A DNA stretch of 64,000 nt from NCBI RefSeq assembly GCF_000720925.1, contig NZ_JOEE01000004.1, positions 1 to 64,000 of the forward strand, written 5' to 3'. This document shows, piece after piece, positions 1 through 64,000 of the stretch (its first letter is position 1; the number at the start of each line of letters is the position of its first letter). Under the pieces are notes generated by a model. That model did no database searches. It was not told the DNA's origin and saw only the letters and a list, made by a program, of their open reading frames with translations. The position numbers and the translations under genes are program-made. Source of the stretch: Phycicoccus jejuensis (GTDB lineage Bacteria > Actinomycetota > Actinomycetes > Actinomycetales > Dermatophilaceae).

Positions 1-1
1 C

Positions 2-82
2 TGGCTCGAGCAGTACAACACTCAACGACGCCACACCGCCCTCGGCGGACTCCCACCGACCAGCCGCCTGTCACCAACCTGA
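2..82 (+). pseudogene. C-terminal tail of an IS481-type transposase (cut by window edge)
   Basis: Only the last 26 codons of a transposase lie in the window, ending at TGA 80-82. The residues YNTQRRHTALGGLPPTSRL match the end of the DDE catalytic domain of IS481-family transposases (family knowledge). A second frame from 73 to 99 continues as TNLMAGYI before a TAG, which is also a plausible IS481 ending. A small indel near 70-73 may therefore have shifted the frame. The 5' part, and so the element's activity, cannot be judged. Together with the neighbouring orphan genes it marks mobile DNA. Confidence 0.75.
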
Positions 83-99
83 TGGCCGGGTACATCTAG

Positions 100-441
100 A
101 TCGGTCGACGGCGCGGAGTTTCGTCGAAGACTGGCGGTTGTCGTGGAACGCCCTCGCGGCATCGTGGCTCCGGTAGGTCGCCGATCGCACGCCATGCTGG
201 CCTCGTCGTTCGTCGAGCGGTGCGCGTCACGGACCCGGCGTTGTCCCCTCTCCCGCGAGCCGAGGCGGGCCCACGGCGTCCGTTCGTGTCTCGCGAGCAC
301 CACTTCTGTGCGTGGTTCGCGGTTCTCCTGGACGCTTGACCCGCGCCTTTCGCACCGATACCCGTGTCGAGTCGGGGCACGTTGCCGGGCGACGTGACGG
401 CCCCACTGACCCGTGACCTGCGGATGCGGTGCGCCACGTCG
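100..441. other. Stretch without a supported gene
   Basis: About 340 bases downstream of the transposase remnant. The open frames here, including one on the minus strand at 96-437, are rich in Arg, Ser and Thr and have no hydrophobic core pattern or recognisable motif, so I do not call them. Degenerate insertion-sequence flank is the likeliest content. Confidence 0.4.
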
Positions 442-636
442 TCACACGTTGGTGCTTCCTCCGTTGAGCGCCGAAAGCTCCTGCGAGATCGAGAGCAAGG
501 CCGCGATCTGCGCCACCTGCAACTGCTGGTCGATGGTCAAATGCTCGGTGTCGTACACAGTCAGGCTGTCGCTGCCGTCTGCAGCCTGCCGAATGGCCCT
601 CAGCAGTAGGTCCCAGCTCTTGCTGTAGTCGTTCAC
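442..636 (-). CDS. Small hypothetical protein, 64 residues
   Basis: I do not recognise this protein. It is acidic and largely helical in character, with an amphipathic stretch TIDQQLQVAQIAALLSISQE (residues 34-53) that could pair as a short coiled coil. The start is GTG at 636, with GGAG seven bases upstream inside GAGGGAGC (minus strand). It lies 104 bases downstream of the tandem helix-turn-helix gene on the same strand and may be its last co-transcribed partner. Codon choice and composition look like a real gene. Function is unknown. Confidence 0.6.
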   Translation of the reverse strand: MNDYSKSWDLLLRAIRQAADGSDSLTVYDTEHLTIDQQLQVAQIAALLSISQELSALNGGSTNV

Positions 637-740
637 GGTGAAGCTCCCTCGCGTCAGGCATTATGCCGATCGGACTTGCGGGCGGACCGCGGACGCTTCC
701 CACCGGAAGACACGGTGGACCTGTGCGCCTGGTCGACCCC

Positions 741-1466
741 TCACCTGCCGGAGCGTAGGCGCTTGGTCTGACGGGCCGACTGGCCGTGGAGGTAGCCCAT
801 GTGCACCGGGAGCGACACGGGCCGGGCGCCGCAGAGGGCACAGCGAGCCAGAGCGTCTGTCTCGAGCCATCGGGTGATGGTCGTCGACAGCCACACCGGC
901 CGGCCCGTCGCGGTGATCCAGTCCGGTTCCGGCAGGTGCCGCCAGTTGCGCACAGCTGAGTCGCTCACCCCGGCACGGCGGGCGATGGACTCGCGAGTCT
1001 CGATCCCTTCAGGCAGCTGGGCCGGGCGGGGGAACGGACCGTGCGGTGTCGTGAAGCGCTGCACGATCCCCGGCAGGACACCGAACTCCAACGCGATCGC
1101 CCCTAGCGAGCGGCGCTGCTGGCGCGCCTCCACCCACGCCTCGATGGTCTCGCGCGACGGGAACGGCCCCCACCCACGGGTTGCCCGGGTGACGGTCTGG
1201 TGCGAGACCTGGTCACGCTCAGCGATCTCCTTCACACGCATGCCCAGGCGGCGGTTCATGACCCACCGTTGCCGACGCTCCTCGAGCAGGAAGGCGGCGA
1301 GGTAGGTCCCACCCTCCTGCCGGTTAGCCTTCGGGAACGGTCCAAACCGCTTCGTCGCCTTCTCCACCCGCGAGGCCGCCACCCCGGCTCGCTGCGCGAT
1401 CAGCCGGACCGACTCGCCGGCGCGTCGCCGTGCGAGCCAGTCCAACTCCGGATGGCCGTCGGGCAT
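741..1466 (-). CDS. Tandem helix-turn-helix repeat protein with C-terminal zinc-finger-like motif
   Basis: A 241-residue protein I cannot assign to a named family. Three modules each pair an HTH-like core (IAQRAGVAASRV, IAERDQVSHQTV, IALEFGVLPGIV) with the tag GPFP at residues 42-45, 100-103 and 143-146. A fourth HTH at about 157-177 (IARRAGVSDSAV) is followed by GRPVW and a WL-rich helix, recalling AlpA/excisionase-type DNA binders. The end holds C209-x2-C212-x9-H222-x4-H227, a possible Cys2His2 zinc site. The ATG at 1466 shares its A with the TGA of the upstream small ORF (TGATG), so the two were probably translated together. A DNA-binding role is inferred; the target is unknown. Confidence 0.7.
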   Translation of the reverse strand: MPDGHPELDWLARRRAGESVRLIAQRAGVAASRVEKATKRFGPFPKANRQEGGTYLAAFLLEERRQRWVMNRRLGMRVKEIAERDQVSHQTVTRATRGWGPFPSRETIEAWVEARQQRRSLGAIALEFGVLPGIVQRFTTPHGPFPRPAQLPEGIETRESIARRAGVSDSAVRNWRHLPEPDWITATGRPVWLSTTITRWLETDALARCALCGARPVSLPVHMGYLHGQSARQTKRLRSGR

Positions 1467-1678
1467 CAGCAGGCGTCGTCTCCAGCACTCGCCGCCCGGG
1501 TCGCCGCCGCCAAGGTCGTTGCCACGACAGCAAACACCAAAGTGACCGGGTTCGCCCCCACGTCCACAATCAGCGGGCAGACGACGACAGTGAATACGAG
1601 GCCGCGCAGGGGCTAGGCGACGCTGGCGAGGTCGATGCGTCTCAGCGTGCGCCGGCCGTGTCCGTGGCTGTGCGTCAT
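1466..1678 (-). pseudogene. Small membrane protein interrupted by an in-frame TAG
   Basis: From ATG 1678, behind a strong Shine-Dalgarno (AGGAAGGACAGG), 21 codons (MTHSHGHGRRTLRRIDLASV...) run to a TAG. The same frame then continues for 48 sense codons with two hydrophobic stretches (LVFTVVVCPLIVDVGA, VTLVFAVVATTLAA) and ends in TGATG, which is the start of the helix-turn-helix gene. Without the TAG it would be a 70-residue protein with one or two membrane helices. Candidate explanations are a nonsense mutation, a sequencing error, or a true 21-codon leader followed by a re-initiating membrane peptide without a good start codon. Confidence 0.5.
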
Positions 1679-2265
1679 CATCCCTGTCCTTCCTGGGCTG
1701 CAGTTCCTCGGGGACGGTCCAGTGCGTTCGAGTATTGCCGTTCTCCTTCGTCACGTCTTCACGGATGCACGAGTTGAAGACGTCCGTCTCGAGGAGGACT
1801 ATGAGGCGTTCATCGCCGAGGTCGCCGAACTCTGGGCCCTCCTATCCGAGCGGCACGACGTGCTCATCGCGGTGGGGCGGCCACTGGGTGCTCCCAGGGC
1901 TGACCCCGTAGACGGGCCGCACGTCGATCTTGTAAGACGTGCCGGCGCCGGGCGCGCCCACATCGTCCCCTCGTCGTCGGCGAGGCCCCGCGCTCACAGT
2001 CGAATGCGGCCGTCGCCGAGTCGCCACTTGGGGTCGCGATGGGTCCATCCATTCGGGCGCGTCGACGACCTGCAGTCGGAGGACCTGCGGCCCTGCGGCA
2101 TGGAGCCGTCGATCAGGGGAAGGTTCCATCAGGAACGGGCTCAGCCGGCTGCGCACGCTCGAGGTGACGCCGACCACGGCCGACGTCAAGGACGCGCCGA
2201 AGCGCCTCCGCGTGCGGGCAGTCCGCGCCTGGTTTGGCAGAGTGCGTCTGGCTGGCCGTTCACGG
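1679..2265. other. Stretch without a supported gene
   Basis: Between the divergent helix-turn-helix operon and the nuclease-like gene. A plus-strand frame at about 1730-1870 has a believable acidic segment (DVRLEEDYEAFIAEVAEL) but dissolves into Arg/Pro/Ser-rich sequence. It has no convincing start and may be a decayed gene. The promoter of the minus-strand operon should lie just above 1700. Confidence 0.35.
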
Positions 2266-2271
2266 GATACT
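2266..2271 (+). promoter_or_regulatory. Possible leaderless -10 element (GATACT)
   Basis: GATACT is followed by a 7-nt spacer and then ATG 2279, the same geometry as the TAnnnT elements ahead of many genes in this window. No convincing -35 is visible. Confidence 0.4.
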
Positions 2272-2278
2272 CGCAGCC

Positions 2279-2902
2279 ATGGGTTCCGTAGGCGTCGTGT
2301 TCTCGCGTGCGCTGAGGGAGGCTGTGCGGCTGCCACTCTCTTGGAGCCGCGTCGAAGCGGCTCTGGAGGCTCAGCCGGAACTTGTCAGGCACGCCGACCG
2401 GCTGGCGCTGCTGGAGGGTCACGTCAGGGCGACCTTGGCGCTTGGCAAGCCTCTGCCGGGGGCTATGCGCGCGTCTGTGGTCCCCGTACTCGGCAACGTC
2501 GCCGAGGCCATCGTGGAGATGGAGCTAGTCGAACGCGGTTGGCAGCCGGTCTACGACGACGTCGAAGGGTTCTCCTTCGGGCCGGGTATCGATCTACTCA
2601 TGCTCGACCCCCCTCTCGAGCGTCTGGTCGCCGTCGAAGTGAAGTCGACCATCCAGCGAGGGCGCTGGCCTCGACTGTCCAGGGGAGGGTCGAAGCAACT
2701 GACCGCGCAGTGGCTCGACGATGGCGCCAATGTTGGTATGGCGCAATGGGAGATTGGGTCTGAAGACGTTTACCTGCTGGTGGCTCAGGTGCGCCTCCGC
2801 GAGCGCGTCTGGCGATGTTGTATCGCCGCAGATCCGACCCGAGCACTGCCGGTGACCGATGAGGCGCAGCTCAAGGACTTGCGCTGGTTGGACGGGGCCT
2901 GA
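2279..2902 (+). CDS. PD-(D/E)xK nuclease-like hypothetical protein
   Basis: A 207-residue protein whose middle shows the restriction-endonuclease-like core: E76 in GNVAEAIVE, D105 in GPGIDLLML, and E120-V-K122 in LVAVEVKST. These match the metal-binding Asp/Glu/Lys set of PD-(D/E)xK enzymes (family knowledge). The N-terminal third is helical and could recognise DNA or a partner. ATG 2279 was preferred over GTG 2234 because the core alignment does not need the extra residues and a -10-like hexamer sits 7 nt before it. It stands alone, and substrate and role (restriction, toxin or repair) are unknown. Confidence 0.65.
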   Translation: MGSVGVVFSRALREAVRLPLSWSRVEAALEAQPELVRHADRLALLEGHVRATLALGKPLPGAMRASVVPVLGNVAEAIVEMELVERGWQPVYDDVEGFSFGPGIDLLMLDPPLERLVAVEVKSTIQRGRWPRLSRGGSKQLTAQWLDDGANVGMAQWEIGSEDVYLLVAQVRLRERVWRCCIAADPTRALPVTDEAQLKDLRWLDGA

Positions 2903-3411
2903 ACCAATATCGCGACCAGTCGGCTCGGCACGGTGTCCCCGCGACCGCTACGAGAGCAGCGCGCGGCTTGACGCAGCGGGTCCTGCGGTCAGGTCGGCGC
3001 CGCAGAGCACGTTGACGAGGGGCGCGACGAGAGGAGGTCCGCGCACCTCTTCGAGCGCCGAACGGTCGCCTCGATGGCAGGCAGATGTTGTCTTCAGGCG
3101 ATTGGGAATGTCAGGTGCGAGGTCAACTCCGTGCACCCAGCTCCCCGAGATCTGCTCCGGTCCTCCCTGACAACTCCCGTGTGCAGCGCTCGTCCGGCTC
3201 GGGCTCCGGACCAGAGATCGCTCGGCAGCTGCTTTCCCGACATCCGCTGGATCGAGCGAATGCCCGGCTGCGCGTCGACTCTTGCGACCGCTATCCGGTT
3301 GTGGGACGCTCCGGCAGCGCTCGATTCGGCCGGTGCTGCAGGAGTTCCGGGCGTCGCTTTTCCTCAGGCGCTCACGTGCATAGGCTTCGAGCCGACGAGG
3401 GGAGCCAACAC
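2903..3411. other. Intergenic stretch without a supported gene
   Basis: About 500 bases. Frames on both strands are open only through lack of stops in GC-rich DNA and show no motif. The promoter for the following gene must lie in the right part, but I see no clear -10/-35 pair. Its ribosome-binding site (GAGGGGAG) is at the very end. Confidence 0.4.
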
Positions 3412-4575
3412 ATGGCGTACGGGTTTCGCATCTTCGGTGTACAGGCGTTCGAGAACCGCGTAGCAGGCAGCAACGCTGCTGACGCGAGTATCGACGGCGC
3501 CCTGCATCGAAACGTGCTCGACTGCCTTCAGGAGATGGAAGGGCGAACCTACTTTCAGAAGAAGCGGGCGTCGGCAGATCCCGACCCTCTGGCGCCCAAG
3601 CCACGCCGACGCTCGATCTCGATCCGGCAATACGAGGAATGGGCGAACGGGTGGGTGCACCTGTCTGTGTCGATCGGTCGGGAGGGCGACCATGACCGCG
3701 CGACCGCCGAAGGGCAGCCCCCCTTGCCGATCAACGAGCGTTCAGCGGAGAGTCGCCGTCTCGTCACGATGGTCTTCCCACCAGCAGGGGACCGGTTCCT
3801 GATGGTGAGCGAGGCGATCGGCGCCAGCGACGCGCACGAGCTGCTGCTGAAGCAGCTCACAACCGCATCCATGAAGCTGCGCGACGACACGAAGGTCGCT
3901 TCCCAAGAGGCACGCCGAGCCGCCAGGGCCGCAGGGGTAACCCCGCTCCCCAAAGTCCTCAAGCCGGACCGATACATCTTCCGAAGCAGTCAGCTGATCG
4001 ACGGCGATTACCTGGACGAGCTGCTGGCTCGCGCAGAGACCGTCGACGCCGTCTTCACGTTGAACGTGCCATCTCCTCGTGGAGGCAGCGGCACCTACCA
4101 GCGCAAGCGTCTGGTCGTGAAGGTCGAAGACGAGGGCGAGCGGCGGGACCTGAGTCGAACCGGACAGCAGTGGTATAAGCGGAAGAAGCAGAAAGACGCA
4201 ATTGGTCAGCGTGAAGCCATCGCGGAACTGGACGCGGTTCTTCACCTCGACGCGGCCGAGACGGCGGGCTTCGACGAGGTAGCGGTCAAGGTGCGCACTC
4301 GTGACGCGGAGACAGTGACCATCGGACCTCTGACTGCCCGTGAAGTCTTCACGTACCCGCTGTCATGGAGTCAGTGCTCACCTGTTGACTACTACCGGAA
4401 GATCGAAGGTCGCTTGCGTCGCGTCGCGGCGCTGAACGACATCGAGATGAGCACGATCGACTCAGTGGAGGCTGCACGGTGTCTACCGCCGATCACGGAC
4501 GGCCCCACGGAAGACTCAACCCAGGCAACCTTTTCCGAGCCGCCGGCGCGGGACTTCGAATCCGAAGCAAGCTAG
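3412..4575 (+). CDS. Hypothetical soluble protein coupled to a membrane partner
   Basis: A 387-residue protein I do not recognise. It has no signal peptide or membrane segment. It looks like a mixed alpha/beta protein, with a beta-rich centre (RRLVTMVFPPAGDRFLMVSE, about 120-139), a basic helical stretch around 160-180 and an acidic, disordered-looking end. The ATG at 3412 has GAGGGGAG about 8 nt upstream, which decides the start over longer frames. Its last 97 bases overlap the next gene, whose Shine-Dalgarno lies inside this one, so the two are made together. The pairing of a cytoplasmic protein with a four-helix membrane protein in an island suggests a two-component defence module (inference). 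Confidence 0.65.
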   Translation: MAYGFRIFGVQAFENRVAGSNAADASIDGALHRNVLDCLQEMEGRTYFQKKRASADPDPLAPKPRRRSISIRQYEEWANGWVHLSVSIGREGDHDRATAEGQPPLPINERSAESRRLVTMVFPPAGDRFLMVSEAIGASDAHELLLKQLTTASMKLRDDTKVASQEARRAARAAGVTPLPKVLKPDRYIFRSSQLIDGDYLDELLARAETVDAVFTLNVPSPRGGSGTYQRKRLVVKVEDEGERRDLSRTGQQWYKRKKQKDAIGQREAIAELDAVLHLDAAETAGFDEVAVKVRTRDAETVTIGPLTAREVFTYPLSWSQCSPVDYYRKIEGRLRRVAALNDIEMSTIDSVEAARCLPPITDGPTEDSTQATFSEPPARDFESEAS

Positions 4576-5042
4576 ACACTGAGAAGCCTGATGTCGCTAC
4601 TCGGTACGCCTTGGCCCTTGCGCCGGTGGCGGTGTTCCTGCTCTGCGTGAGTACGCGCGTGGTGCTGGTCCAACCAAGTCAGCTCACGGCAGTGTTCGGT
4701 CTCATGTCCACGGCCATGTTCGCCGCCTTTGCCTTGATCGCGCGCTGGCGTGAAGTTCTATCGGCCCGAACAAAGGTAGTCGACAAGATCCCGAAGCGCG
4801 CTCTCGATGAGGCGGTGGCACACGTCCTCATCGCCAGTCTCACGGGCATATCTGGAGCTGCGCTTACCGTAGTCCTCACTGTCATCCCCACTTCTGCACC
4901 GGGAACGACGCCGCACCTCGTCGCGGTCATCCTGACGGCAGCCAGTCTCGCCTTGGGAACGGTCTTCTTCTTGACGCTTCTGATCATCATCAACCTCCTG
5001 CATGATGCCTATCAACGGGTCAACCCGCCCCCTCCGAAGTAG
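4479..5042 (+). CDS. Four-helix membrane protein, partner of the preceding gene
   Basis: A 187-residue protein with about 40 polar N-terminal residues and four hydrophobic segments at roughly 43-63, 69-88, 112-136 and 146-173, ending in a short VNPPPPK tail. The loop between helices 2 and 3 is charged. GTG 4479 is preceded by GTGGAGG at 7 nt, although it lies 97 nt inside the upstream gene in another frame. Such a deep coding overlap argues for obligate co-expression. The arrangement is reminiscent of KwaA-KwaB (Kiwa) or other systems with a membrane effector, but gene order differs and I see no sequence similarity, so that is an analogy only. Confidence 0.65.
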   Translation: MSTADHGRPHGRLNPGNLFRAAGAGLRIRSKLDTEKPDVATRYALALAPVAVFLLCVSTRVVLVQPSQLTAVFGLMSTAMFAAFALIARWREVLSARTKVVDKIPKRALDEAVAHVLIASLTGISGAALTVVLTVIPTSAPGTTPHLVAVILTAASLALGTVFFLTLLIIINLLHDAYQRVNPPPPK

Positions 5043-5432
5043 GCAGACCGGGTCCAGACAGCGGGGTCGGGGCCAGTGCCGGGAGATGGTGTCTCCGCGG
5101 CCCCACGCTTGGCCGGCGACCGTTGCGCTGCCCCGTCGCCGCAACTACGAGCACGCGACCCACGCTGCATAGCCGAGAACGTCCGTGGCCACGGAGCGAG
5201 CGGCGGGCGAGAGGTCGTGGCGCCGTGAGGATGGCTTCAACCCCGTGGGTCGCTATCTCAACCGCGGCTGGGAGAGCGTCGCACGCTGACCCGTTGAGTG
5301 GCGTGTGCCACATCCGGCCTACTGGTGCGCGCGTGCCTCGAGGGCACTGTCCTAGGCGACCCGTAGGCTCATAATCTCAGCGACAGCCGCCGCTGGTAGG
5401 CACCGCCGGGGAGAGAGGCAGGAGCAGTCACC
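5043..5432. other. Intergenic region with probable promoter for the ImmA/IrrE operon
   Basis: No gene is supported in these 390 bases. Near the right end, TAGGCT followed by CATAATCT (about 5364-5377) offers one or two -10 elements. AGGAG lies 8 nt before the ATG at 5433. The left half is featureless. Confidence 0.4.
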
Positions 5433-5924
5433 ATGACGCGGGAACCTTCCCGACTCACCAACGCTGCGATCCGTCAGTACGCGGAACGGGTGGGGGAGCA
5501 CCACGAGATCTACGACCGCGCTGGCACGGCAGACCTCCACGACCTCGTGCGCCGGCTCGGTGGCCGACTGGCGATCGGCGACAGCAAAGAGTCGCTCCAT
5601 GTCAACGCTCCGGGGGACTTCGTCATCTACCTGCCACGCCTGACCTCATCGCGACGCGACCGGTTCACCATCGCGCACGAGCTCGGGCACTACTTCCTGC
5701 ACTACCTGCACCCGGGGTCGGAAACGGCTGCCAGCTTCGGACGCGGTGAGCGAAACCCGGTGGAGACCCAGGCAAACGTCTTCGCTTCCTCCCTGCTCAT
5801 GCCGGAGAGGGTTTTCCGCGAGGCGTGGCGCCTCAAGGATGGAGACGTTCACGCCCTGGCGCGACAGTTCGAGGTATCCCCCGCCGCCGTCGCCGTGCGG
5901 GCGCAGGTGCTTGGTCTGTCGTGA
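5433..5924 (+). CDS. ImmA/IrrE-family zinc metallopeptidase
   Basis: A 163-residue protein with the gluzincin motif HELGH at residues 82-86 and the third ligand E111 in ETQANVFASSLLMP, the typical ImmA/IrrE signature. The C-terminal ALARQFEVSPAAVAVRAQVL is a short helix-turn-helix-like tail common in this family. Known members cleave HTH repressors in phages, mobile elements and the Deinococcus DNA-damage response. No adjacent XRE repressor is visible. Instead the stop codon overlaps the start of a cyclase-like gene (GTGA), so its trigger or substrate may be linked to that protein. The start at ATG 5433 is supported by AGGAG. Confidence 0.85.
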   Translation: MTREPSRLTNAAIRQYAERVGEHHEIYDRAGTADLHDLVRRLGGRLAIGDSKESLHVNAPGDFVIYLPRLTSSRRDRFTIAHELGHYFLHYLHPGSETAASFGRGERNPVETQANVFASSLLMPERVFREAWRLKDGDVHALARQFEVSPAAVAVRAQVLGLS

Positions 5925-6892
5925 CCACCCCACACTCCCTGCTCTTCCTCTCCTGCGACATCGTCGGCTCCACGAAGTTCAAGCAGCAGCGAGATCTGTG
6001 GCAGATCACGTTCCTGTCGTTCTACCGGCAGTTTCCTCAGATGCTGGGCGACATCACCGTCGCCCAGGAGATACACGGCCCATTCGAGCTGTGGAAGCCG
6101 GTCGGCGATGAGCTGATCTTCACCGTGCGTGTCAGTCACGAGTCCGAAATCTTCGCGGCCGTGCGCAGCTGGCTCGAAGCGATGAAGCAGTACGAGATGG
6201 TGCTGGCCAAGGAAGGACTCGCCACCAAGGGCGGCGCCTTCCTGGCCACCTTCCCCGGCCCCGACAGCGAGAGCTCCATCCCGAGGGACCCCCGCACCGA
6301 GACCTCGGACAAGGGCGTCGTGGAACTGAACGACGAAGCGTTGGCGACGCGCTCGGCCGACTACATGTACGACTACTTCGGTCCGAGCATCGACACCGGT
6401 TTTCGGGTGCTGTCCGCCTGCAGCCAACGGCACTTCACCCTCTCCGTCGAGGTCGCGTGGGCGATGGCTCAGTGCGCAGTGGACGCAGGAGTGGACGAGA
6501 GCACCTTCCCGCTCGCGGACATGCGCCTGCTGGACACGCGCGAGTTCAAGGGCGTGTGGGACGGGCGTGAGTATCCGCTGTTCTCCCTCGACCGCCACCA
6601 CGACGACTCAGTCAACCGGGCGCTGGCCAAGCTGCGGAACCCGGCCGTGCAGCCACTCGCCGTGGTCAATCTCTGTCGCGCCTGTGGTGACGACCCGAAC
6701 TGGCCCTCCGGTCTCTACCTGCCGAACTCGTCGTGGGCCTCGTTCAGAACGGTCCCCACAGACAGCTTGGAGAACGGTCGCTCCAACAGCATGGATGGGG
6801 CCGAGACCGTGCCCGAGTCCGACCCCGGTGTCGAGTCGCTGGAGGCGGACGCGCCGCTGTCGAGCACCCCGACAACCATCGACAGCGACTGA
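5921..6892 (+). CDS. Class III nucleotide-cyclase-like protein
   Basis: A 323-residue protein starting at GTG 5921, four bases overlapping the ImmA gene. Residues 7-19 (LLFLSCDIVGSTK) carry the first metal Asp (D13). WKPVGDELIF carries the purine-selecting Lys position (K59) and the second metal Asp (D63). GPSIDTGFRVL aligns with the usual N-x-A-A-R transition-state segment, with Asp (D158) in place of Asn and Arg (R162) kept. These are the class III adenylate/guanylate cyclase landmarks also shared by Pycsar pyrimidine cyclases (family knowledge). The last 100 residues contain a CxxC (LCRACGDDPNW) and a disordered acidic tail. Product and activity are unknown; no cyclic-nucleotide-binding effector is adjacent. 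Confidence 0.75.
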   Translation: MTTPHSLLFLSCDIVGSTKFKQQRDLWQITFLSFYRQFPQMLGDITVAQEIHGPFELWKPVGDELIFTVRVSHESEIFAAVRSWLEAMKQYEMVLAKEGLATKGGAFLATFPGPDSESSIPRDPRTETSDKGVVELNDEALATRSADYMYDYFGPSIDTGFRVLSACSQRHFTLSVEVAWAMAQCAVDAGVDESTFPLADMRLLDTREFKGVWDGREYPLFSLDRHHDDSVNRALAKLRNPAVQPLAVVNLCRACGDDPNWPSGLYLPNSSWASFRTVPTDSLENGRSNSMDGAETVPESDPGVESLEADAPLSSTPTTIDSD

Positions 6893-7030
6893 ATGGCTGT
6901 CGGCAGGCAGCCCTCGCGCGATGCGCGCACTTCGGCTAGGCGCAGCAGCATTGGCGTGCGGGCCGATGCAGTCACAGTCGACTCAGGTGAACGTGTCGTC
7001 AGCCTCAGCTCTGCCTCTTGCCGGTGGCAC

Positions 7031-7036
7031 TACCCT
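7031..7036 (+). promoter_or_regulatory. Leaderless -10 element (TACCCT) of the sce7726-like gene
   Basis: TACCCT, a 7-nt spacer, then ATG 7044. No Shine-Dalgarno precedes the start, so a leaderless transcript is the simplest reading. Confidence 0.45.
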
Positions 7037-7043
7037 TCCTCCC

Positions 7044-7622
7044 ATGCGTGACAGTGACATCCGCAGCGCCCTGACGCTCGCTGTCGCCCGCTCCATGGGG
7101 GAACAACGACACGTCCTTGTTCCGGAGGTGGACATCCGATGGTCGGTGCCCGCTCGGATGGACGCGATGCTCGTGAGCGATCGCCTGTGCGCTTTCGAGA
7201 TCAAGAGTGACGTCGACAGCCTGAGCCGGTTACCGAGGCAGGTGCAGGCGTACGGAATGGTGGCCGAGCGGGCCACGCTGGTGGTCGGCGAGCGGCACCT
7301 TGCTGGCGCTTCCCAGCTGGTCCCGCCGTGGTGGGGGATCTGGGTGGCGCGGTGGCGAGACGGTCAGGTTGTGCTGACTTCCAGACGCGTCGGTCGCCTG
7401 AACCGTGAGGTCAACCCGTTGGCCGTCGCGAGCTTCTTGGACCGGCGCGCGCTGCTGGCGGCGCTGAGGGGTAGCGGCACGCCGAGACTGGCGAGCTTGA
7501 GCGTCGACGATCTTCGACAGCTGCTCATCGCAGAAATGGGCTCGTCTAAGACATTGCGACTTGCTCGCCAGACGCTCCTCGAACGCACCGATTGGCGCGG
7601 GCGCTCGTTGACCGCCGCCTGA
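7044..7622 (+). CDS. sce7726-family PD-(D/E)xK-like protein
   Basis: A 192-residue protein resembling the sce7726 family: DIRSALT at the N-terminus, E28 in VLVPEVDIR, D40 in ARMDAMLV, then E52-I-K54 in AFEIKSDVDSLSRLPRQVQAY. The Glu/Asp/ExK spacing is that of the PD-(D/E)xK nuclease fold. Family members have no established function and are often found on mobile elements. Longer in-frame starts exist, but ATG 7044 fits the family N-terminus and has a -10-like element 7 nt before it. It converges with a beta-family gene, with 8 bases between the stops. Confidence 0.75.
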   Translation: MRDSDIRSALTLAVARSMGEQRHVLVPEVDIRWSVPARMDAMLVSDRLCAFEIKSDVDSLSRLPRQVQAYGMVAERATLVVGERHLAGASQLVPPWWGIWVARWRDGQVVLTSRRVGRLNREVNPLAVASFLDRRALLAALRGSGTPRLASLSVDDLRQLLIAEMGSSKTLRLARQTLLERTDWRGRSLTAA

Positions 7623-7630
7623 CTGGTGAG

Positions 7631-8728
7631 CTACGCGGTTCCGGCAGCCGGAGACGACGGCGGAGAAGTCAGCTGGTCCGCAACCAGCGCGAAGTGGTGC
7701 TCAGCTGCGATCTGCCGCCACTTACCGGCCGACGACTCCTTGTCGGCGTTGCCGGCGATATCGGCCAGCCTGCCGTCGGCTCGGCTGAAGCTGGCGCCGA
7801 GCCAGTGCGGCTGTCCCACCAGATGCGCGCAGCAGACGGCGAAGGCAGCCGCAAGGCCGCCACCGGACGAGGGCTTGGCACGACGGTGCACGTGCAGCCG
7901 GTCCTGGCTCGAGTACCGAAGATGGCCGTACTGCGGTGAGGCCGGGACCGGGTTGGCCGGAGGGTAGAGGGCGTAGTCGCCGAAGACGACCGTCCGGCCG
8001 GCCTCCCTCACGCGCAGCCACAGCCACCACTCGCGCCGTGCCACGTCCCAGTCGCCGACCTGAAGAAACGCTTCACTGTTCGGTGTGCCGAGCGTGACAA
8101 TGTGGCCGTGCTTGGAGCCGAGCGCGTCCACGGTGCGGATCGTCCGTTCGACGAGCTCGTCGAGGGCGAGGTCCTCAGTGTGGTCGGCGAAGTCGAGCAG
8201 TACGTCTATGTCAGCGGCGCCGATGCCGCTCTCGGTCGCGACCTCGTCCAAGCGGTCGGGAAGCCGCGGCGAGGGATCGGTTTCGTGCATGGGCACGCGC
8301 ACCGCCAGTCGCCCGGAGGTGCGAGCGACGTCGGCTGCGGCGGTGACCTCTTGCTGGTCTGCCGATATGAGCAGCACGGGAATGAGGCGCGCGGGGGTCG
8401 CAGCGAGATCGTTCAGCGCTGCCAGAAGGCGCCACCAACGTGTCCCCGACCCAACCTGTCCGTCGATGACCCGGCAGATGTCGACGTAGGCCGGATCGCT
8501 CCACAGCCGGGCAATGTCGTCAAGGAAGTAGGAGATGTCGGTGGTCGTCGCCTTGGCCCGCCGGGGCTGGCCGGTGGCGGGATCGACTGAACCGGCCGAG
8601 GCTCGCTGGAGCTCGAAGAGCGGGGTCAGGCGCAGTGCCTGAGGCGCGCGCATCAGCGCCTTGATCTCCGCTTCCCGAGCTTTCAAGCACGGAACGTAGT
8701 CCAGCTGGTCCAGGGGCAAGAGAAGCAC
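7631..8728 (-). CDS. Beta-family protein (phage T4 beta-protein-like)
   Basis: A 365-residue protein starting at GTG 8728. The opening YVPCLKAREAEIKALM followed by LTPLFEL is the hallmark N-terminus of the beta-protein family (named after a T4 protein). The sequence then continues as an alpha/beta barrel-like chain (DISYFLDDIARLW, DVLLDFADHTEDL, IVTLGTPNSEAFL). A basic, glycine-rich segment (residues 280-300) ends in a region with WLGASFSRADGRL. Biochemical function is unknown. These proteins recur in prophages and defence islands near ImmA/IrrE and nuclease-like genes, which matches this setting. No clear ribosome-binding site is seen. Confidence 0.7.
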   Translation of the reverse strand: MLLLPLDQLDYVPCLKAREAEIKALMRAPQALRLTPLFELQRASAGSVDPATGQPRRAKATTTDISYFLDDIARLWSDPAYVDICRVIDGQVGSGTRWWRLLAALNDLAATPARLIPVLLISADQQEVTAAADVARTSGRLAVRVPMHETDPSPRLPDRLDEVATESGIGAADIDVLLDFADHTEDLALDELVERTIRTVDALGSKHGHIVTLGTPNSEAFLQVGDWDVARREWWLWLRVREAGRTVVFGDYALYPPANPVPASPQYGHLRYSSQDRLHVHRRAKPSSGGGLAAAFAVCCAHLVGQPHWLGASFSRADGRLADIAGNADKESSAGKWRQIAAEHHFALVADQLTSPPSSPAAGTA

Positions 8729-8954
8729 TCCTCGAGTGGCGGGGGTAAGGCGGTCGAGACTAGAGCGCCATTCGCAGAAGGATGCCGAACACGCGGGCGA
8801 GCACGAGGCAGGTTGCGGCCACGTCCGCCCTCGGCCGCTCGCTCATCCGACGCTCAACCACCCTCCTGCTCCTTGCTCGATTAGCCGAAGTCCACCCACG
8901 CCGCGTTCGCGAGTAGCCCCGGAGGCGAGCGGCGCCGATCCCACTCGATCGCGG

Positions 8955-9584
8955 CTAGCGGAAGAGTTCGACCGCCAGTTCCCGCGCAGGCTTGCCCACA
9001 TCCTCATGCCTGAACGCGCGAAGGTAGCCAGCTGGGACGGAAGCCAACTCATCCCTCAAGCTAGCCGCAGCACGATGAATCAGGGCGAGGAGCGAGTCGT
9101 CGCTTCGCTCCCAGCCGACGAACAGCAACCACCCCTGCTGGTAGGCAGTCCTCTCGCGGGAACAGAACGCGGCCAGTGTGAGGAGGTCCTTCTCCAGTCC
9201 CCGCTTCGTGATGGTCGACGCGATCTTGACCTCCACCACCACAGCGTTCTCGTCGGTGCCGGGGACGTGCCACACCAGGTCAGGTTGATGGCGGCCATCT
9301 TTCGTGACTGCGTGTAGTCCTTGCTTGTCGATCTCGCCGCCGAGCGAGTAGTACGGCGCCCCGGCCCTGACGGCCATAGGGTCAGCTCCATCGCACAAGG
9401 TCCTCAGCTGGTGGTAGAGCTCGTAGCAGTAGACACGTTCGCGGTACACCTCTTTCACGCGCCTACCGTGTTCGTCGCTGACCGGCATCAGCATCCACGG
9501 CCGTTTGACCTTGGAGCACGCTTTGGCCAGGAGCGGTTCGAACGCGGAGGCTGCGACGTCGGGACTCAAGTCGTCAGGCGGCAT
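8955..9584 (-). CDS. PD-(D/E)xK nuclease-like hypothetical protein
   Basis: A 209-residue protein with a recognisable but unnamed layout: RERVYCYELYHQLR (residues 48-61), LGGEIDKQGL with E84, PDLVWHVPG with D102, and NAVVVEVK with E118-V-K120. This reproduces the acidic/ExK active-site pattern of the PD-(D/E)xK fold. Some relatives carry unhelpful names in databases; I do not trust a specific function. ATG 9584 is chosen. TAAAAG lies 7 nt before it, a poor -10 because it lacks the final T. It is the last gene before the probable island boundary. Confidence 0.6.
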   Translation of the reverse strand: MPPDDLSPDVAASAFEPLLAKACSKVKRPWMLMPVSDEHGRRVKEVYRERVYCYELYHQLRTLCDGADPMAVRAGAPYYSLGGEIDKQGLHAVTKDGRHQPDLVWHVPGTDENAVVVEVKIASTITKRGLEKDLLTLAAFCSRERTAYQQGWLLFVGWERSDDSLLALIHRAAASLRDELASVPAGYLRAFRHEDVGKPARELAVELFR

Positions 9585-9809
9585 AGGGACCCTTTTACTT
9601 CACCCGTGGGTGGCCGCGAGGACACATCCATGCGAAGTCACAGGCGTCGGAGGGCAAAAGTCCTCGTATCGGCCGCGGTCGACGGTGCGGGCTGATTCTC
9701 GCTCAATGTGACCAGCGGAGCTGATACGAACCAGCCGACCTCGGGTGCATCTGGGGCACAACTGACCATCTCAGCGTGACCAGGTGGGGCACGACACAAG
9801 CAGCGCGGT
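9585..9809. other. Island flank without a supported gene
   Basis: No gene is supported between the last island gene and the tRNA-like sequence. The right half contains two copies of TGGGGCAC (about 9748 and 9784), which might be arm-type or accessory sites for an integrase, but this is weak. Confidence 0.3.
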
Positions 9810-9834
9810 GGTTCAAACGATTCCCCCGCTACCA
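9810..9834 (+). other. Probable attachment site: remnant of a tRNA-Met 3' end
   Basis: The segment begins GGTTCAAA and ends CCCCCGCTACCA with the spacing of a tRNA T-loop to acceptor end. From memory, actinobacterial initiator tRNA-Met genes end with the same 12 bases and have the same length between these blocks; the four bases that differ break the T stem. No other tRNA arms are present. The pattern of a truncated tRNA 3' end followed directly by a terminator is what a site-specific integrase leaves at the right junction of an element. The other junction would lie left of the window. Confidence 0.5.
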
Positions 9835-9838
9835 CGAT

Positions 9839-9882
9839 TGACATCGGCCCCGACCGGCGACAGCCGGTCGGGGCCGATGTCA
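9839..9882 (+). terminator. 19-bp perfect hairpin after the tRNA remnant
   Basis: GACATCGGCCCCGACCGG pairs perfectly with CCGGTCGGGGCCGATGTC around a 6-nt loop, plus one flanking T-A pair. There is no U-tract, as usual in GC-rich actinomycetes. It is probably the original tRNA terminator and would also shield ndh from island transcription. Confidence 0.7.
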
Positions 9883-10081
9883 TGGGCGGGATGCCGGCGG
9901 GCGAGCGCGGGTCCTGCCCCCGCGACCCGCGCGTGAGCGCGGGTCCGCCGGCACGGACCGCCCCACGACCACGGCCGAGCCGGGATGATCGGGGGACGAC
10001 CCCACCCACCAGGGACCGCCGACGCTCCCTCCGCCCGCGCGGGCACGCCCCACCCGCGCCCAGCCCCAGGAGACCTCCGCC

Positions 10082-11506
10082 GTGACCCCCAGCACGCCGC
10101 AGCCCCGGCATACCGACAGCGCCGAGCACGTTGACACCGACGTGACCACCCCCGTGAACCGCAAGCACCGGATCGTCGTCATCGGGTCGGGCTTCGGTGG
10201 CCTCTTCGGCACCCAGGCCCTCAAGCGCCGGGACGACGTCGAGATCACCCTCGTCGCGCGCACCGCGCACCACCTCTTCCAGCCGCTGCTCTACCAGGTG
10301 GCGACGGGGATCCTCTCCGAGGGCGAGATCGCCCCGAGCACCCGCGAGGTCCTGGCCAAGCAGAAGAACGCCCGGGTCATCCTCGGCGAGGTGACCGACG
10401 TCGACCTGACGGCGCGCACCGTCACCTCCGAGCTGCTCGGCACGACGACCGTCACGGAGTACGACTCGCTGCTCGTCGCGGCCGGCGCCGGCCAGTCCTG
10501 GTTCGGCCACGACGAGTTCGCCGAGTACGCGCCGGGCATGAAGTCGGTCGACGACGCGCTCGAGCTGCGCGGCCGCATCTTCGGCGCGTTCGAGCTCGCC
10601 GAGCTCGCGACGAGCGAGGAGGACGTGCGCCGCGCGCTCACCTTCGTCGTCGTCGGGGCCGGCCCGACCGGGGTCGAGATGGCGGGGCAGATCGCCGAGC
10701 TCGCGCGCCGGACGCTGCGCCACGACTTCCGCCGCATCGACCCGACCCAGGCGCACGTCATCCTCCTCGACGCGGCCGACACGATCCTGCCGAGCTTCGG
10801 CGAGCGCCTCGGGGGAGCGGCGCGCAAGCGGCTCCAGGAGCTCGGGGTCGACGTGCGCACCGGCGCGATGGTGACCGGGGTCGACGAGGACGGCCTCACG
10901 TACAAGGACCGCCAGGACCACGTGACGCGCATCGAGACGCTCACCAAGGTCTGGGCGGCCGGGGTGCAGGCCAGCCCACTCGGCAAGCAGCTGGCGGAGC
11001 AGTCCGGCGTCGAGCTCGACCGGGCCGGCCGCGTCAAGGTGCAGGACGACCTCACGCTGCCGGGCCACCCCGAGGTCTTCGTCGTCGGCGACATGATCGC
11101 GCTCAAGGACCTGCCCGGGGTCGCGCAGGTCGCCATCCAGGGCGCGCGCTTCGCCGCCAAGGAGATCGCGCACCGGCTCGACGGCAAGCCCTCGCAGGGC
11201 GAGTTCGAGTACTTCGACAAGGGCTCGATGGCCACGGTGTCGCGCTTCAGCGCCGTCGCCTCGATCGGCCGCCTGCGCTTCCACGGCTTCCTCGCGTGGC
11301 TGCTGTGGCTCGGGGTGCACCTCGTGTACATCATCGGCTTCAAGAACCGCATCACGACGCTGCTGCACTGGGCGGTCAGCTTCCTCGGCCGCGGCCGGGC
11401 GGAGCGGGTGGCCACGCACCAGCAGGTGTTCGGCCGGCGGGCCATGCTCCAGGTCGGCGACGAGCTGCGCTCCACCCCGAAGGACGAGCTGCGCGACGCG
11501 GGCTGA
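10082..11506 (+). CDS. ndh: Type II NADH dehydrogenase (NDH-2)
   Basis: A 474-residue FAD-dependent oxidoreductase that passes electrons from NADH to quinone without proton pumping. An N-terminal tail of about 20 residues precedes the FAD-binding IVVIGSGFGGLFG. HHLFQPLLYQVATGIL is the NDH-2 hallmark, VVVGAGPTGVEMAGQIAEL is the NADH Rossmann motif, and VFVVGDMIAL is the second FAD contact. The C-terminal hydrophobic segment (FLAWLLWLGVHLVYIIGF) anchors the enzyme to the inner face of the membrane. GTG 10082 has GGAG 8 nt upstream; an in-frame GTG lies about 60 bases downstream. It is the first core gene beyond the island boundary and is probably monocistronic. Confidence 0.9.
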   Translation: MTPSTPQPRHTDSAEHVDTDVTTPVNRKHRIVVIGSGFGGLFGTQALKRRDDVEITLVARTAHHLFQPLLYQVATGILSEGEIAPSTREVLAKQKNARVILGEVTDVDLTARTVTSELLGTTTVTEYDSLLVAAGAGQSWFGHDEFAEYAPGMKSVDDALELRGRIFGAFELAELATSEEDVRRALTFVVVGAGPTGVEMAGQIAELARRTLRHDFRRIDPTQAHVILLDAADTILPSFGERLGGAARKRLQELGVDVRTGAMVTGVDEDGLTYKDRQDHVTRIETLTKVWAAGVQASPLGKQLAEQSGVELDRAGRVKVQDDLTLPGHPEVFVVGDMIALKDLPGVAQVAIQGARFAAKEIAHRLDGKPSQGEFEYFDKGSMATVSRFSAVASIGRLRFHGFLAWLLWLGVHLVYIIGFKNRITTLLHWAVSFLGRGRAERVATHQQVFGRRAMLQVGDELRSTPKDELRDAG

Positions 11507-11551
11507 GCCCGCGTCCTGCGTCGGGGCTGGGACGCGGGGGCGCCGCTGACC

Positions 11552-11557
11552 TAGGGT
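11552..11557 (+). promoter_or_regulatory. Leaderless -10 element (TAGGGT) of the M16 pair
   Basis: TAGGGT, 7-nt spacer, then ATG 11565. No Shine-Dalgarno is present. The GTG at 11556 lies inside the hexamer and is therefore an unlikely start. Confidence 0.55.
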
Positions 11558-11564
11558 GACGGCC

Positions 11565-12863
11565 ATGCCGCTCGACTACCCGGTGCACCGGCGCACGCTC
11601 CCGAACGGGCTGCGTGTCGTCGTCTCCCCGGACCACACCGTCCCGAACGTCACCCTCAACCTCTGGGTGGGTGTGGGCTCCCGCCACGAGCAGGCGGGCC
11701 GCACCGGGTTCGCGCACCTCTTCGAGCACCTGATGTTCCAGGGGTCGCGCAACGTCCGCAGCGGCGAGCACTTCGAGGCGCTCATGGCCGAGGGGGGCCG
11801 GCTCAACGCGACGACGTGGTTCGACCGGACCAACTACTTCGAGACGGTGCCCAAGGGCGCCCTCGAGCTCGCGCTCTGGCTCGAGGCGGACCGGCACGCC
11901 CACCTCCTCGACGCGCTGACCCAGGAGAACCTCGACAACCAGCGCGACGTCGTCAAGGAGGAGAAGCGCCAGCGGTACGACAACCAGCCGTACGGCACCG
12001 CGCTCATCGACGTCTACGCGACCGTCTTCCCCGAGGGGCACCCGTACCACCACCCGACGATCGGGTCGATGGAGGACCTCGACGCGGCCGGGCTCGAGGA
12101 CGTGCACGCGTTCTTCCGCCGCTACTACGCGCCGGACAACACGGTGGTCACGCTGTGCGGCGACGTCGAGCCGGGGGAGGGGTTCGCCCTCGTCGAGCGG
12201 TACTTCGGCGGCATCGAGTCCCGGGCGGAGGAGCCCCGGCCCACCCTCGCGCAGCTCGAGCCGCTCACGGCCCCCGTCCGCGTCGAGCGGCGCGAGCAGG
12301 TGCCCAACGACCGCCTGCACGTCGCCTTCCGGCTGCCGGTCGACGGCACCGACGAGCTCGTCGCCGCCACCGTCGCGCTCGACTGCCTCGGCGGCCTGTC
12401 GACCTCGCGGCTCGTGCGCCGGCTGGTGCGGCGCGAGCAGAGCGCGGTCGGCGCCCACGCCACCGCGTGGGGGTTCGTCGACGGCGTCTCGCTCGGCTTC
12501 GTCGTCATCGACGCGGCCCCCGACGCCGACCCCGCCGACCTCGAGGCGGCGCTCGTCGAGGAGCTGGAGCGCCTCGCGGCCGACGGCCCGACCGAGGCCG
12601 AGCTCGAGGCGTCCATCGCCCAGTCCGAGCGGGCGTGGCTGTCGGCCCTGGCCTCGCAGGAGGAGCGGGCGGACCTCCTGAGCCGGTACGCGCTGCTCCA
12701 CGACGACCCCGAGCTCGTCAACACCCACCTCGACCGGGTCCGCGCCGTGACGGCCGAGCGCGTCGTCGAGGTGACCCGTCGCTGGCTGCGCCCCGAGAGC
12801 CGGGCGGTGGTCGCCTACCTCGACGCCTCCGGCGACGCCGACGCGACGGAGGCGGTCGCGTGA
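11565..12863 (+). CDS. M16-family zinc protease, catalytic subunit
   Basis: A 432-residue peptidase of the pitrilysin/processing-peptidase family. The inverted zinc motif HLFEH is at residues 51-55, with the distal Glu in VVKEEKR (about 132) and a family N-terminus (RTLPNGLRVVV). All catalytic residues expected of an active M16 enzyme are present. The length is that of the two-subunit bacterial type rather than the 900-residue pitrilysin type. The stop overlaps the GTG of a second M16 gene (GTGA), so a heterodimer like mitochondrial MPP is likely. There is no signal peptide, so it acts in the cytoplasm or at the membrane. Confidence 0.88.
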   Translation: MPLDYPVHRRTLPNGLRVVVSPDHTVPNVTLNLWVGVGSRHEQAGRTGFAHLFEHLMFQGSRNVRSGEHFEALMAEGGRLNATTWFDRTNYFETVPKGALELALWLEADRHAHLLDALTQENLDNQRDVVKEEKRQRYDNQPYGTALIDVYATVFPEGHPYHHPTIGSMEDLDAAGLEDVHAFFRRYYAPDNTVVTLCGDVEPGEGFALVERYFGGIESRAEEPRPTLAQLEPLTAPVRVERREQVPNDRLHVAFRLPVDGTDELVAATVALDCLGGLSTSRLVRRLVRREQSAVGAHATAWGFVDGVSLGFVVIDAAPDADPADLEAALVEELERLAADGPTEAELEASIAQSERAWLSALASQEERADLLSRYALLHDDPELVNTHLDRVRAVTAERVVEVTRRWLRPESRAVVAYLDASGDADATEAVA

Positions 12864-14206
12864 GCACCCGCCCGGCCGTCCTCGACCCGGAGCCCTGGGT
12901 CTTCCCCGCGGCGCAGGAGCACCTCCTGCCCAACGGGGTCCGCCTGCTCCTGCACGACCTGCCCGGCCAGTACGTCCTCTCCCTGCGCGTCGTCGTCCCG
13001 GGCTCCCTCGCCGACGAGCCCGAGGGGCTCGAGGGCATCTCGTCGATGACCGCGCGGCTGCTCGACGAGGGGACCGCCGAGCACGGCCCCGAGGAGTTCG
13101 CCGAGCTGATGGAGCGGCACGGGATGGCGCTCGGCGCCGGTGTCTCGGACGGCGGCCTCCTCGTCGACGTCGACGTCCCGCAGGCGCACCTGCCCACGGC
13201 GGCCCGGCTGCTGACCGAGGCGCTCGCGCACCCGGTCTTCCCCGAGGCGGAGGTGCGGCGCATCCTGCGTGGGCGCCTCGCCGAGATCGAGCAGGAACGG
13301 GCCTCGGCCGCGCACCGTGCGGCACGGGAGGTCGCCGCGACCCTGTGGGACCCGCGGGACCGGGCCTCCCGCCCGGCCGCCGGCACCGTGGAGTCGATCG
13401 GCCGGATCACCCGCGAGGCCGTCGTGGAGCACCACGCCCGGCGCGTCGGCCCCCAGGACGCCACCGTCGTCCTCGCCGGCGACCTCACCGGCACCGCCGC
13501 CCTCGAGGTGCTCACCGCGACCCTCGGGGCGTGGGACGCCCCGCGCCACGAGCCGGGCAGCCGGCCGGTCGCCCCGCGGCCGGCCGCCGACCGGGCGCGG
13601 GTCGTGGTCGTCGACCGGCCGGGCTCGGTCCAGACCGAGATCGCCGTGTCCTGCCCGGGCCCGGACCGCTCGACGCCGCACGGCTGGGCGCCCCACCCGG
13701 TGCTCGCGTTCGTCGTCGGCGGCTCCCCGAATGCGCGCCTCGACGCCGTGCTGCGCGAGGAGAAGGGCTACACCTACGGGGTCCGCGCCTCCTTCCGGCC
13801 CCGGGTCGCGGGCGGCTCGTTCGTCACGTCCGGGTCGGTGCGCTCGGAGGTGACGGGGGAGGCGCTCGAGCTGCTCCTCGGCATCCTCACCGACGCCCGG
13901 GAGGGGTTCACCCCGGCCGAGCTGCGCTCCGGTGTGGACTTCGTCGGCAAGACCGCCCCGGGCCGGTACGCCACCGCCGACGCGGTCGCCGACGAGACCG
14001 CCGCCCTCGCGCTGGAGGGGCTGCCGCTCGACTTCACGACGCGCAACCTGGCGGCGCTGCGCGAGCTGGGCGTCGAGGACCTCGACACCGCCTACCGCCG
14101 CGTGGCGACGGGGGAGTGGACCGTCGTCCTCGTCGGCGACGCCGCGAGCATCGTGCCGGCTCTCGAGGGCCGGGTGCCCGGACCGGTGACGACGGTTGCC
14201 CGCTGA
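12860..14206 (+). CDS. M16-family protease, non-catalytic partner subunit
   Basis: A 448-residue M16 homologue in which the place of HxxEH reads GISSMTARLLDEGT, so it cannot bind zinc. The C-terminal half keeps the Arg/Tyr substrate-binding signature in EEKGYTYGVRASF and the family block SPNARLDAVL. In characterised two-subunit M16 peptidases one chain carries the zinc and the other the R/Y pair, which is the division seen here with the upstream gene. GTG 12860 overlaps the preceding stop, indicating coupled translation and 1:1 production. Confidence 0.88.
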   Translation: MSTRPAVLDPEPWVFPAAQEHLLPNGVRLLLHDLPGQYVLSLRVVVPGSLADEPEGLEGISSMTARLLDEGTAEHGPEEFAELMERHGMALGAGVSDGGLLVDVDVPQAHLPTAARLLTEALAHPVFPEAEVRRILRGRLAEIEQERASAAHRAAREVAATLWDPRDRASRPAAGTVESIGRITREAVVEHHARRVGPQDATVVLAGDLTGTAALEVLTATLGAWDAPRHEPGSRPVAPRPAADRARVVVVDRPGSVQTEIAVSCPGPDRSTPHGWAPHPVLAFVVGGSPNARLDAVLREEKGYTYGVRASFRPRVAGGSFVTSGSVRSEVTGEALELLLGILTDAREGFTPAELRSGVDFVGKTAPGRYATADAVADETAALALEGLPLDFTTRNLAALRELGVEDLDTAYRRVATGEWTVVLVGDAASIVPALEGRVPGPVTTVAR

Positions 14207-14711
14207 CGCCGGGACCACCTCGCTCGTCGTCGGCTCGCCGGTCGGCGCGCTCGAGCTCGTCGCGGACCGTGACGCCCTCGTCGCGGTCCGGTTCGACGCC
14301 GAGGGGCCGGTGGACGACGGAGCCCCCCGCGTCCACCCCGTCCTCGCGGCCGCCCGTCGGCAGCTGGCCGAGTACTTCGCCGGGGAGCGCACCGGGTTCG
14401 ACCTGCCGCTGCGCCCGGACGGCACGGACTTCCGGCGGCGGGTGTGGGGCGAGCTGGCGCTCGTGCCGTGGGGCACGACGACCACCTACGGGGCGCTCGC
14501 GGCCCGGCTCGGCCTGCCGCCGGGCGCGTCCCGGGCCGTGGGGGCCGCCAACGGCGCCAACCCGCTGCCCGTGCTCCTGCCGTGCCACCGCGTCGTGGGC
14601 AGCGACGGCACGCTGACCGGCTACGCCGGCGGGCTGCAGCGCAAGGCCTTCCTCCTGCACCTCGAGGGCGTCGCCACCGAGGCCGACCAGGGCTCGCTCT
14701 TCGAGCCCTAG
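14196..14711 (+). CDS. ogt: Methylated-DNA-protein-cysteine methyltransferase
   Basis: A 171-residue suicide repair protein that transfers the methyl group from O6-methylguanine to its own cysteine. The acceptor C130 is in LLPCHRVVG, and the DNA-binding helix-turn-helix and Arg finger region reads [28 protein letters not shown]. The N-terminal ribonuclease-like domain is short. The apparent start is TTG 14196, overlapping the M16 gene by 11 bases, so it is probably the third cistron of that operon. Its TAG stop and that of hisN on the other strand share the palindrome CTAG at 14708-14711. Confidence 0.88.
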
Positions 14712-15490
14712 CGGGAGAGGCGGGCCAGCACCTCGTCGTGGAGCAGGCCGTTCGTGGCCACGGCGTTGCCCCCGAACGGGCCGTCGACCCCGTCGAGCGA
14801 GGTGAAGCGACCGCCGGCCTCCGTGACGACCGGGACGAGGGCGGCCATGTCGTACGTCGAGAGCTCGGGCTCGGCGGCGATGTCGACCGCCCCCTCGGCG
14901 ACGAGCATGTAGGACCAGAAGTCGCCGTACGCCCGCTCGCGCCAGCACGCGCGCGCGAGGTCGAGCATCGGGTCGAGGCGGCCGACCGCCTCCCAGGAGG
15001 TCGTGCTCGAGATCGACAGGGAGGCGTCGTCGAGCGTCGAGACGCCCGAGACCCGCAGCCGCCGGGCGCTCGTCAGGCTCCGGCCGGACCACGCGCCGGT
15101 GCCCTGCGAGGCCCACCAGCGACGACCGAGCGCCGGCGCCGCCACGAGGCCGACGACGGGGACGCCGTGGTCGACGAGGGAGATGAGGGTCGCCCACACC
15201 GGGACGCCCCGGACGAAGTTGTGCGTGCCGTCGATCGGGTCGACGACCCACTGCCGGGGGCTGGCGCCGGTGTCAGGCATCTCCTCGCCGATGACGGCGT
15301 CCCGCGGGCGGGTGCGTTTCAGCTGGGCCCGGAGCAGCTCCTCGGCCGCGCGGTCCGCGTCGCTGACGAGCGTGAGGTCGGGCTTGGTCTCGACGTGGAG
15401 GTCCTCGGCGCGGAAGCGCTCCATCGTCAGCCGCTCGACGGCGTCGGCGAGGACGTGGGCGAGGCGGAGGTCGTCGTCGTAGCCCGGCAC
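14708..15490 (-). CDS. hisN: Histidinol-phosphatase, inositol-monophosphatase type
   Basis: A 260-residue member of the inositol monophosphatase superfamily. [10 protein letters not shown] supplies a metal Glu, and [19 protein letters not shown] supplies the DPIDGT metal-binding loop. The form [13 protein letters not shown] is typical of the actinobacterial HisN that dephosphorylates histidinol phosphate. [17 protein letters not shown] supplies the late Asp. GTG 15490 is chosen because TAGGTT lies exactly 7 nt upstream, leaving room for no other leader. General inositol-phosphatase activity is the alternative. It is not near other his genes. Confidence 0.75.
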
Positions 15491-15497
15491 GCGGCTC

Positions 15498-15503
15498 AAC
15501 CTA
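15498..15503 (-). promoter_or_regulatory. Leaderless -10 element (TAGGTT) of hisN
   Basis: On the minus strand TAGGTT, 7-nt spacer, then GTG 15490, with no Shine-Dalgarno. Confidence 0.5.
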
Positions 15504-15730
15504 CCCCGCGGCCTCCCGCGGCCGAAGATCTTCCGGCGTGCGGCACGGCGCGGTCGCACTTCGGTCACAATCGGGTCTCGGTGCGCCACGGAACTTCCCT
15601 CTGTGGAGGTTCTGGTCTTTAGTGGTGCGGGCACGCCGGAGGGCGTTGTCAGGGAGATGCACCCGACCGGGGCATCCTCACGGAGAAGCCCACCCGACCT
15701 CGGGTGGCACCACGTCACAGGAGGACATCC

Positions 15731-17389
15731 ATGCGAGGAACTGCTCGCACGGTCGCCGTTGCGGCCATGTCCGCCGTTGCTCTGCTCGCTGCCGGTTGTG
15801 GCAGCGGGGACAGCGGCGGCGACCAGAGCTCGGCGGCCGGCGGCAAGACGGGCGGCGAGATCACCGTCCGCGGCTGCAACCCGCAGAACCCTCTCGTCCC
15901 GAGCAACACGACCGAGACCTGCGGTGGCAACGTCATCGACGCCATCTTCTCGAAGCTCGTGCACTACAACGCGGAGACGGCCAAGCCGGAGAACGACCTC
16001 GCGGAGTCCATCGACACGACGGACAACCAGAACTTCACGATCAAGCTCAAGCAGGGTCGCAAGTTCCACGACGGCACCGAGATCAAGGCCAAGAACTTCG
16101 TCGACGCCTGGAACTACGCCGCCTACGCGCCCAACGGCCAGTCCTCGGGCTACTTCATGGAGCCCATCGAGGGCTACGGCGACCTCCAGTGCACCGGCAC
16201 CGGTGACGACCCCTGCGCCGGTGACGGCAAGGCCAAGGCCGACAAGCTGACCGGCCTCAAGGTCGTCGACGACTACACCTTCACGATCAAGACGACCGAG
16301 AAGGTCTCGAACCTCCCGGTCCGCCTGGGCTACTCGGCGTTCTCGCCGCTCCCGGACGCCTTCTTCTCGGACCCCAAGGCCTTCGGCGACAAGCCGATCG
16401 GCTCGGGCCCGTACAAGCTGGACGCCTGGAACAAGGAGCAGTCGATCGTCCTGTCCAAGTTCGCCGACTACACCGGTGACTTCGGCGGCAAGGTCGACAA
16501 GATCACCTTCAAGATCTACACGGAGTCCGACGCCGCGTACAACGACGTCATCGCCAGCAACCTGGACATCACGGACGAGATCCCGACCAGCGCGCTGATC
16601 GACGACAAGTACAAGCAGGACCTCCCCGACCGCAACGCGCAGAAGGAGACCGGCGTCATCCAGACGGTCACCTTCGCGCCCACCAAGGTCGACCCGAACT
16701 ACGCGGACCCGAAGATCCGTCAGGCGATCTCCATGGCGATCGACCGCGACACGATCATCAAGCAGATCTTCAACAACACCCGCGTCCCCGCCACCGGCTG
16801 GGTCTCCCCGGTCGTCGACGGCTACAAGGCCGACCAGTGCGGTGAGTACTGCACCTACGACCCGACCAAGGCCAAGGCCCTCCTCCAGGAGGCCGGCGGC
16901 TTCAAGGGCGACAAGATCACCCTGTCCTACAACGCGGACGCCGCGCACAAGGACTGGACCGAGGCCACCTGCAACAGCATCAAGCAGGCCCTGGGTGTCG
17001 ACTGCGTCGCCACCGGTGTCGTCGACTTCGCGACCTTCCGCACGCAGATCGCGGAGCGCAAGATGAAGGGCATGTTCCGCACCGGCTGGCAGATGGACTA
17101 CCCGTCGATCGAGAACTTCCTCGCCCCGATCTTCAAGACCGGCGCGTCGTCCAACGACGGTGACTACTCCAACCCGGAGTTCGACAAGCTGCTGACCCAG
17201 GCGGCCGCGTCGACCGACGAGGCCGAGGCCAACAGCCTGTACCAGCAGGCCGAGGCGCTCCTCGCGCAGGACATGCCGGCCATCCCGATGTGGTACGGCA
17301 AGACCACGATGGGCTGGTCCGACAAGGTCACCGGCGTGAAGATCACCGCCTTCGGCACGATCGACTTCTCGTCGGTCGCCCTGAAGTGA
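15731..17389 (+). CDS. dppA: Peptide ABC transporter substrate-binding lipoprotein
   Basis: A 552-residue extracytoplasmic binding protein of the family-5 (Dpp/Opp) class. A lipoprotein signal ends in the lipobox LLAAGC, followed by a Gly/Ser-rich linker. The body has family features such as [29 protein letters not shown] and [13 protein letters not shown]. It captures peptides or similar solutes for the membrane complex encoded downstream. ATG 15731 has AGGAGG 6 nt upstream. A hairpin pair separates it from the permease genes, which would give more binding protein than transporter, a usual feature of such operons. The true substrate cannot be read from sequence. Confidence 0.88.
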
Positions 17390-17393
17390 CGGA

Positions 17394-17457
17394 CGGGACC
17401 TCCTGAGGTCCCGACCCCCACAGTCGTCGGCCTGTCAGCAGCAGCTGGCAGGCCGAC
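17394..17457 (+). terminator. Two consecutive hairpins after the binding-protein gene
   Basis: CGGGACCT/AGGTCCCG (17394-17413, loop CCTG) starts a few bases after the stop. GTCGGCCTGTCAGC pairs with GCTGGCAGGCCGAC (17426-17457, one G-U pair). They may act as a partial terminator or as a 3' stabiliser that sets the ratio of binding protein to permease. Confidence 0.6.
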
Positions 17458-17601
17458 GGCCGTGTCCGGGCAGAGCAGGCGGGAAAGGCCGGTCCCCTGC
17501 TACCGATGCCCGCACGCATGGTCTAGGTTCAACCCGGTAATCCACCCCGACGCCCCTCGCCCGACCCCCGGCGACGCGTCCCGAAACCCCAAGGAGGTGA
17601 C

Positions 17602-18531
17602 GTGGGCACCTACATCGTCCGGCGGATCCTGCAGATGATCCCCGTGATCCTGGGAGCTACGTTCCTCATCTTCGCGATGGTCTTCGCCCTACCCGGCGAC
17701 CCCGTCGCGGGCAAGTGCGGTGAGCGCCCCTGCTCGGCGGCCTACCGCGCGGCCTTCATCGAGAAGTACAACCTCGACGACCCCCTGCCCATCCAGTACG
17801 GCAAGTACGTCGTCAACCTCGCCAAGGGCGACCTCGGCACGACCGCGAGCGACACCCCGGTCGCCGACCAGCTCAAGCTGCGCGTGCCGGTCACGGGCAA
17901 GCTCGCGCTCATGGCGGTCGCGTTCGAGGCGCTGGTCGGCATCCTGGCCGGCGTGCTGACAGGCATCCGCAAGGGCGGGTTCCTCGACAACCTCGTGCTC
18001 GTCTCGACCCTCGTGCTCATCTCGATCCCGATCTTCGTCATCGGCAACGTCGCCCAGCTCTACCTCGGGGTCAAGTTCGGGCTGTTCCCGGTCACGGTGA
18101 CCTCGAGCAACCCCACGTTCTACGAGCTGCTGCTGCCCGCGCTGGTCCTCGGCTCGCTGTCGGTCGCCTACGTCGCGCGCCTCATGCGGACCAACCTCGT
18201 CGAGAACCTGCGCTCGGACTACGTCCGCACCGCGATCTCCAAGGGTCTGACCAAGCGCCGGGCCTACGGCCTGCACGCGCTGCGCAACTCGCTCATCCCC
18301 GTCGTCACCTTCATCGGGTTCGACTTCGGGGCCCTCCTCGGCGGCGCCGTCGTCACCGAGGGCATCTTCAACATCCCCGGCGTCGGCGGCTACATCTTCC
18401 GCGCGATCCGGGTGCGGGACGGCGCCTCGGTCGTCGGCTCGGTGACCTTCCTCGTGATCGTCTACCTCGTCGTCAACCTGCTCGTCGACCTGTTGTACGG
18501 ACTGCTCGACCCGAGGATCAGCCATGACTGA
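17602..18531 (+). CDS. dppB: Peptide ABC transporter permease 1
   Basis: A 309-residue inner-membrane permease of the DppB/OppB type. It begins with YIVRRILQMIPVILGATFLIF and has the GDPVAG periplasmic segment, about six membrane helices and the EAA loop YVRTAISKGLTKRRAYGLHALRNSLIPV that contacts the ATPases. The cysteine-bearing loop CGERPCSAAY after helix 1 is slightly unusual. GTG 17602 follows an excellent Shine-Dalgarno (AAGGAGGTGAC). It overlaps dppC by 8 bases. TAGGTT near 17523 may be a secondary promoter. Confidence 0.9.
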   Translation: MGTYIVRRILQMIPVILGATFLIFAMVFALPGDPVAGKCGERPCSAAYRAAFIEKYNLDDPLPIQYGKYVVNLAKGDLGTTASDTPVADQLKLRVPVTGKLALMAVAFEALVGILAGVLTGIRKGGFLDNLVLVSTLVLISIPIFVIGNVAQLYLGVKFGLFPVTVTSSNPTFYELLLPALVLGSLSVAYVARLMRTNLVENLRSDYVRTAISKGLTKRRAYGLHALRNSLIPVVTFIGFDFGALLGGAVVTEGIFNIPGVGGYIFRAIRVRDGASVVGSVTFLVIVYLVVNLLVDLLYGLLDPRISHD

Positions 18532-19444
18532 GGCCGCCGTCTCCGAAGCCCCCACGTCCACCCCCGAGGGCGGCGACTCCGCTCCCGCCCGATCGCTCGC
18601 CTCGGACGCCTGGCGCACGATGCGCAGCAACCCGCTGTTCTGGGTCTCGTCCGTGCTCATCGTGATCTTCACGCTGATGGCGATCTTCCCGAGCCTGTTC
18701 ACGAGCACCAACCCGACCGAGGCGATCCTGCGGGACGCCCGCGTGCGGCCCAACGCCGACGCCTGGTTCGGCCGCGACATCCAGGGCTACGACATCTACG
18801 CCCGCTGCATCTACGGGGCGCGCGCGTCGATCCTCGTCGGCCTCCTGACGACCGTCTTCACGACGCTCGTCGGTGGCATCGTCGGTGTCTTCGCCGGCTA
18901 CGTGGGCGGCTGGACCGACACGATCCTCTCGCGGCTCGGTGACGTCTTCTTCGCCATCCCGCTGCTGCTCGGTGCGGTCATCGTGCTCGTCACGCTGCCG
19001 GCCACGGACAACTACTTCTACATCGTCCTCAAGGTCGTGCTGGCGCTCGTCGTCCTCGGCTGGCCGAGCATGGCGCGCCTCATGCGCTCCAGCGTCATCC
19101 AGGTCAAGCCGAACGACTACGTGCAGGCCGCGCGGGCCCTGGGCGCGAGCCCGTGGCGCGTCGTGCGCTCGCACATCGTCCCCAACGCCCTCGCGCCGAT
19201 GATCGTCGTCGCGACGATCAACCTCGGGGCCTACATCTCGGCGGAGGCGACGTTGTCCTACCTGGGCATCGGCCTGCAGCCGCCGACCGTCTCCTGGGGC
19301 GTCGACATCAGCGCCGCGGTCGTCGGCATGCGCACCACCCCGCACATGCTGTTCTTCCCCAGCCTGTTCCTGTCCCTCACGGTTCTCGCGTTCATCATGC
19401 TCGGTGACGTGGTCCGTGACGCCCTCGACCCGAAGAACCGGTGA
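18524..19444 (+). CDS. dppC: Peptide ABC transporter permease 2
   Basis: A 306-residue permease of the DppC/OppC type. After a polar 35-residue N-terminus come the first helix (LFWVSSVLIVIFTLMAIFP) and the family signature DAWFGRDIQGYDIYARCIYGARASI. The EAA loop YVQAARALGASPWRVVRSHIVPNALAPM follows, then SYLGIGLQPPTVSWG near the end. It forms the heterodimeric channel with DppB. Overlaps with both neighbours (8 and 4 bases) show tight translational coupling within the operon. Confidence 0.9.
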   Translation: MTEAAVSEAPTSTPEGGDSAPARSLASDAWRTMRSNPLFWVSSVLIVIFTLMAIFPSLFTSTNPTEAILRDARVRPNADAWFGRDIQGYDIYARCIYGARASILVGLLTTVFTTLVGGIVGVFAGYVGGWTDTILSRLGDVFFAIPLLLGAVIVLVTLPATDNYFYIVLKVVLALVVLGWPSMARLMRSSVIQVKPNDYVQAARALGASPWRVVRSHIVPNALAPMIVVATINLGAYISAEATLSYLGIGLQPPTVSWGVDISAAVVGMRTTPHMLFFPSLFLSLTVLAFIMLGDVVRDALDPKNR

Positions 19445-20484
19445 GCGACACGATGAGCACCGCGACCGACACCACGACCTCGGGGCACACCTACACCCCC
19501 AAGGACGGCGTCCTCCTGGAGGTCGACGACCTGTTCGTCGAGTTCCACACCCGCGACGGCGTGGCCACGGCCATCAACGGCGTCTCGTTCGAGCTGCGCC
19601 AGGGCGAGTCGCTCGCCATCCTCGGTGAGTCCGGCTCCGGCAAGTCCGTCACCGCGCAGGCGATCATGGGCATCCTCGACATGCCGCCGGCGGTCATCCC
19701 GCAGGGGCACATCCGCTACTGCGGCGAGGACCTCCTGACGATGCCGGAGGAGCAGCGGCGCAAGACCCGCGGACCGGAGATCTCGATGATCTTCCAGGAC
19801 GCGCTCTCGTCGCTCAACCCCGTCTTCCCCGTGGGCTGGCAGATCGCCGAGATGTTCCGCGTCCACCGCGGGATGAACAAGAGCGACGCGCTCGAGCAGG
19901 CCGTCCGCCTCATGGAGCGGGTGCAGATCCCGGCCGCCCGCGACCGGGTCAAGGCCTACCCGCACCAGTTCTCCGGCGGCATGCGTCAGCGCATCATGAT
20001 CGCGATGGCCATCGCGCTCGACCCGGCGGTGCTCATCGCCGACGAGCCGACGACCGCCCTCGACGTCACCGTCCAGGCGCAGATCATGGCGCTCCTCGAG
20101 GAGCTGCAGGAGGAGCGCCAGATGGGGCTCATCCTCATCACCCACGACCTCGGTGTGGTCGCCGACGTCGCGGACCGGATCGCGGTCATGTACTCGGGCC
20201 GGCTCGTCGAGAAGGCCGAGGTCCTCGACCTCTACGCCTCCCCGGGTCACCCGTACACGCGCGGCCTGCTCGAGTCGATCCCGCGCCTGGACCAGAAGGG
20301 CCAGACCCTCGCGGCGATCGGCGGCCTGCCGCCGAACCTCATGAACATCCCGCCGGGGTGCCCCTTCAACCCGCGCTGCCGGATGGCGCAGGACATCTGC
20401 CGCACCGACCGCCCCGCCCTGCGCGAGGTCGCCCCCGGCCGGCTGTCCGCCTGCCACTTCGCCGAGGAGGTCATCGATGCCTGA
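19441..20484 (+). CDS. dppD: Peptide ABC transporter ATPase 1
   Basis: A 347-residue ATPase of the DppD/OppD type: Walker A GESGSGKS, signature FSGGMRQR, Walker [17 protein letters not shown] and the H-loop LITHDLG. The C-terminal oligopeptide-transporter extension contains [10 protein letters not shown] and ICRTDRP, the cysteine cluster that in some family members binds an iron-sulfur centre. GTG 19441 overlaps the dppC stop (GTGA); an ATG four codons later is an alternative start. It hydrolyses ATP with DppF to drive import. Confidence 0.9.
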
Positions 20485-21685
20485 GGTCGTCCTCAGCGCC
20501 AACAACCTGGTCAAGCACTACCCGATCAAGAAGGGTGTGCTGCGCCGCACCGTCGGCCACGTCAAGGCCGTCGACGGGGTCAGCTTCGATCTGCACAAGG
20601 GCGAGACGCTCGGCATCGTCGGCGAGTCCGGCTGTGGCAAGTCCACGCTCGGCCGCCTGCTCATGCGCCTCGAGGAGCCGACCGCCGGCACCGTGCAGTT
20701 CGAGGGGCAGGACTGGTCCGGGGCCTCGGCCCGCGAGACCCGTCGGCTGCGCCGCAACATCCAGATCGTCTTCCAGGACCCGTACACGTCGCTCAACCCG
20801 CGGATGACGGTCGGCGACATCATCGGCGAGCCGCTCGAGATCCACCCCGACGTCGTCCCCAAGGGCGGTCGCCGGCAGCGGGTCCAGGAGCTGCTCGACC
20901 TCGTCGGGCTCAACCCGGAGCACATCAACCGCTACCCGCACCAGTTCTCGGGCGGTCAGCGCCAGCGCATCGGGATCGCGCGCGGCATCGCGCTCAACCC
21001 CAAGGTGCTCATCTGCGACGAGCCGGTCTCCGCGCTCGACGTGTCGGTGCAGGCGCAGGTCGTCAACCTCATGGAGAAGCTGCAGGACGAGCTCGGCCTG
21101 GCGTACGTGTTCATCGCGCACGACCTGTCCGTCGTCCGGCACATCTCGGACCGCGTCGGGGTCATGTACCTCGGGCGGATGGCCGAGCTCGGCGAGGAGG
21201 ACGAGGTGTACTCGCGTCCGACGCACCCGTACACCCAGGCCCTACTCTCGGCCGTGCCGGTGCCCGACCCGACCCTGCGCGGCAAGCGCGAGCAGATCGT
21301 CCTCGTCGGCGACGTGCCCTCGCCGGCCAACCCGCCGTCGGGGTGCCGCTTCCACACCCGGTGCTGGAAGGCGCAGGACGTCTGCAGCCAGGAGGAGCCC
21401 CAGCTCGAGATGCGCCAGGACGGCGCCGGCGGCCACCTCTCGGCGTGCCACTTCGCCGAGCCGCGGCTCGTCGTCGAGACGGTCGACGTCAGCGACCTCG
21501 TGCCCGACGAGCGGTTCGTCAGCAGCAGCACCGACGACCTCGACGACGTGGGTTCCGGTCTCGGACACGATGACTCGCTCGCGCCGGACGACCGCTCGAC
21601 GGTCGAGCGGTCGAGCGTGTCCGACCCGCAGGCTCCGGCCGACACCAGCCGCGTCGTCCAGGACACGGACGACCAGCAGCGCTGA
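20477..21685 (+). CDS. dppF: Peptide ABC transporter ATPase 2 with acidic C-terminal tail
   Basis: A 402-residue DppF/OppF-type ATPase: Walker A GESGCGKS, signature [16 protein letters not shown], Walker [13 protein letters not shown] and the cysteine cluster [16 protein letters not shown]. The core ends at about residue 335. The last 65 residues are acidic, Ser/Asp-rich and low in complexity ([19 protein letters not shown]), a tail not expected for the family. ATG 20477 overlaps dppD by 8 bases. It is the last gene of the operon, and the minus-strand rsgA faces it 39 bases later. Confidence 0.9.
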
Positions 21686-21724
21686 CGCGCGCGGCGCGTC
21701 ACCCGTGACGGCCGCCGGTGGGGA

Positions 21725-22753
21725 TCAGTCCTCGCCGGCGGCCGTTCGCGTGCGCAGCAGCCGGCGCAGGGAGTCCAGGCGCGAGGGGCCGGCCGGGCCG
21801 GCAGCCCCGCTCGCCACCCAGGCGTCGAGGGCGCACTCCTCCTCGTCGTGGGTGCAGCCCCGCGGGCACTCCGCCGTGCCGGGCTCGAGGTCGGGGAAGT
21901 GGTGCACGATGCGCGTCGGGTCGACGTGCGCCAGCCCGAAGGAGCGCACGCCCGGGGTGTCGACGACCCAGCCGTCGTCGTCGGGCAGGGGGAGGGCCAC
22001 CGCGGAGGTCGAGGTGTGGCGGCCGCGCCCGGTGACGTCGTTGACGACGCCGACGGCCCGCAGCGCGTCCGGGACGAGCGCGTTGACGAGCGTCGACTTG
22101 CCCACCCCGGAGTGACCGACGAGGACGCTGGTGCGCCCGCGCAGCGCCTCGAGCACCGCGTCCAGCCCCTCGATGTCGTCCTGCGGTGTGCGCGAGGTGA
22201 CGACGTGCGGCACCGACAGCGGGGCGTACTGCTCGAGGAAGGGCGCGGGGTCGGTGAGGTCGGCCTTGGTGAGGACGAGGAGGGGATCCATCCCGGCGTC
22301 GTAGGCGGCGACGAGGCACCGGTCGATGAGGCGCGGGCGGGGCTCGGGGTTGGTCAGGGCCGAGACGACGACGAGCTGGTCGGCGTTGGCGACGAGCACC
22401 CGTTCGACCGGGTCGGTGTCGTCGGCGGTCCGGCGCAGCAGGGTCACGCGCTCCCCGAGCCGGACGATGCGGGCCAGCGAGCCCTCGGCCCCGCTCGTGT
22501 CGCCGACGAGGTGCACCTCGTCCCCGACGACGATGCCCTTGCGGCCCAGCTCGCGGGCCCGCATCGCGACGAGGTCGTGGTGCGCCGAGCCGTCGCCGAC
22601 GCGGACGCGGTAGCGGCCGCGGTCGACCCCCAGGACGCGGCCGACGACGGCGTCCTCGTGCTTGGGCCGGTCCTTGGTGCGTGGGCGCGACCCTCGACGG
22701 TTGGGACGGATGCGGACGTCGGACTCGTCGTAGTCCCGGGTCGACCTCGCCAT
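21725..22753 (-). CDS. rsgA: Ribosome small-subunit-dependent GTPase A
   Basis: A 342-residue circularly permuted GTPase that assists late maturation of the 30S subunit. Order: basic N-terminal tail and OB fold (VVGRVLGVDRGRYRVRV), G4 TKAD, G1 GHSGVGKSTLVN, G3 VDTPGVRSF, then the zinc-binding ECPRGCTHDEEEC. ATG 22753 shares its A with the TGA of aroA (TGATG), so it is translated from the aroA message. The aroA-rsgA adjacency is common in actinobacteria. Confidence 0.93.
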   Translation of the reverse strand: MARSTRDYDESDVRIRPNRRGSRPRTKDRPKHEDAVVGRVLGVDRGRYRVRVGDGSAHHDLVAMRARELGRKGIVVGDEVHLVGDTSGAEGSLARIVRLGERVTLLRRTADDTDPVERVLVANADQLVVVSALTNPEPRPRLIDRCLVAAYDAGMDPLLVLTKADLTDPAPFLEQYAPLSVPHVVTSRTPQDDIEGLDAVLEALRGRTSVLVGHSGVGKSTLVNALVPDALRAVGVVNDVTGRGRHTSTSAVALPLPDDDGWVVDTPGVRSFGLAHVDPTRIVHHFPDLEPGTAECPRGCTHDEEECALDAWVASGAAGPAGPSRLDSLRRLLRTRTAAGED

Positions 22754-24045
22754 CACGCGTCCGCGTGGACCCGCTGGTCGAGCATGCGCTCCCAGAGCGT
22801 GGTGAACTCCGGCATCGTCTTGCCGACCGTCCCGACGTCCTCGATGACGATGCCCGGGACGGCGAGGCCGAGCACGGCGGCGGCCATGACCATCCGGTGG
22901 TCGGCGTAGGTGCGGAACCGGTTGCCGTGCAACGGCTTCGGGACGATGCGCAGCCCGTCCTCGGTCTCGGTGACCTCGGCGCCGACGCCGGTGAGCTCGG
23001 TCCGCAGCGCGGCGAGGCGGTCGGTCTCGTGCCCACGGATGTGCGCGACCCCGCGGATGACGCTGGGCCCCTCGGCGAGGGCCGCGACCGCCGCCACGAC
23101 GGGGGTGAGCTCGCTCGAGCCGTGCAGGTCGACATCGACCCCGAGGATGCCCCCGGTCCCCGTGACGGTGAGGCCGGAGCGGTCGAGGACGACCTCGGCG
23201 CCCATCATGTCGAGGACCTCGCGGACGAAGTCGCCGCCCTGGGTCGTGTACTGCGGCCAGCCGGGGACGGTCACCGTGCCGCCGGTCACGAGGGCGGCCG
23301 CGAGGAACTGCGCGGCGTTGGAGAGGTCCGGCTCGACCTGGACGTCGAGCGCGTTGACCTCGCTCGGCTCGACCCGCCAGGTGTCCGCGTCGCCGTCGTC
23401 GACGACGACCGCCGCGTCGCGCAGCGTCTCGACGGTCATCTCGATGTGGGGGAGGCTCGGCAGGGTGCCACCGGCGTGGCGCACGGTGACCCCACGGTCG
23501 TAGCGCGGCGCCGAGAGCAGCAGCCCGGAGAGGAACTGCGACGACGCCGACGCGTCGATGGTCACCTCGCCACCGCGGATCGCGCCGGTGCCGTGGACGG
23601 TGAAGGGCAGCACGCCGCGGCCACCGTCGTCGACCTCGACACCGAGCGCACGCAGACCCTCGAGGACGGGGGCCATCGGGCGGTGGCGGGCCCCCTCGTC
23701 GCCGTCGAAGCGGGTGGAGCCGACGGCGAGGCCGGCGAGCGGCGGCACGAACCGCATGACGTTGCCGGAGAGGCCGCAGTCGACGGTGCCGCCGCCGGTC
23801 AGGGCCGCGGGCGTGACGAGCCAGTCACCGTCGTCGACGTCGTCGACGCCCACGCCGAGCGTCCGCAGCGCCCCGGCCATGAGGAGGGTGTCGCGCGAGC
23901 GCAGCGGCGCCCGCAGGCGGGAGACGTCCGAGGCGAGGGCCGCGAGGACGAGGTAGCGGTTGGTGAGGGACTTGCTGCCGGGCAGGACGACGCGGGCGTC
24001 GACCGGGGACCCGGCGGTCGGAGCGGGCCAGTCAGGAGAAGGCAT
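22753..24045 (-). CDS. aroA: 3-phosphoshikimate 1-carboxyvinyltransferase (EPSP synthase)
   Basis: A 430-residue shikimate-pathway enzyme that joins phosphoenolpyruvate to shikimate 3-phosphate. It shows [17 protein letters not shown] at the N-terminus, [38 protein letters not shown] and [16 protein letters not shown]. The double-domain inside-out barrel is covered at full length. Alanine replaces the Gly of the usual glyphosate-contact segment nowhere that I can see. ATG 24045 overlaps the doxX stop by 14 bases. It is the middle gene of the doxX-aroA-rsgA run. Confidence 0.93.
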
Positions 24046-24574
24046 GCTGCGCCTGGGCCGCCTTCAGCTTGGCCTCGGTGGCGGCGGTCCGTGCGGCGTG
24101 CCGCACCTCGCGCCGGGTCGTGCGACCGGCACGGTGCACGCTCTCGTTCGCCAGGTGCGCGCGGTAGGCCAGCCCGGGCCGGCCCTCGGTGTCGACCGCG
24201 GCGATGAGCAGGCCGCCGAGGATCCCGAGGTTCTTCAGGAGGTGGGTGCGCTGCTGGGCGCGCGTCGCCGGGTCGTCCTCGCGCCAGTACTGGTGGCCGG
24301 CGACGGTGGTGGGGACCAGGGACGCGGCGAGGACGGCCGCCGAGAGGCGCGGCAGCTTGCCGAGGGCGAGCATCGTGCCGGCGCCGACCATGACGATGCC
24401 GTTGGCCCGCACGAGCAGCTCGGTGTCGTCGGGGAGCCCGAGGCGGGGGGCGAGCTTCTCGACGACCGGGCGGGCCTTCTCGGCCTTCGCCGAGGGGTGC
24501 TTGAGCTGGTCGGTGCCCCCCACGACGAACATCGACGCGAGCAGGGGTCGGGCGAGGCGTCGCACCAAGGACAT
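24032..24574 (-). CDS. DoxX-family membrane protein
   Basis: A 180-residue membrane protein. It opens with [20 protein letters not shown], followed by a conserved polar loop ([22 protein letters not shown]). Helices lie at about 58-78, 82-100 and 122-138, and the C-terminus is long, basic and helical. The layout is that of the DoxX family, proteins of unsettled function linked to oxidative and thiol stress in mycobacteria. The Shine-Dalgarno GGAGG lies 6 nt before ATG 24574. It leads the aroA-rsgA transcript and is divergent from yedK. Confidence 0.8.
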
Positions 24575-24648
24575 CCGGGACCTCCGGGTCGGGGTCGCTG
24601 CTGGTCAGGACCTCCCGGCCTACCGTAGTTGCTCGGGCTGCCGCTGCG

Positions 24649-24654
24649 TAGCCT
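24649..24654 (+). promoter_or_regulatory. Leaderless -10 element (TAGCCT) of yedK
   Basis: TAGCCT, 7-nt spacer, then ATG 24662. This start is independently fixed because Cys2 must follow the initiator Met, so it calibrates the leaderless reading elsewhere. Confidence 0.6.
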
Positions 24655-24661
24655 GAGCACC

Positions 24662-25504
24662 ATGTGTGGGCGCTACGCGGCGACGGCGAACCCCGACGAG
24701 CTCGTCCTCGAGTTCGAGGTCGACGAGGACCGGACCGGCGAGCCGGGACGCAGCGTCCTCGTCAACCCGCAGGAGCCCCCGCCGGGGACGCCGGACCACA
24801 ACATGGCCCCGACCAAGCAGGCCCCGGTCGTCCTCAGCCGCCCCCCGCGGGAGGACCGCGAGGCCGCGGCGCGGCGCCAGCTGCGCCTCCTCACGTGGGG
24901 GCTGGTGCCCAGCTGGTCCAAGGACGCCAGGGGCGGGGTCCGGATGATCAACGCCCGCGTCGAGTCGGTCGCCGAGAAGCCCGCCTTCGCCCGCGCTCTC
25001 GCCGCCCGTCGCTGCCTCGTCCCGGCCCGTGGCTGGTACGAGTGGCAGGTCTCGCCGACGGCGCTGGACGCCAAGGGCAAGCCGCGCAAGCAGCCGTTCT
25101 TCACCTCCCGCGCCGACGGCGCGAGCGTGGCGATGGCCGGCCTCTACGAGTTCTGGCGCGACCCCGCGGTCGCCGACGCCGACGACCCGCTCGCCTGGCT
25201 GACGACCTTCACCGTCCTCACCGGGCCGGCCGAGCCCGGGCTGGACCGCATCCACGACCGCCAGCCGGTCGTCCTCGAGGCGGGGGAGTGGGCCCGCTGG
25301 CTCGACCCGGCCGCCGGCGCCGCCGACGTGGCGGACCTGCTCGGGCCCCGGGCGCCGGGACGGTTCACCGCGTACCCGGTCTCGCGTGCCGTGAGCAGCA
25401 GCCGCGCGAACGGGCCGGGGCTGCTCGAGCCGGCTCCCGAGGCGGACCTCGTGGGCGTCGTCGACCCGACGACCGGCGAGGTCGTCGGCGGTCCGGCGGA
25501 GTGA
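24662..25504 (+). CDS. yedK: SOS response-associated peptidase, YedK/HMCES type
   Basis: A 280-residue protein that shields abasic sites in single-stranded DNA by forming a thiazolidine link through Cys2. The N-terminus MCGRYA fixes the start at 24662. The family Asn is in MINARVESV, the Glu in LVPARGWYEW, and the His in IHDRQPVVL, where Gln replaces the usual Met of HDRMP. After Met removal the cysteine becomes the catalytic N-terminal residue. Its stop overlaps the GTG of an alpha/beta hydrolase gene. No LexA box is evident in the short upstream region. Confidence 0.93.
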   Translation: MCGRYAATANPDELVLEFEVDEDRTGEPGRSVLVNPQEPPPGTPDHNMAPTKQAPVVLSRPPREDREAAARRQLRLLTWGLVPSWSKDARGGVRMINARVESVAEKPAFARALAARRCLVPARGWYEWQVSPTALDAKGKPRKQPFFTSRADGASVAMAGLYEFWRDPAVADADDPLAWLTTFTVLTGPAEPGLDRIHDRQPVVLEAGEWARWLDPAAGAADVADLLGPRAPGRFTAYPVSRAVSSSRANGPGLLEPAPEADLVGVVDPTTGEVVGGPAE

Positions 25505-26118
25505 GCGAGCGGCTGCACGCGACGCCGGCGGGGACGGCCCGCAGCGCGACGAGCGAGCCGTCTGGGGACGCGGCGGGCACCCTCGTCCTCGGTCACGGCG
25601 CCGGGGGCCTGCGCTGGACCGCCGACGTCACCGCCGTGCGCGACGCCGCGCTCGGGGCCGGGTGGCGGGTCGTCCTCGTCGACCAGCCCTGGCGGGTGGC
25701 CGGCAAGCGACTGGGACCCGGCCCCGCGGCGCTCGACCCCGCCTGGGTCGCCGTGCTCCGTGACCTCGACCCGGGGCCGCTCCTCGTCGTCGGGGGCCGC
25801 AGCGCCGGGGCTCGCGTCGCCTGCCGGACGGCGTCCGCGGTGGGGGCGCGCGCGGTGCTCGCCCTCTCCTTCCCCCTGCACCCACCGGGCCGTCCGGAGC
25901 GCTCACGCGCCGACGAGCTCGCCAGGCCCGCCGCGGACGGGCTGGGGGTCCACGTCGTCCAGGGCCGCACCGACCCGTTCGGCACCCCGGCGGAGCTGCG
26001 CGCCGTCCTGCCCCCGCGCGGCACCCTCGCCGAGGTCGACGGTCCGCACTCGCTCGAGCGCTCCGCCCCCGCCGTCGCGGCCGCGGCCCTCGCCGTCCTG
26101 GCGTCGCTGACGTCCTGA
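25501..26118 (+). CDS. Alpha/beta hydrolase of the KANL3/Tex30-like group
   Basis: A 205-residue hydrolase-fold protein: oxyanion loop LVLGHGAGG, nucleophile elbow GGRSAGARVA (Ser), acidic residue in VVQGRTDPFG, and His in VDGPHSLERS. The short length and the GHGAGG start match the small alpha/beta hydrolases annotated as KANL3/Tex30-like. Substrate is unknown. GTG 25501 overlaps the yedK stop (GTGA), so both are one transcript, an association repeated in other actinobacteria as far as I recall. Confidence 0.8.
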   Translation: MSERLHATPAGTARSATSEPSGDAAGTLVLGHGAGGLRWTADVTAVRDAALGAGWRVVLVDQPWRVAGKRLGPGPAALDPAWVAVLRDLDPGPLLVVGGRSAGARVACRTASAVGARAVLALSFPLHPPGRPERSRADELARPAADGLGVHVVQGRTDPFGTPAELRAVLPPRGTLAEVDGPHSLERSAPAVAAAALAVLASLTS

Positions 26119-26132
26119 CCAGGGCGCGGCAC

Positions 26133-26158
26133 GGAATGACTCCGCGGCCCCCGGCGTT
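26133..26158 (+). promoter_or_regulatory. SigR-dependent autoregulatory promoter (GGAAT-N18-GTT)
   Basis: GGAAT at 26133-26137 and GTT at 26156-26158 are separated by exactly 18 bases, the published consensus for Streptomyces SigR and mycobacterial SigH promoters. It lies about 40 bases before the upstream start of sigR at 26200 and would make the thiol-oxidative response self-amplifying. Confidence 0.8.
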
Positions 26159-26253
26159 CTCGCCTGCGTCAGCACAGTCACCGACCGGAGGCACCTTTCG
26201 TGTTCGTCCTCGACACCTCGACCCGTCCCCGGGCCCGGATAGGCTGGGAGGCG

Positions 26254-26886
26254 ATGAGCACCCCCCAGACACCGCTCGAGGAGACCTCGCAGGAGGTCGA
26301 CCTCGCGACCGAGACCCCGCAGGAGCGGCAGGCCCGCTTCGAGCGCGAGGCCATGCCCCTCATGGACCAGCTGTACGCCGCGGCCATGCGGACGACCCGC
26401 AACCCGGCCGATGCCGAGGACCTCCTCCAGGAGACCTACGCCAAGGCCTACGCCGCGTTCCACCAGTACCGTCCGGGCACCAACCTCAAGGCCTGGATGT
26501 ACCGCATCCTCACGAACACCTACATCAACACCTACCGCAAGAAGCAGCGCGAGCCCCAGCAGTCCGACGCCGCCGAGGTCGAGGACTACCAGCTGGCGCG
26601 GGCGGAGTCGCACACGTCCGCCGGCCTCAAGTCCGCCGAGGCCGCGGCGCTGGAGCACCTGCCCGACACGCAGGTGACCCGGGCGCTCCAGGAGCTCCCC
26701 GAGGACTTCCGGCTCGCCGTCTACCTCGCCGACGTCGAGGGCTTCGCGTACAAGGAGATCGCCGAGATCATGGGGACCCCGATCGGCACCGTCATGTCCC
26801 GCCTGCACCGCGGGCGTCGTCAGCTGCGCGCGCTGCTCACCGGCTACGCCCGGGACCGCGGCCTCGTCGGGGCGGAGGTGGAGTGA
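26254..26886 (+). CDS. sigR: ECF sigma factor of the thiol-oxidative stress response
   Basis: A 210-residue ECF sigma factor. Region 2 spans about 30-100 ([46 protein letters not shown]). Region 4 is at 150-200 ([40 protein letters not shown]). These match SigR of Streptomyces and SigH of mycobacteria, which transcribe thioredoxin, mycothiol and protease genes. Two starts are possible. ATG 26254 lies 8 nt behind TAGGCT (26240-26245). An in-frame GTG at 26200 has its own GGAGG and adds 18 residues. The second resembles the unstable long isoform made in Streptomyces from the induced promoter. The stop overlaps rsrA (TGATG). Confidence 0.93.
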
Positions 26887-27161
26887 TGGGACACCAGCAC
26901 GCCGACCACCAGGGGCACGCCGACTGCTCGGAGGTCCTCCACCACATCTACGAGTACCTCGACGGCGAGATGAGCCCCGAGGACGTCAAGCGGGTGGCGA
27001 CCCACCTCGCCGAGTGCCGCCCGTGCCTCGCCGAGCACGACCTCGACGCCGCGGTCAAGGCCGTCGTCAAGCGGTCGTGCACCGAGACCGAGACCCCCGC
27101 CGCGGTGCGGATGCAGGTGCTGCAGAGGCTCACCGTCGTCCGCGTCGAGCACGAGGACTGA
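26886..27161 (+). CDS. rsrA: Redox-sensing zinc anti-sigma factor
   Basis: A 91-residue anti-sigma factor of the ZAS group. The metal site is the H-x3-C-x2-C in THLAECRPCLAEH, assisted by upstream Cys14 and His residues (HADCSEVLHHIYEYLDGEM). On disulfide stress the cysteines oxidise, zinc is released and SigR is freed (known for RsrA). The His-rich start GHQHADHQGHADC is notable and might add metal binding. It is translated from ATG 26886, which overlaps the sigR stop, ensuring matched amounts. Confidence 0.92.
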   Translation: MGHQHADHQGHADCSEVLHHIYEYLDGEMSPEDVKRVATHLAECRPCLAEHDLDAAVKAVVKRSCTETETPAAVRMQVLQRLTVVRVEHED

Positions 27162-27174
27162 CCCCACCGGACAG

Positions 27175-27211
27175 CGAAGGGCCCGGAGTGCGACGCACTC
27201 CGGGCCCTTCG
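27175..27211. terminator. Bidirectional hairpin between rsrA and bL37
   Basis: An 18-base arm (27175-27192, containing GGGCCCGGAGTGCG) pairs perfectly with 27194-27211. It serves the convergent sigR-rsrA and bL37 transcripts. Confidence 0.75.
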
Positions 27212-27223
27212 TCGTCCGCGCGC

Positions 27224-27298
27224 TCAGGCGTTGGGCTTGCGGCCGTGGTTGGCCTTGTTGCCCTTGCGCGAGCGGCGCTTGCGGGCGCGCTTGCTCAT
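27224..27298 (-). CDS. Ribosomal protein bL37 (24 residues)
   Basis: A 24-residue, strongly basic protein beginning MSKRARKRRSRKGNKANHG and ending RKPNA, nearly identical in pattern to the small actinobacterial large-subunit protein bL37 described from mycobacterial ribosomes. The GAGGAG Shine-Dalgarno is 6-7 nt before ATG 27298. A longer frame begins at 27454 but has no matching family sequence. It is easily missed by gene finders. Confidence 0.85.
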   Translation of the reverse strand: MSKRARKRRSRKGNKANHGRKPNA

Positions 27299-27457
27299 GG
27301 TGACTCCTCGTCCGTGGGGTGCCCAGCGCGACGACACGCGCGGGCGATCTTGTCCGTTGCGATTGTCGCACACCACCGCCCGTGAAAGAATTCCGCTGTC
27401 TCGGCCGCCCCGGAGAGCCAGGGCCGGGACATCCACCCTCTGGAAGAAGGACACATC

Positions 27458-27595
27458 ATGCGCACGTTCCGTTCTCTCGCCGCTGCCGCGCTCCTCGCCG
27501 CTCTCGCCACGATCACCGTCTCGGGCACCGCGTCGGCCGCTCCCTCCGACGGCCCCCAGACCGTCTACGTCGGCAAGGCGTCCTGGACCTGGTGA
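27458..27595 (+). CDS. Putative secreted peptide precursor (45 residues)
   Basis: A short gene with ATG 27458 behind GGAAGAAGGA. Residues 1-27 form a classical Sec signal: MRTFRS, a hydrophobic AAAALLAALATITV core, and the cleavage site TASA before APSD. The predicted mature peptide is only 18 residues, APSDGPQTVYVGKASWTW, with an aromatic end. It lies 25 bases upstream of two membrane HD-domain genes on the same strand and could be co-transcribed with them. A signalling peptide or a small envelope peptide are both possible. I do not recognise the mature sequence. Confidence 0.6.
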   Translation: MRTFRSLAAAALLAALATITVSGTASAAPSDGPQTVYVGKASWTW

Positions 27596-27620
27596 CGTCG
27601 GTCACTCCCGAGACGGTTCG

Positions 27621-28874
27621 ATGAAGGACGCCGCCCGGGAGCGCTCTCCTCGCCGCATCGCGACGGCCGTGTTCATCACGGTCGTCGCGATGTTGGCGGT
27701 GGTGGTCGGTGTCTGGTCCTACACCGAGTTCGGCATCGGGGAGCCCGCGGCCGTCCTCGTCTTCGTCCTCTTCGCGGTCCTGCACGTCATCCTCCCGGAC
27801 GCCGTCGTGGAGGGCCGGGTCAGGGTGTCCCTCTCGGGCGTCATCCTGCTCGCAGGTCAGGCCGTCGTCGGCCCCGCGGGTGTCGCGATCGTGGGTCTGG
27901 CCGTCGGCGCCCCCCAGGGGCGTCACGTCCCCTTGCGCAACCGGGTCTACAACGCCGCCCAGTGCTCCCTGCACGGCGCGGCCGGAGGGATCGCCTTCCT
28001 CCTCGTCGGGGGCACGACCGACCCCGCACGGCTGCAGGACGTGGGCGACATCGTGGTGCACCTGGCGCTCCCGCTCCTCGTGGCCGACGTGGCCCAGGCG
28101 CTGACCAACCTCGTCGCCATCGTCGCGGTGCTCCGCGTGGCGGAGGGAGTGCCGATGCGCCCGCAGGCCCTGACGATGCTGCGCGGCACCGGCTTCGCCT
28201 ACATCGCCCACGGTGTCATCGCGTTCATCATGGTCGTGCTGTGGACCCTCGGGGACCTCGGCCCGTACGCCGCCGTCATCGTCCTCGTGCCGCTCATCGT
28301 CGCCCAGTGGGTCTACCGCCAGCGGGCCGAGGAGCTCACCGGCCAACAACGAGCTCTCGAGGTGCTCGTCGCCGCCCTCGAGGCGAAGGCCCCCCGCCTC
28401 GCCGGGCACAGCGCCCGGGTCGCGGAGCTCAGCGCGCACATGGCCGAGCACCTCGGGCTCGGCCCCCAGCAGGTCGCCGAGACCCGGGTGGCCGGCATGC
28501 TCCACGACCTCGGCCAGACGAGCCTGCCGACCCGGACCGCGCGCAGCATCGACCTGACCGACGAGGCAGCGGTGCTGGACTACCCGGCACGGGGAGCGGA
28601 GATCCTCCACGACCTCAGCTTCCTCGACGGGGCGCTCGACCCCATCCGGCGCCACCGGGAGGCGCTCGGCACCGACCGGCAGCTGTCGCTCCCCGCGCGC
28701 ATCGTGGGCGTGGCCGACAGCTTCGACCTGCTGACCTCCGTCGGGCCACCGGACGGGCACCTGCTGGCCCCGACGCAGGCCAGGGAGCTGCTCGCCCGGC
28801 GGACGCCCGACGGCGAGATTCTCCGGGCCCTGGACCACGCGCTGATGCGGAGCGGTCAGTCGGTGCGGCGATGA
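27621..28874 (+). CDS. Membrane-anchored HD-domain phosphohydrolase-like protein 1
   Basis: A 417-residue protein with about eight hydrophobic segments in residues 15-230 and a cytoplasmic HD domain in the last 170 residues. Metal-binding residues appear in GHSARVAEL, MLHDLGQTSLP and RRHREALG. The fold resembles HD-GYP c-di-GMP phosphodiesterases, but the GYP triad is absent (REALGTDRQLSLPARIVGVADSFD). Activity on cyclic dinucleotides is therefore uncertain. It overlaps the next HD gene (ATGA). The ribosome-binding site is weak. Confidence 0.75.
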   Translation: MKDAARERSPRRIATAVFITVVAMLAVVVGVWSYTEFGIGEPAAVLVFVLFAVLHVILPDAVVEGRVRVSLSGVILLAGQAVVGPAGVAIVGLAVGAPQGRHVPLRNRVYNAAQCSLHGAAGGIAFLLVGGTTDPARLQDVGDIVVHLALPLLVADVAQALTNLVAIVAVLRVAEGVPMRPQALTMLRGTGFAYIAHGVIAFIMVVLWTLGDLGPYAAVIVLVPLIVAQWVYRQRAEELTGQQRALEVLVAALEAKAPRLAGHSARVAELSAHMAEHLGLGPQQVAETRVAGMLHDLGQTSLPTRTARSIDLTDEAAVLDYPARGAEILHDLSFLDGALDPIRRHREALGTDRQLSLPARIVGVADSFDLLTSVGPPDGHLLAPTQARELLARRTPDGEILRALDHALMRSGQSVRR

Positions 28875-30196
28875 GGCCGATGATCCGTCGGCCCCAGGGG
28901 GTCGCGCGCTCGGTCGTCCTCCTGCTCGGGGCCCTCGCGGTCCTGCGCGGGCTCCTCGCCGCCGGGTGGGAGCTGCCGACGCTGCTCACGACCCACGGCG
29001 ACACGCTGCTCGTCGTCGTCGCGTGCGTCGCGCTCGGCGAGCTGGCCCGGATCAGGATGCCGAGCGGCCGTGAGACCGCGCCGCTGTCGTCCGCCGCGGC
29101 CCTCAGCGCGGTCTTCCTCGGGCCGGTGTTCGGTGAGCCACGCTTCGACGTCCAGGCCGGGCTCGTCGTCCTCGTCGTCGCCGCGGGGCTGCTGCTCGCC
29201 GCCGGCTACCGGGCGCTGCGTCACCGGCCGGCGGGCGCCCCGGTGCTCGCCGCCCGCGTCGTCGGGGTGGCGGTCGCCGCGCTCGTCACCCGTGACTGGG
29301 GGGCGCCGACGCTCTGGCAGACCCAGGTCGACCCGACGGTGCCGCGCGCCGCGGTGGCCCTCGGGATGGTGCTCGTCGCGACGGTCGGGCTGCTGACCGA
29401 GATCGTCCTCGTGGCGGCCGTGCGCGCCGAGCGCCAGCGGACCCCGTGGTCCGCGGCCGTGCGCGACGAGGTGGGCGAGGCTGCCCCGCTCACGGTGGCG
29501 GTCGTCGTCACCGGACCCATGGTCGCCCTCATGGCCCCGGTCCTCGGGCTGCTGTCGCTGCCGCTGGCGCTCTTCCCGCTCGCGATGGCCTACACCGCGG
29601 TGCGGCAGTACATCCGCAACCGCGCCACGAACCGCCAGCTCATCGCCACGTTGTCGCACCTCACCGAGCACGGCGGCTACACCCCGGTCCACCACGCCGA
29701 GCGCGTGGCCCAGCTGTCGCTCCGGATCGGACGCGTCCTCGGCCTGTCGGAACGGACGCTGCGCGACCTCGAGTACGCGGCCCTCCTGCACGACCTGGGG
29801 CAGATCTCCCTGCTGGACCCCATCCCGGACGGCGCCACGGTGCTCGCGGCGCCCGCCGACCAGCGCTCCATCGCGGCCGAGGGCGGTCGCATCATCCGCC
29901 GCGCCGAGATCTTCGAGGACGTCGCCGACTACGTCGAGGACCAGACCGTTCCGTACCGCATGGTCCGCGAGCTCGGCGAGGACGTCCCGATGGCGAGCCG
30001 GATCATCAAGTGCGCCAACGCCTACGACGACCTGACCGGTGGCTCGGCCGACCCCGCGCTCGTCGAGGCGGCGATCGAGCGGATCCACCTCGGCCTCGGC
30101 TACGAGTACGACCCCGACGTCGTCGACGCCCTGACCCGCATCGTCGAGGACGGGGCCGTGGGGCGCGTCGGCGAGCAGCGCGCGGGCGCCCGGTAG
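28871..30196 (+). CDS. Membrane-anchored HD-domain phosphohydrolase-like protein 2
   Basis: A 441-residue sister of the preceding protein: a hydrophobic N-terminal half (about seven segments up to residue 245), then an HD domain with VHHAERVAQLSLRIG and LLHDLGQISLLDP. AEGGRIIRRAEIFEDVADYVEDQ and ASRIIKCANAYDDLTGGS follow. It also lacks GYP. The ADYVEDQ stretch replaces the usual second His-rich motif, so the pair may have diverged in substrate or be partly regulatory. Tandem duplication with coupled translation suggests a heteromeric membrane sensor. Confidence 0.75.
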   Translation: MRPMIRRPQGVARSVVLLLGALAVLRGLLAAGWELPTLLTTHGDTLLVVVACVALGELARIRMPSGRETAPLSSAAALSAVFLGPVFGEPRFDVQAGLVVLVVAAGLLLAAGYRALRHRPAGAPVLAARVVGVAVAALVTRDWGAPTLWQTQVDPTVPRAAVALGMVLVATVGLLTEIVLVAAVRAERQRTPWSAAVRDEVGEAAPLTVAVVVTGPMVALMAPVLGLLSLPLALFPLAMAYTAVRQYIRNRATNRQLIATLSHLTEHGGYTPVHHAERVAQLSLRIGRVLGLSERTLRDLEYAALLHDLGQISLLDPIPDGATVLAAPADQRSIAAEGGRIIRRAEIFEDVADYVEDQTVPYRMVRELGEDVPMASRIIKCANAYDDLTGGSADPALVEAAIERIHLGLGYEYDPDVVDALTRIVEDGAVGRVGEQRAGAR

Positions 30197-30245
30197 AGTC
30201 GAGCGACCTGCCGGCCCGTCCGGCCGCCCCGACCCGAAGGACCCC

Positions 30246-31400
30246 GTGGACCGCCTCACGCCTGTCGTCTTCAACGACGCGTGGGGATCCCACGTCGCCA
30301 TCGCGAGCCTCCAGGGCCGCTCGATCCCGACCGCCCTGCCGGAGTCAGAGCTGTGGATGGGGGCCCACGAGAGCGGGCCCGCCGGCACCGACCGTCCGGG
30401 CGCCCCGGACCTCGCGGCGGTCGTCGCGAGCGACCCGGTCGGCGAGCTCGGAGCGGCCTGCGTCGAGCGCCACGGCGAGCGGCTGCCGTTCCTCCTCAAG
30501 GTGCTCGCCCCGGGGCGGGCCATCTCGATCCAGGTCCACCCGAGCGCCGCGCAGGCCGGTGAGCTGCGGGCGCTGACCGGCGACAGCGTCTACGTCGACG
30601 ACTCGGCCAAGCCCGAGCTGCTCCTCGCGGTGGCCCCCTTCGAGGTGTTCGTCGGGATGCGCGAGCCGGACGAGGTCGCCGAGATCGCCCGCCGGCTCGC
30701 GGTGCCCGCCTTCACGCGCGCCGTCGAGGCGGCGCGGGGCGCCGAGGACCCCTGCCACGCGGTGCTGGCGAACGTCCTCGCGACGCCGCCGGTCGAGGTG
30801 CCGGGGCTGACCCGCGAGGTCGTCGCGGCGTGCCTGCGGATGTCCGAGGGCGAGGACGAGATCGCCGGCGCGGCCGCCGCCGTCGTCGCCCGGGCGGAGG
30901 AGCACCCCGACGACATCGGGCTCGTCGTCCTGCTCCTCATGCACCACCGCGTGCTGCGGCCGGGGGAGTTCATCGACGTCGCGGCCGGGGTCCTGCACTC
31001 GTACGTGCACGGCCTGGGCATCGAGGTCCTCGCCAACTCCGACAACGTGGTGCGCGCGGGTCTCACCTCGAAGGAGGTCAACGTCCCCGAGCTCCTGCGG
31101 ATCGTCGACCCGCGCGCCGACGGCGTCGCGGGCCGCGGCGTCCGGCTGGCCGACGGTGTCGAGGTGTACCCCGGGGCGTCCGACCGCTTCCTCCTACACA
31201 GGGTGCAGCCCGGGCGCCGGCTGCCGGGGGAGGCGGGCCCGCGGCTCGTCTTCTGCCTGCGCGGGCGGGTGACCCTGCGCTCGGCCACCGGGGAGGTCGA
31301 GCTCTCCGACACCGGCTCCGCGTTCCTGCCCGACCGCGAGGGCCCGGTCGACCTCGAGGGCTCCGGCGAGGTCTACGTCGTCACCGTCCCCGGCCTCTGA
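30246..31400 (+). CDS. manA: Mannose-6-phosphate isomerase, class I
   Basis: A 384-residue zinc isomerase that interconverts fructose 6-phosphate and mannose 6-phosphate, feeding GDP-mannose and glycan synthesis. Zinc ligands are in ISIQVHPSAAQA (Gln, His), DSAKPELLLAV (Glu) and AGVLHSYVHGLGIEVLANSD (His). The catalytic Arg region is VVRAGLTSKEVNVPELL. GTG 30246 has AAGGA 5 nt upstream. TAGAGT about 50 bases upstream may be its -10. A strong hairpin follows. Confidence 0.92.
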   Translation: MDRLTPVVFNDAWGSHVAIASLQGRSIPTALPESELWMGAHESGPAGTDRPGAPDLAAVVASDPVGELGAACVERHGERLPFLLKVLAPGRAISIQVHPSAAQAGELRALTGDSVYVDDSAKPELLLAVAPFEVFVGMREPDEVAEIARRLAVPAFTRAVEAARGAEDPCHAVLANVLATPPVEVPGLTREVVAACLRMSEGEDEIAGAAAAVVARAEEHPDDIGLVVLLLMHHRVLRPGEFIDVAAGVLHSYVHGLGIEVLANSDNVVRAGLTSKEVNVPELLRIVDPRADGVAGRGVRLADGVEVYPGASDRFLLHRVQPGRRLPGEAGPRLVFCLRGRVTLRSATGEVELSDTGSAFLPDREGPVDLEGSGEVYVVTVPGL

Positions 31401-31421
31401 GCTCGGGCACCTCGGACACGA

Positions 31422-31457
31422 CGACGGCGGGCGCCCCCGAGGGGACACCCGCCGTCG
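31422..31457. terminator. Hairpin between convergent manA and sodN
   Basis: CGACGGCGGG (31422-31431) pairs with CCCGCCGTCG (31448-31457), with an inner CCCC/GGGG step. Confidence 0.7.
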
Positions 31458-31473
31458 GACTCGAGCCGGTGGC

Positions 31474-31869
31474 TCAGGCCTTCTTGGTCTCGGCGAAGAT
31501 CGTCGCGATCTCGTCGATCTTGGCGAGCAGCTCGTCGGCCTTGGCCGCGTCGAGCTCGCCCTTGGTGCCGGAGGCGCCGGCGAGCTTCGTGGCCTCGTTG
31601 AACAGGGTGTGCAGCTGCGGGTACTTCTCGAAGTGCGGCGCCTTGAAGTAGTCGGTCCACAGCACCCACAGGTGGTGCTTGACGAGCTCCGAGCGCTGCT
31701 CCTTGATGAGGATGGCGCGGGTGCGGAAGTCGGGGTCGTCGTTGTCGGCGACCTTGGCGATGATCGCCTTGATCGACTCCGCCTCGATGCGGGCCTGGGC
31801 GGGGTCGTAGACGCCGCACGGGAGGTCGCAGTGGGCCGAGACCTCGGTGACGCGGAACAGGGACAGCAT
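31474..31869 (-). CDS. sodN: Nickel superoxide dismutase precursor
   Basis: A 131-residue NiSOD precursor. A 12-residue leader (MLSLFRVTEVSA) must be removed to expose the nickel-hook N-terminus HCDLPCGVYDP, whose His1, Cys2 and Cys6 bind nickel. The remainder is the four-helix bundle ending at the FAETKKA tail. ATG 31869 is chosen over GTG 31878 because AGGAG stands 8 nt before it. TAGGTT near 31912-31917 on the minus strand may be its own -10. It follows sodX, its presumed processing protease. Confidence 0.95.
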   Translation of the reverse strand: MLSLFRVTEVSAHCDLPCGVYDPAQARIEAESIKAIIAKVADNDDPDFRTRAILIKEQRSELVKHHLWVLWTDYFKAPHFEKYPQLHTLFNEATKLAGASGTKGELDAAKADELLAKIDEIATIFAETKKA

Positions 31870-31915
31870 GTGGGTCACTCCTACTCAGATGGGGGGACGC
31901 GCGGTCGTCCTCAAC

Positions 31916-32229
31916 CTACCCCAGCGGACGCCACACCAACCCGGCGACCACCGCGAGGACGTCGGCCTCGGCGAGGGAGCCGACGTCGAAGGACGTGACC
32001 CCCTCGGCCGGGTTGTCCGAGTCCACCCACCAGCGCTCGGGCGCGTCCGGGTCGCGCCCGGTCAGCCGCTTGACCGCGAGCGGTCGCGGGCGGCCCGCGG
32101 CGTCCGGTGGCAGGCGCACCACGTGGGCCCGTCCGGCGCGCGGGCGCAGCCCGCGGAGCACGAGCAGCACGTCGCCCTCGCGGTAGGTGGGGAGCATCGA
32201 GCGCCCGCGGACGCGGACGAGCGCCGGCC

Positions 32230-32233
<4 letters not shown>
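31916..32233 (-). CDS. sodX: Nickel-type superoxide dismutase maturation protease
   Basis: A 105-residue signal-peptidase-like protein (S24/S26 fold) without a membrane anchor. Ser12 in [14 protein letters not shown] and Lys55 in [10 protein letters not shown] form the Ser/Lys dyad. Such proteases sit beside sodN and are thought to remove its leader. GTG 32233 overlaps the stop of the upstream ABC ATPase (GTGA), so the protease is made as part of the amino-acid transporter operon while sodN probably has an additional promoter. Confidence 0.88.
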
Positions 32234-33089
<856 letters not shown>

Positions 33090-33090
<1 letters not shown>

Positions 33091-34004
33091 CAGTGGTCGG
33101 CTCCGATCTCGGTGAGCTTCTGCTTCGTGGCCTTCGGCGTCGGGCCGTAGCCACGGCCGAAGTACCGCTCCAACCAGGACTGCCCGAGCATGAGGATGGT
33201 GCAGACGATGAGGTACCAGAGGGTCGCCGCCATGAGGCCGGGCATGATCTTGAAGGCGCGCGAGCCGAAGAAGGTCGCCTGGTAGTACAGCTCGATGGTG
33301 ATGTTGGCGGCGATGAACAGCGAGGTGTCCTTGACCATCGCGATCGTCTCGTTGCCGGTCGGCGGCACGATGACGCGCATGGCCTGGGGGAGGACGATGC
33401 GGCGCATCGTCTTGCCGGGGGCCATCCCGAGCGCCTGGGCGGCCTCGGCCTGCCCCCGGTCGACCGACAGGATGCCGGCGCGCGCGATCTCGGCCATGTA
33501 GGCGGCCTCCGAGAGGCCGAGCGCGATGCCGCCGATGAGGACGGTGCTCGACCACGCGCTGTAGTCGATCGTCGCGAAGTGGATGCTGGAGAACGGGATC
33601 CCGACGTCGAACTTGTTGAGGTAGAGGTACCCGAAGCCGACGGCGAAGAGCGAGAGCAGGACGTAGCGCGGGATGGCCCGGAAGAACCACGTGTAGACGA
33701 AGGACACACCGCGCAGGACGGGGTTCTCGGACATCCGCATGATGGCCAGCACGACGCCGAGGACGACGCCGATCGCCATCGCGATGACCGTGCCGAGGAT
33801 GGTCCCCATCCACAGGCCGTTGATCACCGACTTCTGCTGCATGATCTGGAACGTGTAGGCCCAGTCCCAGCGCTCGTTCGTGACGAACGAGTTGACGAGC
33901 ATCGCGACGAGGACCCCGATGACGGCGACCGCGACCCAGCGTCCGGGGTGCCGGACCGGCCGGGCGTCGATCGCGCCCGGCCGGTCGGCGGTGGTGTCGG
34001 TCAT
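33090..34004 (-). CDS. Polar amino-acid ABC transporter permease
   Basis: A 304-residue His/Glu/Gln/Arg-type permease. After a short polar N-terminus comes a first helix ([15 protein letters not shown]), then the family core [38 protein letters not shown] contains an arginine where many relatives have GTPLLVQ. The EAA loop is [33 protein letters not shown] single permease gene implies a homodimeric channel. ATG 34004 is preceded by the binding-protein stop at 2 bases distance. Confidence 0.9.
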
Positions 34005-34006
34005 GG

Positions 34007-34927
34007 TCAGCCGACGGAGGGGTTGACCGCGAAGTCGCTGATCGCGCCACCCTCGGTCTTCCACTTGGCGAGGATCTCCTGGTAGGTGCCGTCGGCCTCG
34101 AGCTGCTTGAGCGCCTCGACGATGGCGTCGCCGAACTCGGTCTGGTCCTTCGGCAGGACGTAGCCGTAGGGGGCGGAGTCGTACTGGTCGCCGAGGAGCT
34201 CGAGGGTGCCGCCGGTGGAGTCGACCGCCGCGATGGCCGGGGGCAGGTCGACGAGCATCGCATCGGCCTTGCCGGACTGCACCATGGCCGTGACCTTCGC
34301 CTGGTCGCCGTCGACGAGGGCGTTGATGGCGGGCTTGCCGGCGTCGGTGCACGCCTTGTCACGGGCGGGCAGGTCGGTGTCGGCCTGGACCGTGCCCTTC
34401 TGGACCGCGATGTTGAGGCCGCACGCGTCGGCCGGGTCGACCTTCTTCGGGTTGCCCTTCTGGGTGACCCACTGGGTGCCGGCCTTGAAGTAGCTGACCA
34501 TCGTCGCCTGCTGCTCGCGCTCGGCGTTGACCGTGAAGCTCGAGACGCCCACGTCGTACTTGCCGCTCTGGACCCCGAGGATGATCGAGTCGAACGCCGA
34601 GGGCTGCCACTCGGTCTTGACGCCGAACTTCGCCATCACGGCGTCGAAGAGGTCGACGTCCATGCCGATGACCGTCTGGCCGTCGGAGTCGAGGTACTCG
34701 TTCGGCTGGTAGGTGGCGTCGGTGCCGATGACGACCTTGCCGGCGCTCTTGATCTTCTCCGGGAGCTTGGCGGCCAGGGCCGCGTCGACGCTCGGCGCGG
34801 GGGCCGAGGAGCCGGCCGGCGCCGAGGTGGTGCTGCCGCCCGTCGAGAGCGAGTCGGAGCCACAGGCCGAGAGGGCGAGGGCGGTCGTGGCGAGAGCGGC
34901 GACGGCGATCGCACGGGTGCGGAGCAT
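34007..34927 (-). CDS. Polar amino-acid ABC transporter substrate-binding lipoprotein
   Basis: A 306-residue family-3 binding protein. The lipoprotein signal ends in LALSAC, and a 25-residue Ser/Ala/Pro linker precedes the domain. [40 protein letters not shown] and [18 protein letters not shown] are typical of amino-acid binders. A conserved cysteine pair ([15 protein letters not shown]) probably forms a disulfide. AAAGGA lies 6 nt before ATG 34927. Substrate specificity cannot be read directly. Confidence 0.9.
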
Positions 34928-35006
34928 GCTGGTCCTTTCACGGGTGCCGGACCCCGGGTGGGCGCCCGACCGAGAGGGTGTGCAGGTGATCCTGCCACCG
35001 GAGCGT

Positions 35007-35073
35007 GCGACGTGCGTCACGCCCGGGTAACTATCCGGGCGTGTCCGCGGGCCCGCACCGCGACGTGCGTCAC
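35007..35073. promoter_or_regulatory. Paired 14-bp direct repeat, possible operator
   Basis: GCGACGTGCGTCAC occurs at 35007-35020 and 35060-35073, 53 bp apart, which is five helical turns. Between them CGCCCGG (35020-35026) and CCGGGCG (35035-35041) form an inverted repeat. The site lies in the 310-bp divergent region between the amino-acid transporter and malic enzyme genes and may bind a shared regulator. Confidence 0.5.
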
Positions 35074-35237
35074 ACGCGGAGGCCTCGGCCGCCGCGGGCC
35101 CCTGTGCCATGATGAGGACCTTCCGGTGGACACCCCCGCCGCGCGACACCCGCAGACGCACCCATCCCTGCGGGCCGCAGCACCCCCTCCCGCACGCTGT
35201 CCGCTCGCGTGCCCCCCTCCCTCTCCGAGGAGCCATC

Positions 35238-36416
35238 GTGTCCGCGTCCCCCGTCCTGCCGTCCTTCGACCCGGAGAGCCCGGTCTTCCGTGCTCACGAG
35301 GGCGGGAAGCTGGGGGTACACGCGACGCAGCCGCTCCGGGGGCGCGAGGACCTCTCGCTCCTCTACACCCCGGGGGTCGCCGAGGTGTCCCTCGCCATCG
35401 CCGCCGACCCCACGCTCTCGACCCGCTACACCGCCCGCGGCAACACGGTGGCCGTCATCAGCGACGGCACGGCCGTCCTCGGCCTCGGGGACATCGGCCC
35501 GCTCGGGGCGATGCCCGTGATGGAGGGAAAGGCGGTGCTGTTCAAGCACTTCGCGGGCATCGACGCGGTGCCGGTGGTCATGGAGACCGGCACCGTCGAC
35601 GAGCTCGTCGAGGCGATCGCCCGCATCGCGCCGAGCTACGGCGGCATCAACCTCGAGGACATCTCGGCGCCGCGTTGCTTCGAGATCGAGGAGCAGCTCA
35701 AGGAGCGCCTCGACATCCCCGTGTTCCACGACGACCAGCACGGGACGGCGATCGTCGTGCTCGCCGGCCTGTACAACGCGGTGCGCGTCCTCGACCGCCG
35801 GCTCGAGGACCTGCGGGTCGTCGTGGCCGGCGCCGGGGCCGCCGGCGTCGCCGTGACCCGGCTCCTCCAGCGCGCCGGCGTCCGTGACGTCGTCGTGTGC
35901 GACTCGCGCGGGATCATCCACGCCGGGCGCCCGGACCTCTCCGAGCACAAGCAGCGGCTCGCGCTCTCGACCAACCCGCGCGGCCTCACCGGCTCGCTCG
36001 GGACGGCGCTCGAGGGGGCCGACTGCTACGTCGGCGTCTCCGGCGGCACCGTGCCGGAGGAGCAGGTGGCCGCCATGGCCCCCGACGCGATCGTCTTCGC
36101 GCTCGCGAACCCGACCCCCGAGGTGCACCCCGACGTCGCGCACCGGCACGCCGCCGTCGTGGCCACGGGGCGCTCGGACTTCCCGAACCAGATCAACAAC
36201 GTCCTCGCCTTCCCCGGCATCTTCCGGGGCGCGCTGGACGCCGGGGCCACGCGGGTCACCGAGGCGATGAAGCTGGCGGCGGCGCGGGCCATCGCCGACA
36301 TGGTGCCCGAGCCGACGGCGGAGCAGATCGTGCCCTCGGTGTTCGAGCCCGGGGTCGCCGAGGCGGTGGCGCAGGCCGTGCGGCGGCTCGCCCCGACCCG
36401 GTCGGCGCGGGGCTGA
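35238..36416 (+). CDS. NAD(P)-dependent malic enzyme
   Basis: A 392-residue malic enzyme of the short bacterial type, oxidatively decarboxylating malate to pyruvate. Motifs are the Tyr region SLLYTPGVAEV, KAVLFKHFAGIDAVPVVM with the catalytic Lys, INLEDISAPRCFEIE and VFHDDQHGTAIV with metal ligands, the nucleotide-binding VVVAGAGAAGVAV, and ANPTPEVHPD. The phosphotransacetylase-like domain of long MaeB enzymes is absent. GTG 35238 has GAGGAG 6 nt upstream. It is probably a single-gene transcript. Cofactor preference is not decided by sequence. Confidence 0.9.
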   Translation: MSASPVLPSFDPESPVFRAHEGGKLGVHATQPLRGREDLSLLYTPGVAEVSLAIAADPTLSTRYTARGNTVAVISDGTAVLGLGDIGPLGAMPVMEGKAVLFKHFAGIDAVPVVMETGTVDELVEAIARIAPSYGGINLEDISAPRCFEIEEQLKERLDIPVFHDDQHGTAIVVLAGLYNAVRVLDRRLEDLRVVVAGAGAAGVAVTRLLQRAGVRDVVVCDSRGIIHAGRPDLSEHKQRLALSTNPRGLTGSLGTALEGADCYVGVSGGTVPEEQVAAMAPDAIVFALANPTPEVHPDVAHRHAAVVATGRSDFPNQINNVLAFPGIFRGALDAGATRVTEAMKLAAARAIADMVPEPTAEQIVPSVFEPGVAEAVAQAVRRLAPTRSARG

Positions 36417-36422
36417 GCGCGC

Positions 36423-37030
36423 TCAGCGCGAGCGGCGGGCCAGCTCCTCGGCGTGCGCGCGGCACGCCTCCCACGTCGGGAGCAGGCCCTGGCCCGCGGC
36501 CTCCGCGAGCGTGGGCGCCTCGGAGTCCTTGGGGGAGAGCAGCGGCGTGACCCCCTCGGGCAGCTCGAGGCCGACGGCGGGGTCGAGCGGGTGGACGCCG
36601 TGCTCGCCGGTCGGGTTGTACGCGGCGGAGCACAGGTACATCGCCGTCGTGCCGTCCTCGAGCGCGCAGAACGCGTGGCCGAGGCCCTCGGAGAGCCAGA
36701 CCGCGCGGCGGTCGACGGTGTCGAGGAGGACGGCCTCCCACTGCCCGAAGGTCGGCGAGCCGACGCGGACGTCGACGACGTAGTCGACGAGCGAGCCGGT
36801 CAGCGCGGTGACGTACTTGCCCTGGCCGGGTGGGACGTCGGCGAAGTGGATGCCCCGCACCGTGCCGCGCGAGGAGACCGACACGTTGGTCTGGACGACG
36901 TCGGGGCGGTGTCCGAGGTGCTCGGCGAGCCGGTCGCCGCGGAAGGACTCGAGGAAGACGCCGCGGTCGTCGGGGAACTGGCGCGGGGTGACCACGAAGG
37001 CCCCCTCGATCGAGAGCGCGCGGATGTCCA

Positions 37031-37031
<1 letters not shown>
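36423..37031 (-). CDS. rfbC: dTDP-4-dehydrorhamnose 3,5-epimerase
   Basis: A 202-residue cupin-fold epimerase, the third step of dTDP-L-rhamnose synthesis. The key His is in VRGIHFADVPPGQGKYV, FPDDRGVFLESF is the N-terminal contact, and LGHAFCALEDGTTAMYLCSAAYNPTGEHGV holds the Tyr region. ATG 37031 shares its A with the rfbA stop (TGATG), so the two are co-translated. The C-terminal 25 residues are helical and charged. Divergence to a 3- or 5-epimerase of related sugars is possible, but rfbA, rfbB and rfbD nearby favour rhamnose. Confidence 0.9.
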
Positions 37032-38962
<1,931 letters not shown>

Positions 38963-38963
<1 letters not shown>

Positions 38964-39826
38964 TGGCGCGCTGGCTGGTCGTCGGTGCGGCCGGGATGCT
39001 CGGCACCGACCTCGTCGAGGTGCTGCGCGAGCGCGGGCACGAGGTCGTGGGGATGGACCTGCCCGCGGTCGACGTCCTCGACCCGGCGTCCTGCGCCGCG
39101 GCGGTCGCGGGCGCCGACGTCGTCGTCAACTGCGCGGCCTACACGGCGGTCGACGCGGCCGAGACCGACGAGGCCCGCGCCTTCGCGGTCAACGCCGTCG
39201 GCGCGGCCAACCTCGCGCGCGCCGTGGCAGCCGGCCCGGGCTCGCTCGTGCACGTGTCCACCGACTACGTCGTGGCCGGCGACGGCACGACGCCGTGGCC
39301 CGCCGACGCGCCGGTCGCCCCCGCCTCGGCCTACGGCCGCACCAAGGCGGCCGGGGAGTGGGCCGTGCGGGCCGAGTGCCCCCGCGCCTGGGTCGTGCGC
39401 ACCGCGTGGCTCTACGGGGCGCACGGGCGCAGCATCCCGGCGACCGTCGCCCGCCTCGCGCGCGAGCGCGACACCTTCGGGTTCGTCGCCGACCAGGTGG
39501 GCCAGCCGACGTGGACCGTCGACCTCGCCGACGGCATCGCCCGGATCGTCGAGGCCGGCGCGCCCTACGGCATCTGGCACGGGACGGCCGACGGCGAGAC
39601 CTCCTGGCACGGGCTGGCCGGCGCGGTGCTCGAGGAGCTGGGGGAGGACCCGGCGCGGGTGGCCCCCATCACCTCCGACGCCTACCCGGCCCCCGCCCCA
39701 CGGCCCGCGTACAGCGTCCTGGACCACGCGATGTGGCGCGCCGCCGGGCTCGAGCCGCTGCCGCACTGGCGCGACGCGCTGCACCGGGCCGCGCCCACCG
39801 TCCTCGGCACGGAACGGCGCGCCTGA
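38963..39826 (+). CDS. rfbD: dTDP-4-dehydrorhamnose reductase
   Basis: A 287-residue reductase for the last step to dTDP-L-rhamnose. GAAGMLGTDLVEVL binds NADPH, NCAAYTAVDAAETDE is the family block, HVSTDYVVAGDG leads the catalytic Thr/Asp region, YGRTKAAGEWAV contains Tyr and Lys, and RTAWLYGAHG is typical of RmlD. In place of the usual VFDG, VVAGDG is seen. It is co-translated with rfbB through TGATG. Together with rfbA and rfbC it completes the four-gene pathway for cell-wall or capsule rhamnose. Confidence 0.93.
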
Positions 39827-39876
39827 GCCGGGTCGGGGCATCCGTCCGGGCCCCGCGTAGGGCAGACTCACCCCCC

Positions 39877-40545
39877 GTGAAGACCTTCACGCGCTACTCG
39901 TCCTACACCGGCCTGCGACCCGAGATCTTCAAGCGGATCGGCACCGGCCACCGCGAGGTGCTCGACGTGGGGTGCGCCAACGGCACGCTCGGCGACGCCG
40001 TCAAGCGCCGACAGGGAGCCCGCGTCACGGGGGTGGAGTACGACGAGGGACTGGCCGGCGAGGCCCGCGGCCGCCTCGACCGGGTCGTCACCGGCGACCT
40101 CAACCGCCTCGACGAGATCGTCGCGCAGCTCGAGGGGCCCTACGACTGCATGGTCTTCGCCGACGTGCTCGAGCACCTCGTGGACCCCTGGAGCGTCCTC
40201 GACGCCTTCACCGACCACCTGGCGCCCGAGGGCGAGGTCGTCATCAGCCTGCCGAACGTCGGGCACCTGGCGACCTTCACGAGCGTGTTCCTGCGCCGCA
40301 CCTGGCCGCGCCGCGACCGCGGGCTGCACGACTCGACGCACCTGCGGTGGTTCGCGCGCCGCGACATCGAGGAGCTGCTCGCGCAGACCTCGCTCGAGCC
40401 GGTCGCGTGGAAGCGCTCGCAGCGCTTCGTCGACGCCCCGGTCGCCGTCAACAAGCTGGCGCTGCTCGTCGGCTGGGTCCCCGGCCTGCGCGACCTGCTG
40501 ACCTACCAGTTCGTCGTCGTCGCCCGCCGCCGTCCGACCCCGTAG
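39877..40545 (+). CDS. Class I SAM-dependent methyltransferase
   Basis: A 222-residue methyltransferase: motif I EVLDVGCANGTLG, acidic motif II GVEYDE, and VFADVLEHLVDPW, the pattern found in glycan and lipopolysaccharide-associated methyltransferases. VVISLPNVGHLATFTSVF and DSTHLRWFARRDIEELL follow, shared with enzymes encoded in polysaccharide clusters. GTG 39877 is assumed; there is no ribosome-binding site. Placed directly after rfbBD, it may methylate a cell-surface sugar (inference). Its TAG stop is also part of the -10 hexamer of the next gene. Confidence 0.8.
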   Translation: MKTFTRYSSYTGLRPEIFKRIGTGHREVLDVGCANGTLGDAVKRRQGARVTGVEYDEGLAGEARGRLDRVVTGDLNRLDEIVAQLEGPYDCMVFADVLEHLVDPWSVLDAFTDHLAPEGEVVISLPNVGHLATFTSVFLRRTWPRRDRGLHDSTHLRWFARRDIEELLAQTSLEPVAWKRSQRFVDAPVAVNKLALLVGWVPGLRDLLTYQFVVVARRRPTP

Positions 40546-40548
40546 GGT
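40543..40548 (+). promoter_or_regulatory. Leaderless -10 element (TAGGGT) overlapping a stop codon
   Basis: TAGGGT begins with the TAG stop of the methyltransferase and is 7 nt from ATG 40556. Confidence 0.5.
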
Positions 40549-40555
40549 CGGGAGC

Positions 40556-41524
40556 ATGCTCGCCGCCTTCGCCAAGTCCCAGTCCGCCGACGACCCGCTG
40601 AGCGGCCTCGAGGTCGGGGAGCGCCCCGACCCGCAGGCGCCCGAGGGCTGGACGACCGTCCGGCTGCGCACCGCGGCCCTCAACCACCACGACGTGTGGT
40701 CGCTGCGCGGGGTCGGGCTGCCGGCCGACCGGCTCCCGATGGTCCTCGGCTGCGACGGCGCCGGCGTGACCGAGGGCGGTGACGAGGTCATCGTCCACGC
40801 GGTCGTCGCCTCGCCCGGCTGGACCGGCGACGAGACCCTCGACCCGCGCCGCAGCCTGCTGTCCGAGGTGCACGACGGCACGCTCGCCGAGGTCGTCGCC
40901 GTCCCGACGCACAACCTCGTGCCCAAGCCCGACGACCTCTCGTGGGAGCACGCCGCCTGCCTGCCGACCGCGTGGCTCACGGCCTACCGGATGCTGTTCA
41001 CGAACGCCGCCGTGCAGCCCGGCGCCACCGTGCTCGTCCAGGGCGCCGCGGGCGGGGTCGCCACCGCCCTGGTCCAGCTCGGCTCCGCGGCCGGGCTGCG
41101 GATGTGGGTCACCTCGCGCGACGCCGAGAAGGGCGAGCAGGCCGTCTGGCTCGGGGCCGACCGGGCCTTCGAGAACGGCGCCCGGCTGCCCGAGCGCGTC
41201 GACGCGGTGATGGAGACCGTCGGCGCCGCCACCTGGTCGCACAGCATCAACAGCCTGCGGCCGGGCGGCACCGTCGTCATCTCGGGCGCGACGTCGGGCG
41301 ACGCCCCCTCCAAGGCCGAGCTGACGAAGATCTTCTTCAAGCAGCTGCGGGTCGTCGGGTCGACGATGGGCACGCGCGACGAGCTCGAGCGCCTCGCCCG
41401 GTTCGTCGTCGACGCCGGCATCGAGCCGCTCGTCGACTCCGTCATGCCCCTGGCCGACGCACGCGACGGCTTCGCCCGGATGGTCGAGGGCCGCGTCGCC
41501 GGCAAGGTCGTCTTCACCGTCTGA
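40556..41524 (+). CDS. Zinc-binding-type alcohol dehydrogenase / quinone oxidoreductase-like protein
   Basis: A 322-residue medium-chain dehydrogenase/reductase. N-terminal GroES-like fold has LNHHDVWSLRGVGLP and VLGCDGAGVTEGG. The Rossmann NAD(P) motif is VLVQGAAGGVATALVQLG, and PTAWLTAYRML is the hinge typical of quinone-oxidoreductase relatives. The His-His in LNHHD recalls catalytic zinc enzymes, but the four-cysteine structural zinc loop is missing, so it is a quinone-oxidoreductase-like form. Substrate is unknown. Confidence 0.82.
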   Translation: MLAAFAKSQSADDPLSGLEVGERPDPQAPEGWTTVRLRTAALNHHDVWSLRGVGLPADRLPMVLGCDGAGVTEGGDEVIVHAVVASPGWTGDETLDPRRSLLSEVHDGTLAEVVAVPTHNLVPKPDDLSWEHAACLPTAWLTAYRMLFTNAAVQPGATVLVQGAAGGVATALVQLGSAAGLRMWVTSRDAEKGEQAVWLGADRAFENGARLPERVDAVMETVGAATWSHSINSLRPGGTVVISGATSGDAPSKAELTKIFFKQLRVVGSTMGTRDELERLARFVVDAGIEPLVDSVMPLADARDGFARMVEGRVAGKVVFTV

Positions 41525-41555
41525 CCGACGGGAGGGTCGCGACGAACAACCGCGT

Positions 41556-41637
41556 CATCACCGTGACGGCGCGGTGGTTGGTCGCGGACGGGGATACATC
41601 CGCGTCCGAGGCGGGTTTCCCCGCCATCACCGTGACG
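41556..41637. repeat. 13-bp direct repeat flanking terminator hairpins
   Basis: CATCACCGTGACG is present at 41556-41568 and 41625-41637. Between the copies lie a near-perfect hairpin (CGGACGGGGAT / ATCCGCGTCCG, 41585-41608, one mismatch) and GGCGGG-TTTC-CCCGCC (41610-41625). The hairpins probably terminate the two convergent genes; the direct repeat is unexplained. Confidence 0.55.
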
Positions 41638-41656
41638 CAGGGGATCGACGTGTCGC

Positions 41657-42343
41657 TCAGGCGATCTGGAGCCAGTCGTTCCAGCCATTGTGCAGGACGA
41701 GCCAGGCGATGAGCCCGTAGCCGGCCTGGCCCGGGTGGTGCGGTACGCCGGACGCGGCGAGGTCAGTGCGCCACTGGTCGTGCCCGAGCAGCGGGGCGTA
41801 GCAGTCGACGAACGGGACCCCGCGCCGGCCGCAGACGTCGGCCTGCGCGTCGACGAGGACCTCGAGCCGCGAGTTCAGCTCCTCGTCGTCCGTCGGGGGC
41901 GGGCTGACGACGAAGGTGCCGACGCCCGACGACGCGGCGTCGTCGAGGAGGTTCGCGAGGTTGAGCCGGTGCCGCGCCAGCGAGACGCCCGAGAGGATGT
42001 CGTTCGTCCCGACCGACAGCACGAGGCGCTTCTCGGACCGGCCGCGCCAGCGCCGCGGCACCTCACCGGCCCACCGCTCGAGCAGGTCGCCGGAGGTGTC
42101 GCCCCGCACGCCGAGGTTGTACGAGGTCAGCGTGAGGTCCGGGTGCTGGGTGCGCCCGACGACGCGGGTGACCCAGCCCTGGCCCTTGGGGTCGCCGACC
42201 CCGGCGACGAGGGAGGCGCCGAGGAAGACGAGCGCGAGGTCGCGTGGACCGTCGGGGACGACCACCGCCTCCGCGCTCGGGCGGAACTCGATGGGGGACT
42301 GGCCCCCGGGGCCGCCCTGCTCGTCCGGCATCTGCTCGCTCAC
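41657..42343 (-). CDS. SGNH/GDSL-family esterase or lipase
   Basis: A 228-residue hydrolase. Block I is VFLGASLVAGVGDPKGQGW, with Ser44 in GAS instead of GDS. Block II is YNLGVRGDTSGDLLERW, block III is LSVGTNDI, and the block V His is in GVPHHPGQAGYG. There is no signal peptide, so it acts inside the cell. GTG 42343 overlaps the stop of the small upstream gene (GTGA), which fixes the start ahead of an internal ATG. Specific substrate unknown. Confidence 0.85.
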   Translation of the reverse strand: MSEQMPDEQGGPGGQSPIEFRPSAEAVVVPDGPRDLALVFLGASLVAGVGDPKGQGWVTRVVGRTQHPDLTLTSYNLGVRGDTSGDLLERWAGEVPRRWRGRSEKRLVLSVGTNDILSGVSLARHRLNLANLLDDAASSGVGTFVVSPPPTDDEELNSRLEVLVDAQADVCGRRGVPFVDCYAPLLGHDQWRTDLAASGVPHHPGQAGYGLIAWLVLHNGWNDWLQIA

Positions 42344-42516
42344 TCGTCCTCGTCGTCCAGTCGGGCCAGCCAGGTGGCCAGCCGCTCCACGGGCACCTCG
42401 AAGTCGGGGTTGAGGTCGACGAACGTCCTCAGCTGCTCCGCCAGCCAGTCGAGGGTGACCTCCTCGTCCCCCCGCCGCGCCTGGAGCTCCTCGATGCCGC
42501 GGTCGGTGAAGTACAC
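42340..42516 (-). CDS. DUF6104-like small acidic protein (58 residues)
   Basis: A small gene that begins MYFTDRGIEELQARRGDEEV and continues with FVDLNPDFEVPVERLATWLARLDDEDE. I recall this pattern as the DUF6104 family, found next to kgd in actinobacteria; its function is not known. GTG 42516 lies 7 nt behind TAGGCT without a Shine-Dalgarno. It lies 27 bases downstream of kgd and is co-translated with the esterase gene. Confidence 0.75.
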   Translation of the reverse strand: MYFTDRGIEELQARRGDEEVTLDWLAEQLRTFVDLNPDFEVPVERLATWLARLDDEDE

Positions 42517-42523
42517 GTCCTCG

Positions 42524-42529
42524 AGCCTA
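42524..42529 (-). promoter_or_regulatory. Leaderless -10 element (TAGGCT) of the DUF6104-esterase pair
   Basis: Minus strand TAGGCT, 7-nt spacer, GTG 42516. It lies between kgd and the small gene, giving the pair its own promoter. Confidence 0.5.
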
Positions 42530-42543
42530 CCGGCGGCCCCGCC

Positions 42544-45500
42544 TCACCGGTCGAAGGCGCGGGCGACGAGGTCGGCCTGCTCCGCCTGGTGCTGCTTGGT
42601 CGAGCCCGCCGCCGGCGACGCCGACCGCGGACGGGAGACCACCCGCAGGGGCCGCGTCTCGCCGTGGGCCGCGAGCTCCTCGGGCAGGTTGAGCGCCAGG
42701 AAGGGCCACGCGCCCATGTTCTGGGGCTCGTCCTGCACGACGACGACCTCGGCGTCCGGGTACTGCGCGAGGGCCTTGGTCAGCTCCGCGCCGGGGAGCG
42801 GGTAGTACTGCTCCATCCGCAGGATCGCCGTCGAGGTGTCGCCGCGCTTGGCCCGCTCGGCCTCGAGGTCGTAGACGACCTTGCCGGCGGCGAGGAGGAC
42901 GCGGGTCACCGAGCCCTCCGTCGCGCCCGGACGGTCCGGGAGGACCGGCCGGAAGCCACCGGTCGTGAAGTCCTCGACCGAGCTCGCCGCCGCCTTGAGG
43001 CGCAGCATCGACTTCGGGGTGAAGACGATGAGCGGCTTGCGCGGCCGGGCGTAGGCCTGGCGGCGCAGCAGGTGGAAGTACGACGCGGGGGTCGAGGGGT
43101 AGGCGACGGTCATGTTGCCCTCGGCGCACATCGTGAGGAAGCGCTCGATGCGCCCCGACGAGTGGTCCGGGCCCTGGCCCTCGTAGCCGTGGGGGAGGAG
43201 CAGGACGACCGAGGAGCGCTGGCCCCACTTCTGCTCGGAGCTGCTGATGAACTCGTCGACGATCGTCTGCGCACCGTTGAAGAAGTCGCCGAACTGCGCC
43301 TCCCAGAGGACGAGCGCGTCGGGCCGCTCGACGGAGTAGCCGTACTCGAAGCCCATCGCCGCGAACTCGGACAGGAGGCTGTCGTAGACCCAGAACTTCG
43401 CCTGGCCCTGGCCGAGGTAGAGCAGCGGCGTCCACTCGGACGCGTTCTCCTTGTCGATGAGCACGGCGTGCCGGCTGACGAACGTGCCGCGGCGGCTGTC
43501 CTGCCCGGCGAGGCGGACCGGCGTGCCCTCGATGAGGAGGGAGCCGAAGGCGAGCAGCTCGCCGGTGCCCCAGTCGATGCCGCCCTCGCGGGTGCTCTGG
43601 GTGCGCTTGTCGAGCATCTGGCGCAGCTTGGGGTGCACCGTGAAGCCGTCCGGCGGCGTGGAGAAGGCGTCGCCGATGCGGTGCAGCAGCTCGGTGCTGA
43701 TCGCGGTCTCGGTGGCCGAGTGCGTCGTGCGGTCGGCGAAGGGGGCCTGCGCGGCCGGCGGCTCGAGGCCGGAGCCGGCGTCGGCCTTGCGGCCGTCCCG
43801 GGCGTCCTTCTCGGCCGACTTCAGCGCCTCCTTGGTCTCGACGAAGACCCGCTCGAGCTGCTGCTGGTAGTCGCGCAGCGCGGCCTCGGCGTCCTCGACG
43901 GTGATGTCGCCGCGGCCGATGAGCGCCTCGGTGTAGAGCTTGCGGACGCTGCGCTTGGCCTCGATGAGGTTGTACATGAGCGGCTGCGTCATCGACGGGT
44001 CGTCGCCCTCGTTGTGACCACGGCGGCGGTAGCACACCATGTCGACGACGACGTCCTTGTGGAACTCCTTGCGGAACTCGTAGGCGAGCTCGGCGACGCG
44101 CACGCACGCCTCCGGGTCGTCGCCGTTGACGTGGAAGATCGGCGCCTGGATCATCCGCGCGACGTCGGTCGAGTACGTCGAGGAGCGCGAGCTGCTCGGG
44201 GAGGTCGTGAAGCCGACCTGGTTGTTGATGACGACGTGCACGGTGCCGCCGGTGCGGTAGCCGCGCAGCTGGCTGAGGTTGAGCGTCTCGGCCACCACGC
44301 CCTGTCCGGCGAACGCGGCGTCGCCGTGCATGAGCACGGGCAGGACGGTGAAGTCCTCGCCGGCGAGGTCGAGGCGGTCCTGCTTGGCGCGGACGATGCC
44401 CTCGAGCACCGGGTTGACGGCCTCGAGGTGGCTCGGGTTGGCCGCGAGGTAGACCTTCGTCGTCGCGCCGGACTCGGCGGTGAACTCGCCCTCGGTGCCG
44501 AGGTGGTACTTGACGTCGCCGGAACCCTGGACCGAGCGCGGGTCCTGCTTGCCCTCGAACTCGCGGAAGATCTGGCCGTAGGACTTGCCGGCGATGTTGG
44601 CCAGCACGTTGAGGCGGCCGCGGTGCGGCATCCCGATGCAGACCTCGTCGAGCTCGTCCTCGGCGGCCATCGACAGGACGCGGTCGAGCAGCGCGATGAC
44701 GGACTCGCCGCCCTCGAGCGAGAAGCGCTTCTGCCCGACGAACTTCGTCTGGAGGAAGGTCTCGAAGGCCTCCGCGGCGTTGAGCCGGCGCAGGATGCGC
44801 AGCTGCTCCTCGCGCGTGGTCTTGGCGTACCCGACCTCGACCTTGTCCTGGATCCAGCGGCGCTGCTCCGGGTCCTGGATGTGCATGTACTCGACGCCGA
44901 TGGTGCGGCAGTACGAGTCGCGCAGGACGCCGAGGATCTTGCGCAGCTTGAGGAACGGCTGGCCACCGAACCCGCCGGTCGCGAAGTCGCGCTCGAGGTC
45001 CCACAGCGTGAGGCCGTGGTTGGTGATGTCGAGGTCGGGGTGGCGGCGCTGCTTGTACTCCAGCGGGTCGGTGTCGGCCATGAGGTGGCCGCGCACGCGG
45101 TAGGCGTGGATGAGCTCCTGGACGCGGGCGACCTTGTTGATGTCGTCGTCGTGCGCGGCCGAGACGTCGCGCACCCAGCGGACCGGCTCGTAGGGGATGC
45201 GCAGGCTCTCGAAGATCTCGTCGTAGAAGCCCTGCTCGCCGAGGAGCAGCGAGTGGACGATCCGGAGGAAATCACCGGACTGCGCGCCCTGGATGATGCG
45301 GTGGTCGTAGGTGCTCGTCAGCGTGAGGATCTTGCTCACGGCGTTGCGGTTGAGCGTCTCGGCGCTCGCGCCCTGCCACTCGGCGGGGTAGTCCATCGCG
45401 CCGACGCCGATGATCGTGCCCTGGCCCTGCATGAGGCGGGGCACCGAGTGGACGGTGCCGATCGTGCCGGGGTTGGTCAGCGAGATCGAGGTGCCCTGGA

Positions 45501-46353
45501 AGTCCTCGACGGTCAGCTTGCCGCCGCGCGCCTTCTTGACGACGTCCTCGTAGGCGGTCCAGAAGTGCGCGAAGTCCATCGTCTCGGCGGCCTTGATGGA
45601 CGGCACGAGGAGCTGGCGGGTGCCGTCGGGCTTGGCGATGTCGATCGCGAGGCCGAGGTTGACGTGCGCCGGCGTGATGAGGACCGGCTTGCCCTTCTCG
45701 TCGTGGCCGAAGCCGTTGTTCATCTCGGGCATGACGCCGAGGGCCTTGACGAGGGCGTAGCCGATGAGGTGGGTGAAGCTCACCTTGCCGCCGCGGCTGC
45801 GGGCGAGGTGGTTGTTGATGACGATGCGGTTGTCGACGAGGAGCTTGGCCGGCACGGCGCGCACCGAGGTGGCGGTCGGGACCTCGAGCGAGGCCTCCAT
45901 GTTCGTGACGACGCGCGCGCTCGCGCCACGGATCGGCTGGTGCGCGGACTCGGCGAGCGGCCCGGTCTGCTTGGGGGCCTGGGGCTCGCGCGGCATCGGG
46001 GCGGCCTTGGCCTCGGCCGGCTTCTCGTCGGCGGGCTCGGACTTCGCCGGGGCGGGCGCCGGAGCGGCCTGCGGCTCCTTCGGGGCGGGCTGCGCAGCCG
46101 CCGGAGCGGGGGTCTCGGGCTGGGCGGCCTTCTCCTGCGGCCGGGGGGCGGGCCTGCCGTTGCCGGCGTGCGTGGACCCCCCGTTGGTGCGGCCCTTGGC
46201 GGCGTCACCGGGCTGGTAGTCGGCGAAGAAGCTCCACCACGCCTTGTCGACGCTGTTCCGGTCCCGTTGGTACTGCTCGTACAGCTCGTCGACCAGCCAC
46301 TCGTTGGGTCCGAAGGCGGTCAGGGGGTCGCTGGACGGGGACTGCTCGGCCAC
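42544..46353 (-). CDS. kgd: Multifunctional 2-oxoglutarate decarboxylase/dehydrogenase (E1-E2o)
   Basis: A 1269-residue enzyme at the TCA-cycle branch point. The N-terminal [24 protein letters not shown] tether is followed by an Ala/Pro-rich linker (50-130). Next is an E2-type acyltransferase domain without a lipoyl domain ([36 protein letters not shown]). Then comes the thiamine-diphosphate E1 part with [29 protein letters not shown] and NNQVGFTT. This is the actinobacterial fusion described for mycobacterial Kgd/SucA, regulated by GarA/OdhI. GTG 46353 is the family start. TAATAGGCT near 46409 on the minus strand is a likely promoter. Confidence 0.96.
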
Positions 46354-46534
46354 GGGCTATGCGCCTCTTTCTCGGCTGGTCGCGTGCGGGTCGCGGGTGT
46401 TCGTCCCAGCCTATTACGTGGCCGTGGCGACCGTGTCGCCGCACGCCGAGCGGTGCCGAACGCGCGGCGACCGGTGGGGAGGCCCCACCGGTCGCCGCGA
46501 CGACGTGCCGTCCGCCCTCGGGCGGCGCCCGCCG

Positions 46535-47332
46535 TCAGGCGATGTCCGCCCGGGTCGTGCGCCAGATGCCGATGCCGGCGAGGACGGCCGCGTAGGCGGC
46601 GAGGACGAGCGCGCCGCCCCACCACTCGAGGCGCACCTCGTCCGGGCCGTTCGACACCGCGTTGACGATCGCGTTGGTCGCCGACGTCGGCAGGAACTGG
46701 GCGACGTGCTCGCGGCCGAACTCCCAGAAGCTCATGGCGAACCCGATGAGCGGCTCGACGATCCAGGCCACCCCGACCCCGATGAGCAGCGCGGCCACCT
46801 GGTTGGGGATGAGGATGCCGATGCCGAGGCCGATGAGCGCCCACAGCCCGAGCACGAGGAGGCTCAGGGCGAGGGTGCGCACGATCGTGCCGGACGGGAA
46901 GGCGTCCTGGTCGCGCAGGCCGAGGACGACGGCGCCCACGGACACCGACCCGACGAGGCTGACCAGGCCGTACACGGCGCCGATGCCGAGCAGGGCGACG
47001 ACCTTGGCGAGCATCGCCCGCAGCCGGCGCGGCGTCGCGAGGAAGGTGCCGCTGATCGTCTTGTGCCGGTACTCGGACCCGATCTGGAGCACGCCGATGG
47101 TCAGGAGCAACAGGTAGCCGATGGACAGCCCGCCGGTGTAGACGCTGCTGGCGACCTGGGTCGCGTCCCCGGTCGGCACCCCGGCCTCGCCGCTGCGGGC
47201 GGTCTCGCTCGTCAGGAGGAAGCCGAAGAGCGCGGCGAAGGCGGCCCCCGCGACGAAGATCGCGATGGCCATGCCCCACCACAGGCGGGTCGTGAAGAAC
47301 TTGCGGAACTCGCTCCGCACCGCGGGGATCAC
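46535..47332 (-). CDS. ABC-2 type transporter permease
   Basis: A 265-residue membrane protein with six hydrophobic segments. MIPAVRSEFRKFFTTRLWWGMAI is the typical ABC-2 N-terminus. IGSEYRHKTISGTFLATPRRLRAMLAKV is the conserved coupling segment, and a large extracytoplasmic loop lies between helices 1 and 2. GTG 47332 overlaps the ATPase stop (GTGA). With that ATPase it forms an exporter, probably of a drug, lipid or peptide. The immunity proteins of lantibiotic systems are similar, but no biosynthetic genes are present. Confidence 0.87.
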   Translation of the reverse strand: MIPAVRSEFRKFFTTRLWWGMAIAIFVAGAAFAALFGFLLTSETARSGEAGVPTGDATQVASSVYTGGLSIGYLLLLTIGVLQIGSEYRHKTISGTFLATPRRLRAMLAKVVALLGIGAVYGLVSLVGSVSVGAVVLGLRDQDAFPSGTIVRTLALSLLVLGLWALIGLGIGILIPNQVAALLIGVGVAWIVEPLIGFAMSFWEFGREHVAQFLPTSATNAIVNAVSNGPDEVRLEWWGGALVLAAYAAVLAGIGIWRTTRADIA

Positions 47333-48330
47333 AGGTTCGCTCCTTCCTGGCCGGTGACGGCGTCGCCCTCGGTGGGCGCACCCACGGGGGCGGCGCCGTC
47401 GCCGAGGTTGCGGTTGGTGCCCTCGGTGAGGGAGAAGTACAGGGTCTCGAGGTCGGCCCGCTGCGGGCGCAGACCGTAGATGGGCAGACCGGCGCGCAGG
47501 GCGACGTCGCCGACGAGGCGCATGTCGCCGGTGTCCGCGACGAGCGAGCCGTCCTCCTGGACGCTGCTCGTCACGTCGGCGACCCGCAGCGCGCCGGCGA
47601 GGGCCGCCGCGTCGCTGGTCTGCACGAGCGAGCCCGGGGTGCCCTCGAGCTCCTCCATCGGGCCGGCCTGCACGAGACGGCCGTTGGCGATGATGACGAC
47701 GTCGTCGACCGTCTGCGCGACCTCCTGGAGGAGGTGGCTCGAGACGAGGATGGTCTTGCCCTCGCTCGCGAGGTGCTTGAGGAAGCCGCGCAGCCAGCGG
47801 ATGCCCTCGGGGTCCAGCCCGTTGGCCGGCTCGTCGAGGACGAGGACCTGCGGGTCGCCGACGAGCGCGGCCGCGAGGCCGAGGCGCTGGCGCATCCCCA
47901 TGCTGTAGCCGCCGGCCCGCTTGCGGGCCGCCGCCGGGATGCCCGTCAGCTCGAGGAGCTCGTCGACCCGGCGGTCGGGGATGCCGCCGGCGGCGGCGAG
48001 CACGCGCAGGTGGTCGCGGCCGCTGCGGCCCGGGTGGAAGTTCGTGGCCTCGAGGGCAGCGCCGACGCTCTCGAGCGGGCGGGGCAGGTCGGCGTAGGGC
48101 CGGCCCCCGATCGTCGCGGTGCCGCTCGTCGGCCGGACGAGGCCGAGGAGCATCCGCAGCGTCGTCGTCTTGCCCGCCCCGTTCGGCCCGAGGAAGCCGG
48201 TGATCCGGCCGGGCTCGACGCCGAAGGTCAGGCCGTCGACGGCGACGAACTGGCCGAAGGTCTTCGTCAGGCCGGTGATCTCGATGCGACCGGAGTCGGC
48301 GCCCCCGGGCCGCCCGGTCGTGGTGGTCAT
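47329..48330 (-). CDS. ABC exporter ATPase
   Basis: A 333-residue ATPase: Walker A GPNGAGKTT, Q-loop region ALEATNFHPGRSGRDHLRVL, signature YSMGMRQRLGLAAAL, Walker B VLVLDEPANGLDPEG and VSSHLLQEV. The C-terminal 100 residues include an added domain (SLVADTGDMRLVGDVALRAGLPIYGLRP) and a flexible tail. The SMGMRQR signature is typical of DrrA/CcmA-type exporters. GGAGG precedes ATG 48330. It heads a two-gene operon divergent from the CBS-domain genes. Confidence 0.9.
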   Translation of the reverse strand: MTTTTGRPGGADSGRIEITGLTKTFGQFVAVDGLTFGVEPGRITGFLGPNGAGKTTTLRMLLGLVRPTSGTATIGGRPYADLPRPLESVGAALEATNFHPGRSGRDHLRVLAAAGGIPDRRVDELLELTGIPAAARKRAGGYSMGMRQRLGLAAALVGDPQVLVLDEPANGLDPEGIRWLRGFLKHLASEGKTILVSSHLLQEVAQTVDDVVIIANGRLVQAGPMEELEGTPGSLVQTSDAAALAGALRVADVTSSVQEDGSLVADTGDMRLVGDVALRAGLPIYGLRPQRADLETLYFSLTEGTNRNLGDGAAPVGAPTEGDAVTGQEGANL

Positions 48331-48453
48331 GGTGTCCTCCGCGTGCTCATGGCACCGATCCTCCCAGCCTGCCGCAGGGGGAGGGTCAACCCCTCGGTGG
48401 ACCGGCGCTCCCCCCGGGGGATGAGCACCGGCCGGAACCCGCCCGGGGGCCCG

Positions 48454-48459
48454 TACGCT
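48454..48459 (+). promoter_or_regulatory. Leaderless -10 element (TACGCT) before the leader ORF
   Basis: TACGCT, 8-nt spacer, then ATG 48468 of a nine-codon ORF rather than of the large gene. Confidence 0.45.
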
Positions 48460-48467
48460 GTGGAGGC

Positions 48468-48497
48468 ATGCACCCTCCCAGTCCTGATCACCGATGA
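48468..48497 (+). CDS. Nine-codon leader ORF upstream of the CNNM/CBS genes
   Basis: ATG 48468 opens MHPPSPDHR and stops at TGA 48495-48497, whose bases overlap the ATG of the next gene (cgATGA). The large gene has no Shine-Dalgarno of its own. Translation probably enters at this leaderless micro-ORF and re-initiates. The double proline and PDH could allow stalling, but no regulatory metabolite is suggested. Confidence 0.45.
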   Translation: MHPPSPDHR

Positions 48498-49825
48498 CCC
48501 CCTGGCTCCTGCTCCTCCTCGGTGTCGTCCTCACGGTCGGCACCGCCCTGTTCGTCGCGGCGGAGTTCTCGCTCGTGGCCCTCGACCGTCCGGCCGTCCA
48601 GCGCGCCGTCGACGCGGGTGAGCCCGGCGCCCGCTCCGTCCTCACCTCGCACCGGCAGCTGTCGACGCAGCTCTCGGCGTGCCAGGTCGGCATCACGCTG
48701 ACCACCCTCGTCCTTGGCTTCATCGCGAGCCCCTCCGTCGGCGTCCTGCTCCAGGGGCCGTTGGAGTCGGCCGGCCTCTCGGTCGGCGTCGCCACCTCCG
48801 TGGGGGCGGTGCTCGCGATGGTCCTCGCCACCGGCTTCTCGATGATCGTCGGAGAGATGGTCCCCAAGACCCTCGCCGTGTCGCTGCCGATGGCCACCGC
48901 GAAGGTCTCCGCGGGCCCGGTCCGCTGGTTCGGCCTCGCCGCCAAGCCGCTCATCGCCGTCCTCAACGGCGTGGCCAACCGCACCCTGCGCGCGCTCGGC
49001 ATCGAGCCCCAGGAGGAGCTGTCGGCCGCCCGCAGCCCCGCGGAGCTCGCCTCCCTCGTCCGCAGCTCCGCCGAGGCCGGCACCCTCGACGTCGGCACCG
49101 CCCGTCTCGTCACCGCGTCCCTCGGGTTCGCCGACCAGAGCGCGGCCGACGTCATGACGCCGCGCTCGCGGGCGACGTCCATCGACCGCACCGCGTCCGC
49201 CGCCGACCTCGTCGCGCTCGCGCGGCACACCGGCCACTCGCGCTTTCCGGTGGTCGGCGCCGACTGGGACGACGTCGACGGGATCGTCCACGTCAAGAAG
49301 GCCATCGCCGTCCCCTTCGAGCGCCGGGCCGACGTGCCCGTGTCGGCCCTGATGACCCAGGCCGTGTTCGTCCCCGAGACCCTGCGCCTGGACCCGCTCC
49401 TCGTCCGCCTGCGCGGCGGCGGGATGCAGCTCGCCGTCGTCGTCGACGAGTACGGCGGCACCTCCGGCGTCGTGACGCTCGAGGACCTCGTCGAGGAGAT
49501 CGTCGGCGAGGTCAGCGACGAGCACGACCGTGGTCAGACGACGGGTCGCCGTCTGCCGGACGGCTCCTGGACCGTGCCGGGCCTCTGGCGGCCGGACGAG
49601 GTGCGCTCGCGCGTCGGCGTCGACGTGCCCGAGGGTCCGGCCTACGAGACGGTCGGCGGCTTCGTCATGGCCGCGCTCGGCCGCGTCCCGCAGGTCGGTG
49701 ACGAGGTCGTCGTCGACGGCTGGACCGCGCGCGTCGTCGACATGGAGGGCCACCGGGTCGACCGGGTCCGGCTGCTGCCGGTGCGGGCCGTCCCCACCGC
49801 CCGCCCGACGGAGGTGGGCGCGTGA
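48494..49825 (+). CDS. CNNM/CBS/CorC-type membrane protein (hemolysin family)
   Basis: A 443-residue protein. An N-terminal CNNM domain (FVAAEFSLVALDRPAV, LATGFSMIVGEMVPKTLAVS) is followed by a pair of CBS domains (VMTPRSRATSID; VVDEYGGTSGVVTLEDLVEEIVGEVSDE) and a C-terminal CorC/HlyC domain to residue 430. Known relatives (CorB, YhdP, MpfA) transport magnesium outward or modulate its transport; the old name hemolysin is misleading. It is translated by coupling to a nine-codon leader ORF and overlaps a second CNNM gene (GTGA). Confidence 0.9.
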   Translation: MTPWLLLLLGVVLTVGTALFVAAEFSLVALDRPAVQRAVDAGEPGARSVLTSHRQLSTQLSACQVGITLTTLVLGFIASPSVGVLLQGPLESAGLSVGVATSVGAVLAMVLATGFSMIVGEMVPKTLAVSLPMATAKVSAGPVRWFGLAAKPLIAVLNGVANRTLRALGIEPQEELSAARSPAELASLVRSSAEAGTLDVGTARLVTASLGFADQSAADVMTPRSRATSIDRTASAADLVALARHTGHSRFPVVGADWDDVDGIVHVKKAIAVPFERRADVPVSALMTQAVFVPETLRLDPLLVRLRGGGMQLAVVVDEYGGTSGVVTLEDLVEEIVGEVSDEHDRGQTTGRRLPDGSWTVPGLWRPDEVRSRVGVDVPEGPAYETVGGFVMAALGRVPQVGDEVVVDGWTARVVDMEGHRVDRVRLLPVRAVPTARPTEVGA

Positions 49826-50850
49826 CCACGCTGCTCGTCACCGTCGTCCTGCTCGCCGCCAACGCGTTCTTCGTCGGCGCGGAGTTCGCCGCGATGTCCG
49901 CCCGCCGCAGCCAGCTCGAGCCCCTCGCCGAGGCGGGCAGCAAGGGCGCCAGGGTCGCGATGGAGGCGTTGCAGCGCACCGGGATCCTGCTGGCCACGAG
50001 CCAGCTCGGCATCACGGTCTGCTCGGTGCTCCTCGGCGCCGTGTCCGAGGCGGCGCTGCACCACGCGCTCGTCCCGGTCGCCGAGGGCCTCGGCCTCTCG
50101 ACGGTCGTCGCCGACGTCGTCGCCCTGCTCCTCGCGCTCGCGGTCGTCGTCTTCCTCCACGTCGTCTACGGCGAGATGATCCCGAAGAACATCTCCATCG
50201 CGAAGCCCGAGCGGGCCGCCATCGTCCTCGTGCCGCCGCTCGTGTGGGTCTCGAAGGTCGTCGCCCCGCTCATCCACGGGATGGACCGGCTCTCCAAGGC
50301 CGTCATCCGGCTCTTCGGCGTGGAGCCCAAGGACGAGCTCGCGTCGGCGTTCACCGCCGAGGAGGTCGCGCACATCCTCGACGAGTCCCGCGAGGAGGGA
50401 CTCGTCGGGGCGCAGGACTACGAGCGGCTCGGTGCCGCACTGGAGTTCAGCGACAAGGACGCCTCCGACGTCGGGGTGCCGATCGAGCAGCTGGTCACCG
50501 TGACCGCCGAGGCGACGCCCGAGGACATCGAGCGGCTCGTCGCCCGGCACGGCTTCTCGCGCTACCCGGTGCTCGACCGCGCCGGCGAGGTGGGCGGGTA
50601 CCTGCACCTCAAGGACGTCCTCTACGCCGACGACGAGGAGCGCACCGAGCCGGTGCCGACCAAGCGCGTGCGGCGGATGGCCACCGTGCGCCGCGGTGAC
50701 GAGGTCGAGTCCGTGCTGCAGACCATGCAGGACAGCGGTTCCCACCTCGCCCGCGTCGTCGCGGACGACGGGGTCGTCGTCGGCGTCGTGTTCCTCGAGG
50801 ACGTCATCGAGGAGCTCGTCGGCGAGGTCTCGGACGCGTCCCAGCGCTGA
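49822..50850 (+). CDS. CNNM/CBS membrane protein, shorter partner
   Basis: A 342-residue relative of the preceding protein: CNNM domain (FFVGAEFAAMSARRSQLEPL, VVFLHVVYGEMIPKNISIAKPERAA), then CBS repeats (VGVPIEQLVTVTAEATPEDIERLV and a second ending VVGVVFLEDVIEELVGEVSD). It ends there, without the CorC domain. Tandem long/short CNNM genes are common in actinobacteria, and the two may form a heterodimer. GTG 49822 overlaps the previous stop. Confidence 0.9.
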   Translation: MTTLLVTVVLLAANAFFVGAEFAAMSARRSQLEPLAEAGSKGARVAMEALQRTGILLATSQLGITVCSVLLGAVSEAALHHALVPVAEGLGLSTVVADVVALLLALAVVVFLHVVYGEMIPKNISIAKPERAAIVLVPPLVWVSKVVAPLIHGMDRLSKAVIRLFGVEPKDELASAFTAEEVAHILDESREEGLVGAQDYERLGAALEFSDKDASDVGVPIEQLVTVTAEATPEDIERLVARHGFSRYPVLDRAGEVGGYLHLKDVLYADDEERTEPVPTKRVRRMATVRRGDEVESVLQTMQDSGSHLARVVADDGVVVGVVFLEDVIEELVGEVSDASQR

Positions 50851-50860
50851 GCGCGCCCAC

Positions 50861-50906
50861 CGTCGTCGGGCGGCCCGGCCCTGCGGGTCAGAGCCGCCCG
50901 ACGACG
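50861..50906. terminator. Hairpin at the convergent end of the CNNM and ZIP genes
   Basis: CGTCGTCGGGCGGC pairs with GCCGCCCGACGACG (14 bp). The right arm lies in the last codons of the ZIP gene. Confidence 0.65.
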
Positions 50907-51637
50907 AACGCGGTGGCGAAGCCGAGCGTCGTCACCAGCCCGGTGACCATGTGGGTGCGCTCGAAGGCCTCGGGGATCATCGTGTCGGCGACCATCGTGA
51001 GGATGGCGCCGGCCGCGACCGCCGTGATGGCGGCGACGGCCTCGGGGGAGGCCCCCTGGAGGAGCAGCACCCCGACCAGCCCTGCCAGGCCGCTCGCGAC
51101 GGCGATGCCCACCCACACGCCGAACACGTAGCGGGCGCTGCGACCGGCGGACTTCATCCCGGCCGCGCTCGAGAGGCCCTCCGGCAGGTTCGAGATGACG
51201 ATGGCCGCCAGCACCGGCACCCCGACGCCCTGCCCGCCGAGCAGGCTGAGCCCGAGGACGACCGACTCCGGCACGCCGTCGAGCAGCGCGCCGACGGCGA
51301 TGGCGGCGCCGCTGCCGGACTGCTCGGACTCGGACGGCTGCCGGCCGTGCGACCGCTTGCGGTGCCGGGCGCCGAGCCGCCCGAGCGCGACGTTCGCGAG
51401 GAAGTAGGCCAGGGCGCCGCCGAGGAAGCCCAGGACCGTCGGCAGCAGGCCGCCGGTGCGCTCGGCCTCGTCGACGAGGTCGAAGGACAGCGCCGAGACG
51501 AGGACCCCGGCGCCGAAGGCCATGACGACCGCGACGACCGCCCGTGGCACGCGGACGAACCACGCGACGAGGGCACCGACGACGAGCGCCCCGCCGGCGA
51601 GCAGACCCCACAGGCCCGCTTCCAGCGCGGTGCTCAC
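50888..51637 (-). CDS. ZIP-family metal transporter
   Basis: A 249-residue membrane protein with about eight helices. VMAFGAGVLVSALSFDLVDEA and GALLDGVPESVVLGLSLL (metal-binding Asp/Glu where many ZIPs carry HNxPE) are followed by VISNLPEGLSSAAGM, which retains the N-x-P-E core, and by a His-containing loop RHRKRSHGRQPS. It probably moves Zn, Fe or Mn into the cytoplasm, but the His-to-Asp change makes specificity unclear. GTG 51637 lies 15 bases beyond the helicase stop, so the two genes share a transcript. Confidence 0.82.
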   Translation of the reverse strand: MSTALEAGLWGLLAGGALVVGALVAWFVRVPRAVVAVVMAFGAGVLVSALSFDLVDEAERTGGLLPTVLGFLGGALAYFLANVALGRLGARHRKRSHGRQPSESEQSGSGAAIAVGALLDGVPESVVLGLSLLGGQGVGVPVLAAIVISNLPEGLSSAAGMKSAGRSARYVFGVWVGIAVASGLAGLVGVLLLQGASPEAVAAITAVAAGAILTMVADTMIPEAFERTHMVTGLVTTLGFATAFVVGRL

Positions 51638-51652
51638 CGGGTGCCCACGGCG

Positions 51653-53674
51653 TCAGCGCGCGGCGAGCGCGTCCTCGAGCAGGGTGACCATCGCCTCGAG
51701 CTGGACGTCGGTGGCGTCGCCGACCTCCTCGTCGGACCCATCGAGCGCGCGGGCGGCGAGCCCGGCCTTCTCGTCGACGAGCTCCGCGAGGCGCGGGTCG
51801 AGCGTGCCGGTGGCGATGACGCGCCACGCGGTGACCGGCTCGGTCTGCCCGATCCGGTGGACGCGGTCGATCGCCTGGGTCTGCTCGGCCGAGGTCCAGG
51901 ACAGCTCGGCGAGGACGACGTTCGAGGCCACCTGGAGGTTGAGCCCGACGCCGGCCGCGGTGAGCGAGCAGACGATGACCGACACCTCGGGGTCCTCGAG
52001 GAAGGCCTTGATGTTCGCCGCGCGGACGGCAGGGGTCTGGTCTCCACGGATGGAGGAGTACCCGATGCCGCGCTTGGCGAACGTCGCCTCCGCGGTGTCC
52101 ATGACATCGACGTGCTTGGCGAAGAAGACGACCTTGCCGACGTTGCGCGCCAGCTGGGCCGCGTAGTCGGCCGCGAGGCCGGCCTTGGCCTGGCCGATGC
52201 GCCGCAGGACCGAGAAGACGTTGTCGCCGGAGGTCTCGCCGCCGGTGTCGCGGCGCAGGGCCGCGGCGACGCGGCGGACGAGCTCGTGGTCGACGCCCTC
52301 GACGGGGGTGCTGCGCGCGGAGACGGCCGCGTCGTAGCGGGTGAGGAGGCGCGTGGCGAGCTGCTGCTCGGCGGAGCGGACCGAGCGGCTCGCCTCGTCG
52401 TCGAGCTCGACGGGGAGGTCGGCGACCCGGCGGGCCGGGATGTCGGAGGCGACGTCGACCTTCCGGCGCCGGACGATGCCGAGGTCGATGACGCTGCGCC
52501 GGGCGGCGGCCGAGAAGCCGCGGTCGGCGGGGGTGAGGCCGGTCTCCTCGAGCGCCGCCATGAGGGCGGGGCGCGGGCGGGTGTCGTCGATCCAGCCGAG
52601 GAACTGCCAGACGGCCCGGAAGTCCTCGATGTCGTTGATGAGCGGCGTCCCCGTCAGCGCCATGAGCAGCGGTGCGGCGGCTCGTTCCCGGACCTTCTGC
52701 GACAGGGCCAGCACGTGCCTGGAGCGCTGCGAGGTCTTGTTCTTGATGAAGTGCGCCTCGTCGAGGACCATCCCGCGGAAGCCGTGGGTGCCGAGCCACC
52801 CGACGTGGCGGTCGAGGATGTCGTAGTTGACCACGACGATGTCGGCGAAGCCGTCGACGGTGTCGCCGTCGCCGTGCACGACGGTCGCGGTGCGCCGCGG
52901 CGTCCACCGGGCGGCCTCGCGGGCCCAGTTGGCCTTGACGACGTTGGGCACGACGACGAGCAGGGGGAAGGCGCCGGCGGCCTCGGCCGCGAGCAGCGAC
53001 TGGGCGGTCTTGCCGAGCCCGGGCTCGTCGGCGAGGAGGAAGGTGCGGTGCCCGGCCGCGGCCGCGGCGACGACCTGGGCCTGGTGGTGCATCAGCTCCA
53101 GGCCCTCGATGCCGTGGACGACGCCCTCGGGCTCGGGCAGCGGCATGCACGTCGCGTCGCCGCCCTGCTCGAAGGCGCGGAAGAGCGGGGTCAGCAGCTC
53201 CCAGGTGGCGAGCCGGTTGGTGCGCGGCCGGACGGCCTGGACGGCGGAGAGGTCCGGCGCGAGGAAGGGGTTGGCGAGCTGGCGGGCCATGACGGCGGTC
53301 GGGACGACGCGGCGCGGGGCGGGGGCGTCGTCGGCCGAGGGGGCCGGCGGCTCGGGCTCGGGCTCCGGCTCGCGGCCGGCGGAGCGCAGCATGTCGTTCT
53401 TGAGGTCGTGGGCCTCGGGCGGGACGACGGCGTCCTCGGCGAGCAGCTGGAGCAGGCTGGTGTCCCGGGCGGCGGTCTTCGCGAGGATCGTCGCGATGCC
53501 GTCGAGCCGGGTCATCGTCGCGGTGCGCTCGGACTCGGGCACGGAGGGGTCGCCCTTCAGACGTGCCCGCTCCTCGCGCACGAGCAGCGCGAGGACCTGG
53601 AAGGTCGTGCGCTGGGAGGGGCGGACGTGCCCGCGGCCGGCCGCGGCCTCGACCTGACGGACCGTGCGCGCCAT
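51653..53674 (-). CDS. SNF2-family DEAD/DEAH helicase-like ATPase
   Basis: A 673-residue protein. The 170 N-terminal residues are family-specific (MARTVRQVEAAAGRGHVRPS) with a Glu/Pro-rich linker. The SNF2 motor has motif I LADEPGLGKTAQSLLAAEA, motif II VLDEAHFIKN, motif III LTGTPLIN, motif V LTAAGVGLNL and motif VI AIDRVHRIGQTEPV. It probably remodels DNA-protein or nucleic-acid complexes in repair. ATG 53674 was chosen because upstream codons are low in complexity; GAGGAG lies 16 nt away, so the start is not certain and a longer form is possible. Confidence 0.85.
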   Translation of the reverse strand: MARTVRQVEAAAGRGHVRPSQRTTFQVLALLVREERARLKGDPSVPESERTATMTRLDGIATILAKTAARDTSLLQLLAEDAVVPPEAHDLKNDMLRSAGREPEPEPEPPAPSADDAPAPRRVVPTAVMARQLANPFLAPDLSAVQAVRPRTNRLATWELLTPLFRAFEQGGDATCMPLPEPEGVVHGIEGLELMHHQAQVVAAAAAGHRTFLLADEPGLGKTAQSLLAAEAAGAFPLLVVVPNVVKANWAREAARWTPRRTATVVHGDGDTVDGFADIVVVNYDILDRHVGWLGTHGFRGMVLDEAHFIKNKTSQRSRHVLALSQKVRERAAAPLLMALTGTPLINDIEDFRAVWQFLGWIDDTRPRPALMAALEETGLTPADRGFSAAARRSVIDLGIVRRRKVDVASDIPARRVADLPVELDDEASRSVRSAEQQLATRLLTRYDAAVSARSTPVEGVDHELVRRVAAALRRDTGGETSGDNVFSVLRRIGQAKAGLAADYAAQLARNVGKVVFFAKHVDVMDTAEATFAKRGIGYSSIRGDQTPAVRAANIKAFLEDPEVSVIVCSLTAAGVGLNLQVASNVVLAELSWTSAEQTQAIDRVHRIGQTEPVTAWRVIATGTLDPRLAELVDEKAGLAARALDGSDEEVGDATDVQLEAMVTLLEDALAAR

Positions 53675-54009
53675 GACGGGGAGGAGTCCCTCCTCGTGCG
53701 TCGTGCGGGTCGGGCGACGGTCTCGGGGACCGCCACCGCGGCGCCGGGGTGCTCGCTGTGCCAAGCGTTCCTTCTCCTGGGTCGTGGCGTCGGCGGGCAC
53801 CCGTGGGTGCGGGCCGGGGACGCCAGCCGGTGTCGCGGGGGACCGGGTGCACACGCCGTCGGCGTGCACGCGGCGGTGCCGCATCCGGGTGGTGGCACCA
53901 CCCAGGGTCCTCGAGCGAGGACCGGTCCCCACCCCAGAGTATCCCCGCCCGGGCCCGTCGGACGAGCACGGTGCGGTCACGACCGCCGCGGGGTGGGGGG
54001 CGGACGACG
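53675..54009 (-). other. Hairpin-rich leader of the SNF2 gene
   Basis: No gene. Three perfect inverted repeats follow one another: CACGCCG-T-CGGCGTG (53852-53866), GGGTGGTG-G-CACCACCC (53887-53903) and GGTCCTCG-AG-CGAGGACC (53906-53923). GATACT at about 53938-53943 on the minus strand could be the -10, leaving a structured leader of roughly 250 nt. Confidence 0.45.
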
Positions 54010-54055
54010 GGAGGGCCCGGTCCGCGGCGCGGTGTGCGCGCGGTCCGGGCCCTCC
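54010..54055 (-). terminator. Terminator of tRNA-Arg
   Basis: GGAGGGCCCGG (54010-54020) pairs with CCGGGCCCTCC (54045-54055), 9 bases beyond the tRNA 3' end. Confidence 0.65.
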
Positions 54056-54063
54056 TGCGTCGG

Positions 54064-54135
54064 TGCCCCCGGCAGGATTCGAACCTGCGCTCCCGCCTCC
54101 GGAGGGCGGTGCTCTATCCCCTGAGCTACGGGGGC
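54064..54135 (-). tRNA. tRNA-Arg, anticodon CCG
   Basis: On the minus strand the acceptor GCCCCCG pairs with CGGGGGC, followed by the discriminator A. The D arm is GCTC...GAGC. The anticodon stem CCGCC/GGCGG encloses loop CTCCGGA with anticodon CCG. The T arm is GCAGG-TTCGAAT-CCTGC. CCA is not encoded (CCG follows). It reads CGG codons, frequent in this genome, and lies just before argS, the enzyme that charges it, though on the opposite strand. Confidence 0.97.
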
Positions 54136-54187
54136 GGCATGACGCGCGTCATGGTCGAAACCGCGACGCGGGGAGAGGCTAGCAGCC

Positions 54188-54193
54188 TAGGCT
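54188..54193 (+). promoter_or_regulatory. Leaderless -10 element (TAGGCT) of the receiver-domain gene
   Basis: TAGGCT, 7-nt spacer, ATG 54201; no Shine-Dalgarno. Confidence 0.55.
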
Positions 54194-54200
54194 TGGGGCC

Positions 54201-54629
54201 ATGCAAACCGGGTGGGCGGGACCTGGCGACGGGCCACTCGTCCTCGTGTGCGACGACACCGAGGCGATCCGCCGCCTCCTGCGGATCAACCTCGAGCTGG
54301 GCGGTTTCCGGGTCGAGGAGGCGGCCGACGGGCACGAGGCCATGAGCCGGCTCATCGACGCCGACCGGGAGCGCCCGGCGGTCATCGTCCTGGACTCGCA
54401 GATGGCCCCGTACGACGGCTGGTGGGCCATCGCGGCGATCCGCTCCCACCACCCCCTCGACGACGTGCCGGTCGTCCTCGTCACCGCCACGGCGACCGAC
54501 CTGGAGAGCCCCGAGGTGAGCGGCGCCGGTTTCGACGCCTACGTGAGCAAGCCGTTCGACCCCGACGACCTCGTGGCGGTCGTCTCACGGCTCGCGGCGG
54601 CCGGACGGGCCCGACACCGCCGTCCGTAG
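54201..54629 (+). CDS. Stand-alone response-regulator receiver protein
   Basis: A 142-residue CheY-like protein with no output domain. Acidic pair is in VLVCDDTEAIR, phospho-acceptor Asp65 in VIVLDSQMAPYDGW, Thr in VVLVTATATD, and Lys in DAYVSKPFDPDDL. There is no neighbouring histidine kinase, so its phosphodonor is unknown. The TAG stop doubles as the first half of the -10 of argS, meaning the two genes are physically interlocked though separately started. Confidence 0.87.
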   Translation: MQTGWAGPGDGPLVLVCDDTEAIRRLLRINLELGGFRVEEAADGHEAMSRLIDADRERPAVIVLDSQMAPYDGWWAIAAIRSHHPLDDVPVVLVTATATDLESPEVSGAGFDAYVSKPFDPDDLVAVVSRLAAAGRARHRRP

Positions 54630-54632
54630 ACT
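54627..54632 (+). promoter_or_regulatory. Leaderless -10 element (TAGACT) of argS, overlapping a stop codon
   Basis: TAGACT starts with the TAG stop of the receiver gene and is 7 nt from GTG 54640. Confidence 0.5.
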
Positions 54633-54639
54633 GGCGCGG

Positions 54640-56286
54640 GTGACCCCCGAACAGCTCTCGGCCGCCATCCGCGGCGCCCTCGTGTCCGCCGTCGACTCCG
54701 GTGACCTCGCCGTCACCGTCCCCGACGAGGTGCGCGTGGAGCGTCCGAGGAACCGCGACCACGGGGACTGGTCGACCAACGTCGCGCTCCAGCTGGCCAA
54801 GCCCGCCGGGATGAACCCGCGCGAGCTCGCGTCGGCCCTCGCCGAGCGCCTGCGGGCGGTCGACGGCGTCGCCGCGGTCGACGTCGCGGGCCCGGGCTTC
54901 CTCAACATCACGCTCGATGCCGCGGCCGCCGGCGAGCTCGCGCGCAGCATCGTCGAGGCCGGAACCGCGTTCGGCCACAACGAGGCCGAGGCCGGCCACG
55001 TCATCAACCTCGAGTACATCTCCGCGAACCCGACCGGGCCGCTGCACCTCGGGCACACCCGCTGGGCGGCGCTCGGCGACGCCATGGGACGGCTGCTGCG
55101 GGCCTCCGGCGCCACGCTGACGACGGAGTACTACCTCAACGACGCCGGCTCGCAGATGGACAAGTTCGCCGCGTCGGTGCTGGCCCGCGCCAAGGGCGAG
55201 CCGACCCCCGAGGGCGGCTATCCCGGCGCGTACGTCGACGACCTCGCGGAGCAGGTGCTCGCGCAGCGGCCCGACCTCGTCTCGCTCCCCGACGACGAGG
55301 CACTCGTCGTGGCGCGCGACCTCGCCTACCCCCTGCAGCTCGCCGACATCCGCGAGACCCTCGAGGCCTTCGGGGTGCGGTTCGACGTGTGGTTCTCGGA
55401 GAAGAGCCTCCACGACGGCGGCGCGGTCGCCTCGGCCGTCGACCGGCTGCGCGAGCAGGGGCACGTGTTCGACCAGGACGGCGCCGTCTGGCTGCGGACG
55501 ACCGACTTCACCGACGACAAGGACCGCGTGCTGTTCCGGGCGAACGGGGAGCCGACGTACTTCGCCGCCGACGCCGCGTACTACCTGTCCAAGAAGGACC
55601 GCGGCTTCGACGAGAAGATCTACCTCCTCGGCGCCGACCACCACGGCTACATCAACCGGCTCAAGGCCATCGCCGCCTGCGCGGGGGACGACCCGGAGCA
55701 CAACATCGAGGTGCGCATCGGGCAGCTCGTCGACCTCAACGGCGCGAAGCTGTCCAAGCGCGCCGGCAACATCATCGAGCTGCGCGACCTCATCGGGTGG
55801 ATCGGCACCGACGCGATCCGGTACTCGCTGGCCCGGTACCCGGCCGACAGCCCGCTCTCGCTCGACGGCGAGGAGCTGCGCAAGCAGACCAACGACAACC
55901 CGGTCTTCTACGTGCAGTACGCCCACGCCCGGACGGCCAACGTGGCGCGCCTCGCGGCCGAGGACGGCGTGCACCGCGCGGACGGCTTCGACGCCTCGCT
56001 GCTCGGAGACCCCACCGAGGCCGCGCTCCTCGCCGTGCTCGGCGACTTCCCGCGGGTCGTCGCCCAGGCCGCGCACCTGCGCGAGCCGCACCGGGTGGCG
56101 CGCTACCTCGAGGAGCTCGCCGCGCGCTTCCACAAGTGGTACGACACCTGCCGTGTGCGCCCGATGACCGCCGACGAGGAGGTCACCGACCTCCACCGCA
56201 CCCGCCTCTGGCTCAACGACGCCACCCGGCAGGTCCTCGCCAACGGTCTCGACCTGCTCGGCGTCTCCGCGCCCGAGCGCATGTGA
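54640..56286 (+). CDS. argS: Arginyl-tRNA synthetase
   Basis: A 548-residue class I synthetase. An N-terminal Add1 domain is followed by EYISANPTGPLHLGHTRWAALGD, where HLGH (136-139) is the HIGH motif. The catalytic core contains LLGADHHGYINRLKA, and the KMSKS region reads KLSKRAGN. The C-terminal anticodon-binding helical domain (FYVQYAHARTANVARLA; VARYLEELAARFHKWYDTCRV) includes the usual family block. GTG 54640 fits both the family N-terminus and the leaderless spacing. It precedes lysA by 11 bases. Confidence 0.96.
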   Translation: MTPEQLSAAIRGALVSAVDSGDLAVTVPDEVRVERPRNRDHGDWSTNVALQLAKPAGMNPRELASALAERLRAVDGVAAVDVAGPGFLNITLDAAAAGELARSIVEAGTAFGHNEAEAGHVINLEYISANPTGPLHLGHTRWAALGDAMGRLLRASGATLTTEYYLNDAGSQMDKFAASVLARAKGEPTPEGGYPGAYVDDLAEQVLAQRPDLVSLPDDEALVVARDLAYPLQLADIRETLEAFGVRFDVWFSEKSLHDGGAVASAVDRLREQGHVFDQDGAVWLRTTDFTDDKDRVLFRANGEPTYFAADAAYYLSKKDRGFDEKIYLLGADHHGYINRLKAIAACAGDDPEHNIEVRIGQLVDLNGAKLSKRAGNIIELRDLIGWIGTDAIRYSLARYPADSPLSLDGEELRKQTNDNPVFYVQYAHARTANVARLAAEDGVHRADGFDASLLGDPTEAALLAVLGDFPRVVAQAAHLREPHRVARYLEELAARFHKWYDTCRVRPMTADEEVTDLHRTRLWLNDATRQVLANGLDLLGVSAPERM

Positions 56287-56297
56287 GGGGCTGAGCC

Positions 56298-57716
56298 GTG
56301 CGCGCGCACGAGGCCGGTGCCCTCCACGCCGAGGGCTACGGCGGACCCCCGCTCTACCTGCCCTCCCCGGGCGACGTCATGGAGCTGCTGCCGCAGCTGT
56401 GGGCGTCGTCGGTCGCGCGTGACGAGCGGGGACGGCTCACCGTGGGAGGGGTCGACGTCGTCACGCTCGCGGAGCGTCACGGCACGGCGGCCTACGTCAT
56501 GGACGAGGACGACTTCCGGTCGCGCGCACGGGGTTTCCGCGACGGGTTCGCCGACGCGTTCGCGCGCTTCGGGGGCGCCGACGTCTACTACGCGGGCAAG
56601 GCCTTCCTCTGCACGGCCGTCGCCCGCTGGGTCGACCAGGAGGGCCTCCACCTCGACGTCTGCACCGGCGGCGAGCTCGCCGTCGCGCAGCGGGCGGGCT
56701 TCCCCGCGGAGCGGGTCGCCTTCCACGGCAACAACAAGACCGTCGCCGAGCTGCGGGCCGCGCTGACCTACGGGGTCGGCCGCGTCGTCGTCGACTCGTT
56801 CGACGAGATCGACCGCGTCGTGGCGCTCGCGACGGAGCTCGGCGTGCGCGCGCCGGTCATGGTCCGCGTCACGGTGGGCGTCGAGGCGCACACCCACGAG
56901 TTCATCGCCACCGGGCACGAGGACCAGAAGTTCGGCTTCAGCCTCGCCGGGGGCCGGGCGATGCAGGCCGTCGCCCGGCTGCTCGCGCACCCCGAGGCGG
57001 TCGACCTGCGCGGCCTGCACAGCCACATCGGCAGCCAGATCTTCGACACCGGAGGCTTCGAGGCCGCCGTGCACCGGCTCGCCGGGCTGCACCGACGGGT
57101 CGAGGAGGAGCACGGTGTTGCGATGCCGGAGGTCGACCTCGGCGGCGGCTACGGCATCGCCTACACCTCGCAGCACGACCCCCTGCCGGCCGACGCGCTC
57201 GCCGCGGCGATGGCCGCCATCGTCGGCCGCGAGTTCGGGGACCGCGTCCCGCGGGTCTCGGTCGAGCCGGGGCGCGCCATCGTCGGCCCGACGACGTTCA
57301 CGCTGTACGAGGTCGGCACCGTCAAGACGGTCGACCTCGGCGCGGGTCACTCGCGGACCTACGTCTCGGTCGACGGCGGGATGAGCGACAACGCCCGCCC
57401 GGCGCTCTACGAGGCCGACTACTCTTGCACCCTCGCCAACCGGGCCTCGAGCGCCGACCCCGTGCTCGCCCGCGTGGTCGGGCGGCACTGCGAGAGCGGC
57501 GACATCGTCGTCCTCGACGAGTACCTGCCGGCCGACGTCCGCCCGGGCGACCTCGTCGCCGTGCCGGGCACCGGCGCCTACTGCCGCAGCCTCTCCAGCC
57601 AGTACAACCACACCCCCCGACCGCCCGTCGTCGCCGTCCGTGGAGGCGAGAGCAGGGTGCTCGTGCGTCGTGAGACGATCGAGGACCTGCTCGCCCTCGA
57701 CGTGGCGGACGACTGA
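56298..57716 (+). CDS. lysA: Diaminopimelate decarboxylase
   Basis: A 472-residue PLP enzyme, last step of lysine synthesis. The PLP Lys is in DVYYAGKAFLC, LRGLHSHIGSQIFD holds the conserved His, VDLGGGYGIAY is the phosphate loop, SVEPGRAIVG follows, and the dimer-interface Cys is in GRHCESGDIVV. An N-terminal extension of about 45 residues before the barrel is typical of actinobacteria. GTG 56298 follows GAGGGG at 9 nt. It leads the aspartate-family run. Confidence 0.94.
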   Translation: MRAHEAGALHAEGYGGPPLYLPSPGDVMELLPQLWASSVARDERGRLTVGGVDVVTLAERHGTAAYVMDEDDFRSRARGFRDGFADAFARFGGADVYYAGKAFLCTAVARWVDQEGLHLDVCTGGELAVAQRAGFPAERVAFHGNNKTVAELRAALTYGVGRVVVDSFDEIDRVVALATELGVRAPVMVRVTVGVEAHTHEFIATGHEDQKFGFSLAGGRAMQAVARLLAHPEAVDLRGLHSHIGSQIFDTGGFEAAVHRLAGLHRRVEEEHGVAMPEVDLGGGYGIAYTSQHDPLPADALAAAMAAIVGREFGDRVPRVSVEPGRAIVGPTTFTLYEVGTVKTVDLGAGHSRTYVSVDGGMSDNARPALYEADYSCTLANRASSADPVLARVVGRHCESGDIVVLDEYLPADVRPGDLVAVPGTGAYCRSLSSQYNHTPRPPVVAVRGGESRVLVRRETIEDLLALDVADD

Positions 57717-57745
57717 GCCCGACGACCGAGGAGACCGATCCCGCC

Positions 57746-59059
57746 ATGGCCCACGAACCCGGCGCACCCCTGCGCGTCGCCCTGCTCGGGTGCGGCGTCG
57801 TGGGCTCGTCCGTGGCCCGGATGCTCGTCGAGCAGGCCGACGACCTCGCCGCGCGCGTCGGCGCCCCGCTCGAGCTCGTCGGCATCGCGGTGCGGCGCCC
57901 GCAGCGCCCGCGGCCGGACGTCCCGGTCGACCCCTCGCTCTTCACCGCCGACGCCGAGGAGCTCGTGACCCGGGCCGACGTCGTCGTCGAGGTCGTCGGG
58001 GGCATCGACCCGGCGCGCGGCCTCATCCTGCGCGCGATCGAGCACGGCGCGGCCGTCGTCTCCGCCAACAAGGCGCTCGTCGCCGAGGACGGCCCGACGC
58101 TGTTCGAGGCCGCCGCCCGGGCCGGGGTCGACCTGTACTACGAGGCCGCGGTCGCCGGGGCGATCCCGATCCTGCGGCCGGTGCGCGAGTCGCTCGCCGG
58201 CGACCGGGTCCGCAAGGTCATGGGCATCGTCAACGGGACGACGAACTTCGTCCTCGACAAGATGGACGTCTCGGGGGCCGGCTTCGCCGAGACCGTCGCC
58301 GAGGCCCAGGCGCTCGGTTATGCCGAGGCCGACCCGACCGCCGACGTCGAGGGCTTCGACGCCGCCGCGAAGGCCGCCATCCTCGCGAGCCTGGCGTTCC
58401 ACACCCGCGTGTCCTCGGCCGACGTCCACCGCGAGGGCATCACCGAGGTGACCGCCGCCGACATCAACGCCGCGCGCGAGAACGACTGCGTCGTCAAGCT
58501 GCTCGCGATCTGCGAGCGGGTCGAGGCCGAGGGCGCCGACGCCGTCAGCGTGCGCGTGCACCCGGCGATGGTCCCGCGCTCGCACCCGCTGGCCAGCGTC
58601 CGCGAGGCGTTCAACGCCGTGTTCGTCGAGGCCGAGGCCGCCGGCGAGCTGATGTTCTACGGCCGCGGCGCGGGCGGCGACCCCACGGCGTCCGCCGTCC
58701 TCGGCGACGTCGTCGCCGTCGCCCGCCAGCGGGTGGCCGGCGGGCGCGGGCCGGGGGAATCGGCCTACGCCGACCTGCCCGTCGTCGACCTGGGGCGTGC
58801 CGTGACGCGCTACCACATCAGCCTCGACGTGGCCGACCGCCCGGGCGTGCTCGCGCAGGTCGCGGCGGTCTTCGCCGAGCAGGGCGTCTCGATCGAGACC
58901 GTCCGCCAGCAGGTCGTCCCCGACGAGGGCGACCGGGCGCGGCTCATCGTCGTGACCCACCGCGCGAGCGACGCCGCGCTGTCCGCCACCGTCGACGCCC
59001 TCGCCGCCCTCGAGGCGGTCGACGACGTCGCCTCCGTCATGCGTGTGGAAGGAGCCTGA
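57746..59059 (+). CDS. hom: Homoserine dehydrogenase
   Basis: A 437-residue enzyme reducing aspartate semialdehyde to homoserine. NAD(P) motif [48 protein letters not shown], and the substrate region [14 protein letters not shown] with [21 protein letters not shown]-terminal ACT domain ([21 protein letters not shown]) is present, expected to mediate threonine feedback inhibition. ATG 57746 is preceded by GAGGAGA. Confidence 0.95.
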
Positions 59060-59060
59060 C

Positions 59061-60164
59061 GTGGCCCACCAGTGGCGCGGCGTCATCCGCGAGTACGCCG
59101 AGCGCCTGCCGAGCCTGGCCGGCGCGCCGGTCGTCACCCTCCTCGAGGGCGGGAGCCCGCTGATCCCGTGCGAGAACCTCTCGCAGCTCACGGGGGCCAA
59201 CGTCCTCGTCAAGTACGAGGGCCTCAACCCGACCGCGTCCTTCAAGGACCGCGGGATGACGGCGGCGATCTCCGCCGCGAAGCTGAACGGCGCGAAGGCC
59301 GTCATCTGCGCCAGCACGGGCAACACCAGCGCCAGCGCCGCCGCGTACGCGGTCAAGGCGGGGATGACCTGCGCCGTCCTCGTGCCCGACGGCAAGATCG
59401 CGATGGGCAAGCTGTCGCAGGCGATCGCCCACGGCGCCACCCTCATCCAGGTCGAGGGCAACTTCGACGACTGCCTGACCGTCGCCCGCAAGCTCGCCGA
59501 GTCCTACCCGGTCGAGCTCGTCAACTCCGTCAACCCCGCACGCATCGAGGGCCAGAAGACGGCCGCGTTCGAGGTCGTCGACGCGCTCGGCGACGCCCCG
59601 GACATCCACGTGCTGCCGGTCGGCAACGCCGGCAACATCACGGCGTACTGGAAGGGTTACACCGAGTACGCCTCGGAGACACCGGCTCTCGACGGCACGC
59701 TCCTGCCGCCCGTGGCCACCCGGCGCCCGCAGATGTGGGGCTTCCAGGCGGCCGGCGCCGCACCGATCGTCCTCGGTCACCCGGTCGACCACCCCGAGAC
59801 CGTCGCCACGGCGATCCGCATCGGCAACCCGGCCTCGTGGCGGCAGGCCGAGGCGGCACGCGACGAGTCCGGCGGCCTCATCGACTCCGTCACCGACGAC
59901 GAGATCCTCGAGGCCCATCGCCTGCTGTCCTCCACCGAGGGCGTGTTCGTCGAGCCCGGGTCGGCGGCCAGCATCGCCGGCCTGCTCAAGATGCACCGGG
60001 CCGGGCGGATGCCGCAGGACGCCACCGTCGTCTGCACCGTGACCGGCCACGGCCTCAAGGACCCCCAGTGGGCCCTGCGCTCGGCCGACGGCGGCGACGT
60101 CGAGCCGGTCCGCGTGCCGGTCGACGCCTACTCGGTCGCGGCCGCGCTCGGCCTCGAGGGGTGA
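59061..60164 (+). CDS. thrC: Threonine synthase
   Basis: A 367-residue PLP enzyme converting phosphohomoserine to threonine. [15 protein letters not shown] opens the fold, [18 protein letters not shown] carries the PLP Lys, [14 protein letters not shown] binds phosphate, and [17 protein letters not shown] follows. It belongs to the short bacterial type. GTG 59061 has GGAAGGAG 6-7 nt upstream, one base after the hom stop, whereas an earlier GTG at 59043 lies within hom. Confidence 0.95.
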
Positions 60165-60165
60165 C

Positions 60166-61098
60166 GTGAGCGCGCTGCGCCCGGGGGTGGCCGTCGACGT
60201 CCGCGTGCCGGCGAGCAGCGCCAACCTGGGGCCCGGGTTCGACTCCGTCGGCTGCGCCCTCGGTGTGTGGGACCGCTGCCGCGCGACCGTCACCGCCGAG
60301 CCCGGCCTCGTCGTCGTCGTCGAGGGCGAGGGGGCGGGCGCCGTCCCGCTCGACGAGACGCACCTCGTGCACCGCGCGATGCGCACGGCCTGGGCGGAGG
60401 CGGCCGTCGAGGCGCCGGCCGGCCTGCGCCTCGAGTGCGTCAACGCCGTCCCGCACGGCCGGGGGATGGGCTCGTCGGCGACGGCGATCGTCACCGGCAT
60501 CGTCGCCGCGCTCGCCCTGGCCTCGGTCTCGCGCGGTGACGGGGGAGCGGTCGACCTCGACGCCGCGAACTCGCTGGCGGCGCGTCTCGAGGGCCACCCC
60601 GACAACGCCTCCGCGAGCGTCTACGGCGGCGTGACCCTCTCGTGGAGCGAGCCCGGGGGGACGACGACGGTGCGCCTGCCGGTGCACCCGGACCTCGCGC
60701 CCGTCGTCTTCGCCCCGGACACCCAGCTCTCGACGGCGCGCGCCCGCTCGGTGCTGCCGCAGCAGGTGCGCCTCGCCGACGCCGCGGCGAACTCCGCCCG
60801 CGCCGCGCTCCTCGTCCACGCCCTGCGCGACGAGCCCGCCCTCCTCGTCGAGGCCACCCGCGACTGGCTGCACCAGGAGGCGCGCCGGCCGTCCTACGCC
60901 GCGTCGATGGCGCTCGTCGACGCCCTGCGCGCCGATGGTCACGCCGCCGCGATCTCGGGGGCCGGGCCGTCGGTTCTCGTCCTCGCGCAGCGGGAGCGGC
61001 TCGACCACGCCCGCTCGTTCGGCCCCGCGGGGTGGCGCGTGCTCACACCGGGGATCCCCGCCGAGGGTGCGTCGGTCGAGGTCGTCGACGGGCCCTGA
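60166..61098 (+). CDS. thrB: Homoserine kinase
   Basis: A 310-residue GHMP kinase. N-terminal VRVPASSANLGPGFDSVGCALG, ATP loop VPHGRGMGSSATAIVTG, HPDNASASVYGG, and C-terminal AAISGAGPSVLVLAQ are all present. It supplies phosphohomoserine to ThrC. GTG 60166 follows the thrC stop by one base, with GAGGGG ahead. The order hom-thrC-thrB is the usual actinobacterial operon. Confidence 0.95.
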   Translation: MSALRPGVAVDVRVPASSANLGPGFDSVGCALGVWDRCRATVTAEPGLVVVVEGEGAGAVPLDETHLVHRAMRTAWAEAAVEAPAGLRLECVNAVPHGRGMGSSATAIVTGIVAALALASVSRGDGGAVDLDAANSLAARLEGHPDNASASVYGGVTLSWSEPGGTTTVRLPVHPDLAPVVFAPDTQLSTARARSVLPQQVRLADAAANSARAALLVHALRDEPALLVEATRDWLHQEARRPSYAASMALVDALRADGHAAAISGAGPSVLVLAQRERLDHARSFGPAGWRVLTPGIPAEGASVEVVDGP

Positions 61099-61343
61099 CC
61101 TGCACGGACGCGCGCGGTGTCCGTCCCAGTGGATCCGGCGTCCGGGCCCCGGGCGCGGTGGTACTGTGGAGAACGAGCGATCGCCGCCGATGCCGGGCCC
61201 TGTTCCCGATGCCTGCAGCCGACCGCCCTCCCACGCCCCCGGGGCACAGAGACCGCAGCCTGACCGGCTGCACGCTCGGGCGTGGCCCCTTCCACCCAGA
61301 CCGGCTCACCCTGCCGGTCCACGAGCGAGGGAAAGGATCCTTC
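61099..61343 (+). promoter_or_regulatory. Long leader of rho
   Basis: TACTGT (61162-61167) is a plausible -10 followed by about 170 nt of leader before the GTG. It is C-rich and G-poor in places (GACCGCCCTCCCACGCCCCC), as expected for a Rho loading site, so autoregulation by attenuation is possible. No small gene is supported. Confidence 0.45.
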
Positions 61344-63194
61344 GTGTCAGACACCACCACCCTCGAGGCGTCGGCGTCCGCCGGCGGCCAGCGCCGGTCC
61401 GGCGCCCTGTCGGCCATGCGGCTCGCCGAGCTGCAGGGCCTCGCCTCGAGCATGGGCATCAGCGGGACCGCCAAGATGCGCAAGGGCGACCTCGTCACCG
61501 CCATCCGCGCCCGCCAGAACGGCGAGAGCGGCCCCGCCGCCACGGGCGAGCAGCCCGTCGCGCGCCGCTCCCGCCGGGCCGAGGCCCCGGCCGGTCGCAC
61601 CGAGGCCCCCGCCGAGCCGGCGCCGGCCGCCGAGCGCGCGCCCGAGCCGGCGCCGGCCGTCGAGCGTGCCGAGCGCGAGCAGGTGCGCGAGCGCGGCGAC
61701 CGCGAGCAGTCCCGCGACCGCGGCGAGCAGCGCGAGCAGCGCGAGCAGCCCCGCCGGGAGCGCTCCGAGCGCGAGCAGGCCCGTGACCGCGGCGAGCAGC
61801 AGGGCCGTGACCGTGGCGAGCAGCAGCGCGACGAGCGCGAGCAGCCCCGTGACGACCGCGGCGCCCCCGACCAGCAGCGCCGGGACGACGACGAGGAGGG
61901 CGGCCGCGGTCGCCGTCGCCGCAACCGGGGACGCAACCGCGACAAGCGGACCCGCCAGCCCGGTGACGCCCCCGAGCAGCGCTCCGAGGCGGGGGAGCCG
62001 CAGATCCACGACGACGACGTCCTCGTGCCGGTCGCGGGCATCCTCGACATCCTCGACAGCTACGCCTTCGTCCGCACGACCGGCTACCTGCCGGGCAGCA
62101 GCGACGTCTACGTCCCGATGCAGATGGTCAAGCGCTACGGCCTGCGCAAGGGTGACGCGGTCACCGGCTCGATCAAGGCCGTCCGCGAGGGCGAGGAGGC
62201 GCAGCAGCACACCGTCGGCGGGCGCAACAACCGCCAGAAGTACACGCCGCTCGCGCGTCTCGACACGGTCAACGCGATGACCCCGGAGGACGCCCGCCGG
62301 CGCCCCGAGTTCGGCAAGCTGACGCCGCTCTACCCGCAGGACCGCCTGCGCCTGGAGACGACGCAGCAGCAGCTGACGACGCGGATCATCGACCTCGTCG
62401 CCCCGATCGGCAAGGGCCAGCGCGGGCTCATCGTCGCCCCGGCGAAGGCCGGCAAGACGATGGTCATGCAGGCCATCGCCAACGCGATCACGACGAACAA
62501 CCCCGAGTGCCACCTCATGGTCGTCCTCGTCGACGAGCGTCCTGAGGAGGTCACGGACATGCAGCGCGCCGTCAAGGGCGAGGTCATCGCCTCGACCTTC
62601 GACCGGCCCGCCGACGACCACACGACCGTCGCCGAGCTCGCCATCGAGCGCGCCAAGCGCCTCGTCGAGATGGGCCACGACGTCGTCGTGCTCCTCGACT
62701 CGATCACCAAGCTCGGCCGCGCGTACAACCTGGCGGCGCCGGCGAGCGGGCGCATCCTGTCCGGCGGCGTCGACTCGGCGGCGCTCTACCCGCCGAAGAA
62801 GTTCTTCGGGGCGGCGCGCAACATCGAGGACGGCGGCTCGCTGACCATCCTCGCGACGGCGCTCGTCGAGACCGGCTCGCGGATGGACGAGGTGATCTTC
62901 GAGGAGTTCAAGGGCACCGGCAACATGGAGCTCAAGCTCGACCGGCAGCTCGCGAACCGTCGCATCTTCCCGGCGGTCGACGTCAACAACTCCGGCACGC
63001 GGCGCGAGGAGATCCTCCTGGCCCCCGACGAGCTGAAGATCATGTGGAAGCTGCGCCGGGTGCTCGCCGCGCTCGACAGCCAGCAGGGCATCGAGCTGCT
63101 GCTCGACCGGCTGAAGAAGACGAAGACGAACTACGAGTTCCTCGTCTCGGTGCAGCAGACGAGCTCGATGAAGCCGGAGGACGAGGACGCCTGA
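61344..63194 (+). CDS. rho: Transcription termination factor Rho with actinobacterial Arg-rich insertion
   Basis: A 616-residue hexameric helicase. A Rho N-terminal (SAP-like) domain (residues 22-56, [20 protein letters not shown]) is followed by a 155-residue insertion rich in Arg, Glu and Gln (about 60-215). The RNA-binding cold-shock domain ([20 protein letters not shown]) follows. The ATPase has P-loop APAKAGKT (365-371), Walker [16 protein letters not shown] and [25 protein letters not shown]. The insertion is a known trait of high-GC Rho that broadens RNA use. GTG 61344 has AAAGGA 7 nt upstream. Confidence 0.96.
61671..61853 (+). repeat. Degenerate tandem repeat in rho (cgcgagcag units)
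   Basis: Units close to CGCGAGCAG and CGTGACCGCGGCGAGCAG recur at least eight times and encode the REQ and RDRGEQ runs of residues 110-170. Such a tract is prone to length change by slippage. Confidence 0.6.
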
Positions 63195-63214
63195 GGCGCC
63201 CCGCCCGACCCGGC

Positions 63215-63246
63215 CGCCCCGGTCACGCCATGGCGTGGCCGGGGCG
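63215..63246 (+). terminator. Terminator of rho
   Basis: CGCCCCGG-T-CACGCC (63215-63229) pairs with GGCGTG-G-CCGGGGCG (63232-63246) with one G-U step. It also lies before the convergent oxidoreductase gene. Confidence 0.7.
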
Positions 63247-63269
63247 TCGTCGTCGCGGTGGACGGCACG

Positions 63270-64000
63270 TCAGCGCGGCGGACCGAGCGCGAGCCGGCGG
63301 CGCAGCTCCGTCCGCCCGGCGTCGTCGTCGGGGAGGTCCCACCAGGACTCGACCCACCACGTCGCGCCGGCCTCGGCCCACGCGTCGACCGGAGGACGGG
63401 CGTCGCCGAACGACCCGTGGGAGTCGCCCTCGACGACGACGTCGTAGCCGTCCATCGAGAGCCCGGCGCCGGCCCGTAGGTCGGTCAGCCGCGCGACGAC
63501 CTCGCGCAGGGCGTCGTGGGTGAGGCGCGAGCCGGGGTCGTCCAGGCCCGCGCCGACGACCGCGGGCAGGACACCCTGCCAGCGGGCCGCGCGCTCGAGC
63601 GAGCGCTGGCGGGAGCGACCGGGCAGCAGCGCGCCGACGCACCAGACCGGCGGGTGCGGGCGCTGCGCCGGGGGAGGGGGCACGAGCTCGGTGACCGGCT
63701 GCGCCGACCAGTGCTCGCCCTGGTGCTCGAACGGCTGGCCGCGCAGGAGCCCGGCCCACACGGCGAGGCCCTCGTCGAGCTTCGCGGCGCGGGTCGCGCG
63801 GCCCTCGTCGGGCTCGAAGGCGAGCCAGTTGCCGTGCAGGGCGCCGAGCCCGACGCCGAGGGTGACCCGTCCACCGGAGAGCCGGTCGACGGAGGCCACC
63901 CGGGAGGCGAGGTCCCAGGGCCGGTAGCGGGACGCCGGGGTGACGATCGTGCCGAGCCGGATGCGCTCGGTGACCATCGCCGCCGCGGCGAGGGTCGCCC
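63270..64000 (-). CDS. LLM-class flavin-dependent oxidoreductase (5' end outside window)
   Basis: At least 243 C-terminal residues of a luciferase-like monooxygenase. MVTERIRLGTIVTPASRYRPWDLASRVASVDRLSGGRV is the family barrel segment, split here as TERIRLGTIVTP and ASVDRLSGGRVTLGVGLG. QPFEHQGEHWSAQPV and PPVWCVGALLPGRSRQRSLERAARWQG follow, and the substrate end has MDGYDVVVEGDSHG and GATWWVESWWDLPDD. The frame stays open through the right edge (ATLAAAMVTER), so the real start is missing; ATG 63977 is internal. It probably uses F420 or FMN; substrate unknown. Confidence 0.82.
   Translation of the reverse strand, partial: ATLAAAAMVTERIRLGTIVTPASRYRPWDLASRVASVDRLSGGRVTLGVGLGALHGNWLAFEPDEGRATRAAKLDEGLAVWAGLLRGQPFEHQGEHWSAQPVTELVPPPPAQRPHPPVWCVGALLPGRSRQRSLERAARWQGVLPAVVGAGLDDPGSRLTHDALREVVARLTDLRAGAGLSMDGYDVVVEGDSHGSFGDARPPVDAWAEAGATWWVESWWDLPDDDAGRTELRRRLALGPPR

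Follow-up and report, generated by a model that had tools for sequence, protein, structure and literature searches.

A rare mobile gene pair encoding an ImmA/CapP-like protease and a putative class III cyclase-fold protein

The window analysed here, a 64,000-nucleotide stretch of a Phycicoccus jejuensis contig, contains two overlapping genes on the forward strand: an ImmA ORF at 5433..5924 (ATG start at 5433, TGA at 5922-5924; 163 aa) and an ORF for a class III cyclase-fold protein at 5921..6892 (GTG start at 5921, stop codon ending at 6892; 323 aa). The start of the second gene and the stop of the first share a GTGA (5921..5924, + strand). Re-reading both ORFs returned exactly the gene coordinates and the shared GTGA of an initial annotation of this DNA; its description of the genes as "translationally fused by overlap" is right for the four-nucleotide start/stop overlap and wrong for the fusion, as two separate proteins are encoded. 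Short overlaps or spacings also occur in relatives. Measured mechanically in 37 loci, from the stop codon of ImmA to the earliest start codon available to the cyclase, the gap lies between -99 and +8 nt in all but L026, whose cyclase ORF is broken; in 10 of these 36 loci the overlap is exactly 4 nt. The window pair scored -99 in this count, as the calling picked an in-frame start further upstream. Truncated or broken cyclase ORFs beside ImmA were seen at L140:3054-3605, L141:1346-1897 and L026:7244-7990, which suggests decay in some hosts.

The product of 5433..5924 is an ImmA/IrrE-type (M78) zinc metallopeptidase. Its best PADLOC model is capP (E 1.2e-26), its best PDB sequence match is CapP (7t5t, E 3.4e-8), and its AF2 model (pLDDT 93.6) places CapP 7t5t at the top of the Foldseek matches, followed by PprI/IrrE. 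The HELGH zinc motif (residues 82-86, 5676..5690, + strand) and E111 (5763..5765, + strand), the candidate third zinc ligand by its role in the M78 family, are both intact as first annotated, and the protein has the PF06114 domain (E 8.1e-22), the HExxH motif and the downstream Glu by which an M78 peptidase is recognized. H82, E83 and H86 are invariant in the 28-row ImmA alignment and kept in 41/42, 41/42 and 42/42 loci, respectively, and E111 is invariant in both sets (28/28 rows, 42/42 loci). R75, present in 42/42 loci, appears from its distance to HExxH to be the counterpart of PprI R85, which the available text of PMC10904395 describes as an ssDNA-binding Arg; the same source reports that PprI requires a C-terminal GAF-like region for activation by ssDNA. 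The window ImmA stops at 163 aa, without this GAF-like region, and its trigger may differ. No recognizable cyclic-nucleotide domain was found in ImmA by Pfam scan or in its AF2 model.

The fold proposed for the second protein is predicted with high confidence: the model matches class III cyclases in Foldseek, including the Anabaena uridylate cyclase 8jsz (AnPycC), and the predicted protein shows the class III catalytic fold. By sequence alone, the cyclase profile retrieved no cyclase from the PDB (all matches at E 0.13 or worse), and PF00211 matched none of 30 family members at E 0.1. An hhalign comparison with a class III profile from relatives of the host set D13 and D63 on the class III Asp residues (E 2e-5, probability 77), in a match that spans the first part of the cyclase domain only. 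Outside that stretch, the correspondence of D151, D158 and R162 was assigned from motif and from the secondary structure of the model.

Active-site conservation was counted over 48 cyclase sequences, two of which lack the N-terminal part. The two metal Asp residues, D13 (5957..5959) and D63 (6107..6109), are found in 46/46, as is E64, and the substrate Lys K59 (6095..6097), which aligns with the Lys of KTVGDE, in 45/46, with Arg in phiCD27. R162 (6404..6406), placed by motif at the transition-state Arg position, and K210 of the KG[VI] motif (6548..6550) are each present in 48/48, and D151 (6371..6373), at the adenine-specificity Asp position, in 47/48, with Glu in phiCD27; all these codons, and that of D158 below, lie on the + strand. 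We take K59 to occupy the K938 position of mammalian AC, D151 the D1018 position of adenine specificity and K210 the triphosphate Lys position, K59/D151 presumably being an adenine-type base-selecting pair. The Ma1120 PDB titles "KDA to EGY" among the structural matches agree with this adenine-type reading. The initial annotation had named D13, K59, D63 and R162, and all four stand where it placed them, invariant or nearly so throughout the family; the Asp that it had seen in place of the usual Asn is likewise real, D158 (6392..6394) being Asp in 48/48 at the class III transition-state Asn position. The equivalent residue is Asn in 15/16 chromosomal class III domains of relatives, in an alignment read by eye. 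As far as the aligned sequences show, both metal Asp residues, the transition-state Arg and the phosphate and base positions are retained, and the sole canonical Asn is Asp throughout the 48-sequence set. This substitution may give an inactive or an altered enzyme, and the product of 5921..6892 is, by its modelled fold, a class III-fold protein and a putative rather than proven cyclase. Two positions ahead of D13 the family has Ser in 45/46 (Ala once), where the chromosomal class III references, like AnPycC and EaPycC, carry Phe.

The cyclase-fold protein ends in a low-confidence tail (residues 290-323, 6788..6889, + strand; pLDDT about 59) that includes L307 and a PL at 312-313. L307 is invariant and P312 nearly so in the 30-row cyclase alignment. 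The motif [AP]PLG falls within the last 45 residues in 47 of 120 relatives, where shuffled sequences gave a mean of 1.0 and a maximum of 4, an excess that is inflated by the relatedness of the 120 sequences; PL[GSDPAEN] is absent from the last 60 residues in 17/120. A PL occurs near the end in five of the six alphaproteobacterial members (L032-L037), and the PL tail is missing in L046 and in the versions from Leptospira, C. difficile and Sphingomonas.

Relatives of the cyclase numbered 301 in a protein database and at least 378 with a more diverse profile, for which 7995 candidates were scored. Loci were taken from genome contigs (32 loci), viral contigs (9 loci), phage records (7) and plasmid records (7), with L042 and L043 duplicating L020 and L022. 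An ImmA ORF ends no more than 300 nt upstream of the cyclase in 44 of 48 loci, the window included; of the four exceptions, three (L024, L033, L047) are truncated where the contig stops, and the Sphingomonas locus L006 has no ImmA there. A later viral set of 62 rows, reduced to 44 distinct places by dropping 18 repeats and including the earlier nine viral loci, has ImmA beside the cyclase in 60 rows and 42 places, the misses being L088, at a contig end, and L095. At least 25 of the 44 places are C. difficile-phage copies, nearly all alike, and owing to these copies and to the nine repeats of the earlier set the independent viral cases are fewer than 44. Across both sets, two loci (L006 and L095) have a cyclase without a neighbouring ImmA despite readable upstream sequence. 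Between the best 120 cyclase entries and 119 typed ImmA entries, 39 equal sizes of the longest contig were found, an equality that suggests, and does not prove, the same contig. Pairwise ImmA and cyclase distances are correlated (r 0.91, n=42, duplicates L042 and L043 left out), with 0/2000 permutations as high and the best at 0.32; within the 23 nearest loci alone r is 0.62, again with 0/2000 permutations as high. This co-variation partly reflects shared ancestry. The initial annotation had held that the pairing would be accidental if homologues did not co-occur or if the cyclase fold prediction failed; homologues do co-occur, the fold prediction succeeds, and the adjacency counts, equal-size contigs and co-variation rule out accidental neighbours. 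On one viral contig, IMGVR_UViG_2724679514_000002 (L092, L119), there are two distinct ImmA-cyclase pairs. A Mycolicibacterium plasmid (L003:3623-4198) and a Mycobacterium contig (L029:2605-3180) each have an additional, more distant ImmA ORF ending about 0.2-0.25 kb upstream of the ImmA of the pair.

The surroundings of the window pair point to foreign DNA. GC content is 0.62-0.69 over the first 10 kb of the window vs 0.71-0.78 over the next 6 kb, and blastn against the same locus of three congeners gives alignments that begin at 9810, 10137 and 10159. The nearest congener is 90% identical from 9810 on and has a tRNA-Met exactly at that point, where comparison with it reveals a degenerate copy of the tRNA-Met 3' end (9810..9834, + strand) as an att-like island boundary. 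An intact tRNA-Met is found on another contig of the host, C14 (L162 1235-1309), behind the congener's left flank, to which C14 is 95% identical over 1303/1305 bases; past the tRNA-Met, C14 continues into different DNA with a 2156-residue ORF that by eye is YD-repeat-like or Rhs-like. The GC shift, congener alignments, tRNA copy and C14 together place the pair within the right-hand end of a tRNA-Met island, of which 1..9809 is the right-hand part, the contig beginning inside it, and we infer that C14 and the window contig, C4, hold opposite ends of a single island. Neighbours within the island include a sce7726-family protein (NF033832, E 1.9e-29; PADLOC cll, E 1.9e-20) and a Beta protein at 7631-8728 on the minus strand (PF14350, E 1.4e-42), which also matches the PADLOC model PD-Lambda-2_C (E 2.4e-23) from a known antiphage system. 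A protein with four hydrophobic segments (4593-5042) ends 390 nt upstream of ImmA and is itself preceded by a 387-aa protein (3412-4575); the two are possibly another two-gene system, and neither had an NCBIfam or PHROG match at E 0.01 or a Pfam match above cut-off.

Both genes are rare. The cyclase was found in at least 1/396 genomes of the phylum, at least 1/396 of the order and at least 1/12 of the genus, the window's own being the only one among the matches listed, in which at most five candidates per genome were scored, so that holders may be missed; the same search recovers 8/8 known holders, themselves identified through the search alignment or its query. An ImmA of the pair type (E up to 1e-10) is present in 1/396 genomes of the order, that of the host. 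By record names, carriers belong to four phyla, represented by Actinomycetota, Alphaproteobacteria, Leptospira and C. difficile phages, and the pair is carried by phages, plasmids and a chromosomal tRNA island. It is present on a Tistrella conjugative plasmid and annotated on pLiSL34 and pLiSL21, and some prophage copies adjoin an integrase. In phage phiCD27, an HTH repressor with an M78 protein of its own behind it (orf44/43) is encoded apart from the pair (orf38/37), which is thus distinct from the ordinary repressor pair of this phage.

A third conserved gene was sought by all-against-all clustering of ORFs of at least 70 aa within 6 kb of the pair in the 48 loci. The clusters of three or more loci consisted of shadow ORFs of the pair, integrases (six loci, of which two are duplicates), ABC ATPases, short-chain dehydrogenases and groups due to chance or to duplicates, and a conserved third gene was rejected. 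A Pfam tally of 128 of 184 neighbours from 37 loci gave at most four members per family (25 of 133 families listed), integrases being 4/128. No recurrent PycTIR or PycTM effector was found in the window by Pfam and PADLOC or in clusters of three or more loci. The four-segment membrane protein at 4593-5042 was considered as a Pycsar-type effector and set aside, with no domain above cut-off and no cluster of three or more loci. At E 1e-10, PADLOC reported 72 families among the 128 neighbours, mostly many models on few proteins, with mad3 matched in three neighbour proteins. Among neighbours scanned individually, six of 30 had a PADLOC match and 24 had none, counts without a control set from which no enrichment is claimed; the six are two at L012 (Gabija), two at L003 (PDC-M30), one at L023 (dGTPase) and one at L027 (PDC-S41). 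Other loci have uninformative neighbours. The phiC2 region of the pair includes a gene annotated as AbiF, and the host genome has two matches to cNMP-binding domains. The proposal of an "uncharacterised signalling or defence module" is upheld by co-occurrence and fold as far as a gene module goes; the case for defence, drawn from mobile carriage and some defence-like neighbours without a control set, is circumstantial.

ImmA proteases are usually accompanied by an XRE repressor, and Pycsar-type cyclases by TIR or membrane effectors. The remark that neither an XRE nor a TIR partner adjoins the pair holds in the window (ORF list, Pfam, PADLOC), and some elements have XRE genes at a distance of a few kb. 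In the available texts, PprI and CapP are described as ssDNA-activated and as cutting a repressor (PMC10904395, PMC13373217), and the partners cleaved by known ImmA-type proteases are ImmR, DdrO and CapH (PMC2701414, PMC10904395, PMC13373217). The CapP-CapH and PprI-DdrO systems share the two-gene layout of protease and partner, and the window protease is nearest to CapP by sequence and model; their partner, however, is an HTH repressor, whereas here it is a cyclase-fold protein, and no CapH-type HTH partner adjoins the window pair (ORF list, Pfam). ImmA-ImmR of ICEBs1 and phage ImmA-repressor pairs are likewise carried by mobile elements and place an M78 protease next to a presumed partner, but that partner is an XRE repressor, which is absent from the ImmA-cyclase pair, and phiCD27 has both kinds of pair. 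Pycsar has a class III-fold cyclase in a compact operon, with AnPycC 8jsz a structural match, yet it includes a TIR or cNMP-binding membrane effector, and no such effector recurs beside the ImmA-cyclase pair. The base-selecting residues given in the available text of PMC11224242 are F60, K104 and F109 in AnPycC and F100, R142 and Q144 in EaPycC, in place of which the window cyclase has S11, V61 and I66 or S11, K59 and V61, when matched by distance from the metal Asp; the residues of these two clades (D and E) are not found in it. Its Lys/Asp pair is as in adenylyl cyclases. A Phe two positions ahead of the first Asp is no mark of PycC alone: the class III domains of relatives of the host have it too. 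Chromosomal class III adenylyl cyclases (PF00211) share the fold, both metal Asp residues, the Lys, the Arg and the DxFG motif, whereas the window family has an invariant Asp for Asn, a Ser for Phe and an extra C-terminal region.

LE1 ORF2/ORF1, phiC2p42/p41 and PHROG 18024 and 6174 belong to the same family as the pair. The annotators of phiC2 noted similarity to "phage LE1 ORF 2" and "ORF 1", and PHROGs divides the cyclase between two families without an assigned function; the LE1 and phiC2 annotations mention only a metallo-protease and a hypothetical protein and do not state a cyclase nature. The available text of Makarova 2009 (PMC2701414) counts phiC2 and LE1 as phages that have COG2856 operons and regards the pairing of a COG2856 protease with an Xre partner as TA-like. 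No description of the pair or of its cyclase nature was found in the literature searched, which mostly excluded subscription papers and preprints.

An overlapping ImmA/CapP-like protease and class III-fold cyclase remain together, diverge together and are carried by mobile elements; all beyond this conserved pair, its folds and its residues is inference. We tentatively favour a reading in which the cyclase would be the partner or substrate of ImmA and proteolysis would gate a nucleotide signal. The cyclase takes the place of the repressor (ImmR, DdrO, CapH), which would make it the partner and probably the substrate of ImmA, and the gene overlap, the co-variation and the conserved flexible tail of many members argue in the same direction. 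Infection or DNA damage would trigger ImmA, which would dock on or cut the cyclase, perhaps at the flexible tail that many members have, and so switch its nucleotide synthesis. Given the K59/D151 pair, the signal would probably be made from ATP, and since no dedicated effector gene recurs it may act through host receptors or ImmA itself. The likely benefit would be defence of the element or the host, or superinfection control. More doubtful, although conceivable, is the broader proposal of a new mobile nucleotide-signalling immunity, in which a CapP/ImmA-type protease and an Asp-for-Asn cyclase would form one switch, and cyclase proteolysis or a nucleotide-activated protease would turn infection or DNA damage into a signal that is possibly not ordinary cAMP or cGMP.

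The chief rival, a rather unlikely one, reverses the order of events and is Pycsar-like: the cyclase would sense infection and make a cyclic nucleotide, and ImmA would be a nucleotide-activated effector protease that cuts host or phage proteins. The restriction of the module to two genes, with no other recurrent effector, and a cyclase fold whose matches include 8jsz are consistent with it, but ImmA has no recognizable cyclic-nucleotide domain, known ImmA-type proteases cut one specific partner, and the protease is the first gene. We consider it improbable that the pair is a toxin-antitoxin-like addiction module in which an unrestrained cyclase would be harmful, by signal overload or NTP drain, and ImmA would degrade or restrain it; plasmids and temperate phages are its carriers, the genes overlap and co-vary, and the TA-like view of COG2856 protease/Xre pairs cited above names phiC2 and LE1, yet L006 and L095 have a cyclase without a neighbouring ImmA. 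Control of lysogeny or transfer, with the pair using a nucleotide and proteolysis to regulate prophage or island induction, and not to protect the host, would fit prophage carriage, in some cases beside an integrase; it is less probable again, as phiCD27 has a separate repressor and M78 pair and as plasmids and a chromosomal island also carry the ImmA-cyclase genes. Least probable in our estimate is a pseudo-enzyme whose cyclase fold would merely bind a nucleotide as a sensor and control ImmA. Asp in 48/48 against Asn in 15/16 chromosomal class III domains would fit this reading, whereas a pure sensor need not retain the other catalytic positions, both metal Asp residues and K210 included, as this family does.

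Nucleotide second messengers and ImmA-type proteases both serve bacterial immunity and the control of mobile elements. In the systems compared, the protease targets repressors and the cyclase targets dedicated effectors; here the two are encoded as a pair, in four phyla. A module that joins protease and cyclase directly would add a layer of proteolytic control to cyclase signalling and would give a function to PHROG 18024 and 6174, and the chemical consequence of an invariant change from Asn to Asp in the active site is open to experiment.

The C. difficile phage version of the cyclase departs from the window protein in length and in base-selecting residues. At 528 residues (L002:4830-6416), it has an extra C-terminal region with a weak Nudix match (PHROG 1198, E 0.0074), for which Pfam at E 0.1 gave no match and which by eye resembles a Nudix fold whose Nudix box is degenerate. 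The base-specificity pair is Arg/Glu instead of Lys/Asp in phiCD27 and the C. difficile phages. Another lineage, L095:1270-2645, has an integrase-like ORF upstream of the cyclase in place of ImmA, and a similar C-terminal part in another frame.
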